Part shown: positions 1 through 64,000 of the stretch, in pieces
How the letters are laid out: the number at the start of each line of letters is the position of its first letter
How positions within the stretch are numbered: the stretch's first letter is position 1
Assembly (NCBI GenBank): GCA_003158745.1
Contig: PMLC01000087.1
Coordinates: 41,408-105,407 of the forward strand
From: Acidobacteriota bacterium
GTDB lineage: Bacteria; Acidobacteriota; Thermoanaerobaculia; Thermoanaerobaculales; Thermoanaerobaculaceae
Direction: 5' to 3'
Length of the DNA: 64,000 nt
The notes under the pieces: generated by a model
What the model was told of the DNA's origin: nothing
The model's input: the letters and a program-made list of their open reading frames with translations, nothing else
The model's database searches: none
Made by a program: the position numbers and the translations under genes

Positions 1-1
1 C

Positions 2-145
2 GAGTGTCACTTCGCCGATTGCACCCACACGAACGAAGCGGGCTGTGCGGTGCAGGCATCGGTTCAGGCAGGCAAGCTCTCGTCGCGGCGGTACTCCTCA
101 TTCGTCAAGCTCTGCAAGGAGCTCGTCGAAACCCAGGACGGCTAA
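2..145 (+). CDS. rsgA: Ribosome small subunit-dependent GTPase A, C-terminal fragment (truncated by window start)
   Basis: Frame 2 reads ECHFADCTHTNEAGCAVQASVQAGKLSSRRYSSFVKLCKELVETQDG*; the C..C-T-H-T-N-E-x-G-C zinc motif and helical tail match the RsgA C-terminus. Absent from the ORF track because it has no start codon. Confidence 0.85.
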   Translation, partial: ECHFADCTHTNEAGCAVQASVQAGKLSSRRYSSFVKLCKELVETQDG

Positions 146-1953
146 CCGGGCCCCGGCGTCAGCCCAGACCCGATCCGTTCGGCCGTGCCCTCGCCTCGCC
201 ACAGCATCAGCCCCTCAGCCAGTCCGAGCGCGATGCCTCCCCCCGGGATGGGCACCATGCCGAGCGGAGCGTCCGGGAGCCTGAGCAGCGGTGTTGCCAC
301 GCGCTCCGTGAGCGCGACCCGCACGAGGCCCGCGTTACACGGTGGGCTCACGCCGGCGACGAGGCCGCCGGAAGTCGAGATCAAACCGCGACAGCACGGA
401 AGCGCGAAGATCCCCGGTCTGGTTTCGCCCTGCAGGGACGCGAGCGAGAGACTCTCACCGTCACTGGCCACCAGCATGTCGATATCGAGCCAGACGACGC
501 CGCCGCGGCCGTTCACGGCGAGCTCGCGCACTCCGGAGGCCTGGATGGCAACCACCTCTCCCCCGGGCCAGCGAGCGCACGCGGCGGCGGCGCCGTCTGG
601 CGCAACCGCCAGGTGGCGGAACGACCCGGCAGCGGCGATGTGCGGCGCGGTGCGGGCATTGAGGGCAACGCGCCAGACGCCGAGGGAATCAATGAGCCAC
701 AGCTCCCCTGTGGTTGGGGCGACAACCGGAAAGAGCACCCAACGAGGCCAAACGACGAGCACTCCCTCGTCGCCGCTCGGGGGTTTCCATACGATCTCGA
801 ATCCACCGCTCCGAGGGCGCGCGAAGACCAGCCCGCCCTCCTCTCCGTCACCTCGGCAACCCGTGCGCATTCTCGGCAGCTGGCCGGAGGTCAGCCATTC
901 GCACAGGCCGGGTTCGCCCTTGGCCCGAAGACGGGCGGCGACCTCGAGCCGAATGGGCAGGCCGGAAGTGAATGCGACATCGGCCAGAGTCACGGCACCG
1001 CTTCCGACGAGGCGCGCCCGTGCGTCTCGGTCCACCTCCTCACGGTCAGTCTTCTCCTTCTCCTTGGGAAGCCCCGCTTCCAGCGGCTTGGCGAGCGCGT
1101 TCCGGAGGACGCGTGGCATCGGGGGGTATTCCTTTCCGTTCCCTTTCTGCCAGGCGAGAAGGAAATCGAAAGGACGCTGCCGGGCGAGAGCAGCGTTGCC
1201 GAAAGCCTCGACCAGAAGGGCGGTTGCCGCTGCAAGCTGTGGGTTCGCACCTCCGACTTGTCGCAGCCCGGCCATGCTTGCGCGCCGGCTTTGCCAGTGC
1301 GTTGCAGGGTCGAGGGCATCGGTGGCAAAAGCAGTCAGCGTTGGTACGGCGTCCTTGAACTCCAGCCAATCGCGCACAGGACGCAGCGTCGGGGGCAGCG
1401 CCGCGAGGGCGAGGGAACCCGAATCCACGAGAGCCTCAGCCACAGCCAACAGCGGCTCGGCGCAACGTAAGTCAGGGGTGGCCGGGCGGATATTCGCAGC
1501 GAGGATGGCGGGCGCGAGGTTTCGTGCCACCTCTGCCGGACCCGGTGTCTCGGCCTTGGGCACGAGCACCACTGCTGCGGAACCGTGGACCACCGTGTCG
1601 ACCGCCGTGCCGTCGGTCGTGCCGATCGTGATCGACATCAGCGGCAACGGTTCAGGGTCCACGAGCCCTCGTAGTTGCGTGGCGAGCGAAGATCCGAGGA
1701 CTGCCTCGTCGAGTTGCTTCGGCGGTGCCGCGCTCGACCACAACCCTGGTGATAGCAGGTAGCACGACGCCAGGTCGGGGTCTTCGAGGGCGATATCCGC
1801 GAAGGACCTAGGCGTCCAGGGGATGAGGTGTGCGGAAATGCCTGTGGGAACGGGCCGCGTTGGGGGCTCGCTGCCAAACATCACGGCCGGAGCGAGCGAA
1901 ACGGCGACCAAGAGGGCGAAAAGGCCGCAGGGCTCTTGACAAACTCGAGTCAT
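142..1953 (-). CDS. Hypothetical secreted protein, possibly with a beta-propeller-like C-terminal half
   Basis: Start at 1951-1953 gives signal-peptide-like MTRVCQEPCGLFALLVAVSLAPAVMFGS; repeated hydrophobic strand patterns in the C-terminal half. No family firmly recognised. Confidence 0.6.
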   Translation of the reverse strand: MTRVCQEPCGLFALLVAVSLAPAVMFGSEPPTRPVPTGISAHLIPWTPRSFADIALEDPDLASCYLLSPGLWSSAAPPKQLDEAVLGSSLATQLRGLVDPEPLPLMSITIGTTDGTAVDTVVHGSAAVVLVPKAETPGPAEVARNLAPAILAANIRPATPDLRCAEPLLAVAEALVDSGSLALAALPPTLRPVRDWLEFKDAVPTLTAFATDALDPATHWQSRRASMAGLRQVGGANPQLAAATALLVEAFGNAALARQRPFDFLLAWQKGNGKEYPPMPRVLRNALAKPLEAGLPKEKEKTDREEVDRDARARLVGSGAVTLADVAFTSGLPIRLEVAARLRAKGEPGLCEWLTSGQLPRMRTGCRGDGEEGGLVFARPRSGGFEIVWKPPSGDEGVLVVWPRWVLFPVVAPTTGELWLIDSLGVWRVALNARTAPHIAAAGSFRHLAVAPDGAAAACARWPGGEVVAIQASGVRELAVNGRGGVVWLDIDMLVASDGESLSLASLQGETRPGIFALPCCRGLISTSGGLVAGVSPPCNAGLVRVALTERVATPLLRLPDAPLGMVPIPGGGIALGLAEGLMLWRGEGTAERIGSGLTPGPG

Positions 1954-1968
1954 GGTCCGAATAATAGC
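1936..1968 (+). promoter_or_regulatory. Putative sigma70-type promoter for the HU genes
   Basis: TTGACA at 1936-1941 with an AT-rich GAATAATAG element about 17-18 nt downstream; overlaps the start of the divergent gene. Confidence 0.4.
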
Positions 1969-1999
1969 GTAGGAACCGACCCACAAAGGAGGACGGGGA

Positions 2000-2287
2000 A
2001 TGAACAAGTCAGAGATTGCCGTGAAACTGGCGAAGAAGGTTGGCCTGACGCACGCCAAGGCGGCGGATGTCGTGGACGCGATCTTCAACGCACACAAGGG
2101 CATTGTCGCGGTTGAGCTGGTGGCCGGGCGCAAGGTCACAGTCCCCGGCTTCGGCACGTACGCGACGCGGAAGCGGTCGTCGCGGCAGGGCCGCAACCCG
2201 GCCACTGGGAAGACGATCACCATCTCGGCCCGCAAGTACGTCACGTTCAAGGCAGGCAAAACACTGAAGGAGAAGCTGGCCAAGTAG
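2000..2287 (+). CDS. HU family DNA-binding protein (copy 1)
   Basis: MNKSEIAVKLAKKVGLTHAKAADVVDAIF...GRKVTVPGFGTYATRKRSSRQGRNPATGKTITI; canonical HU/IHF motif; SD aaaggagg upstream. Confidence 0.95.
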   Translation: MNKSEIAVKLAKKVGLTHAKAADVVDAIFNAHKGIVAVELVAGRKVTVPGFGTYATRKRSSRQGRNPATGKTITISARKYVTFKAGKTLKEKLAK

Positions 2288-2309
2288 GCCGATGGAGCAA
2301 GGAGGAACG

Positions 2310-2597
2310 ATGAACAAGACCGAGTTGATCACCAAGCTCGCGAAGAAGACGGGTCTCACCCAGGCCAAGGCGGCCGAGGCCGTAGACGCGATCTTCAACG
2401 CCAACAAGGGCCTCATCGCGATCGAACTGGGCGCCGGCCGCAAGGTCACGCTGCCCGGCTTCGGCGGTTTTTCCGTCCGCAAGCGCTCGGCTCGGTCGGG
2501 CCGCAACCCGGCCACGGGCGCGACGATCAGGATCCCCTCTCGAGCGTACCCGGCTTTCAAGGTCGGGAAGACCCTCAAGGAAAAGGTAGCCAAGTAG
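2310..2597 (+). CDS. HU family DNA-binding protein (copy 2)
   Basis: Start at 2310 after aaggagg (ORF track starts at 2292). MNKTELITKLAKKTGLTQAKAAEAVDAIF...GFGGFSVRKRSARSGRNPATG. Confidence 0.95.
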   Translation: MNKTELITKLAKKTGLTQAKAAEAVDAIFNANKGLIAIELGAGRKVTLPGFGGFSVRKRSARSGRNPATGATIRIPSRAYPAFKVGKTLKEKVAK

Positions 2598-2624
2598 GCC
2601 TCCGGTTTCCGGCTTGAGTTGACC

Positions 2625-2650
2625 TCTGGGCGCGGGGAACCGCGCCCAGA
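2625..2650 (+). terminator. Hairpin terminator candidate after the HU pair
   Basis: TCTGGGCGCGG-GGAA-CCGCGCCCAGA, perfect 11-bp stem with GNRA tetraloop, followed by moderately T-rich TTGCATTCTCTCCATTTC. Confidence 0.65.
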
Positions 2651-2913
2651 TTGCATTCTCTCCATTTCGGCGAACCCCCCGCGGTTACTGACCGCGGATG
2701 TGGTTGGTCGCTGGGGATCGGCCGCCCGCACCGTCCGTCGCCGGGGGTTGACTTTTGCCGCCGGGAAAGGTACGCGCCTCCGATCGGAACCGGTCCAGCG
2801 GATTGAGATCGAATTTCCGTCGGATCGGTTCCGTCAGCTCGGCCTCGAATCACGCTAAGCACAAGATATGGTGGTGGATCGCCGTTGGGGACCCAAGATC
2901 TTGCGGTGGCCCC

Positions 2914-2942
2914 TTGACAAGCCCTCCAGGCCGCCCTAGATT
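2914..2942 (+). promoter_or_regulatory. Putative sigma70-type promoter of nrdJ
   Basis: TTGACA (2914-2919), 17-nt spacer, TAGATT (2937-2942). Confidence 0.7.
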
Positions 2943-2952
2943 CGCAGAGCAA

Positions 2953-2973
2953 AGTTCAAGTAGTACTTGAACT
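2953..2973. promoter_or_regulatory. 21-bp perfect palindrome, candidate operator for nrdJ
   Basis: AGTTCAAGTA-G-TACTTGAACT, 10-bp perfect arms with 1-nt centre, between the -10 box and the SD/start codon of nrdJ. Confidence 0.65.
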
Positions 2974-2993
2974 CTAGGGAAGGGGGATCTGGG

Positions 2994-5726
2994 ATGTCCG
3001 CGGAACCTTCATCACTTGCCGTCGCGGCTTCTCGCCGGCCGGATGCCCAGGGCGTTTCCGTACGACGGTTGTTCACAAATGGGGAGCACTATCCCTTTGA
3101 CATGGTGCGGTGGGAGCGCCGGACCGCGAGGATTACCGGGAGCGACGGTGCTGTGGTCTTCGAGCAGACTGACGTCGAGGTTCCCGAATTCTGGTCGCAG
3201 ACCGCGACCAATATCGTCGCCCAGAAGTACTTTCACGGACACATAGGCACGCCTGAGCGGGAGAACTCCGTCCGGCAGTTGATCGGCCGCGTTGTTCACA
3301 CAGTCGTCGAGTGGGGTCACACGGGCCGCTACTTTGCGGACGTTGAATCGGAACGCGCCTTCGAGGACGAACTCACCTACCTTCTGTTGAACCAGATGGT
3401 GTCGTTCAATTCGCCGGTGTGGTTCAACGTCGGCATCGAGCCCAACCCGCAGTGCTCCGCCTGCTTCATCAACTCCGTGAAAGACTCGATGGAGTCGATC
3501 CTCGATCTCGCGAAGACCGAGGCGATGCTCTTCAAGTACGGCTCGGGCACGGGCTCCAACCTCTCGGCGTTGCGCTCCTCGCGTGAGCCGTTGGCCGGAG
3601 GCGGAACCGCGTCCGGTCCGGTCTCGTTCATGCGCGGGTTCGACTCATTCGCCGGTGTGATCAAGTCCGGTGGGAAGACCCGTCGGGCTGCGAAGATGGT
3701 GATCCTCAACGTTGAGCACCCCGATATTGAGCACTTCATCCGCTGCAAGGCCGAGGAGGAGAAGAAAGCCCATGTCCTGATCTCGGCCGGATACCCCGCG
3801 GGGTTCGATCAGGAAGGCAGCGCGTACGAGTCGATCCAATACCAGAACGCCAATCACTCGGTCCGCGTGACCGAAGAGTTCATGCGGGCAGTCGAGGACG
3901 ACGGGTGGTGGGAGACGCGGGCCGTGACCTCTGGGGAGGTCGCGGGGCGTTTCCGTGCGCGTGAGTTGATGCACACGATTGCGGAAGCGACCTGGGTGTG
4001 CGGCGACCCCGGGATCCAGTACGACACCACGATCAACCGGTGGCACACCTGCAAGAACACCGCCCGCATCAATGCCAGCAATCCATGCTCGGAGTACATG
4101 TTCCTCGACGACACGGCCTGCAATCTCGCGTCGCTCAACCTGATGCGGTTCGTCGACGAGAAAGGGACCTTCCTCACCGAGGCCTTCCGTCATGCAGTGG
4201 ACGTGATGATACTGGCGCAGGAGATCCTGGTCGACTTCGCCCACTACCCGACGCCGAGGATCGCCGCCAACTCGCATGAGTTTCGCCCGCTCGGCCTCGG
4301 CTACGCCAACCTCGGCGCGCTGCTGATGTCCGACGGGCTGCCCTACGACTCCGCAGAGGGAAGGGCGTACGCCGGGGCGATCACCGCGTTGATGTGCGGT
4401 GAGGCCTACCTCGCGTCAGCGCGCATCGCGGAGGCCATGGGTCCCTTCCCCGGCTACCCGGTCAACCGCGAGTCGATGCTCGAGGTGATCGCAATGCACC
4501 GCGACGCGGCCCACCGCATTCCCACCCGCGGCGTGACGCCGGATCTGCGGAAGTCGGCTACCGAGGTGTGGGACTCGGCGCTCGAGCACGGCAGGGCATT
4601 CGGGTACCGCAACTCGCAGGTGACCGTGCTCGCACCGACCGGTACGATCGGCTTCATGATGGACTGCGACACCACCGGGATCGAGCCGGACCTTGCCCTC
4701 GTGAAGATCAAGCGCCTCGTGGGCGGCGGCACGATCAAGATTGTGAACCAGACGGTGCCGCGCGCCCTCGCCAAACTCGGCTACGACGAACCCAACCGCA
4801 CCGTGATCCTCAGGCACCTCGAGACCACAGGGACCATCGAGGGCGCACCTGGCCTGAAGGACGAGCACCTCCCTGTGTTCGACTGCGCCTTCAAGGCGGT
4901 GTCAGGGTCCCGCTTCATCTCGCCACTCGGCCACCTGAGAATGATGGGTGCGGCACAACCGTTCCTGTCGGGCGCGATCTCGAAGACTGTCAATGTTCCC
5001 GAAGAGACCGGACCGGAAGAGATCGAGAAGCTCTACGTCGAGGGGTGGAAACTCGGCCTCAAGTCGGCCGCTGTGTACCGCGACAACTGCAAGGGCTCGC
5101 AACCGCTCGCAGCGGCTGGCGAGAAGGTCGCAGTTTCGGCGTTCCAGCCGGTGCGGCGGAAGCTGCCCGACGAGCGCGTCGCAATCACCCACAAGTTCTC
5201 GGTCGAAGGGCAAGAAGGGTACGTCACCGTCGGCCTGTACGAGGACAGGAAGCCCGGCGAGCTGTTCATCACGATGGCCAAGGAGGGTTCCACGCTCTCC
5301 GGAGTGATGGACGCCTTCGCAACCGCGATCTCGCTGACGCTCCAGTACGGCGTCCCGCTCGAGTTTCTCGTCAACAAGTTCTCACACGTGCGCTTTGAGC
5401 CGGCGGGTTGGACCAACAACCCCCAGATTCCCTACGCGAAGTCGATCATTGACTACATCTTCCGGTGGCTGGCATCGAAGTTCCTGGCTCCGGAGGATCA
5501 GGCGGCCGTTGGCGTGCAGCCGGTCGCTGCGGGCGAGGACAAGCCACAGGCCGCACTGCCTGGCCCACGGCAGCAGGCGCTGCCGGGCCTCGAGAGCGGC
5601 GAGATCTCGCACCTGTTCGTCAACCAGGCGGACGCACCACCATGTCCGACCTGCGGCATGATGATGGTCCGGGCGGGTGCCTGCTACAAGTGCGGCAACT
5701 GTGGGACGGTTCACGGCTGCAGCTGA
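2994..5726 (+). CDS. nrdJ: Vitamin B12-dependent ribonucleoside-diphosphate reductase (class II)
   Basis: QCSACFINSVKDSMESILDLAKTEAMLFKYGSGTGSNLSALRSS, NPCSEYMFLDDTACNLASLNL, C-terminal CPTCGMMMVRAGACYKCGNCGTVHGCS. Start ATG 2994 preferred over TTG 2967, which lies inside the palindrome. Confidence 0.95.
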   Translation: MSAEPSSLAVAASRRPDAQGVSVRRLFTNGEHYPFDMVRWERRTARITGSDGAVVFEQTDVEVPEFWSQTATNIVAQKYFHGHIGTPERENSVRQLIGRVVHTVVEWGHTGRYFADVESERAFEDELTYLLLNQMVSFNSPVWFNVGIEPNPQCSACFINSVKDSMESILDLAKTEAMLFKYGSGTGSNLSALRSSREPLAGGGTASGPVSFMRGFDSFAGVIKSGGKTRRAAKMVILNVEHPDIEHFIRCKAEEEKKAHVLISAGYPAGFDQEGSAYESIQYQNANHSVRVTEEFMRAVEDDGWWETRAVTSGEVAGRFRARELMHTIAEATWVCGDPGIQYDTTINRWHTCKNTARINASNPCSEYMFLDDTACNLASLNLMRFVDEKGTFLTEAFRHAVDVMILAQEILVDFAHYPTPRIAANSHEFRPLGLGYANLGALLMSDGLPYDSAEGRAYAGAITALMCGEAYLASARIAEAMGPFPGYPVNRESMLEVIAMHRDAAHRIPTRGVTPDLRKSATEVWDSALEHGRAFGYRNSQVTVLAPTGTIGFMMDCDTTGIEPDLALVKIKRLVGGGTIKIVNQTVPRALAKLGYDEPNRTVILRHLETTGTIEGAPGLKDEHLPVFDCAFKAVSGSRFISPLGHLRMMGAAQPFLSGAISKTVNVPEETGPEEIEKLYVEGWKLGLKSAAVYRDNCKGSQPLAAAGEKVAVSAFQPVRRKLPDERVAITHKFSVEGQEGYVTVGLYEDRKPGELFITMAKEGSTLSGVMDAFATAISLTLQYGVPLEFLVNKFSHVRFEPAGWTNNPQIPYAKSIIDYIFRWLASKFLAPEDQAAVGVQPVAAGEDKPQAALPGPRQQALPGLESGEISHLFVNQADAPPCPTCGMMMVRAGACYKCGNCGTVHGCS

Positions 5727-5750
5727 TCTGGCCATGCTCGGGTAAAGGGA

Positions 5751-5780
5751 CAAGGCCGGAGCTAGGCAGCTCCGGCCTTG
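5751..5780. terminator. Strong hairpin, probable terminator after nrdJ
   Basis: CAAGGCCGGAGCT-AGGC-AGCTCCGGCCTTG, 13-bp perfect stem; no strong T-run downstream. Confidence 0.6.
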
Positions 5781-6178
5781 CTGTCCTTGCTCTCCTGCCA
5801 GTCCAGGGAATCGGTGAGGAACCTCCGAATCCGAGCCGCGAATCCGGGTTCGAGGTGGCAATCGGAGTGGCCGCGGCCGGGGATGCGCCACGCCTGGCCA
5901 CGTCCGAGCGCCACACACTGGAGGCTCTCAAGGTGCTCGACCGGGACGGTGCGGTCTTCCTCGCCGTGGACGAGCACCACGGGCCGGCCGGCGGCCTTCG
6001 TCTGCGGGAGCCCGCCACCCAGGGAGACGCCTCTCCTTATCCGTTGGAACCGACGCCTCGGAAGACGGGAAACCGAGCTCGGCCAGTGTCTGTCGAGGCG
6101 AGGCCCGGGTGTTGCGCCACGCCACTGTAAGGCACACCAGCACGCCGATGTGGCAGACGACGACCGCTACGAGAACGA
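5762..6178 (-). pseudogene. Degraded alpha/beta hydrolase remnant
   Basis: One frame reads GRPVVLVHGEEDRTVPVEHLESL...IPGRGHSDCHLEPGFAARIRRFL, a hydrolase C-terminal Asp/His region; a TM-like N-terminal segment (AVFVLVAVVVCHIGVLVCLTVAWRNT) is in another frame just upstream. The nucleophile core is missing. Confidence 0.5.
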
Positions 6179-6268
6179 AGACCGCTCATACCATCTTGCC
6201 AGCGGAACACGCCCCTGACTATGCTCATTTCGAATCGGGTCCTGTGTTGAGCGCAAAAGGAGAGAGCC

Positions 6269-6700
6269 GTGGCGACCGAGATCCTCACCGAAGCCTGGGC
6301 CAGCGCGTGGCGCGACGCCCTCAACAGCAGCGAAAGCTACCGTACCGCCGCCGCGTCATGGGAAGGGGCGGTGGTAGTGGCTGTGCGCGCCGAGCCGGAG
6401 CGCGGCATCAAGCAACGGGCCGTGTTCCTCGATCTCTGGCACGGCAACTGTCGCGCCTCCCGGGCGGTAGCCGAGGCAGAGATGCAGGCGGCGCGCTACG
6501 TGCTCACTGCGCACGCGTCCACATGGACTGAGCTGCTGAGCGGCTCGCTCGACCCGGTGGTGGCCGTGATGAGCGGTCGACTGGAACTCGCAAAGGGGAG
6601 TGCAATGGCCCTCTTTCCCCATATTGCCGCCGCAAAAGAGCTGGTAGCCGCTGCGAAATCGCTGCAGACCACGTTCCCAGTAGGCTGGTTGAAAGCGTAG
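6269..6700 (+). CDS. SCP2 sterol-binding-like domain protein
   Basis: GTG start with SD aaaggagag; MSGRLELAKGSAMALFPHIAAAKELVAAAK resembles the SCP2 C-terminus. Confidence 0.65.
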   Translation: MATEILTEAWASAWRDALNSSESYRTAAASWEGAVVVAVRAEPERGIKQRAVFLDLWHGNCRASRAVAEAEMQAARYVLTAHASTWTELLSGSLDPVVAVMSGRLELAKGSAMALFPHIAAAKELVAAAKSLQTTFPVGWLKA

Positions 6701-6743
6701 GATGCCTGTGGGAGATGACGTGGCGCTGAAGGAGAGTTGTGCC

Positions 6744-8495
6744 ATGGACGTGCTCAGGCGACCGAGGGCAACGTGGTGCAAGCGCCCCGGTTCCGTTGTC
6801 CGCGGGGCGATCGCCGTGGCGGCCATCACGACATTGCTCTTCCTGTCCGCCGGCATCGACGTTTGTTCTGCGAGCGGGGCCGGGGGCTCAGGAGCCGTCG
6901 CGTCTGCGGCTCCCGCAGCGACGGCCGTCGGACTCGACATCCTCCGGGTTGGCGGGAATGCCGTGGACGCCGCCGTGGCCACGGCCCTCGCGCTCGCGGT
7001 GGTCCACCCGACGGCAGGTAACCTCGGCGGCGGTGGGTTCGCGGTCGTGCGAATCGGCGGCCGGGTCGTGGCTCTGGATTTTCGCGAGACCGCGCCGTCA
7101 GCCGCAACAGCGGGGATGTTCCTAGGACCGGACGGTAAGCCCGATCCCGAGCGATCGCTCGTGGGTCCCCTTGCTGCCGGCGTGCCCGGCTCGCCGGCGG
7201 GCCTGTTCGAGTTGCACCGTCGCTTCGGCTTTCTCCCTTGGCGCAACGTGGTCGCCCCCGCCGTTCGCCTCGCGGCAGAGGGCTTCGCGGTGACGCCTCG
7301 CCTGAGCCGGAGCATCGCGGCCGCGAAGCCTCTCCTGACGCGCTTCTCCGAGACCGCTGCGGTCTGGCTCCCATCCGGACAGGCGCCGCCGCCGGGAACG
7401 ATGCTGAAGCTGCCCGCCCTCGCCGCGACGCTTCGCTCGTATGCGGCTCGAGGGCCGAAAGCGCTCAGTGCGGGCCCGGCCGCCGATGCGATCGAGCGTG
7501 CCGCTCGAACCCGCGGCGGTATCCTCACCGCGGCTGATCTGGCAGCGTACCAGCCGGTGTGGCGGGAGCCGGTGCTGTTCACGGCATTCGGGTGGAACGT
7601 CGCCTCCATGCCGCTGCCCTCGTCGGGGGGGATCATCCTGGCCGAGACGACAGGCATGCTCGAGCGCCTTGGTTGGAGTCGCCGGCCCGTCGGGTCGGTT
7701 GACCGCATCCACCTGCTGGTGGAGACGTGGAGGCGAGCGTTCGCGGACCGCTTCCTTCTGGGCGACCCAGCCACAGCGCTTGCCGGCCCAGCACAGCTTC
7801 TCGATCCCGGCTGGCTCGACCGTCGCGCCACCGAGATCGACGGCATGAGGGCAACGGCGTCCGAAACCGTGCGGCCCTGGCACGCGCCGAGAGCACACGA
7901 GTCGCGCGAGACGACGCACCTGTCGGTCGTGGACGGCGCGGGCGATGCGGCGAGCCTGACGACGACGCTCAACGGCAGTTTCGGTTGCGGCTTGCTCGTG
8001 CCCGAGATCGGGATCCTCCTGAACAACGAGATGGACGACTTCGCAGCCGCTCCGGGTTTGTCCAACCTGTACGGGCTGGTGCAGGGCGAGGCCAATGCAG
8101 TCGGACCGGGCAAACGGATGCTCTCGTCGATGACGCCGACGGTTGCCTGGCGCGCCGGCGAGGTTCTGGTCCTCGGTTCGCCCGGCGGATCGCAGATCCC
8201 GACCGCCACCGCCCAGGTCCTCCTGAACGTGATCGTGGATGGAGAAACGCTCCGAGCGGCGGTCGACCGGCCGAGGGTTCACCACCAGTGGTTCCCGGAC
8301 GTTCTCGTGGCGGAGGAGGGTGCTCTCTCCGAGCCGGTGCGCGCGGACCTCATCCGGCGAGGGCATCTTTTGCGGCAGGCCGAAGGCATCGGCGAGGTGC
8401 ACGCCGTCCGGCGCAAGGAGGGCGGGGTGCTGGAGGCGGTGGCCGACCCGCGCGGTCCCGGCGCCGCAGGTGTGACCGACAGGCAGGAGCGATAG
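6744..8495 (+). CDS. ggt: Gamma-glutamyltransferase
   Basis: GGNAVDAAVATALALAVVHPTAGNLGGGGFAVV, THLSVVDGAGDAASLTTTLNGSFGCGL (catalytic Thr), MSSMTPT-like segment, SPGGSQIPTA; N-terminal signal sequence. Start at ATG 6744. Confidence 0.93.
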   Translation: MDVLRRPRATWCKRPGSVVRGAIAVAAITTLLFLSAGIDVCSASGAGGSGAVASAAPAATAVGLDILRVGGNAVDAAVATALALAVVHPTAGNLGGGGFAVVRIGGRVVALDFRETAPSAATAGMFLGPDGKPDPERSLVGPLAAGVPGSPAGLFELHRRFGFLPWRNVVAPAVRLAAEGFAVTPRLSRSIAAAKPLLTRFSETAAVWLPSGQAPPPGTMLKLPALAATLRSYAARGPKALSAGPAADAIERAARTRGGILTAADLAAYQPVWREPVLFTAFGWNVASMPLPSSGGIILAETTGMLERLGWSRRPVGSVDRIHLLVETWRRAFADRFLLGDPATALAGPAQLLDPGWLDRRATEIDGMRATASETVRPWHAPRAHESRETTHLSVVDGAGDAASLTTTLNGSFGCGLLVPEIGILLNNEMDDFAAAPGLSNLYGLVQGEANAVGPGKRMLSSMTPTVAWRAGEVLVLGSPGGSQIPTATAQVLLNVIVDGETLRAAVDRPRVHHQWFPDVLVAEEGALSEPVRADLIRRGHLLRQAEGIGEVHAVRRKEGGVLEAVADPRGPGAAGVTDRQER

Positions 8496-8615
8496 AGAGC
8501 CACCGGCACGTTCAGGCCGCGCCGCGCGGCAACACGGCGCCGCCTTTGCTGTGCGCTACAATGCGCTGGGCGCGGCTGCCCGAACCCCTGCCGTGTCGCT
8601 CCCGATGTAAGGAGG

Positions 8616-11078
8616 GTGGTGTTGTCGACGACGTTTCCCGGCCATGCAGTTTCCCCGCAGGCCTTTCGTGAGCGGTTCGTCTACTACCTGAGGTACTTGC
8701 GGGGTCTCGAAGTCACGGAGGCCACGCCGGCCGATCACCTGGCCGCACTCCAGCTGACAATCCGCGAGTCCCTGATCGACAGCGCTATTGCTACACATCG
8801 TGCTATGAGCAGCCAGGACCCGAAGACCGTCCACTACTTGTCACTCGAGTACCTCCTGGGGCGGCTGGTGGACAACAACCTGATCGCGACTGGACTTCGA
8901 GACGTTGCGAGCCAGGCAATGGCCGAACTCGGGCTCGACCTCGACCGGCTGGTGCAGGAGGAACCCGACCCGGGTCTTGGGAACGGAGGCCTGGGGCGCC
9001 TCGCGGCCTGCTTTCTCGATTCGCTCGCGACGCTCGACTACCCTGCTTTCGGCTACGGGCTGCGCTACGACTTCGGGATCTTCCGGCAGGAATTCGTTGC
9101 AGGCTGGCAGCGCGAACGCCCCGACACGTGGTTGAAAGGCGGCTACTCGTGGGAGATCGCCCGCCCGGACCTGACCGTGACGGTCCGACTCGGGGGGACC
9201 ATCGAAGCGAAAGGCGGCGACGGGAACCGTCGTCCGTTGTGGACGGGATCACACGTGCTCTACGGCGTCCCTTACGACGTGCTCGTCGCTGGCTTCGACA
9301 CGACAACCGTCTCGACGTTGAGGCTCTGGAAGGCCGAGGCTCCCGATTCCTTCGACTTCGACACCTTCTCCAAAGGCAACTTCCTGAGCGCCGTGGCTGG
9401 TCGCGAAAAGGCCGAGGCCGTCACCAAGGTGCTCTACCCGTCCGATGAGGCCGAAGCCGGACGCGAACTGCGCCTCACGCAGGAGTACTTCCTGGTGGCG
9501 TGCTCCGTGGCCGACATCGTACGCCGGTTCCGCGAGCGCCACGGCGCGGCCTGGGACCTCTTCCCCGAGAAGGTCGCGATCCAGCTCAACGACACACATC
9601 CGGCCCTCACGATCTCGGAACTGATGCGTGTGCTGGTTGACGAGGAAGGACTGCCCTGGGAGCGGGCGTGGGCGATCACCCACGGGACGTGCGCCTACAC
9701 CCAGCACACGGTGCTTGCCGAGGCGCTGGAAACCTGGCCGGTCGCGCTGATGCAGCGCCTGATACCGCGCCACGTCGAGATCATCTTCGACATCAACAAG
9801 CGCTTTCTCGACCAAGTGGAGACGCTCGAACCCGGGGACCGCGAACGCCTGCGCCGGATCTCGCTCGTGTACGAGGACGGAGACCGCCGGTTCCGGATGG
9901 CGCACCTGGCGATTGTCGGCTGCCACCGCGTCAACGGCGTTGCGCGCCTTCACACCGACCTGCTCAAGAGGCAGGTGTTTCCTGACTTTGCGGAGATGTG
10001 GCCCGAGAAGTTCATCTCGATCACGAACGGCATCACACCGCGGCGATGGCTCCTGGCGTGCAACCCGCACCTCGCGGGTGCGATCTCTGCTCGGATCGGC
10101 GACGGCTGGGTGCGGGATCTCGACCGTCTCATCGAGCTTCGGCAGTACGCCGACGACCCGGAATTCCAGGACGAGTTTCTTGCCATCAAGTACGCAAACA
10201 AGGTGGCTCTTGCGGCTACGGTGAATTATCTCTGCGGGGTGGTGGTCGACCCCGACTCGATGTACGACGTACAAGTAAAGCGGATGCACGAGTACAAGCG
10301 GCAGTTGCTCAACGCCATGCATATCATCGCGCTATACCGGCGGATCAAGACGCACCCGGGCGCCGCCTTCACGCCACGCACGTTCATCTTCGGCGCCAAG
10401 GCTGCGCCGGCCTACCGCATGGCGAAGCTCGTGATCCGCCTCATCAACGGAATCGCGGAGAGGGTCAACGCGGACAAGGAGATGAACGGGAAGCTGAAGG
10501 TCGTCTTCATCCCCGACTACAGGGTGACCATCGCAAGCCTTGTCATTCCTGCTGCGGACCTCTCGGAACAGATCTCGACCGCCGGGATGGAAGCTTCCGG
10601 AACCGGGAACATGAAACTCGCCCTCAACGGTGCGCTCACGATCGGGACGCTCGACGGCGCGAACATCGAAATCAGGGACGCCGTGGGCGACGAGAACATC
10701 TTCATCTTCGGTCACGCCGCCGAACAGGTCGCGGCGATGAGGGGTCCCGGACATTACAACCCGTGGGACTACGTCCGAACCGACCCTGAGCTCGCTGATG
10801 TCCTCGAGACGCTGCGTGACGGTGTCTTCGCCGACGGCGACGGACCGGCGTTGCGGGCGATCTGGTCCGGGCTGATGGAGCACGGTGACCAGTTCATGCA
10901 TGTGGCCGACTTTCGCTCCTACGTGGACACACAGGCGCGGGCCGGCGATCTGTTCACCGATCGCCGCGCCTGGGCGGCTAAGGCGATCCGGAACGTGGCA
11001 TCGATGGGGTACTTCTCGTCGGACCGTGCGATCCGCGAATACGCCCGCGAGATCTGGAACCTCACGCCCCTTCGGTAG
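8616..11078 (+). CDS. glgP: Glycogen/alpha-glucan phosphorylase
   Basis: VHYLSLEYLLGRLVDNNLI, EPDPGLGNGGLGRLAACFLDSLATL, VKRMHEYKRQLLNAMHII, EASGTGNMKLALNGALTIGTLDGANIEI. Confidence 0.96.
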   Translation: MVLSTTFPGHAVSPQAFRERFVYYLRYLRGLEVTEATPADHLAALQLTIRESLIDSAIATHRAMSSQDPKTVHYLSLEYLLGRLVDNNLIATGLRDVASQAMAELGLDLDRLVQEEPDPGLGNGGLGRLAACFLDSLATLDYPAFGYGLRYDFGIFRQEFVAGWQRERPDTWLKGGYSWEIARPDLTVTVRLGGTIEAKGGDGNRRPLWTGSHVLYGVPYDVLVAGFDTTTVSTLRLWKAEAPDSFDFDTFSKGNFLSAVAGREKAEAVTKVLYPSDEAEAGRELRLTQEYFLVACSVADIVRRFRERHGAAWDLFPEKVAIQLNDTHPALTISELMRVLVDEEGLPWERAWAITHGTCAYTQHTVLAEALETWPVALMQRLIPRHVEIIFDINKRFLDQVETLEPGDRERLRRISLVYEDGDRRFRMAHLAIVGCHRVNGVARLHTDLLKRQVFPDFAEMWPEKFISITNGITPRRWLLACNPHLAGAISARIGDGWVRDLDRLIELRQYADDPEFQDEFLAIKYANKVALAATVNYLCGVVVDPDSMYDVQVKRMHEYKRQLLNAMHIIALYRRIKTHPGAAFTPRTFIFGAKAAPAYRMAKLVIRLINGIAERVNADKEMNGKLKVVFIPDYRVTIASLVIPAADLSEQISTAGMEASGTGNMKLALNGALTIGTLDGANIEIRDAVGDENIFIFGHAAEQVAAMRGPGHYNPWDYVRTDPELADVLETLRDGVFADGDGPALRAIWSGLMEHGDQFMHVADFRSYVDTQARAGDLFTDRRAWAAKAIRNVASMGYFSSDRAIREYAREIWNLTPLR

Positions 11079-11105
11079 TCGGCTGAACAGGGGCCTTTCG
11101 GGGGG

Positions 11106-12128
11106 TCACTTCTGGTACCGCTGCCTGATCATCGGGATGAGGTACTCCGAAAAGGCTCGCTCGAGGTCGTAACGTGGGGCGTACCCCCAGTCGTTGCGCG
11201 CCGCCGAATCGTCGACGTCGGCCGGCCAAGTGTCCACGATTCCCTGACGCTTCTCGTCCACCTTGTAGGTGATTTGAGCGCCTAGGAATGCCTGCAGGAC
11301 GATCTGCCGGATCTCCTCCGCGGAAGGGCTGAACGCACCGACGTTGTACACGGTATGGTTGAGGCTGCCTTTCTGCGCTGCCGCCAGTAGCAGGAGCGCG
11401 TCGACCCCATCGGGCATCGCCATGAACGGAATACGCGTGTCGGGCCGCACGAAGCACGCGTATGGCTTACCCTCGGCCGCGGCGTGGATCATCTCTGGTG
11501 CATAGTCGGAGGTCCCGCCGGAGGGGACGGTGACGGCTGAGATCAGTCCCGGAAAGCGCAGCGAGCGGAAATCCACCTTGCCGGCGAGTGGCTCGGCGGC
11601 GAGCTGCTTGTATCGCTTCGCGTAGTAGCGGCCCATGTGCTCGCAGTAGAGCTTGTTGCAACCGTACATCGTGGTCGGCTTGGTCCACTCATTCTCGGTC
11701 ACTTTGCCGACGCGCGCCTTGGTGTCGACGTCCGGCAGCCCGTAGGCGGCGATCGACGAAGGGTAGAGGAAGGTCACGGGCCGTCCGTGAGACTCGCCCT
11801 GTTTCTGGGCGAACTCGAGGAGGCTCATCGTCCCCTCGACGTTCACCTGGTGAGCGGTCATTGGGGTGAACTCGCTGCGGGTGGAGAGCAGTGCCGCCAG
11901 GTGGAACACCGTGTCCACCTCGTATTCCGAGAGGATCCGTTCGAGGAGGTTGCTGTCGAGAATCGACCCGATGAACTCCTGCTGCACGAGCTTTGCGAGC
12001 TCCGGGTCGAGCGACTTGACGTCGAGCGTGATGATGGGTCGATCCTTGTCGGTCGACAACGACGTAATGAGACCGTGGCCGATCTCTCCGCTCGCTCCTG
12101 TGATGAGCACGACGGGCTTGCGCAGCAT
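11106..12128 (-). CDS. NAD-dependent epimerase/dehydratase (L-threonine 3-dehydrogenase-like extended SDR)
   Basis: VLITGASGEIGHGL, YPSSIAAYG, TMYGCNKLYCEHMG (YxxxK); SD AAGGAGG upstream. Confidence 0.85.
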   Translation of the reverse strand: MLRKPVVLITGASGEIGHGLITSLSTDKDRPIITLDVKSLDPELAKLVQQEFIGSILDSNLLERILSEYEVDTVFHLAALLSTRSEFTPMTAHQVNVEGTMSLLEFAQKQGESHGRPVTFLYPSSIAAYGLPDVDTKARVGKVTENEWTKPTTMYGCNKLYCEHMGRYYAKRYKQLAAEPLAGKVDFRSLRFPGLISAVTVPSGGTSDYAPEMIHAAAEGKPYACFVRPDTRIPFMAMPDGVDALLLLAAAQKGSLNHTVYNVGAFSPSAEEIRQIVLQAFLGAQITYKVDEKRQGIVDTWPADVDDSAARNDWGYAPRYDLERAFSEYLIPMIRQRYQK

Positions 12129-12324
12129 GAGGGCCCTCCTCCTTGCCGGTGCACCGGTACTACAACCGGCGACGGTGCGTGAAAACTAGCACAACCGCGC
12201 CCGCGCGTCCCATCCGGGAAGAAAGAAAAGGGAAGAAGGAAGAGGAACGACAGCGACCGGGACGCGGCCGCCTCTTCGTCGTCCGGTCTTCTTCTTCCGT
12301 CTCCCCTTTTACCTCTCTCCGTCG

Positions 12325-13401
12325 CTACGCGACTGTGACATCCTTGCAGAGATAGACGTCCTGGATCGCGTGCAGCAGTTCCACGCCCTGCTCCATTGGC
12401 TTCTGGAATGCCTTGCGGCCCGAGATCATGCCGGAGCCTCCCGCCCGCTTGTTGACGACCGCAGTGAGGACGGCCTGCGCGAGGTCGTTCTTGCCGGAAG
12501 CGCCGCCGGAGTTGATCAGCGGTGAGCGACCCATGAAGCAGTTGGCTACCTGCCACCGCGTCCACTCGATGGGGTTGTCGCCGGCACAGAGCTTGTCGTA
12601 CACGAGCGGGTTGGTGTAACCGAACTTGATCGCACCGTACCCATTGTTGGACTCGGGTGCCTTCTGCTTGATGATATCGGCCTCGATCGTGACGCCGATG
12701 TGGTTGGCCTGACCGGTGAGATCCGCCGCCACGCCGTAGTCCACGCCGTCCTTCTTGAACGCGGAGTTGCGCAGGTAGCACCACAGCACGGTGAACATAC
12801 CGAGTTCATGAGCGTGCGCGAATGCCTCGGAGACCTCCTGGATCTGTCGGCGCGATTCGGCCGATCCAAAGTAGACCGTCGCGCCGACGCCGGCGGCACC
12901 CAGGTCGAACGCCTGGTCGACGTTCGCGTACAGCGTCTGGTCGTACGTGAGCGGATAGGTGAGCGTCTCGTTGTGGTTGATCTTGAGGATGAACGGGATC
13001 CTGGGCGCGTATCTGCGCGCCACCGAACCGAGGGCGCCGAGCGTGGATGCCACGGCGTTGCAGCCGCCCTCGATCGCGAGCCTCACGATGTTTTCGGGGT
13101 CGAAGTAAGCAGGGTTGGGAGCGAACGAAGCGGCGCCGGAGTGCTCGATGCCCTGGTCCACCGGGAGGATCGAAAGGTATCCCGTGCCGGCCAGGCGCCC
13201 CGACTTGAACATCGATGCGAGACTCCTCAGGACGTTGATCGGACGGTCGGTCGGGACGACCACCCGGTCCACGAAATCGGGTCCGGGCAGGTGCAGCATC
13301 AACTTCGGGATTCCTTGACAGGTATAGTCGAGCAGAGACGCCTTGTCGCCGAGTTGCTTCCGGATCTGGTCGATCATGTCCATGTCCTCCAGCGCCGGCA
13401 T
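12325..13401 (-). CDS. fbaB: Class I fructose-bisphosphate aldolase, DhnA/FbaB type
   Basis: [68 protein letters not shown]. Confidence 0.9.
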
Positions 13402-13437
13402 TCTAGCGCCGATCGTGATGTTCGAACCGCCGATGAG

Positions 13438-14175
13438 CTAATCCCAAGACGGGAGCGGAATGCCCAGAGCCGCGAGAGCCGACGCGAGGTCGATAGGAAT
13501 CGGCGCTGTGAGGATCAACTCGGGGCCAGCGTCGGTCTGGGGCAAGTGCATGCGCCACGCATGCAGGAGAGGACGCCCGGGATTCAGGAGACGGCGCAGT
13601 TCGGCGTCTCGGACGGCTCGGTGGCGCGGGCCGCCGTAGAGATCGTCCCCCACGACGGGGTGGCCCGCGTGCGCAAGGTGCACGCGGAGCTGGTGGGTAC
13701 GGCCCGTCGCCGGAGCGAGCCGGACTAGCGAGACGTGGGGAGCCCGGTCCCAGACAATGTAGTCGGTGACGGCCGCCCGCCCGTCCTCGCAGACAGTCAT
13801 GCGCCTGCGATCCCGGCGGTCGGGACCTAGCGGCCACGCCCATCGCCCTTCCGGAGGACGCGGATGGCCCCACGCGAGCGCAAGGTAGGTCTTCTCGGCG
13901 CGTCGCTCCGAGAAGACCCGGACGAGCTCCCGGTGGGTTTCGCGATCGCGCGCCAGCACCACCACCCCGGACGTTCCGACATCGAGCCGGTGAACGAGGA
14001 AGAGCGCATCGGACGCGAGCCCATTCTCGGCGCGGACGGCTGGCGGCAGCGTCGCCAGCAGACGCGCGACCGCTGCACCCGGCTCTCTGCGGCGGGTCGC
14101 CAGGCTGACGCCGGCAGGCTTGTCGATCGCCACGATCCGGTCGCCGGAAAAGAGCAGGGTTTCGTGCGGGAACAC
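13438..14175 (-). CDS. RluA-family pseudouridine synthase
   Basis: VHRLDVGTSGVVVLARDRE (HRLD motif), ATGRTHQLRVHLAHAGHPVVGDDLYGG. Confidence 0.93.
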   Translation of the reverse strand: MFPHETLLFSGDRIVAIDKPAGVSLATRRREPGAAVARLLATLPPAVRAENGLASDALFLVHRLDVGTSGVVVLARDRETHRELVRVFSERRAEKTYLALAWGHPRPPEGRWAWPLGPDRRDRRRMTVCEDGRAAVTDYIVWDRAPHVSLVRLAPATGRTHQLRVHLAHAGHPVVGDDLYGGPRHRAVRDAELRRLLNPGRPLLHAWRMHLPQTDAGPELILTAPIPIDLASALAALGIPLPSWD

Positions 14176-14552
14176 CCGTTCAGGATGCCATGGCTGGTGC
14201 GACGGGGAAAGCGCCGACGCAGCGGCACGGGCACGAGAGTGGCGACGCCTTAGGATTCAGGGTGGTCGCAGCCCGAGTCCGTTTCGGAGGCTCCTGCACA
14301 TAGGTGACGCGAACTCCGACGTGCGTCGAGGACTCTGCGGCCGTACCGCTTGGCCTGGTGGTCCATTTCGTGGGCGGACAGCCTGCGGTGCTCGCCAACG
14401 ACGTCGGATGCCTGGTGGGGGGCCGCGCTCCCGGTCGAGAAATGCGCACGTCGGAGCCTCGACCTGTGGCGCATGTGCTCATGCTCGCCTCCGGGTGCCT
14501 TGCGCTTCGGATGCAGTGAGGCGTCTACGGGGCGCGCCGCCCGCGCACCCCC

Positions 14553-14580
14553 TTGACAACATGGATTTGTGCCTTATCTT
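14553..14580 (+). promoter_or_regulatory. Putative sigma70-type promoter
   Basis: TTGACA (14553-14558), 16-nt spacer, TATCTT (14575-14580). Confidence 0.4.
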
Positions 14581-14912
14581 TTAGATGAGTATGGACACGG
14601 TCGTCTCGCCTGATCAGCCTCCAAGTAGTACCAACCGCGCGAAGCGTTTTTCCGCGGTCGCAGGGAGAGTATCCCCAAAAGCGGCCGCGGTTGCTTTTCC
14701 CACCACGACCACGCACGCCACGGTAGCGTCGGGCTCACTCCCGGCTCTGCGGCGGAGCTCTGGCGGGACTCGAGCCTAAGGGGACGAGAGCCATGCTCCC
14801 GTGCCCCTCGAGGGCCTTTCCGCCGGGCCGGCTCCGGGTGGTCCATAGAGCAAGAGAGCAGAGAGAGTCTGAGTCCCTTTTTGCCCAGACCCTGACCAAA
14901 GAAGGGTGTGAC

Positions 14913-14930
14913 ACCTCCCGTTTCGGAGGT
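14913..14930 (+). promoter_or_regulatory. Hairpin enclosing the Shine-Dalgarno of the lysine aminomutase gene
   Basis: ACCTCC-CGTTTC-GGAGGT; GGAGGT lies 8 nt before the ATG at 14939. Confidence 0.5.
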
Positions 14931-14938
14931 AGGAGATC

Positions 14939-16102
14939 ATGAGAGAGAACACGGTTCCCGCGGACCCATTGATAGCCAGCGCGCGGCGTGAGGAGATCTG
15001 CCGGATCTTCGGCGAGTCCTTCGACCCCGCGCGCTGGAACGACTGGCGATGGCACATGCGCCATCGCTTCATCAAACCGGAGCAGTTCGAGAAGCTGCTC
15101 CGCCTCACCGCATCCGAGCGGCGGGGCCTTGCGATGACGCAGGAGAAGTTCGCGGTGGCGGTGACGCCACACTTCGCCGAGCTCATCGACCCCGACGACC
15201 CGAACTGCCCGATCCGCCGGCAGGTCGTCCCCCGCGAGGAGGAGCTGCTCGTGGGGCCGGGTGACATGACGGACCCGTGCGGCGAGGACCACGACTCGCC
15301 GGTGCCGGGCCTGGTTCACCGCTACCCGGACAGGGTGCTGCTGCTGGCGCTCGACACCTGCGCCGCCTACTGCCGCTACTGCACCCGCTCGCGCCTCGTC
15401 AACCAGGGGGAACTCGACGCCCTTCCGCGACGGGTCGATGCAGTGATCTCGTACCTGGAGGAGCACACCGAGGTGCGCGACGTCCTGCTCTCGGGCGGCG
15501 ACCCGCTGCTGATGTCCGAGGACCGTCTCGACGAGATCCTCGGCCGGATCCGCGCGATCCCGCACATCGAGTTCGTGCGCATCGGGTCACGCGTGCCCTC
15601 GTTCCTCCCGCAACGCATCACGCAGGAGCTGGTCAGGGTGCTTCGCAACAACCGGGTCTGGCTGTCGCTGCACTTCTGCCACGCACGGGAGGTCACGCCC
15701 GAGGTGGCGAACGCGTGTGACATGCTGGCCGACGGCGGCATTCCGCTCGGGGCACAGACCGTCCTGCTGAAGGGCATCAACGACGACGTGCAAACCCTGA
15801 AGGACCTCTTCCACGCGCTGCTCAGGATCCGCGTCCGGCCGTACTACCTGTACCAGTGCGACCCCGTGGTCGGAACCGGCCACCTCCGCACCAGCGTGCA
15901 CAGGGGGATCGAGCTCATCTCCGGGCTGCGCGGGCACACTACCGGGTATGCGGTCCCGACGTATGTGATCGACGCGCCCGGAGGAGGCGGAAAGGTGCCG
16001 CTCCAGGCAGAGACCATCCTGTCGTACGAGAACGGTCAGGTGGCGCTGCGCAACTGGGAGGGGTTCACCTACTCCTACGTGGACCCGGCGGAGCACCCCT
16101 AG
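14939..16102 (+). CDS. kamA: KamA family radical SAM protein, predicted lysine 2,3-aminomutase
   Basis: DTCAAYCRYCTRSRLV (CxxxCxxC), LSGGDPLLM, YYLYQCDPVVGTGHLRT and YVIDAPGGGGK with both Asp residues that bind the lysine side-chain amine in characterised enzymes. Confidence 0.92.
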   Translation: MRENTVPADPLIASARREEICRIFGESFDPARWNDWRWHMRHRFIKPEQFEKLLRLTASERRGLAMTQEKFAVAVTPHFAELIDPDDPNCPIRRQVVPREEELLVGPGDMTDPCGEDHDSPVPGLVHRYPDRVLLLALDTCAAYCRYCTRSRLVNQGELDALPRRVDAVISYLEEHTEVRDVLLSGGDPLLMSEDRLDEILGRIRAIPHIEFVRIGSRVPSFLPQRITQELVRVLRNNRVWLSLHFCHAREVTPEVANACDMLADGGIPLGAQTVLLKGINDDVQTLKDLFHALLRIRVRPYYLYQCDPVVGTGHLRTSVHRGIELISGLRGHTTGYAVPTYVIDAPGGGGKVPLQAETILSYENGQVALRNWEGFTYSYVDPAEHP

Positions 16103-16106
16103 GAGC

Positions 16107-17093
16107 ATGGGGCTCTCGATCGGGCTCTGTTACGACCTGAAGGACGACTATCTCAGGGAAGGGTTCTCGCCCGAGGACGTGCTCGAGTTCGACAGCGAGG
16201 AGACCGTCGCAGGGCTCGAAGCTGCGATGGCCGGGCTCGGCCATTCGACCGAGCGTATCGGGCGCGGCCGCGAGCTCGCCCGCCGCTTCGTCGAAGGCGA
16301 GCGGTGGAAGCTGCTGTTCAACATCTGCGAGGGCGTGTGGGGGCGCTCGCGCGAGGCCCAGGTCCCGGCATTGTGCGAGCTCTTCGACCAGCCGTACACC
16401 TTTGCCGACCCCCTGACCTGTGCCATCACGCTCGACAAGGCGGTGGCCAAGAGGATTGTGCGTGACCACGGATTGGCAACCGCCCCGTTCTCCGTCGTGA
16501 GCTCGCCGGACGAAGCGGTATCCGTCCAACTCCCCGCACCGTTCTTCCTCAAGCCGGTCGCGGAGGGAAGCTCCAAGGGGGTTACCGGCCGGTCGCTGGT
16601 GCGTGAGCGCCGGGACCTCGCCTCCGCCTGCAGGACGCTGCTCGGGCAGTTCAGGCAGCCGGTGCTCGTGGAGGCGTTTCTGCCCGGACGCGAGGTGACG
16701 GTCGGGATCGTCGGGCACGATTCCACTGCGCGCGTCTTCGGTGTCATGGAGGTCTCGTTCACCGACCGGGCTGAGACGCTCGCCTACACCGCCCTCAACA
16801 AGGAGGAGTACCAGGACCGGGTCGCCTATCGCCTGGTGAGCGGCGAGCCACTCGCGGAGCAAGCGCACGACGTTGCACTCGCTGTCTTCCGCGCGCTCGG
16901 ATGCCGGGACGCCGCACGGGTGGACCTGCGGTGCGACGCGACGGGTCGTCTGAACTTCCTCGAGGTGAACCCACTGCCCGGGATCAACCACGTCCGGTCG
17001 GACCTCCCGATCATGGCGCGTCTCGGCGGGACCTCGTACCAGGAGCTGATCGGGTCGATTATTGATTCCGCACGTTCGAGGTACGGTCTGTGA
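16107..17093 (+). CDS. ATP-grasp ligase, D-alanine--D-alanine ligase family (first copy)
   Basis: FFLKPVAEGSSKGV, VLVEAFLPGREVTVGIVG, AARVDLRCDATGRLNFLEVNPLPGI. Confidence 0.88.
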   Translation: MGLSIGLCYDLKDDYLREGFSPEDVLEFDSEETVAGLEAAMAGLGHSTERIGRGRELARRFVEGERWKLLFNICEGVWGRSREAQVPALCELFDQPYTFADPLTCAITLDKAVAKRIVRDHGLATAPFSVVSSPDEAVSVQLPAPFFLKPVAEGSSKGVTGRSLVRERRDLASACRTLLGQFRQPVLVEAFLPGREVTVGIVGHDSTARVFGVMEVSFTDRAETLAYTALNKEEYQDRVAYRLVSGEPLAEQAHDVALAVFRALGCRDAARVDLRCDATGRLNFLEVNPLPGINHVRSDLPIMARLGGTSYQELIGSIIDSARSRYGL

Positions 17094-17280
17094 GCCGACA
17101 GCCGATGGCCGCTAGCCGGCAGTTTGTGCCATCGCGACGCCAGACCTTTGCGTCGGCCGGCCGCGCGTGTCCCGGCCGTCATCACAGCGGATCGGGGACT
17201 GTCAGGTGTGAGCTGTCAGCTGTCGGCCGGGTCTTCGGGGTTCCGGGGTTCGGGCTCTGGTTGTCGTGGCGGCTGTGAGC

Positions 17281-18261
17281 ATGCTGCGCGTGGCGGTGGT
17301 CCATACCGCAGTGGACATTGAGGACGATCCGTCGACCGCCGACGTCCTCGACCAGGTTCGTCTGTTCAAGCAGGGACTGGCCGCACTGGGCGTCCGGCAC
17401 ACCACCATCGCCGTTCGGGATGGCCGCGTGTGGAAACATGCCGCAACGCTTGCCGGTGCGGTTGTGTGCAACCTCCTGGAGGCACCGCCCGGGCGTCCTC
17501 AGCTCCACGCCGCGGCCACTGCCGCCCTCGAAATTCTGGGCGTGCCTTTCACCGGCTCCTCGGCGAGCGCGCTCTGGCTGACGACAGACAAGCTCGCGAC
17601 GCGGGCCGTGCTCTCGAGCGAGGGGCTGCCCGTCGCGGCCGGCGGGCGCCTGGACCCGGAGCGGCCGCGGCTGCTGGACCGCGTCCCGCCGCCATGGATC
17701 CTCAAGCCCGCATGGGAGGACGCCTCGGTCGGCCTGGAGGGCAACCCGGTGTGCTCCGCCGCGGCCGAGGCGGTGGAACGCGGGCGATCTCTCTCGCTCC
17801 GCTTCCCCGGTCAGCCGGTCCTGCTCGAGCACTTCCTCCCCGGCCGGGAGTTCAACGTCTCGCTGCTGGCCTCGCCGCAGGGCGCAACAGCACTGCCGGT
17901 GGCGGAGATCGCGTTCGTGGGCTTCCCGCCCGGAGTGCCTGCGCTCGTCGGCTACGAGGCGAAGTGGGCGAGTGGCTCGTTCGAGGAGACTCACACGGTC
18001 CGCCAGTTCCCGGGCGGGGATGACGGACCGCTTCTCGCGCGGATTCGGGAGCTGGCGCTGGCGTGCTGGGACCCCTGCGGCCTCGCTGGGTATGCACGGG
18101 TGGATTTTCGGCTCGACGAGACAGGAGCGCCCGTGATCCTTGAGGTCAACACCAACCCGTGCCTTTCCGCGGACGCGGGGTTTATGGCCGCCGCGACCCA
18201 CGGCGGGCTGTCGGTCGTCGACGTGGTGGAGCGGATCCTGGTGGCAGCCACGAGCCGCTGA
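17281..18261 (+). CDS. ATP-grasp ligase, D-alanine--D-alanine ligase-like (second copy)
   Basis: PWILKPAWEDASVGLEGN, VLLEHFLPGREFNVSLLAS, YARVDFRLDETGAPVILEVNTNPCLS. Start ATG 17281 chosen. Confidence 0.87.
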   Translation: MLRVAVVHTAVDIEDDPSTADVLDQVRLFKQGLAALGVRHTTIAVRDGRVWKHAATLAGAVVCNLLEAPPGRPQLHAAATAALEILGVPFTGSSASALWLTTDKLATRAVLSSEGLPVAAGGRLDPERPRLLDRVPPPWILKPAWEDASVGLEGNPVCSAAAEAVERGRSLSLRFPGQPVLLEHFLPGREFNVSLLASPQGATALPVAEIAFVGFPPGVPALVGYEAKWASGSFEETHTVRQFPGGDDGPLLARIRELALACWDPCGLAGYARVDFRLDETGAPVILEVNTNPCLSADAGFMAAATHGGLSVVDVVERILVAATSR

Positions 18262-18317
18262 GCCCTGCGCTACTGGTGGTACGCTTGTAATGCAGCGAAT
18301 GCCATAGTGGAGGAACT

Positions 18318-18803
18318 GTGAACATCCGCACTGACTTGCGCCCCGAGGACCGCACCCCGCTCGAAAAACTCCTACGCGACACCGGCTTTTTCAACCCGCA
18401 GGAGCTGGAGGTGGCACTCGAGCTCGTGGACGACCGCCTCGCCCACGGCGAGAAGAGCCACTACCGGTTCCTGGTTCTCGAAGACGGCGACGAGGTGGTC
18501 GGCTACGGGTGCTGGGGGCCGATCCCCGGCACCGTCGCCTCCGCTGATTTCTATTGGCTCGCCGTTCACCCGGAGCGGCAGGGGAAGGGGCTCGGCCGGG
18601 CGTTGTTGGACGCGGCCGAGACCTGGATCGCTCGCGAGGGGCGCACTCGCGTGTACCTCGAAACCTCAACCAGGCCGCAGTACGTTCCCACGAGGGCTTT
18701 CTACCTCCGTTGCGGCTACGGGATCGCCGCCGAGCTGCCCGACTTCTACGCACCCGGCGACGGCAAAGCGATTTTCCTGAAGATCCTCCCGCGCGTGCAC
18801 TGA
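18318..18803 (+). CDS. GNAT family N-acetyltransferase
   Basis: YWLAVHPERQGKGLGRALLDAAETWIAREG (acetyl-CoA-binding motif A); GTG start with ggagga SD. Confidence 0.88.
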   Translation: MNIRTDLRPEDRTPLEKLLRDTGFFNPQELEVALELVDDRLAHGEKSHYRFLVLEDGDEVVGYGCWGPIPGTVASADFYWLAVHPERQGKGLGRALLDAAETWIAREGRTRVYLETSTRPQYVPTRAFYLRCGYGIAAELPDFYAPGDGKAIFLKILPRVH

Positions 18804-19032
18804 TCTTGTTGCCACTGGAGTGCACGGCCACTCGGCGGGTTCTCGTCCAGTCCCGCCAGTCGGTCCGTCTTGTTGCGCGCACTGTCGCGCAGAAACTGTT
18901 CTAGACTTGCACCATGAAATCGATTGGTGAGAGCGGCGTGTGCGTGAGCACCCCCGATAGTCGTTGGTCGCGCCGCGGTGCCATCGTTACCGCGAAGGTG
19001 GTGGCGCAGCGAAGCGGCCCCGGAGCCGTCGC

Positions 19033-20145
19033 ATGAGCCTGGCCGGGCACCTGCACGAACTCGGTCTTCCGGACCTCCTTCAGATCGTGGCGATGGCTCA
19101 GAAGAGCGGACGCCTCGATTTGACCACACGTGACGGCGAAGGACTCATCGTCTTCCGCGCCGGACGGATCATCTACGCTGCCTCCAACGCGGCACGCGAG
19201 ACGCTCGGAAGCATGCTGGTGTGCCGACGCCTGATCTCCGAGGAGGCGCTGCGGCAGGCGCTCGACCGGCAACACCGTTCGCGCGAAGAGCGCCGGCTGG
19301 GATCGATCCTGGTGCAGATGCACGCGGTGTCGCAGGACGCGCTGGAGGCAGTGATCTACGAGCAGGTCCAGCGTGTGATCGGGGACCTCGTGAAATGGCG
19401 CGACGGGTACTTCAAGTTCGAGGCGATGGAGATCCCAGACCACGGCGAGATCGGCGTCGACGCCCGTGAGTTCCTGGCCCAGGACGGATTCAACGCCCAC
19501 AAGATCGCGCTCGAACTCTCGCGGCTCGCCGATGAGGCCAGGCGGACGCCCGCTGCGATGGCCGTTCCGACGCCGCCCGAGACCGCGGCGCCCGGGGACG
19601 CGGCGTCGGCGAGAAAGCCCGTGACCGACGGTGGGACGCCGCCGAGTTCGTCGCTCGGTTCGATCCTCGCGGTGCAACCGGTCACCTCCCTCACCGCGGA
19701 GGCCACGCTGGAGGTGCTGCGAGCGGGCGCGGCTGTGCTCTCGCGCGGCGTGCTCCTTCTCGTCGAGCGGTTCGGGGTGACGGGCGTCGGTCAGTTCGGG
19801 CTGGGAGAGGGAGACAAGGCCGTCGACGAGGGAATCCGCAACCTCTGGATCCCGCTCGACGGGGCCTCGGTGCTGTCCGATGTTGTCGCGTCAGGGACCA
19901 CTTTCCGGGGGCCGCTCCCGCACAACGAGGTGAGCGAGCTCCTGGTCGGCGAGCTCGGGGGCGGATGGCCCGCCGAGGTCGTCGTCCTGCCAGTCAAGGT
20001 CGGGCCGACCGTAGCGGCTGTGCTCTACGGGGACACCATGCCGGGAGGGAAGGCCATCCCGGCTCTCGCGCAACTCGAGGGAAGGCTCGAGGAGATCGGG
20101 TCAGCGATGGCCGTGCCGGACACCCCCCGCCCGAAGCGGAGTTGA
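19033..20145 (+). CDS. DUF4388 domain-containing protein
   Basis: MSLAGHLHELGLPDLLQIVAMAQKSGRLDLTTRDGEGLIVFRAGRIIYAAS...VIGDLVKWRDGYFKFE, typical DUF4388 N-terminal pattern. Start 19033 preferred over 18964. Confidence 0.75.
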   Translation: MSLAGHLHELGLPDLLQIVAMAQKSGRLDLTTRDGEGLIVFRAGRIIYAASNAARETLGSMLVCRRLISEEALRQALDRQHRSREERRLGSILVQMHAVSQDALEAVIYEQVQRVIGDLVKWRDGYFKFEAMEIPDHGEIGVDAREFLAQDGFNAHKIALELSRLADEARRTPAAMAVPTPPETAAPGDAASARKPVTDGGTPPSSSLGSILAVQPVTSLTAEATLEVLRAGAAVLSRGVLLLVERFGVTGVGQFGLGEGDKAVDEGIRNLWIPLDGASVLSDVVASGTTFRGPLPHNEVSELLVGELGGGWPAEVVVLPVKVGPTVAAVLYGDTMPGGKAIPALAQLEGRLEEIGSAMAVPDTPRPKRS

Positions 20146-20154
20146 TGCGGGCCG

Positions 20155-22830
20155 TCAGCGCGAGGCCGGGTCGGGGCGGTCGGGGTCGAGGCCGAGGCCG
20201 ATGATCGCCGAGGCGGCCAGCTCTGCCGGGACCGCACCCGAACGTGCCAGGGCGGCGAGCGTGGCGACCACGATGTGCTCCGCGTCCACCTCGAAGTGGC
20301 GGCGAAGAGCGGCGCGCGTGTCGGAGAGGCCGAACCCGTCGGTGCCGAGCGACGTGATCCCCTGCGGGACGAAGCGCGCCACCATATCCGGCACCGTCTT
20401 AATGTAGTCGGACGCGGCTATCACCGGTCCGCGAGCGCCGGCGAGCTGAGCGGTGACGTACGGCACGCGGAGGGGCTCGGCGGGGTGCAGGCGGTTCCAG
20501 CGCTCGACGGCGAGCGCGTCTGTGCGAAGCTGCTGGTAGCTGGTGACGCTCCACACGTCGGCGCCGACTCCGAAGAGCTCGGCCAGGATGTCCGCGGCAC
20601 GACACGCCTCTCGGACAGTGACGCCGCTGCCGAGGAGCTGGGCGCGGTGTGCGAACTCGCCTTCGGTGCGGCGCACCCGATAGATGCCCCGCAAAATCCC
20701 CTCTTCGATCCCGGCCGGCATCGCCGGCATCTGGTAATTCTCGTTGTAGAGAGTGAGGTAGTAGAAGACGTCCCGGCCTTCGTCCACCATTACTTTGAGG
20801 CCATCCTTGATGATGACCGCCAGCTCGTAGGCGTACGCGGGGTCGTAGACCCGCACATTGGGGACCACCGAGAAAAGTACCGGGCTATGACCGTCGTCGT
20901 GCTGCAGACCCTCACCCTGGAGGGTGGTACGCCCGGCGGTTGCGCCGAGCAAGAAACCGCGCCCGCGCGCGTCCCCAAATGCCCACACGAGGTCGCCAAC
21001 ACGTTGGTAGCCGAACATCGAGTAGAAGATGTAGAACGGCACCATCGCGAGACCGTGGGTGGAGTAGGCGGTACCGGCCGCGGTGAACGATGCAAGCGCG
21101 CCTGCCTCCGTAATCCCCTCCTCGAGGATCTGCCCGTCTTTCGCCTCCTGGTAGCGCAGGATCATGTTGTGGTCGACGGGTTCGTAGAGTTGCCCGTTGG
21201 CGGCGTAGATACCGAGTTCCTTGAACAGCGACTCCATGCCGAAAGTGCGCGCCTCGTCCGGGATGATCGGGACGATGCGCGGCCCGAGCCCGGCGGTTCG
21301 GAGCAGTTTCCTAAGCAGCTGCACGAACGCCATCGTCGTCGAAACCTCGCGGTTTTGAGGTGTGCCCTCGCAAAACTCCTTGTAGATATCCGCGGCGGGC
21401 AGCGCCGGCACGTTGACCTGCACCCGGCGAAGTGGCAGCGAGCCGCCGAGGGCGCGCCTCCGCTCGACGAGGTACTCCACCTCGGGGCTGTCCATGCCGG
21501 GGTGGTAGTACGGTGGGTCCTCGACGAGGGCTACGTCCGGGATCGGGAGGTGCAACACGTCCCTGAACGCCTTGAGCTGCGCCGCGTTGAGCTTCTTCTG
21601 CTGGTGCGTTGTATAGCGCCCCTCAAAGTCCTTGCCGAGCGCCCACCCCTTGACCGTCTTGATGAGCAGCGCTGTGGGTCTGTCCGGTTGCTCGGTTGCG
21701 GCCTTGTACGCGGCGTACACCTTGCGGTAGTCGTGGCCGCCAAACTTGAGGTTCCAGACCTCGAAGTCGGAGAGGTGCTCGACGAGCTTCGCGAGGCGCG
21801 GGTCCGCGCCGAAGAAGTGCTGCCGCATGAACGCCCCGCCCTCGACGTGATAGCGCTGCCACCAGCCGTCGACCACGGTGTTCAGGCGCTCGACCAGAAG
21901 CCCCGACGCGTCGGAGGCGAGCAGCGGATCCCACTCCCGCCCCAGAATCACCTTGATGACGTTCCAACCCGAGCCCCGGAATACCGCCTCAAGCTCCTGG
22001 ATGATCTTCCCGTTTCCGCGCACCGGGCCGTCCAGGCGCTGGAGGTTACAGTTGACCACGAAGATGAGGTTGTCGAGCCCCTCGTCGGCGGCTACGTGGA
22101 GAGCGCCGAGGGTTTCCGGTTCGTCGGTCTCGCCGTCGCCCAGGAACGCCCACACGCGGGATCCGCTCGTGTCCTTGAGGTTGCGGTTGTGCAGGTAGCG
22201 GTTGAAGCGCGCCTGGTAGATCGCGTTCAGGGGTCCGAGCCCCATCGACACCGTGGGGAACTCCCAAAAGTCAGGCATCGCACGCGGGTGCGGGTACGAG
22301 GGCAGCCCGTGCCCCGTGGTCTCGCGACGGAAGACATCGAGGTGCGCCTCGGAGAGGCGGCCCTCGAGGAACGCCCTCGCGTACATCCCGGGCGCAGCAT
22401 GCCCCTGGTAATAGATCTGGTCGCCGCTCCCGTCGGCCTTACCTCGGAAGAAGTGGTTGAACCCGACCTCGTAGAGCGCGGCCGCCGACGCGTACGTCGA
22501 GATGTGCCCGCCGATCCCCGGGTCGCGGTGGTTGGCGCGCGTGACCATCGCCATGGCGTTCCACCGCACGATGCGGCGAATGCGCTTCTCCATCTCCTCG
22601 TCGCCGGGGAACGCCGGCTCCTGCTCGGGGGAGATGGTGTTGATGTACGGGGTCTGGACCACCTCGATCCCGAGGTGCTGCATTCGGGCGCGCTTCAGCA
22701 CCTTGCGCAGAAGGAACTTGGCACGCTCGGGACCTTCGGTCTCGAGCACGTGGTCCAGCGACTCGATCCACTCGGCAGTCTCCGTCGGATCGGCATCGTA
22801 GAGCTGCTGCTTGAAAGCCGTGTCGTTCAT
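20155..22830 (-). CDS. aceE: Pyruvate dehydrogenase (acetyl-transferring) E1, homodimeric AceE type
   Basis: Start at 22828-22830; PTETAEWIESLDHVL, GDGETDEPETLGALHVAADEGLDNLIFVVNCNLQRLDGPVRGNGKIIQELE, TRTFGMESLF-like, LQGEGLQHDDGHS. Confidence 0.96.
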   Translation of the reverse strand: MNDTAFKQQLYDADPTETAEWIESLDHVLETEGPERAKFLLRKVLKRARMQHLGIEVVQTPYINTISPEQEPAFPGDEEMEKRIRRIVRWNAMAMVTRANHRDPGIGGHISTYASAAALYEVGFNHFFRGKADGSGDQIYYQGHAAPGMYARAFLEGRLSEAHLDVFRRETTGHGLPSYPHPRAMPDFWEFPTVSMGLGPLNAIYQARFNRYLHNRNLKDTSGSRVWAFLGDGETDEPETLGALHVAADEGLDNLIFVVNCNLQRLDGPVRGNGKIIQELEAVFRGSGWNVIKVILGREWDPLLASDASGLLVERLNTVVDGWWQRYHVEGGAFMRQHFFGADPRLAKLVEHLSDFEVWNLKFGGHDYRKVYAAYKAATEQPDRPTALLIKTVKGWALGKDFEGRYTTHQQKKLNAAQLKAFRDVLHLPIPDVALVEDPPYYHPGMDSPEVEYLVERRRALGGSLPLRRVQVNVPALPAADIYKEFCEGTPQNREVSTTMAFVQLLRKLLRTAGLGPRIVPIIPDEARTFGMESLFKELGIYAANGQLYEPVDHNMILRYQEAKDGQILEEGITEAGALASFTAAGTAYSTHGLAMVPFYIFYSMFGYQRVGDLVWAFGDARGRGFLLGATAGRTTLQGEGLQHDDGHSPVLFSVVPNVRVYDPAYAYELAVIIKDGLKVMVDEGRDVFYYLTLYNENYQMPAMPAGIEEGILRGIYRVRRTEGEFAHRAQLLGSGVTVREACRAADILAELFGVGADVWSVTSYQQLRTDALAVERWNRLHPAEPLRVPYVTAQLAGARGPVIAASDYIKTVPDMVARFVPQGITSLGTDGFGLSDTRAALRRHFEVDAEHIVVATLAALARSGAVPAELAASAIIGLGLDPDRPDPASR

Positions 22831-23008
22831 CCTCGCGTCTCCCGTTCCTGGCCCAGGGCCGCGCAGCCAGTTGCCACCCGCGGTCGACCTCCCTGGCACG
22901 TTACGCCGTGGCAGGCTTGAAAGGCGGCAGCACGCGGCGTGGCGAGCGGTGACGCCTGCCTGCGCGTCGCCTTGTCCCCTCAACACCGCAGCGAGCGCCG
23001 CTCTTCCC

Positions 23009-23224
23009 TTAGAGCACACCCACAAACACAACGTGACGACCTATTGTGCGCCCCCCTTGGGTGTTGACGGAAGCAGTGACGGCGATGGCGCGGGAGACGC
23101 CGGCCGCGCTGCGGGCGCCGATTGCCACGGCCGCCCCATGCTCGGCGAGCATCCGTGCGATCGCCCGCCCGATCCCCCGGCCCCCGCCCTTGACCAGCGC
23201 CACCCTGCCAGCGAGGTCAAGCAT
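23009..23224 (-). pseudogene. Truncated short-chain dehydrogenase/reductase N-terminus
   Basis: MLDLAGRVALVKGGGRGIGRAIARMLAEHGAAVAIGARS then unrelated tail and stop at 71 aa; no catalytic YxxxK region follows. Confidence 0.6.
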
Positions 23225-23340
23225 GATCGATCCCCAGGAACGCGATGGTACCGCTGCCGTGGTCCGGTTGGGGAGGGATTTGTTCCAGGCTATGCTGTCC
23301 TTTGTGACTAGGGGGAGCCGCGCGTTGCCGGGTGGGCCCG

Positions 23341-24276
23341 ATGCCTCTTGAGACCGGGGCCAGGCTTGGCTCGTACACCGTGGTCGGCCTTCTGGGAACC
23401 GGCGGGATGGGGGAGATCTACCGCGCCCGCGACGAGCGGCTCGCGCGAGACGTCGCGGTCAAGATCCTCGCCCCGGGACTCGCGGGGGACACCAAGGAGC
23501 ACGAGCGGTTCGAGCGCGAGGCGCGCACGCTGGCCTCGCTCGCACACCCGAACGTCCTCAACATCTTCGACGTCGGCGAGCACGACGGCCTCCGGTACGC
23601 GGTCATGGAGTTGCTGGAGGGCGGGACGCTCCGGGAACGGCTCGTCCGCGGTGCGCTGCCGTGGCGGACCGCGGTCGCCATCGCGATGGCCGTGGCAAAA
23701 GGACTGGCGGCGGTGCATGCCAAGGGGATCATCCACCGCGACATCAAACCCGAGAACGTCTTCCTGCTCGCCGATGGCGGTGTCAAGGTGCTCGACTTCG
23801 GGCTCGCCCATCGCGAGTCTGCGCCCGGCGCCGAACCGCAGCCCGAGCCGGAAACGCTGATCGGCACGGTCGTCTACATGGCCCCCGAACAGATCATGGG
23901 GATTGGAGCGGACGCGCGCACCGACATCTTCGCGCTCGGCGCCCTTCTCCACGAAATGCTCACCGGCGACAGGCCGTTCGGGCGGGTGACCGTCGGCGAG
24001 ACCATGGGCGCGATCCTCAACGCGGAACCTCTGCCGCTCGAGCCCCGCGCGGGGAAAGCGCCGGCCGCTCTGGCTCGTGTGATCCGACGCTGCCTCGAGA
24101 AGGAGCCCGACCAGCGACTGCAGTCCGCACTCGATGTCGCCTTCGCTCTGTCGGAGGTCACCACTTCCCCCCGCGTCGCGTCGCCGCAGACGAATTGGTG
24201 GGCGCGGGTGGCCTGGTTTCTGGCCGGCGTCGCGGTCGGCGCTGCGGCCACCGCGCTTCTCGTCGCGTTTCGATGA
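23341..24276 (+). CDS. Serine/threonine protein kinase with C-terminal TM helix
   Basis: LLGTGGMGEIYRARD, HRDIKPENVFLL, VLDFGLAH, GTVVYMAPEQ; ends in WWARVAWFLAGVAVGAAATALLVAFR. Confidence 0.94.
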   Translation: MPLETGARLGSYTVVGLLGTGGMGEIYRARDERLARDVAVKILAPGLAGDTKEHERFEREARTLASLAHPNVLNIFDVGEHDGLRYAVMELLEGGTLRERLVRGALPWRTAVAIAMAVAKGLAAVHAKGIIHRDIKPENVFLLADGGVKVLDFGLAHRESAPGAEPQPEPETLIGTVVYMAPEQIMGIGADARTDIFALGALLHEMLTGDRPFGRVTVGETMGAILNAEPLPLEPRAGKAPAALARVIRRCLEKEPDQRLQSALDVAFALSEVTTSPRVASPQTNWWARVAWFLAGVAVGAAATALLVAFR

Positions 24277-24506
24277 TGCCTGGGGAGCAATTACCCGAGG
24301 GTATCCCGAGGGCCGAACCGCGGGCGTGAATGGGCCGAGGAATCAAGCGACGGAGGATGGCGTTGGTCCGTGCGGGTTTCAGGAAGCGAAGCTTGCGGGC
24401 GTGGTCAACGACTGGTCGCCCGAGACGCTGTAGCATTGCAGCGGTCGGCGGGTGGCGCGAGGTGGCCTTAACGCCGCGGCGAACACCCCCGGGAGATCGA
24501 TGGAGC

Positions 24507-25799
24507 ATGGCTGAATCGGCAAGGACGCGATGCGCAGATGCCCTGGAGCAGGCTCTGTCTTCGGTGCCTTTCTACAGGCGGTGGAGATCGAGCGACCCAG
24601 GCCCGTCGCGGAGCCTCGCCGAACGACTCACAGCCCTGCCGGTTCTCTCGAAACGCGACCTCCGGACGTACGTGCCGCACGGCTTCGCGCACGAGAGCCA
24701 TCGGATCGGAGAAGGTTTTTCCTCGGGAGAAATCGAGCTCGTGACCACGAGCGGTACCGCCTCGGACCGCGTCTCGATCGTGTGGCATCAGCCATGGTGG
24801 GACCGTTCCGAACGGGAGGCTGCACGCGTGCACCCCGCTCTTGACAGCGTCTTCGAACGGCGACACCGCGAGGCGGTGCTCACTTCACCGTTGTGTGCCG
24901 GAAAGCTCTGCCACGTCGGCCGCGTGCCGATGGAGGAACGGGTCGTGGGCGATCTGCTCTTCCTCAACCAGGCGTTCGACCCGACGACATGGGATGCTCG
25001 AGAAATTCGACGCATGGTGGACGAGCTCGATCGATTTCAACCCGAAGTGATCGAAGCCGACCCCGCTTACTTGTCGATCCTGGCGCGTGCCTGCGTGCTG
25101 GAAGGTCTGCGCCTCCGTCAGCCGGAGTGCATCGTGCTCACGTACGAGTTCCCCTCGCGCGTTCACCTGCGCCAGATCGCACCTGCCTTCCCCGGCGTAC
25201 CGGTGGTGAGCTCGTACGGATCCACGGAGACCGGGCACGTCTTCACCCGGTGCGACGCAGGCGTGTTCCACGAGAACACCGCGACGTGCCACGTCGAGAT
25301 CCAGCCGCTGCGCGCCGCGAGCGGCGACGTGCGAATCGGGCGGATCCTCGTCACCACGCTGGATAATCCGTGGTTCACGCTCGTGCGCTTCGACGTCGGC
25401 GACCTCGCCCGTCTCCACGATGGCCTGCCGTGCTCCTGCGGGCGCCACGACGGTCTCGCCGTCGCGGCGATCGAAGGGCGGATCCGCGACCTCACGTTTG
25501 ACCTCGAGGGCCGCGCCGTGACCGTGAGGCGCCTCGACGACGCCCTCGGCGCCGCCGAGCATCTCCTCGGTTATCAGGTCGATCAGTGCGGGGCACGGGA
25601 GTACCTGGCCCGCTACACGGCCGAGCCGCATGCGGACGAGGCTACCGGCGAAGCCGTCGGAGACATCCTTCGTTCGGTGTACGGGCCCGGCGCGAGGATC
25701 ACGGTTCGGCGCGAGGCGGCGCTATCGCCCGAGCAGTCGGGGAAGTTCCGCCTGGCCAGGACCACGTTCGACTGGGATCCCCAGGAGCTGTTCTCGTGA
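24507..25799 (+). CDS. Phenylacetate-CoA ligase-like (PaaK family) adenylate-forming enzyme
   Basis: SVPFYRRW N-terminus, ELVTTSGTASDRVSI, VVSSYGSTETGHVF, RFDVGDLARLHDGLPCSCGRHDG. Start 24507 inferred. Confidence 0.8.
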   Translation: MAESARTRCADALEQALSSVPFYRRWRSSDPGPSRSLAERLTALPVLSKRDLRTYVPHGFAHESHRIGEGFSSGEIELVTTSGTASDRVSIVWHQPWWDRSEREAARVHPALDSVFERRHREAVLTSPLCAGKLCHVGRVPMEERVVGDLLFLNQAFDPTTWDAREIRRMVDELDRFQPEVIEADPAYLSILARACVLEGLRLRQPECIVLTYEFPSRVHLRQIAPAFPGVPVVSSYGSTETGHVFTRCDAGVFHENTATCHVEIQPLRAASGDVRIGRILVTTLDNPWFTLVRFDVGDLARLHDGLPCSCGRHDGLAVAAIEGRIRDLTFDLEGRAVTVRRLDDALGAAEHLLGYQVDQCGAREYLARYTAEPHADEATGEAVGDILRSVYGPGARITVRREAALSPEQSGKFRLARTTFDWDPQELFS

Positions 25800-27022
25800 C
25801 AGCGACGGCGCCGACCCGGACCGAGCCGCTCATCCACACCCGGGCGGACTTCCCGCTCCTTGGGCACGAGATCGACGGGCATCCGATCGTCTACCTCGAC
25901 AGCGCCTCGACGTCCCCCAAGCCGCAGTGCGTTATCGACGCCGTCACCAGGGTGTACCGCGACCTCACGGCCAACGTCCACCGGGGCGTGCACGCGCTCG
26001 CCGACGAGGCCACCGCCGCTTATGAGAGCGCCCGTAGGGAGATCGCCTCATTTCTCAACGCCTCGCCGGCCGAGATCGTCTTCACGCGCAACGCGACCGA
26101 GGGCATCAACCTCGTCGCGCATGGCCTCGGGCTCAAACCCGACGACGAGATCGTCCTGCCCGCGCTCGAGCACCACGCGAACTTCCTCCCCTGGAGGATC
26201 AGGGCGCGCCCGGTGACGATCGGTCTGACCGAGGACGGCCTTCCGCACTACGGCGACGTGGAGGCGGCGCTTTCGAGCCGCACGCGCCTGCTCGCGCTGG
26301 CGCACGTCTCCAACACTACGGGCGTGGTGGCGCCTGTCGAGCGCTGGGTCGCGGCCGCTCGCTCCCGCGGGCTCCCCGTGCTGATTGACGCAGCGCAGAG
26401 TTCGAGCCACCTGCCGATCGACGTGCGGGCCCTGGACTGCGACTTTCTCGTGTTGTCGGGCCACAAGATGCTCGGACCGTCAGGAATCGGTGTGCTCTAC
26501 GGGAAGCGCGAGCGCCTGGAGGAGCTGGACGTGTACCAGACCGGCGGCGGGATGGTGCGCTATCACGGCGACGACCGCTTCGAGGTTCAGGACGTGCCCC
26601 TGCGCTTCGAGGCGGGGACGCCCAACATCGAGGGCGCAATCGGGCTCGCCGCGGCGGTTGACTATCTCCGGAGCCTCGGCATGGAGGCCGTGCACGAACA
26701 CTCGCAAGAGCTCGGGCGCCATCTGGTGGAGGGCCTGCGCGCCATCCGCGGCGTGCGCATCGTGGCAGACTCCGCCCCCTTGGAGGACCGCATCGGTCTG
26801 GCCGCGTTCGGCCTCGAAGCGCCGGGTCTCTCCGAGGAATCGGTGGCCCGTCTCCTGTGCGACCGGTACCACGTCCTGGTCAGCGGCGGCTACCACTGCG
26901 CTCACATCCTGCACCACCGGCTGAACCTGCAAGGCTCCGTCCGCGTCTCCACCCATGTATTCAACACGCACGAGGAGATCGACGTCGTGCTCTCGGCGCT
27001 GGAGGAGATCGCCAGATGGTGA
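25796..27022 (+). CDS. Class V aminotransferase / cysteine desulfurase (SufS/NifS-like)
   Basis: VYLDSASTSPKPQ, VFTRNATEGINLVAHG, DFLVLSGHKMLGPSGIGVLYGK (PLP Lys), SGGYHCAHILHHRLNLQGSVRVS (candidate Cys). GTG overlaps the upstream stop. Confidence 0.9.
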   Translation: MTATAPTRTEPLIHTRADFPLLGHEIDGHPIVYLDSASTSPKPQCVIDAVTRVYRDLTANVHRGVHALADEATAAYESARREIASFLNASPAEIVFTRNATEGINLVAHGLGLKPDDEIVLPALEHHANFLPWRIRARPVTIGLTEDGLPHYGDVEAALSSRTRLLALAHVSNTTGVVAPVERWVAAARSRGLPVLIDAAQSSSHLPIDVRALDCDFLVLSGHKMLGPSGIGVLYGKRERLEELDVYQTGGGMVRYHGDDRFEVQDVPLRFEAGTPNIEGAIGLAAAVDYLRSLGMEAVHEHSQELGRHLVEGLRAIRGVRIVADSAPLEDRIGLAAFGLEAPGLSEESVARLLCDRYHVLVSGGYHCAHILHHRLNLQGSVRVSTHVFNTHEEIDVVLSALEEIARW

Positions 27023-27762
27023 GCGCCGGGCGCGACGGTCACATCGCAAACGGGGCTGCTGCGAGCCGCGCGCCCAAGCCGGTGTTCCTCATCGGAGGCG
27101 GAGATCACCGTGCGCGCAAGAAGCCTGACCCTTTGCTGGAGGTGGTCCTGGCGCAGGCCGGCAAACCGCGCCCTTCGATCGCCTACGTCGGCGTCGCAAG
27201 CGACGACGACCGCGGCTTCTTCCGTTGGCTCGCCGCCCTGTTTCAGCAGGCGGGTTCGGGAGACGTGCGCCTGGCGCGGCTCGCGTCGCCGCGCGCCGAC
27301 GTCGTCCAGGCACGTACGCTGCTCGAGCGCAGCGACATCGTGTTCATCAGCGGCGGCGACGTCGAGGCGGGGATGGCGCACCTCGACCGGCACGGGCTCT
27401 CGCCGTTGTTGATGGAACTCCATCGCGGCGGCAAACCGTTCTTCGGGGTATCGGCCGGCAGCATTATGCTCGCGCGGTGCTGGGTCCGCTGGACGGATCC
27501 GCACGACGACGCGAGCGCCGAAGAATTCCCCTGCCTGGGTGTGGCTCCCGTCGTGTGCGACATGCACGCCGAGTCCGACGACTGGGAGGAGCTGCGCGTG
27601 CTGCTGAAGCTGATCGGCAAAGGGGTCGGCTACGGAATACCGGCAGGAGGAGCGCTCCGCGTGGACCTGGACGGATCGGTAAGCGCTCTCGGCAGGCCCG
27701 TGCAGCGGTTTGCGAGCCGGTCAGGCATGGTCGAGAAGCTCACCGAACTCACACCGTCCTGA
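27016..27762 (+). CDS. Peptidase S51 family / cyanophycinase-like protein
   Basis: PVFLIGGGDHRA, IVFISGGDVEAGM, FFGVSAGSIMLA (nucleophile Ser elbow); overlaps the upstream gene stop. Confidence 0.8.
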   Translation: MVSAGRDGHIANGAAASRAPKPVFLIGGGDHRARKKPDPLLEVVLAQAGKPRPSIAYVGVASDDDRGFFRWLAALFQQAGSGDVRLARLASPRADVVQARTLLERSDIVFISGGDVEAGMAHLDRHGLSPLLMELHRGGKPFFGVSAGSIMLARCWVRWTDPHDDASAEEFPCLGVAPVVCDMHAESDDWEELRVLLKLIGKGVGYGIPAGGALRVDLDGSVSALGRPVQRFASRSGMVEKLTELTPS

Positions 27763-27899
27763 CCCCAACCCGAAGGTCCGTCCAGAGTTTCCACTTTGCT
27801 TTTGGCAACTTCTCTGGACCTGTGTGTGCCGGGGGTTTGTTGGGACGGTGACGCCTTGTAGGACGAGTTTTCTAAGTGGTTGATCTAGAACGATGTATT

Positions 27900-27946
27900 T
27901 GGCGCGCCGAGAGGGGCTCGAACCCCAGACCTTCTGATCCGTAGTC
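27900..27946 (-). other. 3' fragment of a tRNA-Arg(ACG)-like gene
   Basis: Minus strand: GACTACGGATCAGAAGGTCTGGGGTTCGAGCCCCTCTCGGCGCGCCA, anticodon loop to CCA; no matching 5' half (GCGCCGA acceptor plus D-arm) upstream. Confidence 0.7.
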
Positions 27947-28106
27947 GGCTTCGCGGGGCCGTACACCGGCTCGCGATAACAACCAGTTGCGACGGTCAGA
28001 CAACGCGCGGGTCTGTCCTCGATCCGCTGCCAGGGACGGCGGTAGAATCGATGCTGAGTAGAAGGGACCCCACATACTTCATCAGCCACACCCCCGCAGC
28101 GCCGCC

Positions 28107-29840
28107 GTGCTCCCCTGGCTCCTCATGCTGCTCCCGGCAGTGTTTTACCTCTTCCAACTGAACAGCTTCGGAAGGATTGAATACGACGACTACTACGGCA
28201 TCCTCCCCCAGGTGATGGACGGCACGCACCTCTCGAGAAGCCCGCTGCGCTGGCTCCTGCTCAAGTCCAACGAGCACAGCGTGACGCTTCCCGCGGTCGC
28301 GTTCGCGCTCAACGCGTGGGCGACTTCGGGCGACAACCGTGCCCTCTCGGCGCTGGCGGTGGTGCTGCTGTTGGGCGTGACCATGCTCCTGTGGCGCTCG
28401 CTGCCTCGCGTCTTCTTCAGCTTCAAAGCACTTCGCGCGGCCGGGCCTCTGCTCCTCAGTGGCCTCTTGCTCTCGCCTGCCGGCGCCTACAGCGTGGTGA
28501 TGGGATTCTCGGGCGTCATCTGGTTCATGTCGATCGCCTTCTCCGTGCTCGCGATCGTCCTCCTACGCCGGGGCGCCAAGAGCCGGTCGCTAGTCCCCAT
28601 GGGCACCGTCATCGTGGCCGGGTGGGCCAGCGTGCTCTCGTTCGGCACGGGCCTGTTCCTGTGGCCAGCTCTAGTGGTGGGAGCCGCGATCTACCGAATG
28701 CCGTGGCGACGCCTCATCGCGCTTTGCGCCGGGGCCGTTGTGCCATACGCCTTTGCCGCCCTGACGTACGTGCGGCCTCCGGGGCACCCCGGGCTCCATT
28801 TGGCCAAGCCTTGGCTTCTTGTCGAGTTCTTTGCCGTCTATCTCGGTTCGTTCCTTGCTGCAAACCGCTGGGCGGCAGGAGTGATCGGCCTGGCCGGCCT
28901 CGCCGGGGCCGGGCTCCTCGCGGTTGTGTTCCTGAGAGACTCCGATGCCGAGACAGCGGACGAGCTTGCGCCCTGGGCGATGCTCGTCACCTACGCCGTC
29001 GGAAACGCGGTCGGAACGGCGGTGGCGAGGGCGACGCTGGGGGGCGCGCGGTCGTCGCGCTACGCCCCGGTCGCGGCGCTCTTCTGGATCGGCCTCCTCG
29101 TCATCGCGTGCGCCCTTGCGTGGCGCGCCGCGGACCGGCGGGATCCGTCCCGGCCGGTGGGGCTCCTAGTCCCCACTCTGTGTCTTCTTGCGCCGCTGGC
29201 GGCCACATGGTGGCGCGGCCTCCCGATCTTCGCGGGGTGGGTCGAGAGGGCCACGTGGCAGGGTATCGCCGAGCTGGCATTGACCCACGGCGTCTACGAC
29301 CCGGACGTGCTCGAGGCAGTGAGCGTCGCGCCGCGAGAGGCTTTCAGCCAGCGCGCGTTCCTGGCGCGCTGCCGGCAGGTGCCTTTCGAGCGGCCGCCAT
29401 CGGCGCCTGTGCACCTCGATGGCCCAGCGGCCGGCGAGAGCGCCGCGCCGTGTCCGACTTTCCGCGCGAGGGTCACGACGGTTCACCCAGTCGACGGCGA
29501 CACCGCAAGGGTCGAGGGGGTGCTCGAAGGCGAGGCGCCGCCAGTGCCGGAGCTGCTGGTCGTGGACGGCGAGGGACGACTCCGGGGCGTTCTGCGGGTG
29601 CTGCCCACTCCCGCGCTCCTGGCGCGGATCGGCGTGCCTGGCGGCCGCGCGGTCCGCTGGGCCGGATACCTGCGGCCGGCCGGGTCGGACGATCCCGTGC
29701 GCATCTTCTGGCGCGGCCCGGGGGGTGGCGAGCGGCTGTGCCCAGTCTCGGACCCTTGGCAGGCATCGGACAGGTGGCCTGGGCCGTCGCTCGTGGGCGT
29801 CTGGAAGCAGCCACTGGGGCTGCGGCAGAACACTCCGTAG
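28107..29840 (+). CDS. Polytopic membrane protein of unknown function
   Basis: Many predicted TM segments, e.g. MLPWLLMLLPAVFYLFQL, ALAVVLLLGVTMLLW; soluble C-terminal region. GTG start. Confidence 0.7.
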   Translation: MLPWLLMLLPAVFYLFQLNSFGRIEYDDYYGILPQVMDGTHLSRSPLRWLLLKSNEHSVTLPAVAFALNAWATSGDNRALSALAVVLLLGVTMLLWRSLPRVFFSFKALRAAGPLLLSGLLLSPAGAYSVVMGFSGVIWFMSIAFSVLAIVLLRRGAKSRSLVPMGTVIVAGWASVLSFGTGLFLWPALVVGAAIYRMPWRRLIALCAGAVVPYAFAALTYVRPPGHPGLHLAKPWLLVEFFAVYLGSFLAANRWAAGVIGLAGLAGAGLLAVVFLRDSDAETADELAPWAMLVTYAVGNAVGTAVARATLGGARSSRYAPVAALFWIGLLVIACALAWRAADRRDPSRPVGLLVPTLCLLAPLAATWWRGLPIFAGWVERATWQGIAELALTHGVYDPDVLEAVSVAPREAFSQRAFLARCRQVPFERPPSAPVHLDGPAAGESAAPCPTFRARVTTVHPVDGDTARVEGVLEGEAPPVPELLVVDGEGRLRGVLRVLPTPALLARIGVPGGRAVRWAGYLRPAGSDDPVRIFWRGPGGGERLCPVSDPWQASDRWPGPSLVGVWKQPLGLRQNTP

Positions 29841-30083
29841 CCCGACCTCCCGCGCCCAACTCCCCGTCACCTCGCCGGGGTTCTACCATCCCCCTTTTCC
29901 CCGGAACTTGAAACGATGCGCGGATGGTGAGGGGGTCGTGAAGGTAGGTAAGAGGCTCGGTGGGGGGGCCGCCCGCAGGCGCGAGTTTCTGCCCGGCTGG
30001 TACCCGCGTGGTACCCACAACCGGCCACCGCCGGGCCAAGGTTCATCGTTGTGCTGGAAGTTCTTAGAAAATGGGCACTTAAC

Positions 30084-30158
30084 TGGCTCCGCAGGAGGGG
30101 CTTGAACCCCCAACCCTCCGGTTAACAGCCGGATGCTCTACCATTGAGCTACTGCGGA
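30084..30158 (-). tRNA. tRNA-Asn (GTT), CCA encoded
   Basis: TCCGCAGTAGCTCAATGGTAGAGCATCCGGCTGTTAACCGGAGGGTTGGGGGTTCAAGCCCCTCCTGCGGAGCCA; full cloverleaf, anticodon GTT. Confidence 0.97.
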
Positions 30159-30216
30159 GCACCAACTCCGTCCCCGGGTACGGGGTCAACCTTTCTACAC
30201 TGCGATTGCTCACCTG

Positions 30217-30984
30217 TCAATCGGCGGGAGCGCCTGGCGCCAGCAGCGTCCAGGTAATTCGTACCGTCGGCGCCTGCTCCCATGCCGCGCGCAGGCTCGC
30301 CTCGTCTAGGAATTCCCTTGCGGGAAGCTGCACCCCCTCGGTGGTGACATCGAGGCGGCATCCGACCAGAGGCCACGGGCGCAGCCGGTATGTACGCTCC
30401 GCCACCTTCCGCACCGCGAGCGGAGCTGAGCCTCCCCGGCGAGGAAGGTCCGGGAACAGCGCGTCGCCCTCGGCGCCGCGAGCCAGGTGCACCGCGAGTG
30501 CGTCGGCGAAACGCACCACTGCACGATTCACATCGTCCGCTCCGGTGCCCAACGCCGCCCGATATCGCGGGTCGTCTCCCAGCTCCAGACGCAGACGCTC
30601 CCTCAACGCCTCCTGATCGGCCAGGAAACCGCGGTGCCGTTCGTCAGGGCCCATGGCGGCGAGACCGGACACGTGGTGCGAGACAAGGTAGCGGGCGTAG
30701 CGCCCGCAGACGGCGGTGCGCTCCACCGAGGAGGCCCAGATCGCCTCGTGCTCGCCCTCGGGGATCGTGTCGAACGCGAGGGGACGGCGTTCGGCGTCGA
30801 GGCGGGGAGCCTCCCGGCCGTCCCAGCCGGCGTCGTGGAGGAGCGCGGCGGCGAGCACCTCGGGTCTCGGCGCCGGCCGTGGGGTGAGACGGTTGCCCCA
30901 GTGCTCCGCGATCTGGAAGGCGAGGAAGGCGTGAGCGGACTGGAGGATCGCTACGAAGCCCTGGGATTGGGGGTGCAGGATCAT
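30217..30984 (-). CDS. DUF3891 family protein
   Basis: QSAHAFLAFQIAEHWGN...VLAAALLHDAGWDGRE...HEAIWASSVERTAVCGRYARYLVSHHVSGLA; pattern recalled for DUF3891. Confidence 0.7.
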   Translation of the reverse strand: MILHPQSQGFVAILQSAHAFLAFQIAEHWGNRLTPRPAPRPEVLAAALLHDAGWDGREAPRLDAERRPLAFDTIPEGEHEAIWASSVERTAVCGRYARYLVSHHVSGLAAMGPDERHRGFLADQEALRERLRLELGDDPRYRAALGTGADDVNRAVVRFADALAVHLARGAEGDALFPDLPRRGGSAPLAVRKVAERTYRLRPWPLVGCRLDVTTEGVQLPAREFLDEASLRAAWEQAPTVRITWTLLAPGAPAD

Positions 30985-31024
30985 CAGTACAAGTGTAGCG
31001 AAGAGAGATCACGGTGCGCTGTTT

Positions 31025-32419
31025 TCATCGGCCGGGCCGTCCGCGGCGGGGGAATGCGCCTGCCGGCGCTCCCGAAACGCGCTGGGCGAGCGTCCGGGTC
31101 GCCGGCAGGAATTCCGAAGGAGCGCCGGCCGCGAGCACGAACACGAGGTCGGCGACGTTCGTCCCGGTCGGGCCCGTCACGATCGCCTCTGGGAGCCCAT
31201 CGAAGAACCCCCACGCGTCGTTGGCGGCGAGCGCCGCAGTTGCGTCTCGGCCGGATGCGGCCGCCCGAGAGAGGGTCGCACCGTCGACCACGGCCCCGGC
31301 GGCGGGTGAAATGCCGTCCACCCCGTCGGTGGCGGCCGCGAGCAGGCAGCGCTCCGGGATGTCGGCCAGAGCGAGTGCTGCCGCGAGCGCCAGCTCAAGG
31401 TTGCGCCCGCCGCGGCCGTCTCCGCGAACGGTCACGGTCGTCTCACCTGAAAGCAGCAGCGCCGTCCCCTCGCCCGGGGCGAGGCTTCCGGCCATCGCTG
31501 CGAGGACGGTGCCGACAGTGCGGGCTTTTCCGCGGAGCGCTCGGGTGAGGGTGCATGCGCGCAGTCCCGCGGCCTGGGCGACCTCTGCGGCGGCGGCGAG
31601 CGCCTCGGCGCTCGATGCAAGCAGACGGAACTCGGCGTTGTTCAGTCTTGCGTCGCCGGGCTTCGGCGACTCGGGCGCCTCCCCGCGCGCGCCGGCCTCG
31701 AACCGTCGCACGGCGTTTCCGAACGAAGGGGCGATGCCGCTCCGGACGAGCACGCCGAGCGCCTCGGCAAACGTCGAGGGATCGGCGACGGTCGGGCCGG
31801 AGGCGAGGGTCGCCGGGTCGTCGCCGGGGACGTCCGAGAGGGCGAGCGTCAGGATCTGCGCAGGGCCCGCACAGGCGAGACGGCCGCCGGTCGCCGCGAG
31901 CAGGTGTTTTCGCACGACGTTCAGCTCGCGAATCGGCACGCCAGCCCCGAGCAGCGCGCCGGTGAGGGCGGCCGCCTCCTCGAGATCGGTCGCTGGCAGG
32001 GGCTCGGCCAGCAGGGCCGAGCTCCCGCCCGACAACAGCACGACGATGCCGTCCTCGGCGTCGGCCTCGGCGAATGCCGCGAGCAACTCGCGCGCCGCCG
32101 CGGCCCCGCGGCTGTCCGGAACCGGGTGCGCCGCGAAGCGCGTGAAGGGGAGCACGGACTCAGGAGTCGGAGTGCCATCCGGCGCCAGGACGAAGACGGA
32201 ATCGGGGGCGCGCCGGCAACGGTGGAGGAACGCCGCGGCGAGGCCCCCAGCCGCCTTGCCGAGGGCGACAAGGTGCAGCTTCCCGCGCGGGGTCAGACCA
32301 CGATCTTCGAACCGCACGCCGTGAGGAGTAAATTCGATCCTCCGGACCAGCGCGTCCGGCGTCACTGCCGCGACTGCGGCGGCGAACATCGAGCGGGCGA
32401 GGTCGGTGAGGGGTCTCAC
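31025..32419 (-). CDS. Glycerate kinase, type II (DUF4147/MOFRL)
   Basis: VALGKAAGGLAAAF, VVLLSGGSSALL, LALSDVPGDDPATLASGPTVADPSTF, GGRNLELALAAAL, ATDGVDG, GPTGTNVADLVFVL. GTG start at 32417-32419 overlaps the upstream stop. Confidence 0.9.
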   Translation of the reverse strand: MRPLTDLARSMFAAAVAAVTPDALVRRIEFTPHGVRFEDRGLTPRGKLHLVALGKAAGGLAAAFLHRCRRAPDSVFVLAPDGTPTPESVLPFTRFAAHPVPDSRGAAAARELLAAFAEADAEDGIVVLLSGGSSALLAEPLPATDLEEAAALTGALLGAGVPIRELNVVRKHLLAATGGRLACAGPAQILTLALSDVPGDDPATLASGPTVADPSTFAEALGVLVRSGIAPSFGNAVRRFEAGARGEAPESPKPGDARLNNAEFRLLASSAEALAAAAEVAQAAGLRACTLTRALRGKARTVGTVLAAMAGSLAPGEGTALLLSGETTVTVRGDGRGGRNLELALAAALALADIPERCLLAAATDGVDGISPAAGAVVDGATLSRAAASGRDATAALAANDAWGFFDGLPEAIVTGPTGTNVADLVFVLAAGAPSEFLPATRTLAQRVSGAPAGAFPRRGRPGR

Positions 32420-32658
32420 TCCGGGTGGTCGGACGCAAGGTCGAGGAACGAGCGCATCTGCCCCTCGAGGACCTTGCGGGCCTCGGGATCCATGAGGTTG
32501 AGGCGATGCTCGTTGATGAGGATCACCTGCGTGCGCAACCACTCCCGCCAGCAAGCCTGGCAGGTGCTCTTCTGGATCTGGCTGCCCAGCGCTGTAGGGA
32601 TCGGAGGCTGCGCCAGAGCATCGGTGGTCTGGCCGCAACGTTTGCAGGTGATGCGCAT
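32416..32658 (-). CDS. Fe(2+)-trafficking protein (YggX-like) with extra N-terminal Cys motif
   Basis: MRITCKRCGQTTDALAQPPIPTALGSQIQKSTCQACWREWLRTQVILINEHRLNLMDPEARKVLEGQMRSFL; W..W...Q..LINE.RLN matches YggX. Confidence 0.82.
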   Translation of the reverse strand: MRITCKRCGQTTDALAQPPIPTALGSQIQKSTCQACWREWLRTQVILINEHRLNLMDPEARKVLEGQMRSFLDLASDHPE

Positions 32659-32723
32659 GCGCCCTCCAACGTCGTCGTCGCGCGTAGAATAGCGCGTCGG
32701 ACAGACGAGGGAGGCAATCTCGG

Positions 32724-33434
32724 GTGGCACAGGGCAATTCCGCGTTGGCGGTGCTCTTCGACGTGGGCGGCACGCTGTTCGAGTGCCGTCCCGGCGCACC
32801 CGAGGTCTACGCCAACGTGCTCTCGCGCCTCGGTGGTCCGGTGACGGCGGAGGAGGTCGGGCCGGTCTTTCAGCGCGTCTGGTTGGAGCTCACGCAGCTC
32901 CACCCGCGCGGGCTCGACCGATATCACAGCTTCAAGGGGAACGAGTGGGACTGGTGGGGCGAGTTCGTGCGCCGCGTTCTCGCCGATCTCGGGCATTCGG
33001 CAGGGTGGGAACCGGCGCTCCGGGAGTTAATGGACGCTTTTGCGGATCCCGCGCTGTGGCACGTCTTCCCGGAAGTTGCGGAGGCGCTGGAGCGGTTGCG
33101 GACCCGCTCCCTTCGGCTCGCCGTCGTCTCCAACTGGGACTCCCGTCTCCCAGCGCTTCTCGACCGTCTGGAGTTGACGGGGTTCTTCGACGAGGTTCTG
33201 GTCTCTGCGCTCGAGGGCGTCGAGAAGCCGGGCACTGAGATCTTCCGGCGAGCCGCGCAGCGCCTCGGCGTCGATCCGGCCCGGTGCCTGCACGTCGGCG
33301 ACTCGCCGCTCGACGACTATCGTGGAGCGGAGAGCGCCGGCATGCGCGCCGTGCTGATTGACCGCGCCGGTATCTTCGGCAACGGGTACGTTCGGGTTGC
33401 GGACCTGCGGGGGTTGTATGACCTTCTCGAGTGA
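32724..33434 (+). CDS. HAD family hydrolase
   Basis: VLFDVGGTLFECRPG, LAVVSNWDSRLPALL, GVEKPGTEIFRRAAQRLGVDPARCLHVGDSPLDDYRGAESAGMRAVLIDR. Confidence 0.93.
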   Translation: MAQGNSALAVLFDVGGTLFECRPGAPEVYANVLSRLGGPVTAEEVGPVFQRVWLELTQLHPRGLDRYHSFKGNEWDWWGEFVRRVLADLGHSAGWEPALRELMDAFADPALWHVFPEVAEALERLRTRSLRLAVVSNWDSRLPALLDRLELTGFFDEVLVSALEGVEKPGTEIFRRAAQRLGVDPARCLHVGDSPLDDYRGAESAGMRAVLIDRAGIFGNGYVRVADLRGLYDLLE

Positions 33435-34512
33435 CGGCACGCCGCTGTTCGCATTGGTGATGGCGGGGGGAGCCGGGACGCGGTTCTGGCCGCTCTCTCG
33501 CCGCTCCCGGCCGAAGCAGCTGCTGCCGTTCGCCCAGGGCCGATCGCTCCTTGCGGCGACGGTCGAGCGCCTGACTCCACTCGTGGCCCTCGAGCGCACG
33601 CTCGTGGTGACATCGCTCGATGTCGCGGAGGCGGTACGGGCGGAGCTGCCGCAGCTTCTGGCGGACAACATACTCGCCGAGCCGGAAGGGCGAGACACCG
33701 CGGCGTGCGTGGGGTGGGTTGCGTGGCGACTGGCCCGCACCGCGCCGGGAGCGGTGATGCTGGTGGTTCCTGCCGACCACCTGATTCCGGACGGTGCGGC
33801 GCTGCGGTCGGCGCTGGCGACGGCGGCTGCTACCGCGTTCGCGCGCGGCGGCCTCGTGACGCTGGCCCTGCGGCCCACTTGCCCCGAAACGGGGTTCGGA
33901 TACCTCGAGGTGGGGGAGCCAGTCGGTGCGGCGGGCGCCCACGAGATCCGCGCGGTGAAGCGCTTCGTGGAGAAGCCGAGCCGCGCGGCAGCCGAGGGTT
34001 TTCTGGCGGCGGGCAACTTCCGCTGGAACTCCGGGATGTTTGCGTGGACCGTGTCGGCGATCGTGGATGCGATTCGCACGCATCTTCCCGACTTGGCCGC
34101 CGGCCTCGACGAGCTGATGGCTGCGACCGACGCGGTCGGCGAGTCCGAGGCGCTGAGGCGTCACTATCCGGGCCTGCGGAAGGTCTCCGTCGACTTCGGC
34201 GTGATGGAAAAGGCGGCGCCTGTCTGGGCCGTCGAGGTGGATTTCGCGTGGTCCGACATCGGGTCGTGGGTGGGGCTTGCCGAGGTGCTGTCCGAGTCCG
34301 AGTGCGGCGTGTCGATCGGCGACGTCGTGACCCTCGACTGTGAGGGCTCGGTGCTTGTGTCCGACGGCCCGCTGGTCGCCGCCCTGGGGGTGAGAGATCT
34401 CGTTGTCGTCGCGACCCGTGACGCGGTGCTCGTCGTACCAAGGGACGATGTCCAGCGCGTCAAGGAGCTTGTCGAGAGGCTCCGCGCGGAAGGCCGCAGC
34501 GAGCTCCTGTAG
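33418..34512 (+). CDS. manC: Mannose-1-phosphate guanylyltransferase
   Basis: VMAGGAGTRFWPLSRRSRPKQLLPF, VVPADHLI, FVEKPSRAAAEGFLAAGNFRWNSGMFAW, VDFGVMEKA, FAWSDIGSW. ATG 33418 overlaps the upstream gene. Confidence 0.93.
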   Translation: MTFSSDGTPLFALVMAGGAGTRFWPLSRRSRPKQLLPFAQGRSLLAATVERLTPLVALERTLVVTSLDVAEAVRAELPQLLADNILAEPEGRDTAACVGWVAWRLARTAPGAVMLVVPADHLIPDGAALRSALATAAATAFARGGLVTLALRPTCPETGFGYLEVGEPVGAAGAHEIRAVKRFVEKPSRAAAEGFLAAGNFRWNSGMFAWTVSAIVDAIRTHLPDLAAGLDELMAATDAVGESEALRRHYPGLRKVSVDFGVMEKAAPVWAVEVDFAWSDIGSWVGLAEVLSESECGVSIGDVVTLDCEGSVLVSDGPLVAALGVRDLVVVATRDAVLVVPRDDVQRVKELVERLRAEGRSELL

Positions 34513-34615
34513 GGGAACGATGCGGCGCCGGCGGCAGCGCGGCCGCAACGCTTTCGAAAACCAGGAGGCGCGGGTGTCGTCGCCACTGCCGGTGCGTCGC
34601 CGCCTGGTCGTCGCG

Positions 34616-34927
34616 CTAGCAGCTGTCGAGGGTCCAGTAGAAGTCCTCACCGGTCGCGAGCTCGACGGTCCGCCGCTGCACGAGCCTGCCCGAGGAGTCG
34701 AGAGCCTCGAGGACGTGGCGTCCGGCTCCGATATTGGAGAACGCCCGATCGGTGCCGGGCCGCACCGTCATCGCTTCGTGGCCGTCGACATAGATCGCCA
34801 GCGCGCACTGGCTCTCGTTGAGGACGACGATGTCGCACTCGGAATCGAATGCGCGCTGGTCGCACGCCGAGAGGAGAACCGCAAGGACAGCGAGAGAATA
34901 GAACGCGCGGCGGGGGAACGGGCGCAT
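34616..34927 (-). CDS. Small hypothetical lipoprotein
   Basis: MRPFPRRAFYSLAVLAVLLSAC lipobox; 103 aa. Confidence 0.65.
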   Translation of the reverse strand: MRPFPRRAFYSLAVLAVLLSACDQRAFDSECDIVVLNESQCALAIYVDGHEAMTVRPGTDRAFSNIGAGRHVLEALDSSGRLVQRRTVELATGEDFYWTLDSC

Positions 34928-35042
34928 GCGAGGCGATGGTAGCGTTCCCGGTTGACGGGGACAACCGTTCTCTCTACCCTCGGGTCACGCCCCGATATGC
35001 GGGCAGTGTGCTCGCGGACGTGGCGATGAGAGGAGTCCGACG

Positions 35043-36167
35043 ATGCGGCGTGCCGCCGCCCTGGCGCTTCTAGTCGCCGTCAGCGGCTGTAACCCACCCC
35101 TTCGGATCGGGGTGGTGCTCCCGGATCGAGGTGCCGCCGCAGTCTACGGTGCCTCGGTCAAGAGTGGCGTCAAGCTCGCGTTCGACGATGCCCTGGCGGC
35201 AGGTACGGCGCCAGCTGGGCTCGAGGTTGTCTACCGCGACTCGGGATCCGACCCAACGCGGGCGGCGAGCGCGGCCGAGGCGCTCTTCGAGAGCGGTGCG
35301 TTGGTCGTTATTGGTGGCGTTACCTCCGCGGAGGCCAAGGCTCTGATCCCGGTCGCCGACCGTGCCGGGCTCGTGGTGCTCTCACCCTCGGCTTCGGCCC
35401 CCGACCTCGCGCGTCGGTCTCGGTTCTTCTTCAGGGTGTACCCCTCCGACGAACTCGAAGGGGTCAAGGCGGCGGATTTCCTTGCGCTCGTACGCGGCGC
35501 GCGGACCGTGCTGGTGCTGCAGGAGGACAACGACTACACGCGCGGCCTGCTGCCCGTTTTTGTGCGCGAGCTCGGCAGCCGCGGCAGCCGGGTTGCAGGG
35601 TCCATTCGCCTCGACGAAGGCGACTGGCAGGCGCAGGTACGCGATGTGCTGGCCAAGCACGCACCGGACGGTGTCTATATCTGCGGGTATGGCGAGGCCA
35701 TCCTAGGGGCGCTCCGACTTCTTCGCAGCGTCGGCTTTCGCGGCACGATCTGCACGACCGCGGCGTTCTCCGCGGGCTCGGTCCTGGCGCGAGCGGGACC
35801 GCTCGCCGAAGGCGTGTTCTTCCCGCGCACGAGTCTCGACACGGCCTCGCACAACGAACCTGTCCGCTCGTTCCTCAAGCGGTACGAGGCGACGTACAAC
35901 CTTACCCCGGACATCTACGCCGCGCACGGGTACGACGCCGCACTGGCCGTCCTAGCTGCCGTCAAAGGCCTCGAGCAGCGCTCGGGGGCATCCGTTGCCG
36001 CGCGCCTGCGCACACTGCCGGGGGTGGCGGGCGTGATGGGGCCGCTCGACTTCGACGAGGACGGCAACGTCAGGCATGCGCTGCGGAACCACTGGATCCA
36101 CGGCGGCAAGGTGGAGGACTTCGAATCGCTCTCGGCGAGGGAGCATCAGGGCGGAGGCGGCGCGTGA
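35043..36167 (+). CDS. ABC-type periplasmic ligand-binding protein (LivK/branched-chain family)
   Basis: Lipobox-like VAVSGC; RIGVVLPDRGAAAVYGASVKSGVKLAFDDA, VIGGVTSAEAKALIPVADRAGLVVLSPSAS. Confidence 0.88.
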   Translation: MRRAAALALLVAVSGCNPPLRIGVVLPDRGAAAVYGASVKSGVKLAFDDALAAGTAPAGLEVVYRDSGSDPTRAASAAEALFESGALVVIGGVTSAEAKALIPVADRAGLVVLSPSASAPDLARRSRFFFRVYPSDELEGVKAADFLALVRGARTVLVLQEDNDYTRGLLPVFVRELGSRGSRVAGSIRLDEGDWQAQVRDVLAKHAPDGVYICGYGEAILGALRLLRSVGFRGTICTTAAFSAGSVLARAGPLAEGVFFPRTSLDTASHNEPVRSFLKRYEATYNLTPDIYAAHGYDAALAVLAAVKGLEQRSGASVAARLRTLPGVAGVMGPLDFDEDGNVRHALRNHWIHGGKVEDFESLSAREHQGGGGA

Positions 36168-36982
36168 AGAGCGGCGTCCCGAAGGCCGGAGTCCTCTCGT
36201 CGCTCTATCGCAACCGCGGTCTGGTCGCGGTGCTCGTGGCGCGCGACCTCAAAGCCCGGTACCGCGGGACGTTCCTCGGGTACCTCTGGTCGCTGCTCAA
36301 CCCGTTGCTGCTGCTCGCGGTCTACACGGTCGTCTTCACCTGGGTGATCCCCGCGCGGGTCACCAGCGAGGTGCCCTTTCCGCTGTTCCTGTTCGCGGGT
36401 CTGCTGCCGTGGGGGTTCGTCTCGGGGGCGCTGCTGGACGCGGCCGTCGTGCTGGCGGACAACGGTCCGCTGCTTCGAAAGGTCGTCTGCCCGCCGGAGG
36501 TTTTTCCCGCGGTGACTGTCTTCTCCCATCTGGTCCACCACTTGTTGGCCCTGCCGATACTGCTCGTGGCGATCGCGGTCGCGGCGGGGAACGGGCTGGT
36601 GCGCTTTCCCTGGACGGTGGTGTTGCTGCCGGTCGTGCTGTTCATCTGGCTCGTGGCGGTGGGCGGTCTCGCGCTCGCGGTGGCGGCACTTGCGGTGCAC
36701 TTTCGGGACCTCAAGGACCTGCTCCACAACCTCCTGAACATCTTCTTCTTCGCCACGCCGATCATCTACCCGCTCGAGATGATCCGCGTGCCCATTCTGA
36801 AGAGGCTGATCCAGGCGAACCCCGCGACGCCTCTCATCCTGCTGTACCGGGACGTCGTGCTGCTCGGCCGGCTCCCATCGCTTGCGGCCTGGGGCTGGGC
36901 GGCCGCCGTCGCGGCCGTCTTCTGGCTGACGGGAAGCTGGATCTTCTCGCGCTTGCGCGAGACGATCGCGGAGACGGTGTGA
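36164..36982 (+). CDS. wzm: Polysaccharide ABC exporter permease (Wzm/TagG family)
   Basis: LVARDLKARYRGTFLGYLWSLLNPLLLLAVYTVVF; C-terminal TM cluster with FFATPIIYPLEMI. Confidence 0.9.
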   Translation: MKSGVPKAGVLSSLYRNRGLVAVLVARDLKARYRGTFLGYLWSLLNPLLLLAVYTVVFTWVIPARVTSEVPFPLFLFAGLLPWGFVSGALLDAAVVLADNGPLLRKVVCPPEVFPAVTVFSHLVHHLLALPILLVAIAVAAGNGLVRFPWTVVLLPVVLFIWLVAVGGLALAVAALAVHFRDLKDLLHNLLNIFFFATPIIYPLEMIRVPILKRLIQANPATPLILLYRDVVLLGRLPSLAAWGWAAAVAAVFWLTGSWIFSRLRETIAETV

Positions 36983-38217
36983 GCGATCCCCCGGCCGTCC
37001 GGCTCGCGGGGGTTTCGAAGCGCTACCCGCCGCTCACGCGTCGGGGACGGCTGCACTCGCTCAAAGGCGCACTCCTGCACGGGGATCTGTGGCGGGTCAA
37101 GGAAGAGCACAACGGCTTCCTGGCCCTCTCGAAGGTCGACGTCGAGATCGCGCCGGGCGAGACGTTCGCGGTGATCGGGCCGAACGGATCGGGGAAGTCA
37201 ACGCTCCTGAAGCTGGTGGCCGGGATTCTGCAACCCACCTCGGGGAGCGTCGAGGTCGAGGGGCGCGTGACGGCGCTCATCGAGCTGGGGGCTGGGTTCC
37301 ACCCCGAGATCTCGGGCCGGGACAACGCCATCGTCAACGGCATGATGCTGGGGCTCTCGCGCTCCGAGGTGATGAGTCGTCTCGATGAGATCATCGAGTT
37401 CTCGGGCATCGGCCCGTTCATCGATCAACCCGTCAAGACGTACTCCTCGGGGATGTACGTGAGGCTCGGTTTTGCAGTGGCCGTGGTGGTGGAGCCGAAC
37501 GTGCTCGTCGTCGACGAGATCCTCGCAGTGGGCGATGAGGCGTTTGCACACCGGTGTCTCGATCGGATCGCGAAGCTGCAGCGGCGCGGCACCGCGATTC
37601 TGCTCGTGAGCCACGACCTCGGCCTCGTCGAGCAGCTCGCGCAGCGTGCGCTGTACTTGAAGGGCGGAGTCCCGGTTCTGACCGGGCAGGCTGCCGCTGC
37701 GGTGGCGCGCTACCGTTCGGACGTCGCGACGGACGAGGCGGGCGGCGAATCGGCGGGCGGCAGCTCGCGGCGGTGGGGCAACGGCGCGGTGACGTTGGAC
37801 CAGGTGGAACTCTTGGACGGTAACGGTAGACCGATTCGGCTCTTGATGAGCGGCGAGGCCGCCGGCATCCGACTGTCCTACACCGTCCGTGTGCCGCAAG
37901 ACGACTTCGTCTTCGGAATCGCGGTCCACCGCGAAGACGGCTCCTACGTATTCGGTACGAACACCGACCTCGACGGTTGGACGCCTGAGCGTCTCGCGGG
38001 TAGCGGCCAGATCACGCTCGAGTTTCCGCGCCTGGAGCTGGCGCCGGGCCGCTACCTCGTCGACGCGGCGGTTCACGCGAGAGGCGGCCTCGCCTACGAC
38101 TACGCGTGCGAGATCATGTCCTTCACCGTTACGGCGCCGGTTGGCTGGCCTGGCTGCTACGCTGCTCGCCACGGCTGGAACCCACGCGGTCCCGTGATGA
38201 CTCCGTCCTCCGAATGA
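36979..38217 (+). CDS. wzt: Polysaccharide ABC exporter ATPase (Wzt) with C-terminal carbohydrate-binding-like domain
   Basis: VIGPNGSGKSTLLKLVAGI, ELGAGFHPEISGRDNA, YSSGMYVRLGFAVAV, VVDEILAVGDEAF, then Wzt-like beta domain. GTG 36979 overlaps the wzm stop. Confidence 0.92.
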   Translation: MSDPPAVRLAGVSKRYPPLTRRGRLHSLKGALLHGDLWRVKEEHNGFLALSKVDVEIAPGETFAVIGPNGSGKSTLLKLVAGILQPTSGSVEVEGRVTALIELGAGFHPEISGRDNAIVNGMMLGLSRSEVMSRLDEIIEFSGIGPFIDQPVKTYSSGMYVRLGFAVAVVVEPNVLVVDEILAVGDEAFAHRCLDRIAKLQRRGTAILLVSHDLGLVEQLAQRALYLKGGVPVLTGQAAAAVARYRSDVATDEAGGESAGGSSRRWGNGAVTLDQVELLDGNGRPIRLLMSGEAAGIRLSYTVRVPQDDFVFGIAVHREDGSYVFGTNTDLDGWTPERLAGSGQITLEFPRLELAPGRYLVDAAVHARGGLAYDYACEIMSFTVTAPVGWPGCYAARHGWNPRGPVMTPSSE

Positions 38218-40435
38218 GCGCTGCAGTCAGAAGGAGCAGCAGCGGCCCGGCGGTCCCGGTGCGGTACGGTGTCGGGTCGATGCCGAGCTCGACGCGGTGT
38301 GTCCCTGCCGGGACCCGGATCCCCGCGGCGCTGCCGTTGACGGGCTCGGTCCGGGCTGGACGACCATCCACCGTGGCCCGCCAGCACGACATGAAGCTCT
38401 GCTGAACGACGAGCAGGCCCGGATCGTCGGTCTTCACATCGAAGCGCCGGCGGTGAGGTGGCCCTGGCGACTCCGACACCGAACCGCCTCCTTCGGCCCT
38501 CACGCCGCCGCTCCCGAACACCGCGGCATCCTCCCCCGGCCGGAAGCTGTCGGAGGCCATGATCGTGGCGGCGGTCAGCATGCTGTCGGCGGGCAGCAGG
38601 CGACGGGCGAGATACGCCCGCCCGGACGGGTTGGCAACAGTGCCGACCCAAAGGGGTCCGACCATGATGCCCTGCCACCCCGGGAGCGGCGTGGTGCAGA
38701 TCACCGCATTCGCACCCAGCGCGATTGCGACGCGCGCTCTCTCGTCGATGCTCATGTGCGCTGTGGCTGCGGCGAGCAGCTCCTGACGCACCGGCTCCAG
38801 GCCGTCCGGCCCGCGGCTCAGGACGTAACGGATCCCCCAGCGCGTTCCCGACTCGGGCACCAGCGCCTGGTGCTTGACCCAGAAGCGCTCGAGCGACGAA
38901 CCGAGCCGAGCCGACGGCTCGGGGGACTGCAGCACCGCCAGCACCGGCTCCGTGGGGAGGGCGCGGCACACAGGGGGCGGCTCGGCCCACCTCGTGTTCC
39001 GGTCGAAGAGCAGCACGCCGGAACTGCCGAAGAGGCTGGAACCGAGAGCGGCCGCTGTCACCACGATCGGCGCCGGTCCGGCCACCGCGGCCACCGCGAG
39101 CGGCACTGACAGCGCGATCCAGTCCGCCGCCGCAGCTCGAGCTAGGGTCGAATCCGATACCTCGGCGAGGCTTGCCCGCGACGCCGGATACAGCGCCTCG
39201 AGCAGGGGGCGTAGGAGCCGGTTCGGTGCGAACGTGAAGGGAGATAGCAGCACTGTCACCAGCACCGCGGCGCGAACGTACCGTCGTCCCCACGCCGCCC
39301 ACGAGTCGGTGAGAGTCTGCCAGCCTGCCGCCACCAGCGGCGTCAGAGCAAACACCGGAAGAACCAGGAACTTGATCGCGTAGCGGACCGAGTCGAGCAG
39401 CGGCAGACCTTGAGCGGCGCTGGCGAGACCTGCGGGGGCAAGGACGATGGCGCCCACGGTGCCGGCTGCGGCGAGAGTCCACCACGGTGCGAGCGCTCGT
39501 TGTCGCCATGCCGCGGGGACGCAGAGGATCGGGAGAGCCCCAAGAAAGATCAGCGGGTAGTAGCGCTGCCACGGGAACGAGGACCGAGCCCAGAAGCCGG
39601 AGGTCATGTCGCCCAGCGGCGCTCCAAGGAGGTTTGGGAAGGCGAGTTCGAGGAAGCGCCGCGGCGCGAGCGCGTCGGCGCTGAGGGCGCCTTTTGCCGC
39701 CGCGAGGCCCCCTCGGACGGTCTCCGGGTATATGGCGAGGAGGGGAACGAGGACAGGGGCTGCAAGCAGGGCGGCCGCTCCTGCCGCGACGGCCAGGGAG
39801 AACCAGGGGTGCGGCCGCCACGTCCACACGGCGACCAAAGCCCAGGCCAGTGCGCCGAACGCAGCCGTGACCGGCTCACCGCCAAGGAAAGAGAGACCGA
39901 GGAGGGCGCCTCCGGCCAGCGCCCGGCGGAGCGCCGGGCGGCCCGGTTCGGGTGCGGGCACGGCTGTCGCCAGCGCCCAGATCGCCCAGGCCAGCGAGGC
40001 CTGGAAGTTGAGGAAGGTCAAACTGGACCATGCGATCCCACAGGTACCCGTGGCTGCCGCGGCGATCCCCGCCGCGGGCGGGGCGGCGCCACACCGTCTC
40101 GCCAGGCGGTAGCAGCCGAGCAAGAGGATGAGGTGGTGCAGGGCAAGGTGCCAGCCCGCTGCCGCCTCCGGCGTCATCGCGAGGAAGAGCAAGGTCCCGG
40201 GGTACGCCGCCATGGCGTTGGGGTTGGCGAGCATCGGTCGGCCCCCGTTGGAGTATGGGTCCCAGAGAGGGAGCCATCCCCGGCTCACCTGCTCGCGCCA
40301 CACGGTCCTCCAGGCGAGCTGCGTCGCGGAAACGTCGCGGATCGGCAGGGTCTGACCCGCGAAAAGGCGTGGCAGGTAAAGCAAGGCCCAGAAAGCAACC
40401 AGCAGGGCCAGCGGGAGCGTGTCGCGCCTGGGCAC
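38129..40435 (-). CDS. YfhO-like polytopic membrane protein (copy 1)
   Basis: Multiple TM; GWLPLWDPYSNGGRPMLANPNAMAAYPGTLLF; C-terminal FMSCWRATVDGRPARTEPVNGSAAGIRVPAGTHRVEL. Confidence 0.8.
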   Translation of the reverse strand: MPRRDTLPLALLVAFWALLYLPRLFAGQTLPIRDVSATQLAWRTVWREQVSRGWLPLWDPYSNGGRPMLANPNAMAAYPGTLLFLAMTPEAAAGWHLALHHLILLLGCYRLARRCGAAPPAAGIAAAATGTCGIAWSSLTFLNFQASLAWAIWALATAVPAPEPGRPALRRALAGGALLGLSFLGGEPVTAAFGALAWALVAVWTWRPHPWFSLAVAAGAAALLAAPVLVPLLAIYPETVRGGLAAAKGALSADALAPRRFLELAFPNLLGAPLGDMTSGFWARSSFPWQRYYPLIFLGALPILCVPAAWRQRALAPWWTLAAAGTVGAIVLAPAGLASAAQGLPLLDSVRYAIKFLVLPVFALTPLVAAGWQTLTDSWAAWGRRYVRAAVLVTVLLSPFTFAPNRLLRPLLEALYPASRASLAEVSDSTLARAAAADWIALSVPLAVAAVAGPAPIVVTAAALGSSLFGSSGVLLFDRNTRWAEPPPVCRALPTEPVLAVLQSPEPSARLGSSLERFWVKHQALVPESGTRWGIRYVLSRGPDGLEPVRQELLAAATAHMSIDERARVAIALGANAVICTTPLPGWQGIMVGPLWVGTVANPSGRAYLARRLLPADSMLTAATIMASDSFRPGEDAAVFGSGGVRAEGGGSVSESPGPPHRRRFDVKTDDPGLLVVQQSFMSCWRATVDGRPARTEPVNGSAAGIRVPAGTHRVELGIDPTPYRTGTAGPLLLLLTAALIRRTESSRDRVGSSRGEQRSSQASQPAP

Positions 40436-40526
40436 TGAGGACAGTCTAGCGAATCCCTGCCGTGCAGCGGCTCGGACGTCCTGCGGGACTATGACCTATG
40501 ACGCGCCGGCCGGTCCGACGCATCGC

Positions 40527-40542
40527 TGGCGTGGCTCTTGCA
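40527..40542 (+). promoter_or_regulatory. Weak sigma54-like -24/-12 element upstream of the first pseudopilin gene
   Basis: TGGCGTG-GCTC-TTGCA; GG/GC spacing correct, but the predicted +1 is only about 6 nt before the ATG. Confidence 0.3.
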
Positions 40543-40558
40543 AGTGAAGATCAAAGCC

Positions 40559-41011
40559 ATGCGCGCGAAGATACGAGGTTTCACCCTCGTCGAACTCCTT
40601 ATCGTGGTGGCGATCATCGGTCTCCTGGCCGCCATCGCGATACCCGCGCTCACCTCGAGCATTCAACGGGCTCGGCAGAAGAGGACGATGGCTGAGCTGC
40701 GGGCGATCGCGACCGCCGTCTCCAGCTACGCGACCGACTACCCTTTCATGCCAAAGGTCGGTCCGGGGACCGCCGACATCCTGGTTCCGTACCTCGTTCC
40801 AACCTACGTGAGGCACCTGACCGGCCTCGACGGGTGGCAGCACCTTTTCTACTACGAGGCGGACGAGGTCTCCTACACTTTGAAGAGCTTCGGTTCCGAC
40901 GGCCTCGCCCAGTCGAGCCTGGCGTTTGGCCCGACCACCAACTTCAGCGACGACATCGTGATATCGAACGGGGTGTTCGTGCAGTGGCCCGACGGCATGC
41001 AGACGAACTAG
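40559..41011 (+). CDS. Prepilin-type N-terminal methylation protein (GspG-like pseudopilin 1)
   Basis: MRAKIRG/FTLVELLIVVAIIGLLAAIAIPALTSSIQRARQKRTMAELRAIATAVSSYATDYPFMP...WPDGMQTN. Confidence 0.9.
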   Translation: MRAKIRGFTLVELLIVVAIIGLLAAIAIPALTSSIQRARQKRTMAELRAIATAVSSYATDYPFMPKVGPGTADILVPYLVPTYVRHLTGLDGWQHLFYYEADEVSYTLKSFGSDGLAQSSLAFGPTTNFSDDIVISNGVFVQWPDGMQTN

Positions 41012-41363
41012 CCTGGTCCATCCATGTGCGCTCTGGTGCAAACATGGAACTGGCTAGCCTGGCGGGCTAACTCCAGGTTCGGAGCCCGTGGCCCATCGGA
41101 GAGGATACGGCTTGACTCCTCACCTTGGAGCGAACGAGGTTCTGCCTCGCGAGTTCGGGCGTGCGCGGGCACGAGGCGCTTGGGTGGTTGGAGCGGCACC
41201 GGGCCCTCCCGCGACGGATGGCTGCCAACCATGCCAGCCACCTCCGCGTTCGCGCGACGGACCGCCTAGGAGAGGATCAGGCTCGAGTGCCGTGAACTGG
41301 CACTTTATCCGGGGATGAATGACGTTTTGCGTCACCGTGGTTGGACGAAAAGAGAGTGTGACG

Positions 41364-41379
41364 TGGCACAATCCTTGCT
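41364..41379 (+). promoter_or_regulatory. Sigma54 promoter (-24/-12) of the second pseudopilin gene
   Basis: TGGCACA-ATCC-TTGCT, full match to the TGGCACRNNNNTTGCW consensus; 27 nt before the ATG at 41407. Confidence 0.8.
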
Positions 41380-41406
41380 GTACTGCTAGGAGGACAGGAG
41401 GATTGT

Positions 41407-41862
41407 ATGAGAAAACAAAAAGGGTTTACGCTGATCGAGTTGCTCATCGTGGTCGCGATCATCGGCATCATCGCGGCCATCGCCATCCCGAACCTGCTGA
41501 ATGCCATCAATCGGGGCCGGCAGAAGAGGTCGATGGCGGACATGCGCGCGATTGCCACGGCGCTCGAGGCCTACTCGGTCGACTTCAACTTCTACCCAAA
41601 GACCGCTGCGACCAAGGTAACGGATTGGAATACGTACCTGACGCCCACTTTCATCAAGCGCATGCCGCTCAACGACGGGTGGAACCAGGCCTTTGTGGCG
41701 ATAGGGGATGCCGCCGGCACGTCCTACACGATCTACTCGCAGGTCAAGGGCGGCGCGGGGACGATTCCGGGTGCTTCCGGTCCGACGACTGATTTCACGA
41801 CAGCGATCGTATTTTCCAACGGCCAGTTCTATTCGTGGCCTGAAGGGATGCAGACGAACTGA
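41407..41862 (+). CDS. Prepilin-type N-terminal methylation protein (GspG-like pseudopilin 2)
   Basis: MRKQKG/FTLIELLIVVAIIGIIAAIAIPNLLNAINRGRQKRSMADMRAIATALEAYSVDFNFYP...WPEGMQTN; SD aggagg. Confidence 0.94.
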   Translation: MRKQKGFTLIELLIVVAIIGIIAAIAIPNLLNAINRGRQKRSMADMRAIATALEAYSVDFNFYPKTAATKVTDWNTYLTPTFIKRMPLNDGWNQAFVAIGDAAGTSYTIYSQVKGGAGTIPGASGPTTDFTTAIVFSNGQFYSWPEGMQTN

Positions 41863-41886
41863 TCGCAGCTTTCGAGCTGCACGCCT

Positions 41887-41914
41887 GGGGGGACATCACG
41901 TCCCCCCTTTTTTT
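41887..41914 (+). terminator. Rho-independent terminator after pseudopilin 2
   Basis: GGGGGGAC-ATCAC-GTCCCCCC-TTTTTTT. Confidence 0.92.
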
Positions 41915-42002
41915 GTCTCAAGCCCGTCTACCCGGCGGGGCCGTATCCCAAGCCCACATTCATATCGCAACCCTCGAGAACGGTCCAGGCTAGACTCTCG
42001 CC

Positions 42003-43568
42003 ATGAAGATGCCCGGGCTGGCAGTGGCCGCGACGGCAGCGGGGGTGGCGGCGGGTTGGGGTGCCGCGCGCTACTTCTCGTTCGCGCCGCTGCTCTGGGC
42101 GACGCTTCTGGTGTTGTGCTTTGTACCCCACCCCAGGCAGCGCCGGCTTCTGGACTCGCGCTGGCTCCTCACGGGTGCGGTACTGATCGGCTCGTCGTGG
42201 CTCGTAGCGGCGGACCACGAGCTTGCCTTGCGGCACTCCCTGCTGTTCGTCGCAGCCGCCTTCCTGTTCGGTGTCACGCGTCTCTCGGCGCCCGGAGATC
42301 GGCTCGTCGGGCTTCTCGTGCTCGGCCTAGCCTTGACCTCGGTCGTCGCTTTTCGGCAGGCGGTTGGAGGGCCGTTGGTCGCCCGTGCCGCAGTTGAGAC
42401 GCTCGCGCCGGGCTGGCAGGAGGCGGCGGCAACAAGGCTGACCGGAGGCAGAGCTTTTGGAACGGCTGCCCTGCCGGGCCATTTTGCGGCGCTCCTGATG
42501 CTGACGGTGCCCCTTCTCGCGGAGCGTGTGTGGCGATCCCGGGGTTGGAGCCGCGTGGGCTGGGTCGTCTCCCTTTGCCTTCCCGCCACAGCGATCGTGC
42601 TCACCCGTTCGCTCGCGGCCGTAGCCGTCGGCTGCGCGCTGCTCCTGCCGTTCCTCGTGAGGAAGCTCCGCAGCCGCCTAGCGGTGGCGGGCGCAGTGGT
42701 GCTCGTGGTCGTGGCGGCCGCCACGGCGGCGTTGCGGACCGATCTTGGCCGTCTCGAGCCGCTTTCCTTACGATGGGTGAACTGGCGTTCGACAGCGTGG
42801 GTGTTCGTGCATCATCCGTGGCTGGGTGTTGGTGCGGGTGGTGTGGGCCAGGCCGCGCTCACAGCGCCGACCGGAGCGATCAACATCACACCGTACGCGC
42901 ACAACACGCCTCTGCAGCTCCTGGCGGAGTTTGGGCTGATGGGCACCATTCCTCTGGCTGCAGGGATCGTGTGGTTGGTGCGGCTCATTCGGCGGGGATG
43001 GTCCTCGCAGACGGCGCTGACACTCGCGGTCGCATCCCTTCCACTGCACAATCTCGTCGACTTTTCTGCCTACGCGCCCGAAGTGCTCCTTCCCTGGGTG
43101 GTCCTGGCCGGTACACTGGCCGCACGGGTTTCGCCGTTGCCGAGGCGCCCGCTGCGTTCGTGGGCGCTGATCACGCTCCTCGGCACCGGAGCGGTGCTCA
43201 GCACGCTCGTCTCGCAGAGCGAGATCGCCATGGCCGGGTCAGGTGCTGCGGGCTCCACAGGGGCGGGCGAGCCCGCGCTGGAAGCGGCCCGTTGGGCCCC
43301 CTGGACCGTAACACCGCTTGAGATCGCCGCCGACCGGACGCTTGGCGGCGCCGGCGCGACGGGAGCTTCGCGGGTGATCGACCGGATGTTGGCCGACCGG
43401 GCCTGGGTCCAGCCGCACTCGGCCAGCTGGGCCGAGGCCCGCGGGCGCCTGCTTCTCGCCGATGGACGCCCCGGCGAGGCCCTCGTGTGGGTTCGGGAGG
43501 CACGACAACGTGCGCCGTGGCGGGCAGACCTCGCGGAGCTGGAGGCGGCGTGCGCGCCCCGTCGCTGA
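42003..43568 (+). CDS. O-antigen ligase family protein (copy 1)
   Basis: Polytopic; RWVNWRSTAWVFVHHPWLGVGAGGVGQAALT...YAHNTPLQLLAEFGLMGTIPL...LPLHNLVDFSAYAPEVLLPW. Confidence 0.82.
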   Translation: MKMPGLAVAATAAGVAAGWGAARYFSFAPLLWATLLVLCFVPHPRQRRLLDSRWLLTGAVLIGSSWLVAADHELALRHSLLFVAAAFLFGVTRLSAPGDRLVGLLVLGLALTSVVAFRQAVGGPLVARAAVETLAPGWQEAAATRLTGGRAFGTAALPGHFAALLMLTVPLLAERVWRSRGWSRVGWVVSLCLPATAIVLTRSLAAVAVGCALLLPFLVRKLRSRLAVAGAVVLVVVAAATAALRTDLGRLEPLSLRWVNWRSTAWVFVHHPWLGVGAGGVGQAALTAPTGAINITPYAHNTPLQLLAEFGLMGTIPLAAGIVWLVRLIRRGWSSQTALTLAVASLPLHNLVDFSAYAPEVLLPWVVLAGTLAARVSPLPRRPLRSWALITLLGTGAVLSTLVSQSEIAMAGSGAAGSTGAGEPALEAARWAPWTVTPLEIAADRTLGGAGATGASRVIDRMLADRAWVQPHSASWAEARGRLLLADGRPGEALVWVREARQRAPWRADLAELEAACAPRR

Positions 43569-45277
43569 AGCACGTGCCCGCACTGCTGGTGCCCATCGCG
43601 GCGGCGTGGGTGCTCGCTGCGGGGGGAGTGCAACCGCCGGCACCGATCGTCGTCCTCACCGTGGCCGTCGCAGCAACGCTCCTGGGTCGCAACCTCGTTC
43701 CAGTGATGCACCCGACGGGGCCCGTTGCGTGGGCGGGGGCGCTCGTGCTGTGGATCGTGGCCGATGCGGCGCTGCGCCCGGTTGCCGCGTTCGACGCCGC
43801 CCGCTGCGCGGCGGTCGGCCTCGTTGCACTCGCGTTGCTCACCGCTGGAGGCATGCCGCGGGTGGCAGCGTGGGGAAGGCTCGCGGTCGTGTGTGCGGCA
43901 ACGTGTGCCGCGCTCTGGATGGTTGTCGAGCGGGTGCAGCACGCCGGTAGGCCGGCAGGACCGTTCGGCAATCCGAACGGAGCGGCGACGATCGTGCTGC
44001 TGGGTCTCGCCCTTGCGCCGTTCCTCCGGATGCCGCTCGCCGTTCGAGGCCTGCTGCTGGCGGTGGAGGCGGCCGGCATCGTGGCCTCCGGAGCCCGCGG
44101 AGCGCTGCTTGGAGCGTTTGCGGTCGCGATGGTGTGGGGTTTTGCGGGGCGCCGGAGTCAGCGTCTCGCCGCAGGCGCAGGGGTCGTCGCAGTGGCGGCG
44201 TTGATCGGGATCGGGATCAGACTCGCGGTGGACCGCGATCCCCTGCGCTACGAACGTGTCCGGATCTGGACCGTGGGGTTCAGAGTCGCCGCAGCCGAGT
44301 TTCCGCTGGGCTGCGGACCGGGCGGTTATGCGGATGTCGCAATTGCCCACAACTTCCCGCGCGATGGAGAGTTCGCACGTTTCGCGCGCATACCCGACCT
44401 TGCCGAGAGCGATTTCCTCGCGGCAGCGGCATCCCTCGGGCTGCCGGGCGTCGCACTGGTGGCCGGGTTGATGGGCTGTGTGGTCGTTCGTCTTCGAAAC
44501 CGCGGCCCGGCCGCGTGGGGCGTCGCCGCCGCACTGGGGCTCACCTCGGCCGTCAATTCGCAAGCGATGGTTGGGGGCGTCGTGTGGGTCGGGGCGTTGG
44601 CACTTGGCGCGGTGCTGCCTCGCCACCGCGGCCGACGGCTAACCGGATCGCGCGTGGCGACAGTGGCGACGATCGGTGCACTGTCCGTGATGGCGGCGGC
44701 TGTTCTTTCCCTTCCGGAGTGGGGTGTGGGAGCCAACCCATTAGCCCTGGTGGACCGAGCCGAGGCGGCACTCCGGGCTCATCCGGAGAGCGACGGCATG
44801 CTGGCAGACGCGGAAGCCCAGGTGTCACTCGCATGTGCGGCCCGGCCTCGGTTCGCTCGTGCCTGGCGGTTGCTCGGACGCATCAGGTTGACGAGGGCCG
44901 CGTTGCGGAATGAGGAGGCCCTCGCTTCCGCCTCTGCAGATGCGTATGCCCAGTGCCGCAGGGTCAACCCGCTGGATGTCTGGGGTGCACTCGGGGAGGG
45001 TGTCGCGCGGCGCGTGCTCGGCGATCCGTCCGGCGCCTTCAAGGCGATCAGGACGGCAGTGCTCCTAGAGCCGAACTGCGCCCCGGCGTGGCTCGAGCTG
45101 GCTACCCTTCACCTGGCTCAGGGCGAGGTCGAAACGGCGCGCGCCTCCCTGCACCGAGCGGAAGCCGCGGCACGACGGGCCAGTGGGGTCACGTTCGTGA
45201 CCGCCTACGAGTACGAACTCGCCCGGCTCGAACCGTCCATGACCTCGCGGCTGCGGGCGGCTCTTGGGGAGAGGTGA
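43550..45277 (+). CDS. O-antigen ligase-like membrane protein with C-terminal TPR-like region (copy 2)
   Basis: Polytopic; RVRIWTVGFRVAAAEFPLGCGPGGYADVAIAHNFP...DFLAAAASLGLPGVALVAGL; TPR-like C-terminus. GTG 43550 overlaps the upstream stop. Confidence 0.77.
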   Translation: MRAPSLKHVPALLVPIAAAWVLAAGGVQPPAPIVVLTVAVAATLLGRNLVPVMHPTGPVAWAGALVLWIVADAALRPVAAFDAARCAAVGLVALALLTAGGMPRVAAWGRLAVVCAATCAALWMVVERVQHAGRPAGPFGNPNGAATIVLLGLALAPFLRMPLAVRGLLLAVEAAGIVASGARGALLGAFAVAMVWGFAGRRSQRLAAGAGVVAVAALIGIGIRLAVDRDPLRYERVRIWTVGFRVAAAEFPLGCGPGGYADVAIAHNFPRDGEFARFARIPDLAESDFLAAAASLGLPGVALVAGLMGCVVVRLRNRGPAAWGVAAALGLTSAVNSQAMVGGVVWVGALALGAVLPRHRGRRLTGSRVATVATIGALSVMAAAVLSLPEWGVGANPLALVDRAEAALRAHPESDGMLADAEAQVSLACAARPRFARAWRLLGRIRLTRAALRNEEALASASADAYAQCRRVNPLDVWGALGEGVARRVLGDPSGAFKAIRTAVLLEPNCAPAWLELATLHLAQGEVETARASLHRAEAAARRASGVTFVTAYEYELARLEPSMTSRLRAALGER

Positions 45278-47217
45278 TGAGACCTGGATTTCGAGTGGCT
45301 CTGGCCGCCGTGCCGGGCGTCGTCGTGGCACTCGCAGCGCTGCTGGGCTGGGTGCCGACCGGTCAGGACCTGCCGAGCTATTTCGTACCCCTGCGGCACT
45401 GCGCGGCCGAAGTCCTGGCTGGTTCACGGAGCCCTTTTTGGAACCCCGACGTTGGTTGCGGCGAACCGTTCTTCGCAAACCCGCAGAGCGGGTTGCTCTA
45501 CCCGCCGGTCTGGCTCGCGGCCGTGCTGCGGCCCGCGGTAACCGTGGGCGTCGAGGCGGGGTTGCACCTGGCCATCCTCGCTATGGGCTGCACGCTCTTG
45601 GCGCGCAGGCTCGGCGCCGACGGCTGGTTGGATCTGGTGGCAGGTTGGACCGTCGTGGCCGCCGGGCCGATTCTGGGCTCGGCGGGAGTGCTCAACAACC
45701 TCGAGTCCCTGGCCTGGATGCCTTGGATCTGGTGGGCCGCGCTGGGTGCCGGCATGGCTGCGACGGGTGGTTTTCTCGCCCTCGCCTACCTGGCTGCGGA
45801 GCCTCAACTCGCGGCCATCGCTGGGGTCGTCGCCCTGACCCTGGCACCGAGGCGGCGCACGGTGGCTGCACTGGTGCTCGCGGTGGGGATCGTGGCCATT
45901 CAGGCGGTGCCGTTTGCGGCGTGGGTCCGAGGGGGAGATCGCGGTCCGCGAGCCGAGCCTCAACTGGGGATGGCGGGAGTCGTGATGCCCGGGGAGCTTG
46001 TCGCGATGGCGGTGCCGGGCGCCCCGCTGCCGAACCGCATCGGGGCCCGTTTTGTTAACCACCTCACCATACCGCTCTGGGTTCTCGCGCTCGGCGCAAT
46101 GGCGGTGTTGGATAGACGCCGACCCGTGCGGCACCTCGCCTGGTGGGGATGGTTTTTGATAGCCTGGAGCGTGGTGCCCTCCTCCCCCTTGGGTTTGAAG
46201 GTCTGGAACTTCGCGACGGCAGGGCTGGTGCGGTATTCGGGAAGACTGGTGTTCCCGGCCGTCATCGCGCTGGTCTCCGTGGGCGCGGCGGCGATCGGAT
46301 CCCGGCGGCCGAGAGCCTGGGTGGGCATCACGCTCGCGGTGGCAGCCGCTCTCTCCGGTTTGGTGCTGGGCGGATCGTTCCCTACCACGCTGCTCGGAGC
46401 CGTCGCGGCTGGGGCCGTGCTCGCGACGCCGCTCGCTGCTCCGGCGGCCCTGGCGGGCACGCTCGCAGTGGCTTGGCATGCGCCCGAGATTCTCTGTCTC
46501 CAGAAACTGGACCGCTTGGAGCGCACGATGTGCCTGGACGCGCAGCGTCAAGCGGCCCGGATCTACCCCGTCGGTCCCTCGCGGCAGCAGATGGCCTGGA
46601 TCCAGGACCACCATCCACTCGGACTGCGCTCGCTGTGCCTGGGCTACACCGCGACCCTGAACGGACGCCGAAGCGCGCGCACGTTCGGTCCGCTGACTTC
46701 GCTGGCGCTCGACGCGCATCTGAACGAAGCCGACCGGGGACCCGACGGCCGGTGGTGGCTCAACGCCCTTGGTGCCGATCGGATCGTCTCACAGCACCCG
46801 ATCCCGGGGTTCTCGGAGGTATGCCGCGACGGCGACCTGGTCGTCTACGACAACCCGGAAGCGTGGCCCGAGGTCTCCCTCGCGTGCGGCATCCCGCAAC
46901 CTGGTGAGGCGCTTCAGCTTTGCGGGCAGGTCCACCCTGTCGTTGCCGGCGACGACAGGAAGGAATGGAGCGTCAACGCGGGTGAACACGGCGGCGTGTT
47001 GCTCTGGTTACGGACGCCCGATCCCGGCTGGGACGTCCGCGTCGACGGCCGGCGTTCTCGCGAGACGACCGGCGTCGGCATCCTACGCGGGGTCGAAGTG
47101 CCCGCAGGCGAACACCACGTGACGGAGCGCTACCTTCCGCCTGGCCTCGTCGCGGGTGCCGCCGTTTCGTTGCTCAGCCTTGGTCTTCTTGTGGGGGCAA
47201 TATGGCGGCGCTGGTAA
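45277..47217 (+). CDS. YfhO-like polytopic membrane protein (copy 2)
   Basis: ATG overlaps the upstream TGA; SRSPFWNPDVGCGEPFFANPQSGLLYPPVWL; C-terminal PDPGWDVRVDGRRSRETTGVGILRGVEVPAGEHHV. Confidence 0.77.
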   Translation: MRPGFRVALAAVPGVVVALAALLGWVPTGQDLPSYFVPLRHCAAEVLAGSRSPFWNPDVGCGEPFFANPQSGLLYPPVWLAAVLRPAVTVGVEAGLHLAILAMGCTLLARRLGADGWLDLVAGWTVVAAGPILGSAGVLNNLESLAWMPWIWWAALGAGMAATGGFLALAYLAAEPQLAAIAGVVALTLAPRRRTVAALVLAVGIVAIQAVPFAAWVRGGDRGPRAEPQLGMAGVVMPGELVAMAVPGAPLPNRIGARFVNHLTIPLWVLALGAMAVLDRRRPVRHLAWWGWFLIAWSVVPSSPLGLKVWNFATAGLVRYSGRLVFPAVIALVSVGAAAIGSRRPRAWVGITLAVAAALSGLVLGGSFPTTLLGAVAAGAVLATPLAAPAALAGTLAVAWHAPEILCLQKLDRLERTMCLDAQRQAARIYPVGPSRQQMAWIQDHHPLGLRSLCLGYTATLNGRRSARTFGPLTSLALDAHLNEADRGPDGRWWLNALGADRIVSQHPIPGFSEVCRDGDLVVYDNPEAWPEVSLACGIPQPGEALQLCGQVHPVVAGDDRKEWSVNAGEHGGVLLWLRTPDPGWDVRVDGRRSRETTGVGILRGVEVPAGEHHVTERYLPPGLVAGAAVSLLSLGLLVGAIWRRW

Positions 47218-49565
47218 CGGTCCTGTTCTTCGCCTCGGGAATGGTCGCACTCGCGTACGAGGTGGTCTGGGTGCGGGCGCTCGGGCTGGTAGTCGGGAAC
47301 TCGCTCTGGGCGGCGATCTCGGTCGTTGCAGCGTACATGGCCGGCATGGCGATCGGCGGGCTGCTCGTGGCTCATTTTGCGAGCCGGTTGCGCTGGCACT
47401 TGCGTCTGTATGGGGCGGCCGAGGCCGTCGCTGCCGGCGTAGCGCTCGCGACCCCCCGTGCGCTGCCCCTCCTGCAGAGGATCGCGGCCGGGTTCGGCCC
47501 CGAGCCGCTCTCAGGGTGGGGGTTGCCGCTCCTGGCAAGGTTCGGGATCGCCTGGGTGTTCCTAGCGCTTCCGACCGTTGCGATGGGAGCGACGCTTCCG
47601 CTGCTGGTGGCTCGCATTGGAGAGGGGAGATCGCTCGCCTGGCGGGTGGGGCGGCTCTACTCAGCAAACACTCTCGGAGCGGTTGTCGGCGTCGTGCTCG
47701 CTGGGTTCGTCGCGCTGCCCGTCCTTGGAGAGCGGGGAACGCTCTCGGCTTTCGCGATCGTCGGGCTGCTCGTCGCGGGGCTGGCGTGGGCGGCCGAGAC
47801 CGGGGTGCCGCGCAGCCCCAGGCCGATTGCCGAGAGAGTTGCATCGGGCCGACGCGGCTGGCTTGCCTTCCCGGCTCTGTTCGGTTTCGTGGCGCTGGCG
47901 TGCGAACTGGTTTGGACTCGGGTCCTGCTGCTGAGCCTCGGCTCTCGCGTCTACGCGTTCGCGCTCATCCTCGCCGTATACCTCGTGGGGATCGGCGCCG
48001 GCGCGTTTCTTGCCCGCTTCGCGAGAGGCGATGCGAGGCGCACTCTCGCAGCGTGCCAGGTGCTCCTGGGGGTATCGCTGGGGGCTCAGTTGCCGCTTCT
48101 GGGCCGCCTTGGTGACGTCTTGGCGTGGCTCGCGGTTCGCGGGCGCTTCTCGTCCTTCGCCCAGCTCCAGTGCGGGCTCGCGGTGGCAGTGGCCTTGGCG
48201 ATTCTCCTTCCGACGCTCGCCTTCGGCGCGAGCTTCCCGCTCTGCGTCGGCGCCTACCCTTCGGGTTCGTCGCCCGAGACCCGCACCGGTGAGGTCGCGG
48301 CGGCCAACACGGCGGGCGCCATCCTTGGGTCGATCCTGGGCCCGCTGCTCTTGGTGCCGGCATTCGGCAGCCAGAGCCTCATCATCGGTTTCGGCGTGCT
48401 CAGCGCTCTCGCAGGGGCGGTGCTGGCCCCTTCGTTGCGGATGCAGATAGCCGGATCTGTCGTGGCCGGTCTTCTCGTGGTAGAGGGTGTTGTTGTCCCG
48501 GCGGGGACGGTCTTGCGAGGGGCGGCAGCGGTTGCCGAGGGCGTGGTGGAGGATCTCCGGGAGAGCGCTTCGGCGACGGTGGTGGTCCGCCGGATCGGCG
48601 ATCAGCGCGGCACGTGGCGCTCCCTCGAGCTCAACGGGGTCAACGTCGCTGGCACCTCGCCCGAACTGCGGGCGATCCAGCGGCTTCAAGGTCACCTGCC
48701 GATGCTCCTATGCGCCCGACCCGAGAAGGTCCTCCACATCGGGTTCGGATCGGGCGGCACGGCGTGGGCCGTGACCCGCCACAGAGTGCGCGAGATCGTG
48801 ATCGCGGAGATCTCGCCCGAGGTGCTCGAGGTTTCCGACAAGGTCTTCCGGGACATCAACCGGGGCGCGCTCCGGGACCCGCGCGTGCGGGTCGCGCTCA
48901 ACGACGGGCGAAACCTGCTCCTGGCGAGCCGGGAGAAGTTCGACGCGATCCTGTCGGACTCGATTCACCCCGTCTACGCGGGCAACTCGACCCTCTACAC
49001 CCGCGAGTACTTCGAGCTTTGCCGCCGGCACCTCCGTCCAGGTGGCGTGGTTTCGATGTGGCTACCGCTCTACTCGCTGACGACCGAGTCGTACCTCGCC
49101 ATCGTGCGTGCGTTCTGGGAGGTGTTTCCCGAAACCTGCATCTGGTACGACCCGATCGTGCTCAACGAGTTCACCGTGGTGACCGGATCGACGGGGAAGG
49201 GACCGGTTCAACTTCACTGGGAGGCACTGGCCGATCCCGCGCTGACGGCGACGCTCGCGGAAGCGGGTGTGTCGGATCCGCAGAGCCTCGCGGCGATGCT
49301 GATGCTCGGTCCGCGAGAGGTCGCCGCTCTGGTTTCCGACGTGCTTCCCCACGTCGACGACTTTCCGGAGGTTGAGTACCGCTCCGGCCGGTTGCTGGAC
49401 CGCGACGGCTCCTGGCTCGACAACATGCGAGTCCTGTGGGCGGCGCGCGCGACGAGCGATCCTTTTTCGGCCCTTCCCGGCGGTTTCGATGGCGCACGGC
49501 GCGCGCGCGACCTTGCGGTCAGGCGCGAGCTTCAGGAGCTCTCGCGGCGGGCGGTCCGGCGGTAG
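47202..49565 (+). CDS. Fused membrane domain / spermidine synthase-like protein
   Basis: N-terminal TM repeats (FFASGMVALAYEVVWVRAL); C-terminal VLHIGFGSGGTAWAVTRH...VRVALNDGRNLLLASREKFDAILSDSIHPVYAGNSTLYTREYFELCRRHLRPGGVVSMWLPLYSL. Confidence 0.88.
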   Translation: MAALVTVLFFASGMVALAYEVVWVRALGLVVGNSLWAAISVVAAYMAGMAIGGLLVAHFASRLRWHLRLYGAAEAVAAGVALATPRALPLLQRIAAGFGPEPLSGWGLPLLARFGIAWVFLALPTVAMGATLPLLVARIGEGRSLAWRVGRLYSANTLGAVVGVVLAGFVALPVLGERGTLSAFAIVGLLVAGLAWAAETGVPRSPRPIAERVASGRRGWLAFPALFGFVALACELVWTRVLLLSLGSRVYAFALILAVYLVGIGAGAFLARFARGDARRTLAACQVLLGVSLGAQLPLLGRLGDVLAWLAVRGRFSSFAQLQCGLAVAVALAILLPTLAFGASFPLCVGAYPSGSSPETRTGEVAAANTAGAILGSILGPLLLVPAFGSQSLIIGFGVLSALAGAVLAPSLRMQIAGSVVAGLLVVEGVVVPAGTVLRGAAAVAEGVVEDLRESASATVVVRRIGDQRGTWRSLELNGVNVAGTSPELRAIQRLQGHLPMLLCARPEKVLHIGFGSGGTAWAVTRHRVREIVIAEISPEVLEVSDKVFRDINRGALRDPRVRVALNDGRNLLLASREKFDAILSDSIHPVYAGNSTLYTREYFELCRRHLRPGGVVSMWLPLYSLTTESYLAIVRAFWEVFPETCIWYDPIVLNEFTVVTGSTGKGPVQLHWEALADPALTATLAEAGVSDPQSLAAMLMLGPREVAALVSDVLPHVDDFPEVEYRSGRLLDRDGSWLDNMRVLWAARATSDPFSALPGGFDGARRARDLAVRRELQELSRRAVRR

Positions 49566-50617
49566 AGGTCGAGCATCGAGCTGGCGGTGCGGTTCCAGGT
49601 GAAGGAGCGCGCACGGGCGAGGCCGGCTTCCCTCAGAACGCCGACCCGGTGGGCGTCGGTGGCGAGCATGGTGATCGCATCCAGCCACGCCGCGCGATCG
49701 TCCGGATCGAGGAGGATCGCGGCATCCCCACAGACCTCGGGCAGCGCCCCAGTGTCTGCTGCGACGACTGGACACCCGCACGCCATGGCTTCGAGGGCCG
49801 GAAGGCCGAATCCTTCGTTTCGAGACGGTACCAGCAACGCGAGAGCCCCACGGTACAGGTCTACAAGCTCGGAGTCGGTCGGACTGGGCACCAATTTCAT
49901 GACTACCCCGAGCGCCGGCGCTCGACCACGCAGGTGGACGGCCGTGGGCCCCGCGATGACCAGCTGAGGCAGCGCCCGGGCCGCAGGATCGGAGAGGACA
50001 TCGATCAGCAGGTCGAGGTTCTTATGGGGGTCGGCGCCGCCGACGAAGAGCAGATGGCGCGATCGCTCGGGCGCCGGAGCCGGGGAGAACATCACATCCA
50101 CCCCTAGGTGGACGACCGACACTTTCTCCGCCCGGACCGGTGCGACGTCCAGAAGTTCGGTCTTGGCGTGCTGCGAGATGGCGTGAATTGCGGTCGCCCG
50201 CACGAGCGAGCGTGTTGTCATGCGGGCGCGCCAGCGCTTCCATCGCTGTGGGGGCGACGCGAAGCGGAAGGGGGTGGCGTCATAGAACGTGGCAACGGTG
50301 GGGACCGGCACGCCGCGCGGGACGCCCCAGGTTGGCAGGTGCAGGACGTCGACTCCGTGACGCCGCAACGTGACCGCCCAGGCGATCGGGTCGAAGAGAA
50401 AGGCTCCCCGCCGGGGCCGGGAAAGTTGGACGACGGATGCGGCGCGTGAGTACCATGAGTGCGGTACACGAGCGCCATGGCTGACAAACAGGACGACTTC
50501 GCCAGGTACAGCGTCGAGCAACGCATCGGCGAGGGCGCGCGCAAAGCGTCCGAATCCCCTGTGGGGGTCGAGGAAGGCAGCCCGGGCGTCGAGGCCGATT
50601 CGCACCGCTCCCAGCAT
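49532..50617 (-). CDS. Glycosyltransferase family 4
   Basis: MLGAVRIGLDARAAFLDPHRGFGRFARALADALL...LFVGGADPHKNLDLLID...LLVPSRNEGFGLPALEAMACGCPVVAADTGALPEVCGDAA. Start at 50615-50617. Confidence 0.9.
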   Translation of the reverse strand: MLGAVRIGLDARAAFLDPHRGFGRFARALADALLDAVPGEVVLFVSHGARVPHSWYSRAASVVQLSRPRRGAFLFDPIAWAVTLRRHGVDVLHLPTWGVPRGVPVPTVATFYDATPFRFASPPQRWKRWRARMTTRSLVRATAIHAISQHAKTELLDVAPVRAEKVSVVHLGVDVMFSPAPAPERSRHLLFVGGADPHKNLDLLIDVLSDPAARALPQLVIAGPTAVHLRGRAPALGVVMKLVPSPTDSELVDLYRGALALLVPSRNEGFGLPALEAMACGCPVVAADTGALPEVCGDAAILLDPDDRAAWLDAITMLATDAHRVGVLREAGLARARSFTWNRTASSMLDLYRRTARRESS

Positions 50618-51478
50618 GCTACCTCGTCCCGGCGCTGGAGCGTCGTGATCCCGACGCTGGCAGGCCGCCCGCATCTCGAGATCGCGCTTCCGCCGCTCCT
50701 CGCGACCCTCGGCCCGGACGATGAGGTCGTGATCGTCGGCGACGGTCGCGACCCTGCGCTGGTGGGCGCGCCCGCCCAGCGGTGCCGGGTCATTGTGCAT
50801 CCAGGGCCACGCGGTTTCGCACCGGTGTGCAACCGGGGCGCTGCGGAGGCATACGGGAGGATGCTGCTTTTTCTGAACGATGACGTCTGCGTCTCGGGGG
50901 GCCTGCTGGAGGTGCTGGAGCGCGAACTTTCGAGGCCCGGCGTCGGCGCGGTGGGTCCCAATGTCGTGAGCGAGGCCCTCGGAATGAGCGAGAGCGGGAC
51001 TTCGCTGCGTTGGCACCGCGGCGTCCTCGAGGCGAGGCAGCACCCCTTGGACGGGTCCGACTGTGTCCAGGTGCCATACCTCTGTGGGGCGGCGTTCGCG
51101 ATGCGGCGGGGTGATTTCTTCCGGGTCGGCGGTTTCGACGAGCGCCTGGCGCCGTACTTCTGGGAGGACGTGGACCTGTCCCTGCAGACGCGGGAACGGA
51201 TCGGGGCGGTGATGATCGCGTGCGACGCGACCGTGATCCATCGGCACGGCGCCACCATCAACTCGGAGCCCGAAGCGACGCGACGCGCCGTCTATGAGCG
51301 AAATCGCCTGCTGGTGAGCTGGCGTCATCTGCAAGGGTGGCGGTGGCTGGCCCACCTCGCGTGGTTCCCGTTGAGGCTTGCGGCCAGCCTCGTTCGCGAC
51401 CGCGCGGTAGCGGCCGGTTTCGTCCTGGCGCTCAGGTTGGTCATTTCAGCACGGAGGGCCGATGCGCGTCGGGGTTGA
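50477..51478 (+). CDS. Glycosyltransferase family 2
   Basis: WSVVIPTLAGRPHLEIALPPLL, LFLNDDVCVSGG, VPYLCGAAFAMRRGDFFRVGGFDERLAPYFWEDVDLSLQTRERIG. Start codon uncertain; the conserved domain begins near 50640. Confidence 0.85.
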   Translation: MADKQDDFARYSVEQRIGEGARKASESPVGVEEGSPGVEADSHRSQHATSSRRWSVVIPTLAGRPHLEIALPPLLATLGPDDEVVIVGDGRDPALVGAPAQRCRVIVHPGPRGFAPVCNRGAAEAYGRMLLFLNDDVCVSGGLLEVLERELSRPGVGAVGPNVVSEALGMSESGTSLRWHRGVLEARQHPLDGSDCVQVPYLCGAAFAMRRGDFFRVGGFDERLAPYFWEDVDLSLQTRERIGAVMIACDATVIHRHGATINSEPEATRRAVYERNRLLVSWRHLQGWRWLAHLAWFPLRLAASLVRDRAVAAGFVLALRLVISARRADARRG

Positions 51479-52505
51479 CGGCAAACCCCTGCTGCCGCCG
51501 CGAGCCGGCGTCGCCCGCTACCTGGAGGGGCTGCTCGGCGCATGTGCGGCGGATCTCGAGCACACCGGGATCGAGATCGCAGTGGTTTCGCCTCGCCGAC
51601 CTCGTCGCACCATGCCGTGGGTTCTGTGGGATCTCCAGCGCTCCACGGGCAGGGGGTTCGACGTGTTCCACTTCCCGTTCTACTACCCGCCCCTCCGGCC
51701 GCGGTGTCCGGTCACGGTTGCGATCCACGACGTCCTGGTCCTCGAGCACCCGGAGTGGTTCCCTGGCGGCCGGACCAACACGCTCCGGCTGCTCATCCCG
51801 GCCGGCGCCCGTCGCGCCGATGCAATTCTCACCGGTTCGCGGAGCGTGGCTGAAGCGATCGCACAGCGCTGCCGGGTGCCGCGCGAGCGCATCCATCTCA
51901 CCGGCTACGGCGTCGACCGCAACCGCTTTGCACCGCCGTCCCCCAAAACGGTGGCCCTGAGCCGGACGCGGTTCGGTCTCGCGCGTCCCTATCTTCTCCA
52001 GCTCGGCGCTCTCGAGCCTCGCCGAGGCAGCGACGTCGCGCTCGCCGCGTGCGCCGGGCTTCGAGGCAACCACCCCGACCTCGAGCTCGTGGTCGTGGGC
52101 GTTGCGCGCGCTGATGTCCGCGCGCTCCGGCAGCCCAGGCCGTGGCTCCGGTTGCTCGGTCGGGTGGAGGACGAGGTCCTGCCGGCACTATACGCGGGGG
52201 CGGCCGCGGTCGTGGCGCCGTCGCGGGGCGAAGGGTTCGATCTTCCGGTTCTCGAGGCGCTCGCATGCGGCGCAGTGGTGGTTGCTTCCGACATTCCCGT
52301 GCACCGGGAGCACTTCGCACCGGCGGTGGCACTCTTCGAGAGCGGCAATGCCGACGCGCTGATCGCCGCCCTTGCGCGCGCCCTCGAAGACTCCGAGACT
52401 GCACGAGGGCTGCGCGCGGCCGGACCGGCACTGGCTGCGCGTTTCACGTGGGAGGACGTTGCACGCCGGCATCTCGAGGTGTGGCGTGCGGTGGGAGGGA
52501 CATGA
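51462..52505 (+). CDS. Glycosyltransferase family 4
   Basis: MRVGVDGKPLLPPRAGVARYLEGLL...LLQLGALEPRRGSDVALAA...VVAPSRGEGFDLPVLEALACGAVVVASDIPVHREH. Confidence 0.9.
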   Translation: MRVGVDGKPLLPPRAGVARYLEGLLGACAADLEHTGIEIAVVSPRRPRRTMPWVLWDLQRSTGRGFDVFHFPFYYPPLRPRCPVTVAIHDVLVLEHPEWFPGGRTNTLRLLIPAGARRADAILTGSRSVAEAIAQRCRVPRERIHLTGYGVDRNRFAPPSPKTVALSRTRFGLARPYLLQLGALEPRRGSDVALAACAGLRGNHPDLELVVVGVARADVRALRQPRPWLRLLGRVEDEVLPALYAGAAAVVAPSRGEGFDLPVLEALACGAVVVASDIPVHREHFAPAVALFESGNADALIAALARALEDSETARGLRAAGPALAARFTWEDVARRHLEVWRAVGGT

Positions 52506-53446
52506 AGGCCGGCGCCGTCATCGTCAATTTCAACGGGGGCCGGGACCTTCCGGTCTGCCTGGAGGCGCTGTGCGTCCAGAGCGTACCGACGCAGGTCGTG
52601 CTCGTCGACTGCGCCTCCACCGACGGATCGCGGGAGCTCGCCGAGCGCCCGCCGAGCGGCGTGGTCGGCCTGCCCCTGCCGGCAAACGAAGGGTACGCCG
52701 GTGGATGCGCGGCGGGCCTGGCGGCGCTCGGCGCCGAGACGGAGGTCGTGGGGTTCTTCAACCCCGACTGCTTTCCGGCCGCCGACTTCCTGGCGGTGTG
52801 CAGCCGGGCGATCGCGCGGAACAGCGGCGTCGGAGGAGTGGCCGGACGGCTCGTCCGGCCCGGCGGGGCGATCCTGGATTCGTGCGGTCAGGTCCTCACG
52901 CCGCTCCTGCTGCGCGTCAGAGACCGCGGGTACGGGAGCCCCGCCGCCGATAGCTTCTGCGAGGCGGCGCCGGTGCTGGCCGCCTGCGGCGCCGCAATGG
53001 TCTACCGGCGCGCGGCGCTCGACGCGGCCGCCGTGGCGGGCGAGGTGTTCCCGCGCGAGTACTTTGCCTTCTGGGAAGACCTCGACCTGGGGTGGAGAGT
53101 GAACAACGCGGGGTGGTCGGTGGTGTACGAGCCTCGCGCAGTCGCGGTGCACCGCCGCAGTGCGACCGCCGGCCCCGGGAGTGGCAGGCTGATCTTTCGG
53201 AGGACGCCAGAACTGGCGGCGGCGATCCTCGTGAACCGATGGGCGACGTTGCTCAGGAACCTCCATCCTGTTGATTTTTGGCTGCACTTGCCCGTACTTT
53301 TGCCGGGCGAGGTGGCCATGCTGGCCTGGGTGCTGCTCCGTCGTCCAGTGGTACTGCATGCGTTGCGTGGGGTGTGGCCGCGTGTGCGCCGAGCCGCTGC
53401 GCAGCGCCGTCAGATCCCAAGGCGGCGCCTCTCGGAGTTCCTGTGA
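52502..53446 (+). CDS. Glycosyltransferase family 2
   Basis: AVIVNFNGGRDLPVCLEALCVQ...GFFNPDCFPAADFL...AAMVYRRAALDAAAVAGEVFPREYFAFWEDLDLGWRVNNAGW; ATGA overlap. Confidence 0.9.
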   Translation: MKAGAVIVNFNGGRDLPVCLEALCVQSVPTQVVLVDCASTDGSRELAERPPSGVVGLPLPANEGYAGGCAAGLAALGAETEVVGFFNPDCFPAADFLAVCSRAIARNSGVGGVAGRLVRPGGAILDSCGQVLTPLLLRVRDRGYGSPAADSFCEAAPVLAACGAAMVYRRAALDAAAVAGEVFPREYFAFWEDLDLGWRVNNAGWSVVYEPRAVAVHRRSATAGPGSGRLIFRRTPELAAAILVNRWATLLRNLHPVDFWLHLPVLLPGEVAMLAWVLLRRPVVLHALRGVWPRVRRAAAQRRQIPRRRLSEFL

Positions 53447-54456
53447 GTCCCGGACTCGTCGTGCTCGGTTTCGTGCTGGCCTTCGTGCTGGCGCTTTACT
53501 TCACCCCGATCGCCCGTCAAGCCGCGCTCCGGTTCGGGATCGTGGATCGGCCGGATGGGGTGCTCAAGCGTCAGTCCGAGCCGGTGCCGTACCTCGGGGG
53601 TCTCGCCGTCTTCCTGGCCTACCTGGTGGCGCTCGGGCTCGTCTTCGCGTTCAACAGCCTGCTCCTGGGCCTGCTGCTGGCCGGCACGCTGACGCTCCTG
53701 GTCGGACTTGTCGACGACTTCGGAGTCCTGACTCCGGCCGCGAAGATCGCGGGCCAAGCCGTGGCCGTCTTCGTGCTGCTGCGCAGCGGGGCCGTGATCG
53801 AACTTGCCGAGGTGCCGCAGGGGCTGCGGTGGCCCCTCGCGGCGCTGTGGCTGTTCGCAGTTTGCAACGCGTTCAACCTCCTGGATGTCATGGACGGCTT
53901 GGCAGCCGGCGTTGGCGCCGTGGCGGGCCTTGCGTTCGGCATCGTGGCGCTCTCGACGGGCGAATACCCCGAGGCGGCCGCGTCGTTGGCCCTTGCAGGA
54001 GCCCTCTGCGGGTTCCTTGTTTTCAACGTGCACCCGGCTCGCATCTACCTCGGAGACGCCGGGTCGCTGGCAGTCGGGCTCACGCTCGGGGCGCTGGCGA
54101 TCGCGATCCGGTGGAGCGACAGGAGCCCAGCCGGGTTCCTCGCGCCGCTCGCGATCCTGGGTGTTCCCCTTGCCGACACCGCCTACGTGAGCATCCTGCG
54201 CGCTCGGGCCGGGAAGCCCTTCTGGCATGGGAGTTCCGACCATTTCCCGCTCCGTCTACGGGCGGCGATGGGCGGCAACGTCGGCAAGGCCGTGAGCACA
54301 GTTATCGCTCTGACCGGCGTCGGTGCCGCGGCCGGTGTCGGCACGACGGTGCTGTGGTCGTGGCAAATCGGGCTGTGGGTCCTGGGTGGGTATGCGTTAG
54401 GCCTCGTGGTGTTGCTGAGCCTTCTGGCGCACATCCGAATGGAGGTACCCGAGTGA
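53443..54456 (+). CDS. WecA/MraY-like undecaprenyl-phosphate sugar-1-phosphate transferase
   Basis: GIVDRPDGVLKRQSEPVPYLGGLAVFLAYL, LVGLVDDFGVLTPAAKIAGQ, NAFNLLDVMDGLAAG, NVHPARIYLGDAGSLAVG, SSDHFPLRL; GTGA overlap. Confidence 0.93.
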   Translation: MSPGLVVLGFVLAFVLALYFTPIARQAALRFGIVDRPDGVLKRQSEPVPYLGGLAVFLAYLVALGLVFAFNSLLLGLLLAGTLTLLVGLVDDFGVLTPAAKIAGQAVAVFVLLRSGAVIELAEVPQGLRWPLAALWLFAVCNAFNLLDVMDGLAAGVGAVAGLAFGIVALSTGEYPEAAASLALAGALCGFLVFNVHPARIYLGDAGSLAVGLTLGALAIAIRWSDRSPAGFLAPLAILGVPLADTAYVSILRARAGKPFWHGSSDHFPLRLRAAMGGNVGKAVSTVIALTGVGAAAGVGTTVLWSWQIGLWVLGGYALGLVVLLSLLAHIRMEVPE

Positions 54457-55748
54457 GGCGGGTCGTCATCATTGGAGCCGGCCTTACCGGCCTCTCCGCT
54501 GCGTACCACCTGCGACAACTGCGAGTGGAAGCGGATGTTCTGGAGAGAGAGACGCGCCCGGGTGGAGCGTGCCGCACGACGTCCCGCAACGGCTTCCACT
54601 TCGATCTTACCGGCCACTTGTTGCACCTGGCGCGCCCCGAGAGCCAGAAGCTGTTGCGCGAGATCGGGATCCGCAACGCGTTGCGCTCACACCGGCGGCG
54701 AGCGGGCATTGCTCTTGCCGGGTGCGTGACGCCGTACCCGATCCAGATCAACACGTACCGGCTTCCCCGCGAGATTCGGCGCGACTGCCTTCTGGGCTTT
54801 ATCGAGGCCCACCTCGGGAAGGCAGATTCCGACACGCAGCCCCGCAACTTCCTGGAGTGGGTGCTCTCGAGGTTCGGCGATGGTTTCGCCCGCCACTTCT
54901 TCATCCCCTACAACCGAAAGCTGTACTGCACGGACCCGGCGGAACTGACCACTGAATGGGTCGGCCGGTACGTCCCGCGGCCCGACCTCGCGGATGTGGT
55001 CGACGGGTCCCTCGGTCTCTACCGCAAGCGCGTCGGGTACAACGCGACCTTTCTCTACCCACGCGAGGGGGGGATTCAGCTCCTCGCCGACGCTATCGCG
55101 GCCACGTTTCCTCCCGTAAGACTCTCGTGTGCGGTCCGCTCGTTGCACCTTGGAGCGAAGGAGGCGGTCCTCGAGTCCGGGGAAGTGGTGCCCTGGGATG
55201 CGCTCGTGATGACCGCACCGCTGTCGCATCTGGCGGCGATGACGGCGGACCTGCCGGCCGCGGGCCGCGCCGCCGCGGCGCGGCTACGAGCCGTGGCGGT
55301 CGTGAACCTGAACCTCGGTGTCCGCGGGCCGGCGCCGCGCCGCGAGCACTGGCTGTACGTCCCGGAGGAACGCTTCCCGTTCTACCGTGTCGGGATTCCG
55401 TCGAACCACGGGGCCGTCGCGCCGCCTGGATGCCACACGCTCTCGGTCGAGGTGAGCCTCCCCGCCGGTGCGGCGACGGCTTCCGGCCTGCGCGAGCGCT
55501 GCCTCGAGGGTCTGATGGAGCTCGGGCTGCTGCGCGACGCCGCGGACGTGGTCACCGTGGACGAAGTTCACCTCGATCCTGCTTATGTGATCTTCGATGC
55601 GGCGCGCCCGGAGGCGGTATCGACGCTGCGCGATGCATACCGCGCCGCCGGCGTCGCGCTGGCCGGGCGGTGGGCAGAGTGGAAATACTCCACAATGGAG
55701 GACGCGCTGTGGGACGGCGCCACCGTGGCGCGTCGGCTGGCGGGATGA
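54453..55748 (+). CDS. FAD-dependent amine oxidase / protoporphyrinogen oxidase-like protein
   Basis: RRVVIIGAGLTGLSAAYHLRQLRVEADVLERETRPGGACRT; FHFDLTGHLLHL; C-terminal AGRWAEWKYSTMEDALWDG. Confidence 0.87.
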   Translation: MRRVVIIGAGLTGLSAAYHLRQLRVEADVLERETRPGGACRTTSRNGFHFDLTGHLLHLARPESQKLLREIGIRNALRSHRRRAGIALAGCVTPYPIQINTYRLPREIRRDCLLGFIEAHLGKADSDTQPRNFLEWVLSRFGDGFARHFFIPYNRKLYCTDPAELTTEWVGRYVPRPDLADVVDGSLGLYRKRVGYNATFLYPREGGIQLLADAIAATFPPVRLSCAVRSLHLGAKEAVLESGEVVPWDALVMTAPLSHLAAMTADLPAAGRAAAARLRAVAVVNLNLGVRGPAPRREHWLYVPEERFPFYRVGIPSNHGAVAPPGCHTLSVEVSLPAGAATASGLRERCLEGLMELGLLRDAADVVTVDEVHLDPAYVIFDAARPEAVSTLRDAYRAAGVALAGRWAEWKYSTMEDALWDGATVARRLAG

Positions 55749-56977
55749 GCCGCTTGAAGGTCCTGCACGCGATCACAATGCTCGAACTCGGGGGTGCGCA
55801 GCGCAACACGTTGGATACCATCGCAAGGCTCGACCGCCACGAGTTCTCCGTGGCGCTCGCATGTGCCGATGCGGGCGAGTTGCTCCCCGAGGCGCGCCGT
55901 CTCGCCGATGTCGAGCTCTTCGAGCTTCGCCACCTGGGGCGCGAGGTCCGGCCATGGGCGGACCTCCGAGCGTACTTCGAACTGAGGAAGGCGATTCGGT
56001 GCTTCTGCCCCGATATCGTGCACACTCACTCCTCGAAGGTGGGCGTCCTGGGCCGGCTGGCGGCACGGCGCGAAGGCGTGCCGGTAGTGATCCACTCGGT
56101 CCACGGGTTCGGGTTTGGCCCGCACCAGAGCTCGCTTGTCCGGCGGGTGTTTCTCGCTGCGGAGAGGATGGCGGCGCGCCGCACCGACGCGTTCATCACG
56201 GTGTCCCGTCGCAACCTCCAGGACGGGGCGCGTCTCGGCCTCTTCCCCGAGGAGCGGGCATGCGTGATCCGCTCAGGGATCGACCTCGCGGCGTTTCGCG
56301 CCCATGCCGGTGGGGGTGCGGTGCGTACCGAGTTGGGTATCCCAGCCGATGCTCCCCTCGTCGTCCAGATCGCGTGTTTCAAGCCACAGAAGGCTCCCGA
56401 GCGGTTCGTCGAAGTTGCGGCCGGGCTGGTGAAGCACTTCCCCGAGGCGCACTTCCTGCTGGTGGGGGACGGCGAGCTTCGAAAGGCACTCGAACGAAAG
56501 AGGCGCGATGCGGGGCTCGAGGGACATCTCCACCTACCTGGGTGGCGACGTGACATCCCTGCAGTCCTGGATGCGGCGACTGTCGTGACGCTCACCTCGC
56601 GATTCGAGGGCCTGCCGCGCGCCCTCGTGGAAGCTCTGGCTGCCGGGGTTCCCGTCGTGGCGATGGCAGTGGACGGGGTACCCGAGGTCGTGCGGGATGG
56701 TGAAAACGGCTTCCTGGTCGCGGAGGGCGATGTGGAAGGTCTCGTCGAGCGCGTCGCTGCAATCTTCCGCGACCCCGAGCTCCGGGGACGTTTGGCCGGC
56801 GCAGCGGACCAGGGTCTCGCGGAGTTCGAGCGCGAGACGATGGTGCGGCAACAGGAGGAACTCTACCGGGAACTGGCCAGCAAGGCTGGACTCGAAGGTG
56901 CAGAACCCCGGGACTGTGGCATGCAGGCCCTGCCCATGTCCCCAATCCGCGACGCCGAGCGACGGACGCATGGCTGA
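55745..56977 (+). CDS. Glycosyltransferase family 4
   Basis: KVLHAITMLELGGAQRNTLDTIARL, PDIVHTHSSKVGVLGRLAAR, FVEVAAGLVKHFPEAHFLLVGDGELRKALE, TSRFEGLPRALVEALAAGVPVVAMAVDGVPEVVRDGENGFLV. Confidence 0.93.
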   Translation: MSRLKVLHAITMLELGGAQRNTLDTIARLDRHEFSVALACADAGELLPEARRLADVELFELRHLGREVRPWADLRAYFELRKAIRCFCPDIVHTHSSKVGVLGRLAARREGVPVVIHSVHGFGFGPHQSSLVRRVFLAAERMAARRTDAFITVSRRNLQDGARLGLFPEERACVIRSGIDLAAFRAHAGGGAVRTELGIPADAPLVVQIACFKPQKAPERFVEVAAGLVKHFPEAHFLLVGDGELRKALERKRRDAGLEGHLHLPGWRRDIPAVLDAATVVTLTSRFEGLPRALVEALAAGVPVVAMAVDGVPEVVRDGENGFLVAEGDVEGLVERVAAIFRDPELRGRLAGAADQGLAEFERETMVRQQEELYRELASKAGLEGAEPRDCGMQALPMSPIRDAERRTHG

Positions 56978-57758
56978 GAGCCCCGTTCCCTTCTGGTTCG
57001 TGCTGACCGTGGCTGCCGCCTACGGTCTCGTGTTCGGAAGCTTCCTCAACGTCGTGGTCCACCGCCTACCGCGTGGGATGTCGCTCCTTCACCCGCGGTC
57101 GCACTGCCCGGCCTGCGGCGCGCTCGTGCGGTGGTTCGACAACATCCCGCTTCTGTCGTATGTTGCTCTGCTCGGTCGCTGCCGCGCCTGCAAGAGGCCG
57201 ATCTCTCCCCGCTACCCCCTCGTCGAGCTCGCCGCGGGGGCCCTGGCGGCCGGGGTGATTGCGCGCTTCGGCTTGACCCTCATCGGCATGGAGGCGATGC
57301 TGCTCGTGATGCTCCTGCTGCCTCTGGCGTTTATCGACCTCGAGCACCACTTGCTGCCGGACATTCTGACGCTTCCGGGCATCGGGATCGGCCTGGCGTG
57401 CTCGTGGGTGGGGGGGCTCGCACCCGTCACCGACGCGCTCGTGGGGGCGGCGGTGGGTGCAGGCTTGCCCTACGCCGTGATGGTGACGTACCGTCGCCTG
57501 CGCGGTGTGGAAGGGATGGGACTGGGCGACGTCAAGCTCCTGGCAATGATCGGGGCTTTCCTCGGATGGCGTGGGATGCTGCTCACGCTCGGCGTGGGGG
57601 CGACCGGCGGTGCCCTGGTCGGACTGACACTCATCGCGACGGGCAGGGGACGGCGAGACACCGAGTTGCCGTTCGGTACGTTTCTGAGCGCTGCGGGGTG
57701 TGTTGTGCTGTTCGCCGAACCGACGATGCTTCGGCTGCTCGGGTGGGTGCGCCCGTGA
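56970..57758 (+). CDS. pilD: Prepilin peptidase / type IV leader peptidase (A24)
   Basis: VFGSFLNVVVHRLPRG, CPACGALVRWFDNIPLLSYVALLGRCRACKRPISPRYPLVE, FIDLEHHLLPDILTLPG, GMGLGDVKLLAMIGAFLGW. Confidence 0.95.
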   Translation: MAESPVPFWFVLTVAAAYGLVFGSFLNVVVHRLPRGMSLLHPRSHCPACGALVRWFDNIPLLSYVALLGRCRACKRPISPRYPLVELAAGALAAGVIARFGLTLIGMEAMLLVMLLLPLAFIDLEHHLLPDILTLPGIGIGLACSWVGGLAPVTDALVGAAVGAGLPYAVMVTYRRLRGVEGMGLGDVKLLAMIGAFLGWRGMLLTLGVGATGGALVGLTLIATGRGRRDTELPFGTFLSAAGCVVLFAEPTMLRLLGWVRP

Positions 57759-59404
57759 GATCAGGCTTACCGTCCCGCCGCTTTCGCGAAGCGCGCCTTC
57801 TGATCGGTGCGACGCTTGTGATGTTGGTCGGGATGGTGGTGGCCGAGATGGCGGGTGTATTCGTGGTCACCCGCCTCGTCGAGGAGGAGGCGCGACGGGC
57901 CGCACTCGCCACGACCCAGGTGCTCGCCAGCAGAATCACAGGAGGCGAGGCGCCTCGCTTTGGCGCTGCGCTGCGCACCGAGGGGTGGGGGCTCGTGATC
58001 CTGCAGGATGGCAGGACCCTCGAGCAGATCGGGATCGCCGGCCCCGACGTGCCGGCGTGGTGGCCGTGGGCATCGCGGGCGGAGTGGGAGCGACGAGGCC
58101 AGCCCGTCGCGGGGCCGGTCACAACGACGGCGGGCAGCGTCCTGGTTGCGTACCAGCCTCTGGCCGACGGCCGGGTCATCCGAGCTGTCGTGCCGGTGTC
58201 CGGTGCAGGCACGGTTGGGAGATGGCGCAGCGTGGGCGCCCTGCTCGGCTTGGCTGTCGCACTTGGGGGCGGTCTCGTGGCCTGGGCACTCATCGCGAGG
58301 GTCCTCGCACCGTACCGGGAGCTTCTGGCCGAAGCGGTGCGGGTGACTGGTGGGCCCCGGGACGAGGCCGAGGACAAGTTCCTCGTGGAGACGTTCCGAG
58401 ACACGGTCCGACGCCTCGAAGAGTCGGAGGCGGCGTTGCGACGGCGAGCCGACGAACTCGAGGTGCTGGCCGGCGTGCTGACCCGAGGTTCGTCCGCGGG
58501 GGTCGTGATCGCCGAGCCCGGCGGCTCGGTGCGTGCCGCCAACCCGGTCGCCCAAGATATCGTCCCGTCACTGAGGGTGGGCAGTCCGATCCCGACGGCG
58601 TTGGCCGAGGCCCAGAGGGAGGCGCACCTGGGTGGTCGGGTGGTCGAGGTGCGGCGCCTGCCGCTGCTGGCCGCCGGCGGGGAAACGCAGGGAGAGGTCG
58701 TGTTCCTCGCCGATCGCACCGGGTTGGAAGCTCTCGAACGGGCACTGGCGGAGCGGGAGCAGATGGCGGGTCTTGGCGAACTCGCTGCCGGGATGGCGCA
58801 CGAGCTGCGCAACGCCCTCGCGACGATGCGGGGCTACACGCGCCTCCTGCCGGGAGCCGGCCCCGACGAGAGTGAGCGCTTTATCGCGGCGATCAACGAG
58901 GAGGCCGAGAGCCTCGTCGACCTGCTCGAGCGGTTCCTGCGCTTCGCTCAACCCCGTGATCTCCGTCGGGAACCGGTCGATCTGATGGCACTGGTGGGTG
59001 AGGCGGCCAGCAAGGTTCGCACCGCGTTCCCTGGGGTTCCCGTGAGTGTGGCAGGGACATCGGCCATCGTTGTAGGAGACTCGCTCGCTCTCGGTGTCGT
59101 GGTGGAGAACTTGCTCCGAAACGGGGTCGAAGCCGCTTCAACGACCGGAGGTTCGGTCGCCGTTCATGTCGAGGCGACAACGGTCGCCATTCGGATAGTG
59201 TTCGAGGACGACGGACCCGGCGTCGCCGACGACCTTCGCGAGCGAATGTTCCTTCCGTTCGTCTCCAGCAAGCCATCTGGGGGCCTCGGCCTGGCGTTGG
59301 CACGGCGTTTCGCGCGCCTGCACGGAGGGGACGTGGAGCACGAGCCTCGGGAAGGCGGCGGCGCCAGATTCGTCGTGTGGCTGCCGCGTCAGGGTGTGGC
59401 GTGA
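57755..59404 (+). CDS. Sensor histidine kinase (membrane bound, NtrB/PilS-like)
   Basis: Two TM helices; AGLGELAAGMAHELRNALATMRGYTRLL (H-box), VVENLLRNGVEAA (N-box), FEDDGPGVADDLRERMFLPFVSSKPSGGLGLALARRF. Confidence 0.94.
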   Translation: MRSGLPSRRFREARLLIGATLVMLVGMVVAEMAGVFVVTRLVEEEARRAALATTQVLASRITGGEAPRFGAALRTEGWGLVILQDGRTLEQIGIAGPDVPAWWPWASRAEWERRGQPVAGPVTTTAGSVLVAYQPLADGRVIRAVVPVSGAGTVGRWRSVGALLGLAVALGGGLVAWALIARVLAPYRELLAEAVRVTGGPRDEAEDKFLVETFRDTVRRLEESEAALRRRADELEVLAGVLTRGSSAGVVIAEPGGSVRAANPVAQDIVPSLRVGSPIPTALAEAQREAHLGGRVVEVRRLPLLAAGGETQGEVVFLADRTGLEALERALAEREQMAGLGELAAGMAHELRNALATMRGYTRLLPGAGPDESERFIAAINEEAESLVDLLERFLRFAQPRDLRREPVDLMALVGEAASKVRTAFPGVPVSVAGTSAIVVGDSLALGVVVENLLRNGVEAASTTGGSVAVHVEATTVAIRIVFEDDGPGVADDLRERMFLPFVSSKPSGGLGLALARRFARLHGGDVEHEPREGGGARFVVWLPRQGVA

Positions 59405-60678
59405 ACGCTGCGGTGCTCGTGGTGGAGGACCGGCGCAGCCTGGCCGAGATGCTGGCGGAGACGCTACGCAAGGAGGGGTACGAGGTCGAGTTGGTGATGC
59501 GCGGCGATGTGGCGGTCGAGAGGGTGAGGCACGGCGGGCCGTACCTTGCGGTCGTCACCGATCTCAAGCTTCCGGGGGCCGATGGCCTCGCGGTGCTGCG
59601 CGCGGCTCGCATTGCGGACCCGCTCCTCCCGGTCTTTCTGATCACGGGGTACGCCACGGTCGAAACGGCGGTAGCGGCGCTCAAGATGGGCGCAAGGGAC
59701 TACTTCCCCAAGCCGCTTGACATCGAGCGGGTGCTGGAGGTCGTTCGAGCCGCCTGCGAGCCGCGACGGTCGCTCCTGTCCACGCCGCCGACAGGCGAGG
59801 GTACGCAGGAGCTAGTGGGTTCGTCTCCGATCTTCTCGGGAGCTTTGACCGCGCTTCGGCGAGTGGCTCCCACGGACGCCGCGGTACTGCTGCTCGGCGC
59901 GTCGGGGAGCGGTAAGGAGCTGTTCGCCCGGGCGCTCCATCAGCTCTCCCGGCGGAAAGAAGGACCGTTTGTGGCGTTCAACTGCGCGGCCGTGCCGGAG
60001 AGCCTCGTGGAATCGGAGTTGTTCGGGCACGAGCGCGGGGCTTTCACCGGCGCCACCACCCGGCACGTCGGTAGGTTCGAACAGGCTCACCGCGGCACCC
60101 TCTTTCTCGACGAGATCGGGGAGGTGCCGATCGGGACGCAAGCCAAGCTCCTGCGGTCGCTGGAGGAACACCGTATCACCCGGCTCGGCGGCGAGGGCGA
60201 GATCACGGTCGACGCGCGGGTGGTTGCAGCGTCCAACCGGGATCTCGACGGGGCGGTGATCGAAGGTTCGTTCCGCCGCGACCTCTTTCATCGGCTCTCC
60301 GTATTCCCGATCCGGCTGCCCGCTCTTGCGGAGCGCCGGGATGACATCCCCACGCTGACGCTGCATCTCTTGAGCCGGGCCGGCGACCGCCACAATGTAG
60401 GCGTGCCCGCGCTGCGGCCGGCCGCCATGGCCGCCCTCGTCCTCGCGCCATGGCCGGGGAACGTGCGGGAGCTCGCCAACCTCCTCGAACGGGTTGTGAT
60501 CCTCGCGGAGGGGCACACCGTTGGCGTGGGCGAGCTCGGCCTCGACCCGGTGGCCTGCCGTTCCGGCCTCGACGATTCTGACGCCCGTGGCCTCGCGCTG
60601 CGCCTTTGCGCCGGCGAGATCGAGGAGCTGGCGCGCTTCCTCGGGATCCCGCAAACCGCGCTGCGAGAGCGGGGCTAG
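59401..60678 (+). CDS. Sigma54-dependent response regulator (NtrC/PilR family)
   Basis: Receiver VVTDLKLPGADGL; AAA+ LGASGSGKELFARALHQLS, ESELFGHERGAFTGATTRHVGRFEQAHRGTLFLDEIGEV, PWPGNVRELANLLERVVIL; short C-terminal HTH. Confidence 0.95.
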   Translation: MNAAVLVVEDRRSLAEMLAETLRKEGYEVELVMRGDVAVERVRHGGPYLAVVTDLKLPGADGLAVLRAARIADPLLPVFLITGYATVETAVAALKMGARDYFPKPLDIERVLEVVRAACEPRRSLLSTPPTGEGTQELVGSSPIFSGALTALRRVAPTDAAVLLLGASGSGKELFARALHQLSRRKEGPFVAFNCAAVPESLVESELFGHERGAFTGATTRHVGRFEQAHRGTLFLDEIGEVPIGTQAKLLRSLEEHRITRLGGEGEITVDARVVAASNRDLDGAVIEGSFRRDLFHRLSVFPIRLPALAERRDDIPTLTLHLLSRAGDRHNVGVPALRPAAMAALVLAPWPGNVRELANLLERVVILAEGHTVGVGELGLDPVACRSGLDDSDARGLALRLCAGEIEELARFLGIPQTALRERG

Positions 60679-62012
60679 CCCGCGAGGGCGGTGGCCACCG
60701 AGCGGGCCAGCATGGCATCCTGCTCCGCGAAGATCGCCTTCAGGTCAAGCACCACGAGATCCTCCTCGACGCGGCCGATCACAGCAGGGCGCGCGCGGCG
60801 CAGGCGGTCTGCAGCGTCCTCTCCGCCGGGAATGGTAACGGCCCAGGATGGCACGGTCTGGTCAGGCGTCGTGCCGCCTCCGATGACTGCCCTCGATGGG
60901 CGGAAGCCAGCCTCGATCCGGTCCAACTGGAGGCGCCGCGCGATCCGACGCGCGCGGGAGCGGATTGTGCTCGCGGGTGCCGCCAGGAGGCGGTAGAGCG
61001 GGATCTCTTCGGGGCGCCCGGCGAGATAGGCGTCGAGCGTCGCCGCGAGCACCGCGAGGGAGTTCTTATCTGGGCGGACCGCCCGGCGCAGCGGATGGTG
61101 CCTCATTCCGGCGATGGCCGAGTGCGTGCCAACCACGATCCCGGCCTGAGGGCCGCCGAGGAGCTTGTCGCCGGAAAAGAGCACGGCATCGACCCCGTCC
61201 GCGAGGATCTGCTGCACCGTCGTCTCATGGCGGAGGTCGTAGCGCGTAAGGTCGAGATGGCAGCCGGAGCCCTGATCCACCCATACCGGGGTGCCGCGCC
61301 TGCGGCCGAGATCGACGAGGTCCTTGAGCTCCGGTGTGGCGACGAAGCCCGCGAGGGCGAAGTTCGAGCGGTGGACCACGAGGATGGCCGCGGTGTTGTC
61401 CCCGATAGCGCGCGCGAAATCGTCGGGGTGGGTCCGGTTGGTGCAACCGACCTCGACGAGTCGAGCCCCGCTCGCCGCCATGATGTCGGGGAGACGGAAA
61501 GCCCCCCCGATCTCGATCAGCTCGCCTCGCGACACGATCACCTCGCGTCCGGCCGCGTGTGCGGCGAGCAGGAGGACCAGCGCGGCGGCGTTGTTCGTGA
61601 CCACCGTGGCGGATTCACCGCCGAAGTAGCGGACGAGGCGCGCTGTGACAGGTGTCAGTCGCTCACCGCGCTCGCCAGAGGTGAGGTCGTACTCCAGGGC
61701 CACGTAGCCGGGGGCTGAAACGGCGAGCTGGGGGGACCGGCCCAGGTTCGTGTGGATGAGAACTCCGGTGGCGTTGAGGACCTCCGGGTACGCGACGGCT
61801 GCCCGGCGCTCCAGAAGAGATCGCACCTCGGAAGTCAGGGCCTCGAGGGCAGGCACCGGGTCGCCGTGCGCCACCCTCGCCCGTACCGCTGCAAGAACGT
61901 CGCGTGCGGCCTGACGTGCAACCGCAGCGCCGTAGCACGCCCCTGCGTCGGCGACCTCTCGTGAAGCGAGGACACGGTGGACGGCAGGAAGTGCGGCGAA
62001 CGGGTTGGACAT
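60675..62012 (-). CDS. selA: L-seryl-tRNA(Sec) selenium transferase
   Basis: NATGVLIHTNLGRSPQ, GGESATVVTNNAAALVLLLAAHAAGREVIVSRGELIEIGGAFRLPDIMAASGARLVEVGCTNRTH, DAVLFSGDKLLGGPQAGIVVG. Confidence 0.96.
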   Translation of the reverse strand: MSNPFAALPAVHRVLASREVADAGACYGAAVARQAARDVLAAVRARVAHGDPVPALEALTSEVRSLLERRAAVAYPEVLNATGVLIHTNLGRSPQLAVSAPGYVALEYDLTSGERGERLTPVTARLVRYFGGESATVVTNNAAALVLLLAAHAAGREVIVSRGELIEIGGAFRLPDIMAASGARLVEVGCTNRTHPDDFARAIGDNTAAILVVHRSNFALAGFVATPELKDLVDLGRRRGTPVWVDQGSGCHLDLTRYDLRHETTVQQILADGVDAVLFSGDKLLGGPQAGIVVGTHSAIAGMRHHPLRRAVRPDKNSLAVLAATLDAYLAGRPEEIPLYRLLAAPASTIRSRARRIARRLQLDRIEAGFRPSRAVIGGGTTPDQTVPSWAVTIPGGEDAADRLRRARPAVIGRVEEDLVVLDLKAIFAEQDAMLARSVATALAG

Positions 62013-62116
62013 GGGCTGATTCTACCCGGTGCTCGTCCCCGGGGCGGATCTCCCGACCGGGGAGGCTTCGGGTAATCGAGCACCGCCGGTTGAGGAGGTT
62101 GTATTCTCTCGGTGGC

Positions 62117-62659
62117 ATGAGCACACCGGACCTGATCGCCCAGCTCGATCGCTGGCTCGTGGAGTTGGCCCGCAAGTGGGAGCGCTTTTTCGCGGGTGAT
62201 CGTCAAGTTTCGCTGCCCCCGGAGCGCGAGCGCGCGGCGCTGGAGAGGCGGCTGCAGGAGCTCAGCCGGAGCGAGGGCCCCACCGCGTCCGAGAGGTTCC
62301 GCATGGAGCAACTGCTTCACCGGTTCTCTACGCTCAACCAACTCTGGCAGCGGATGCTTCGGGATCGGGAAGAGGCTCGGGTCGGCGCAGGGGGTGCCCG
62401 GCGTGCGCTCAACGAAAGCCCCCCACCGCCCGTACCAGAGGAGGGCGGAGAGTACGAACGGGTGTTCTCGAGTTACGTTGATGCGTTGAGGAAGGCCGGC
62501 AGGGGATCACCTGTCGGGTTCGACCGCTTCAGTCAGGCCCTCAAGGAACAGCGCCACCAGCTCGAGTCGCGTGGCGCCATCGTGGAGGGGTTCGAGGTGG
62601 TCGAAGAGGGCGACAACGTCCGGGTGCGCGCCCGGGTCCGTCGTGGGAGGCAGGAATGA
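62117..62659 (+). CDS. Hypothetical protein, coiled-coil, possibly MXAN_5187 C-terminal-like
   Basis: ERRLQELSRSEGPTASERFRMEQLLHRFSTLNQLWQRMLRDREEAR; family resemblance from memory only. Confidence 0.6.
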   Translation: MSTPDLIAQLDRWLVELARKWERFFAGDRQVSLPPERERAALERRLQELSRSEGPTASERFRMEQLLHRFSTLNQLWQRMLRDREEARVGAGGARRALNESPPPPVPEEGGEYERVFSSYVDALRKAGRGSPVGFDRFSQALKEQRHQLESRGAIVEGFEVVEEGDNVRVRARVRRGRQE

Positions 62660-63699
62660 GACGAGCAATGCTCGGTGTGGCGATCATTGGAGTGGCACTG
62701 ACAGTTTGTGGTTCGGTCTTCGAGCGTTTCTTGTCGCCGGACCGGCCCGGGGACCGGGCGATCATGGGTTATCTCGACCTCGTCAAGTCAGGCCGTGCCT
62801 CTTCCATGGACCTCGCCAACCTCGGAGTCCTGATCCTCGAGAAAGGATTCCCAGGCGATGCGGAGGACTACCTGCTCGCGGCCCTCAAGCTGGATAAGCA
62901 CAATTACGAAGCGGCGTATCGCCTCGGGCTCGTGCTGCAGCGCGAGGGTCGCGACCGCGAGGCGGTCCGCTACTACAAGAAGACGATCAAGGAACGCCCT
63001 GGGTATGCACAGGCGCTCTTCATGCTGGCTCTTGCGGAGGAGCGGTCCGGTCAGCGCGAGGAAGCGATCCATCACTATGCAAAGGCTTACAGACATGCTC
63101 CTGAGCTTGCCAATCCGAGGAAGAACCCCCTCGTCTACGACTCCAACCTGCAGACAGAGGCGGTGCTCCGACACTACCAGGAGGAAATGAGGACATCGAC
63201 CCTCAAGGTCACCGAGATCGACCCGGCCGCGATTCGGCGGATGATGGAGATCAAGGCGCACCCTGCCGAGGGGCAGAAAGGGACGCCCGAGGCAACGGTC
63301 CCGACAACGCCCCAACAACCCGGTGCCCCGCAAGGCACATACACGCAGCCCACGCAGGCCAGCCCACGGGCGATGCCTCTGGCGCCCGGCGTTGGAGACA
63401 CGGGTTACGCACCCGTGATGCCAGCCGCCGTTCCGACCCAGGGCGCGGGTGCCGTGACCCCTGGGACGGAGGGGCAGCCTCCCAGGAGGATCCTCCCGGG
63501 TTTTGGGAGGTCGCAACCGCAGCCTGGGTCCGGGAGGACGACGTCGCCGGCGCAACCCGGTTCTGAGGTACCCACCCCGACCCCGGAACCCAGCTCGGTC
63601 GAACCGACGCCGACGCCGGAACCCAGCTCCGACGAACCCACGCCGACCCCGGAACCCAGTTCCGACGAGCCCAAGCCGACGCCGACCCCTACACGTTGA
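62656..63699 (+). CDS. TPR-repeat protein with Pro/Thr-rich C-terminal tail
   Basis: Membrane-anchor-like N-terminus; [63 protein letters not shown]; tail PTPTPEPSS(V/D)E repeats. Confidence 0.8.
63571..63669 (+). repeat. Three tandem 33-bp in-frame repeats
   Basis: Three copies encoding PTPTPEPSS(V/D)E inside the TPR protein gene. Confidence 0.85.
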
Positions 63700-64000
63700 A
63701 CCGGAAGGTGATCACGTCGCCGTCCCGGACCTCATAGTCCTTGCCTTCGAGGCGGAGCGTACCTCGCGGTCGGCAGGCCGCGAACGAGCCCGCCTCGAGG
63801 AGCTCACCCCACGGCACGATCTCGGCCCGGATGAAGCCTCGCTCGAAGTCCGAGTGGATGACGCCAGCCGCCTTGACGGCGGTCGTGCCGGCGGTGATCG
63901 ACCAGGCGCGGCACTCGTCGTCCCCGGCTGTGAAGAAGGAAATCAGCCCCAGCAGTTCGTACGCCGCCCGGAGGAGCCGGTCGAGCGCGCGGTCCGGCAG
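63689..64000 (-). CDS. ychF: Redox-regulated ATPase YchF, C-terminal fragment (truncated by window end)
   Basis: Minus strand reads [103 protein letters not shown]; YchF TGS-domain signature. Not in the ORF track. Confidence 0.95.

Follow-up and report, generated by a model that had tools for sequence, protein, structure and literature searches.

What might a bacterium make from genes for a predicted lysine 2,3-aminomutase (KamA), two ATP-grasp ligases (L1 and L2), and a GNAT acyltransferase that follow one another on the chromosome? The question is raised by a 64,000-nucleotide stretch of DNA, hereafter the window, from a 3.7-Mb Acidobacteriota MAG. All four open reading frames were confirmed on one strand, as the initial annotation had described them (Table 1), including the 4-nt gap between the kamA stop, which ends at 16102, and the L1 start at 16107. 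The L2 start is uncertain, being either GTG at 17266 or ATG at 17281, and a clear Shine-Dalgarno (SD) sequence precedes neither. A gamma-glutamyltranspeptidase gene (6702-8495) lies 6 kb upstream of the module.

We hypothesize that all four proteins belong to one cytoplasmic pathway. KamA would convert l-lysine to l-beta-lysine, and L1 and L2 would each form one ATP-dependent amide bond via an acyl-phosphate, as in d-Ala-d-Ala ligase (Ddl), resulting in a small beta-lysine-containing di- or tripeptide. Acetylation of one amine of this peptide by GNAT would yield a soluble, less charged, polyamine-like N-acetyl peptide. The acetylation could be undone in those genomes that encode a fused GNAT/acetylpolyamine-amidohydrolase-like protein. 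The balance tips slightly toward the four genes encoding such a route to an acetylated beta-lysine peptide, with substrates, step order, and product as predicted here. A beta-lysine peptide finished by acetylation had also been proposed in the initial annotation; the conserved module, the active-site residues, and the protein folds speak for it, whereas the ligation order, the partners, the acetylation site, and the role are what we infer.

Table 1. Positions of the module genes and leader elements in the window and of fusion genes at three other loci
Sequence	Feature	Position	Strand	Size	Basis or remark
Window	Promoter-like element TTGACA-16-TATCTT	14553..14580	+		Consensus scan; upstream of leader and kamA
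Window	Apparently leaderless small ORF, candidate leader peptide	14591..14779	+	62 codons	MDTVVSPDQPPSS...GGTRA
Window	Candidate hairpin ACCTCC/GGAGGT over kamA SD site	14913..14930	+		Consensus fold
Window	KamA, predicted lysine 2,3-aminomutase (radical SAM, PLP)	14939..16102	+	387 aa	Profile matches, alignment, residue invariance
Window	L1, Ddl-fold ATP-grasp amidoligase	16107..17093	+	328 aa	Profile matches, alignment, AlphaFold model
Window	L2, divergent Ddl-fold ATP-grasp amidoligase	17266..18261	+	331 aa	Profile matches, alignment, AlphaFold model
Window	GNAT acyltransferase, 2r7h family	18318..18803	+	161 aa	Profile match, alignment; good SD (GGAGGAACT)
L145	GNAT-deacetylase fusion	8585-10372	-		Inside module operon
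L163	GNAT-deacetylase fusion	7913-10159	-		Inside module operon
L213	GNAT-deacetylase fusion	2247-4031	+		Inside module operon

Both ligases match Dala_Dala_lig_C in Pfam/NCBIfam searches, L1 with 100.7 bits and L2 with 63.4 bits, and score far under every NCBIfam cutoff for Ddl. Their AlphaFold models (pLDDT of 95.2 in each case) have Ddl as top PDB matches, with TM scores of about 0.7 to 0.8. Besides the fold, the ATP-grasp catalytic residues are common to Ddl, L1, and L2, with equivalents of DdlB K97, K144, E180, E187, K215, R255, D257, E270, and N272 kept in both ligases. The d-Ala pocket, however, is altered. S150 of DdlB is replaced in L2 by Ala (46/48) or Gly (2/48), Y216 by Trp (48/48), and L282 by Gly (48/48), so that the L2 pocket, judged from the alignment, is no longer that of Ddl. 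In L1, position 150 stays Ser or Thr, 216 is variable, and 282 is mostly Asp. In a quick tree, whose deep forks are weak, L1, L2, and Ddl branch separately, which gives both ligases the look of distinct partners of long standing. The genome also encodes a separate true Ddl (contig C53) with a typical GGRSGEHEVS start, scoring 214.7 bits versus 102 and 64 for the ligases. We therefore rejected the option that L1 or L2 stands in as the cell's Ddl, a caveat of the initial annotation. In a plasmid search, the only matches were distant ATP-grasps of rhizobia (32-37%), and KamA was not found near them. On rhizobial symbiotic plasmids, a distant L1 relative (34%; L237, 7773-8783, pNGR234a) sits amid insertion sequences, likewise with no KamA close by.

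A wall modification was the other option of the initial annotation. The Ddl fold of both models would suit ligases whose beta-lysine peptide is incorporated into an envelope polymer such as peptidoglycan and, in a last step, acetylated. In a paper on a lichen Nostoc operon, modification of peptidoglycan peptides is guessed, without test, for its second Ddl-like ligase (PMC5987646). We regard a cell wall function as unlikely, given the lost pocket residues and the true Ddl elsewhere in the genome. In line with the initial annotation, no murein gene was seen beside the window's module, and a search for extra pathway genes among 122 neighbor proteins of the module revealed no family that clearly recurs. 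In addition, M. xanthus with an insertion in the tandem Ddl-like MXAN_4097 showed normal growth and morphology (PMC9108774), a comparison that assumes kinship with the module.

GNAT belongs to Acetyltransf_1 (Pfam/NCBIfam) and, from its sequence, retains the Q-G-x-G-x-G acetyl-CoA motif. Its closest solved structure, 2r7h, is named merely "putative D-alanine N-acetyltransferase," which counts against the proposed pathway. An AblB identity was rejected, as the AblB models gave no match to GNAT in Pfam/NCBIfam searches. With the AblA/AblB pathway to the osmolyte N-epsilon-acetyl-beta-lysine, the module has in common a lysine 2,3-aminomutase, a GNAT, and a predicted acetylated beta-lysine product. 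It differs by two additional amidoligases and by a different, shorter GNAT, and the view that it is unlike this classical route was upheld.

In three loci (L145, L163, and L213), L2 is followed by a fusion protein that carries a GNAT-like domain at its N terminus besides a Hist_deacetyl domain. Next in line is the module GNAT, which in L163 is joined to the end of the fusion. The deacetylase motifs RPPGHH and DxDxHHGNG are intact, and the nearest solved relatives are acetylpolyamine amidohydrolases, from which the module-locus deacetylase differs by the attached GNAT-like domain and by the ligase genes alongside. It is absent beside the window's own module, and the window's genome contains distant deacetylases alone, away from the module (30-34% identity). 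Of the independent hints to the module product, the fusion is the strongest, and it points to an acetylated, polyamine-like amine.

A neighborhood survey, as called for in the initial annotation, revealed that the four genes form a module conserved in many soil bacteria. KamA was matched in 16 of the 17 genomes searched of the window's family, and in the fetched loci of this family the ligases come after KamA. All module genes were on one strand in 83/83 fetched loci with at least two of them. With K, 1, 2, and G denoting KamA, L1, L2, and GNAT, the gene orders were K-1-2-G (25 loci), 1-2-G-K (9 loci), 1-2-G (6 loci), K-1-2 (3 loci), 1-2-K (2 loci), ligase-ligase-K (3 loci), and K-1 (28 loci), in addition to K-1-2-[GNAT-deacetylase]-GNAT (2 loci) and the same layout without KamA in view (1 locus); these counts take in close relatives and therefore overstate independent events. 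Twenty-six of the 28 K-1 loci are cyanobacterial; contig ends may have truncated the remaining ones, L109 and L228. The module occurs in Acidobacteriota, a deltaproteobacterial MAG, Krumholzibacteria, Omnitrophota, and Cyanobacteria. The differing gene orders, and the scatter of loci across many family codes and phyla, show that the module has been maintained repeatedly.

Co-occurrence was evaluated in 199 Acidobacteriota genomes at thresholds of E<=1e-25 for GNAT and E<=1e-60 for KamA. Both proteins were present in 31 genomes, GNAT only in 4, KamA only in 12, and neither in 152 (Fisher p=3e-22, phylogeny ignored). Five of the six 1-2-G genomes without an adjacent KamA have KamA elsewhere, and none was found in the sixth (G257). 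Genome G042 contains L1, L2, and GNAT in the absence of a close KamA, and for this reason beta-lysine may not be obligatory. KamA by itself does not mark the module, and module-linked and unlinked copies are intermixed in the KamA tree. Verrucomicrobial KamAs (L067-L111; 54-60% identity) have no ligase or GNAT genes nearby.

Known antibiotics include ATP-grasp ligases and beta-lysine, and occurrence in cyanobacteria is patchy (4/194 sampled genomes). Both would fit a specialized bioactive metabolite, such as an antimetabolite peptide, with GNAT serving self-protection. This is quite unlikely in our judgment, as KamA is nearly fixed in the window's family and no exporter, regulator, or NRPS is recurrent among the 122 neighbor proteins.

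KamA, which shares 96% identity with its counterpart on JAIQFQ010000001, contains LAM_C and Radical_SAM domains (Pfam/NCBIfam). Its top model is TIGR03820 (AblA), whose equivalog cutoff it fails to reach (457.2 versus 525.4 bits). This shortfall may arise because the structural-zinc ligand Cys268 of 2a5h is Asp in KamA and the C-terminal tail is absent. Alignment to 2a5h confirmed that the side-chain Asp pair of lysine 2,3-aminomutase, D293 and D330, is kept, as had been noted from the sequence. In 27 diverse module KamAs, down to 41% identity, the CxxxCxxC cluster Cys, the PLP Lys (K337 equivalent), and the equivalents of R134, D293, and D330 are invariant; the lysine-pocket roles considered here were Asp293 and Asp330 for the epsilon-amine and Arg134 for the carboxylate. 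A different KamA substrate, which the initial annotation named as a refuting condition, is disfavored by the invariant pocket. If the aminomutase used another amino acid, or the ligases worked without beta-lysine, a different acetylated peptide would be made. The low score, the missing Cys268 and tail, and the variability of L1 at Y216 are compatible with this option, but it is made quite improbable by the invariant D293, D330, R134, and K337 equivalents and by the lower scores that the Glu- and Arg-aminomutase models give KamA. Beta-lysine formation for EF-P modification (EpmAB), with the ligases incidental, is highly improbable: although KamA is the sole copy in its genome and the leader ORF has a conserved PP motif, the genome lacks EpmA (the top TIGR00462 match is LysS, below cutoff), the EpmB model scores lowest on KamA among full-length KamA-family models, and linkage to ligases and GNAT is constant.

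For an acetylated beta-lysine peptide, the likeliest role is that of a compatible solute or stress metabolite, which we suggest tentatively because of the analogy to N-epsilon-acetyl-beta-lysine. Elsewhere, ablA is found under Na+ riboswitches (PMC9337991), which we count in favor of this role. We also count in its favor that a cation-chloride cotransporter and two channels of the MscS-like type flank the module at L145. Against it, such an osmotic flank was seen in this one locus only, and nothing osmotic is recurrent. A comparable logic underlies the osmolyte N-acetylglutaminylglutamine amide (NAGGN), where ATP-grasp ligation and a GNAT result in an acetylated dipeptide solute. In that system, GNAT and ATP-grasp are one protein, encoded beside an asparagine-synthase-like enzyme, whereas the window has GNAT and ATP-grasps as separate genes, plus KamA, and no GNAT-ATP-grasp fusion. 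If the proposed pathway is real, an abundant soil phylum and filamentous cyanobacteria would make a new beta-amino-acid peptide family from a radical-SAM product. Ddl relatives would have been retuned to new substrates, and such ligases would be misannotated as cell-wall enzymes in many genomes. Comprising just four genes, the pathway is directly testable, and its simpler KamA-ligase form is available in culturable Nostoc.

In filamentous cyanobacteria, KamA is mostly 71-77% and L1 62-69% identical to the window's proteins, and no L2 was found in the five cyanobacterial genomes searched. Because the cyanobacterial KamA and L1 nest within the window's KamA and L1 clades in our trees, both genes were most likely gained by transfer. 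The retention of KamA and L1 without L2 also means that an L1-only product must make sense. A SET-domain gene adjoins KamA in 17 Nostocales loci (10310-10756 in L053 and 16 more), usually between KamA and L1, and its product possibly N-methylates lysine or the pathway product. The cyanobacterial KamA-ligase form was already noted in 2018, in a report on a lichen Nostoc operon of LAM, SET, and a type-3 Ddl designated "MXAN_4097-like amidoligase" (PMC5987646). As given there, KamA also adjoins a Ddl-like ligase, but L2 and GNAT are lacking, unlike in the window's module, and our KamA-SET-L1 loci, compared by gene content, agree with the operon. This paper was the single match in our literature searches on KamA with ATP-grasp or beta-lysine ligases. 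A widespread and as yet undescribed class of N-acetylated beta-lysine peptides, with a short form (KamA and L1, often SET) in filamentous cyanobacteria and a new leader control in the window's family, is conceivable, although we place it somewhat below an even chance. The MXAN_4097-like amidoligase family was reportedly named in a 2009 amidoligase survey by Iyer et al., in which part of the module neighborhood may already have been catalogued.

The region upstream of kamA was also analyzed. Rfam gave no match at E<=1 to the leader (14553-14938), and a known riboswitch was rejected. The consensus scan found one promoter-like element, compared with 0.2 expected; its -35 box is invariant and its -10 box well kept among relatives. 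The small ORF starts about 10 nt past the -10 box, and its N terminus, (M/V)(E/D)...(D/E)xPPS, is kept across the window's family. Substitutions at the three codon positions numbered 160/128/417 in codons 1-13, a strong bias toward the third position, versus a flat 247/213/211 downstream. Covariation was unusable on the hairpin among close relatives because its arms are nearly invariant. The conserved leader with its candidate SD-masking hairpin offers a lead for kamA control, and the CCTCC arm was also detected in two distant loci, L047 and L057.
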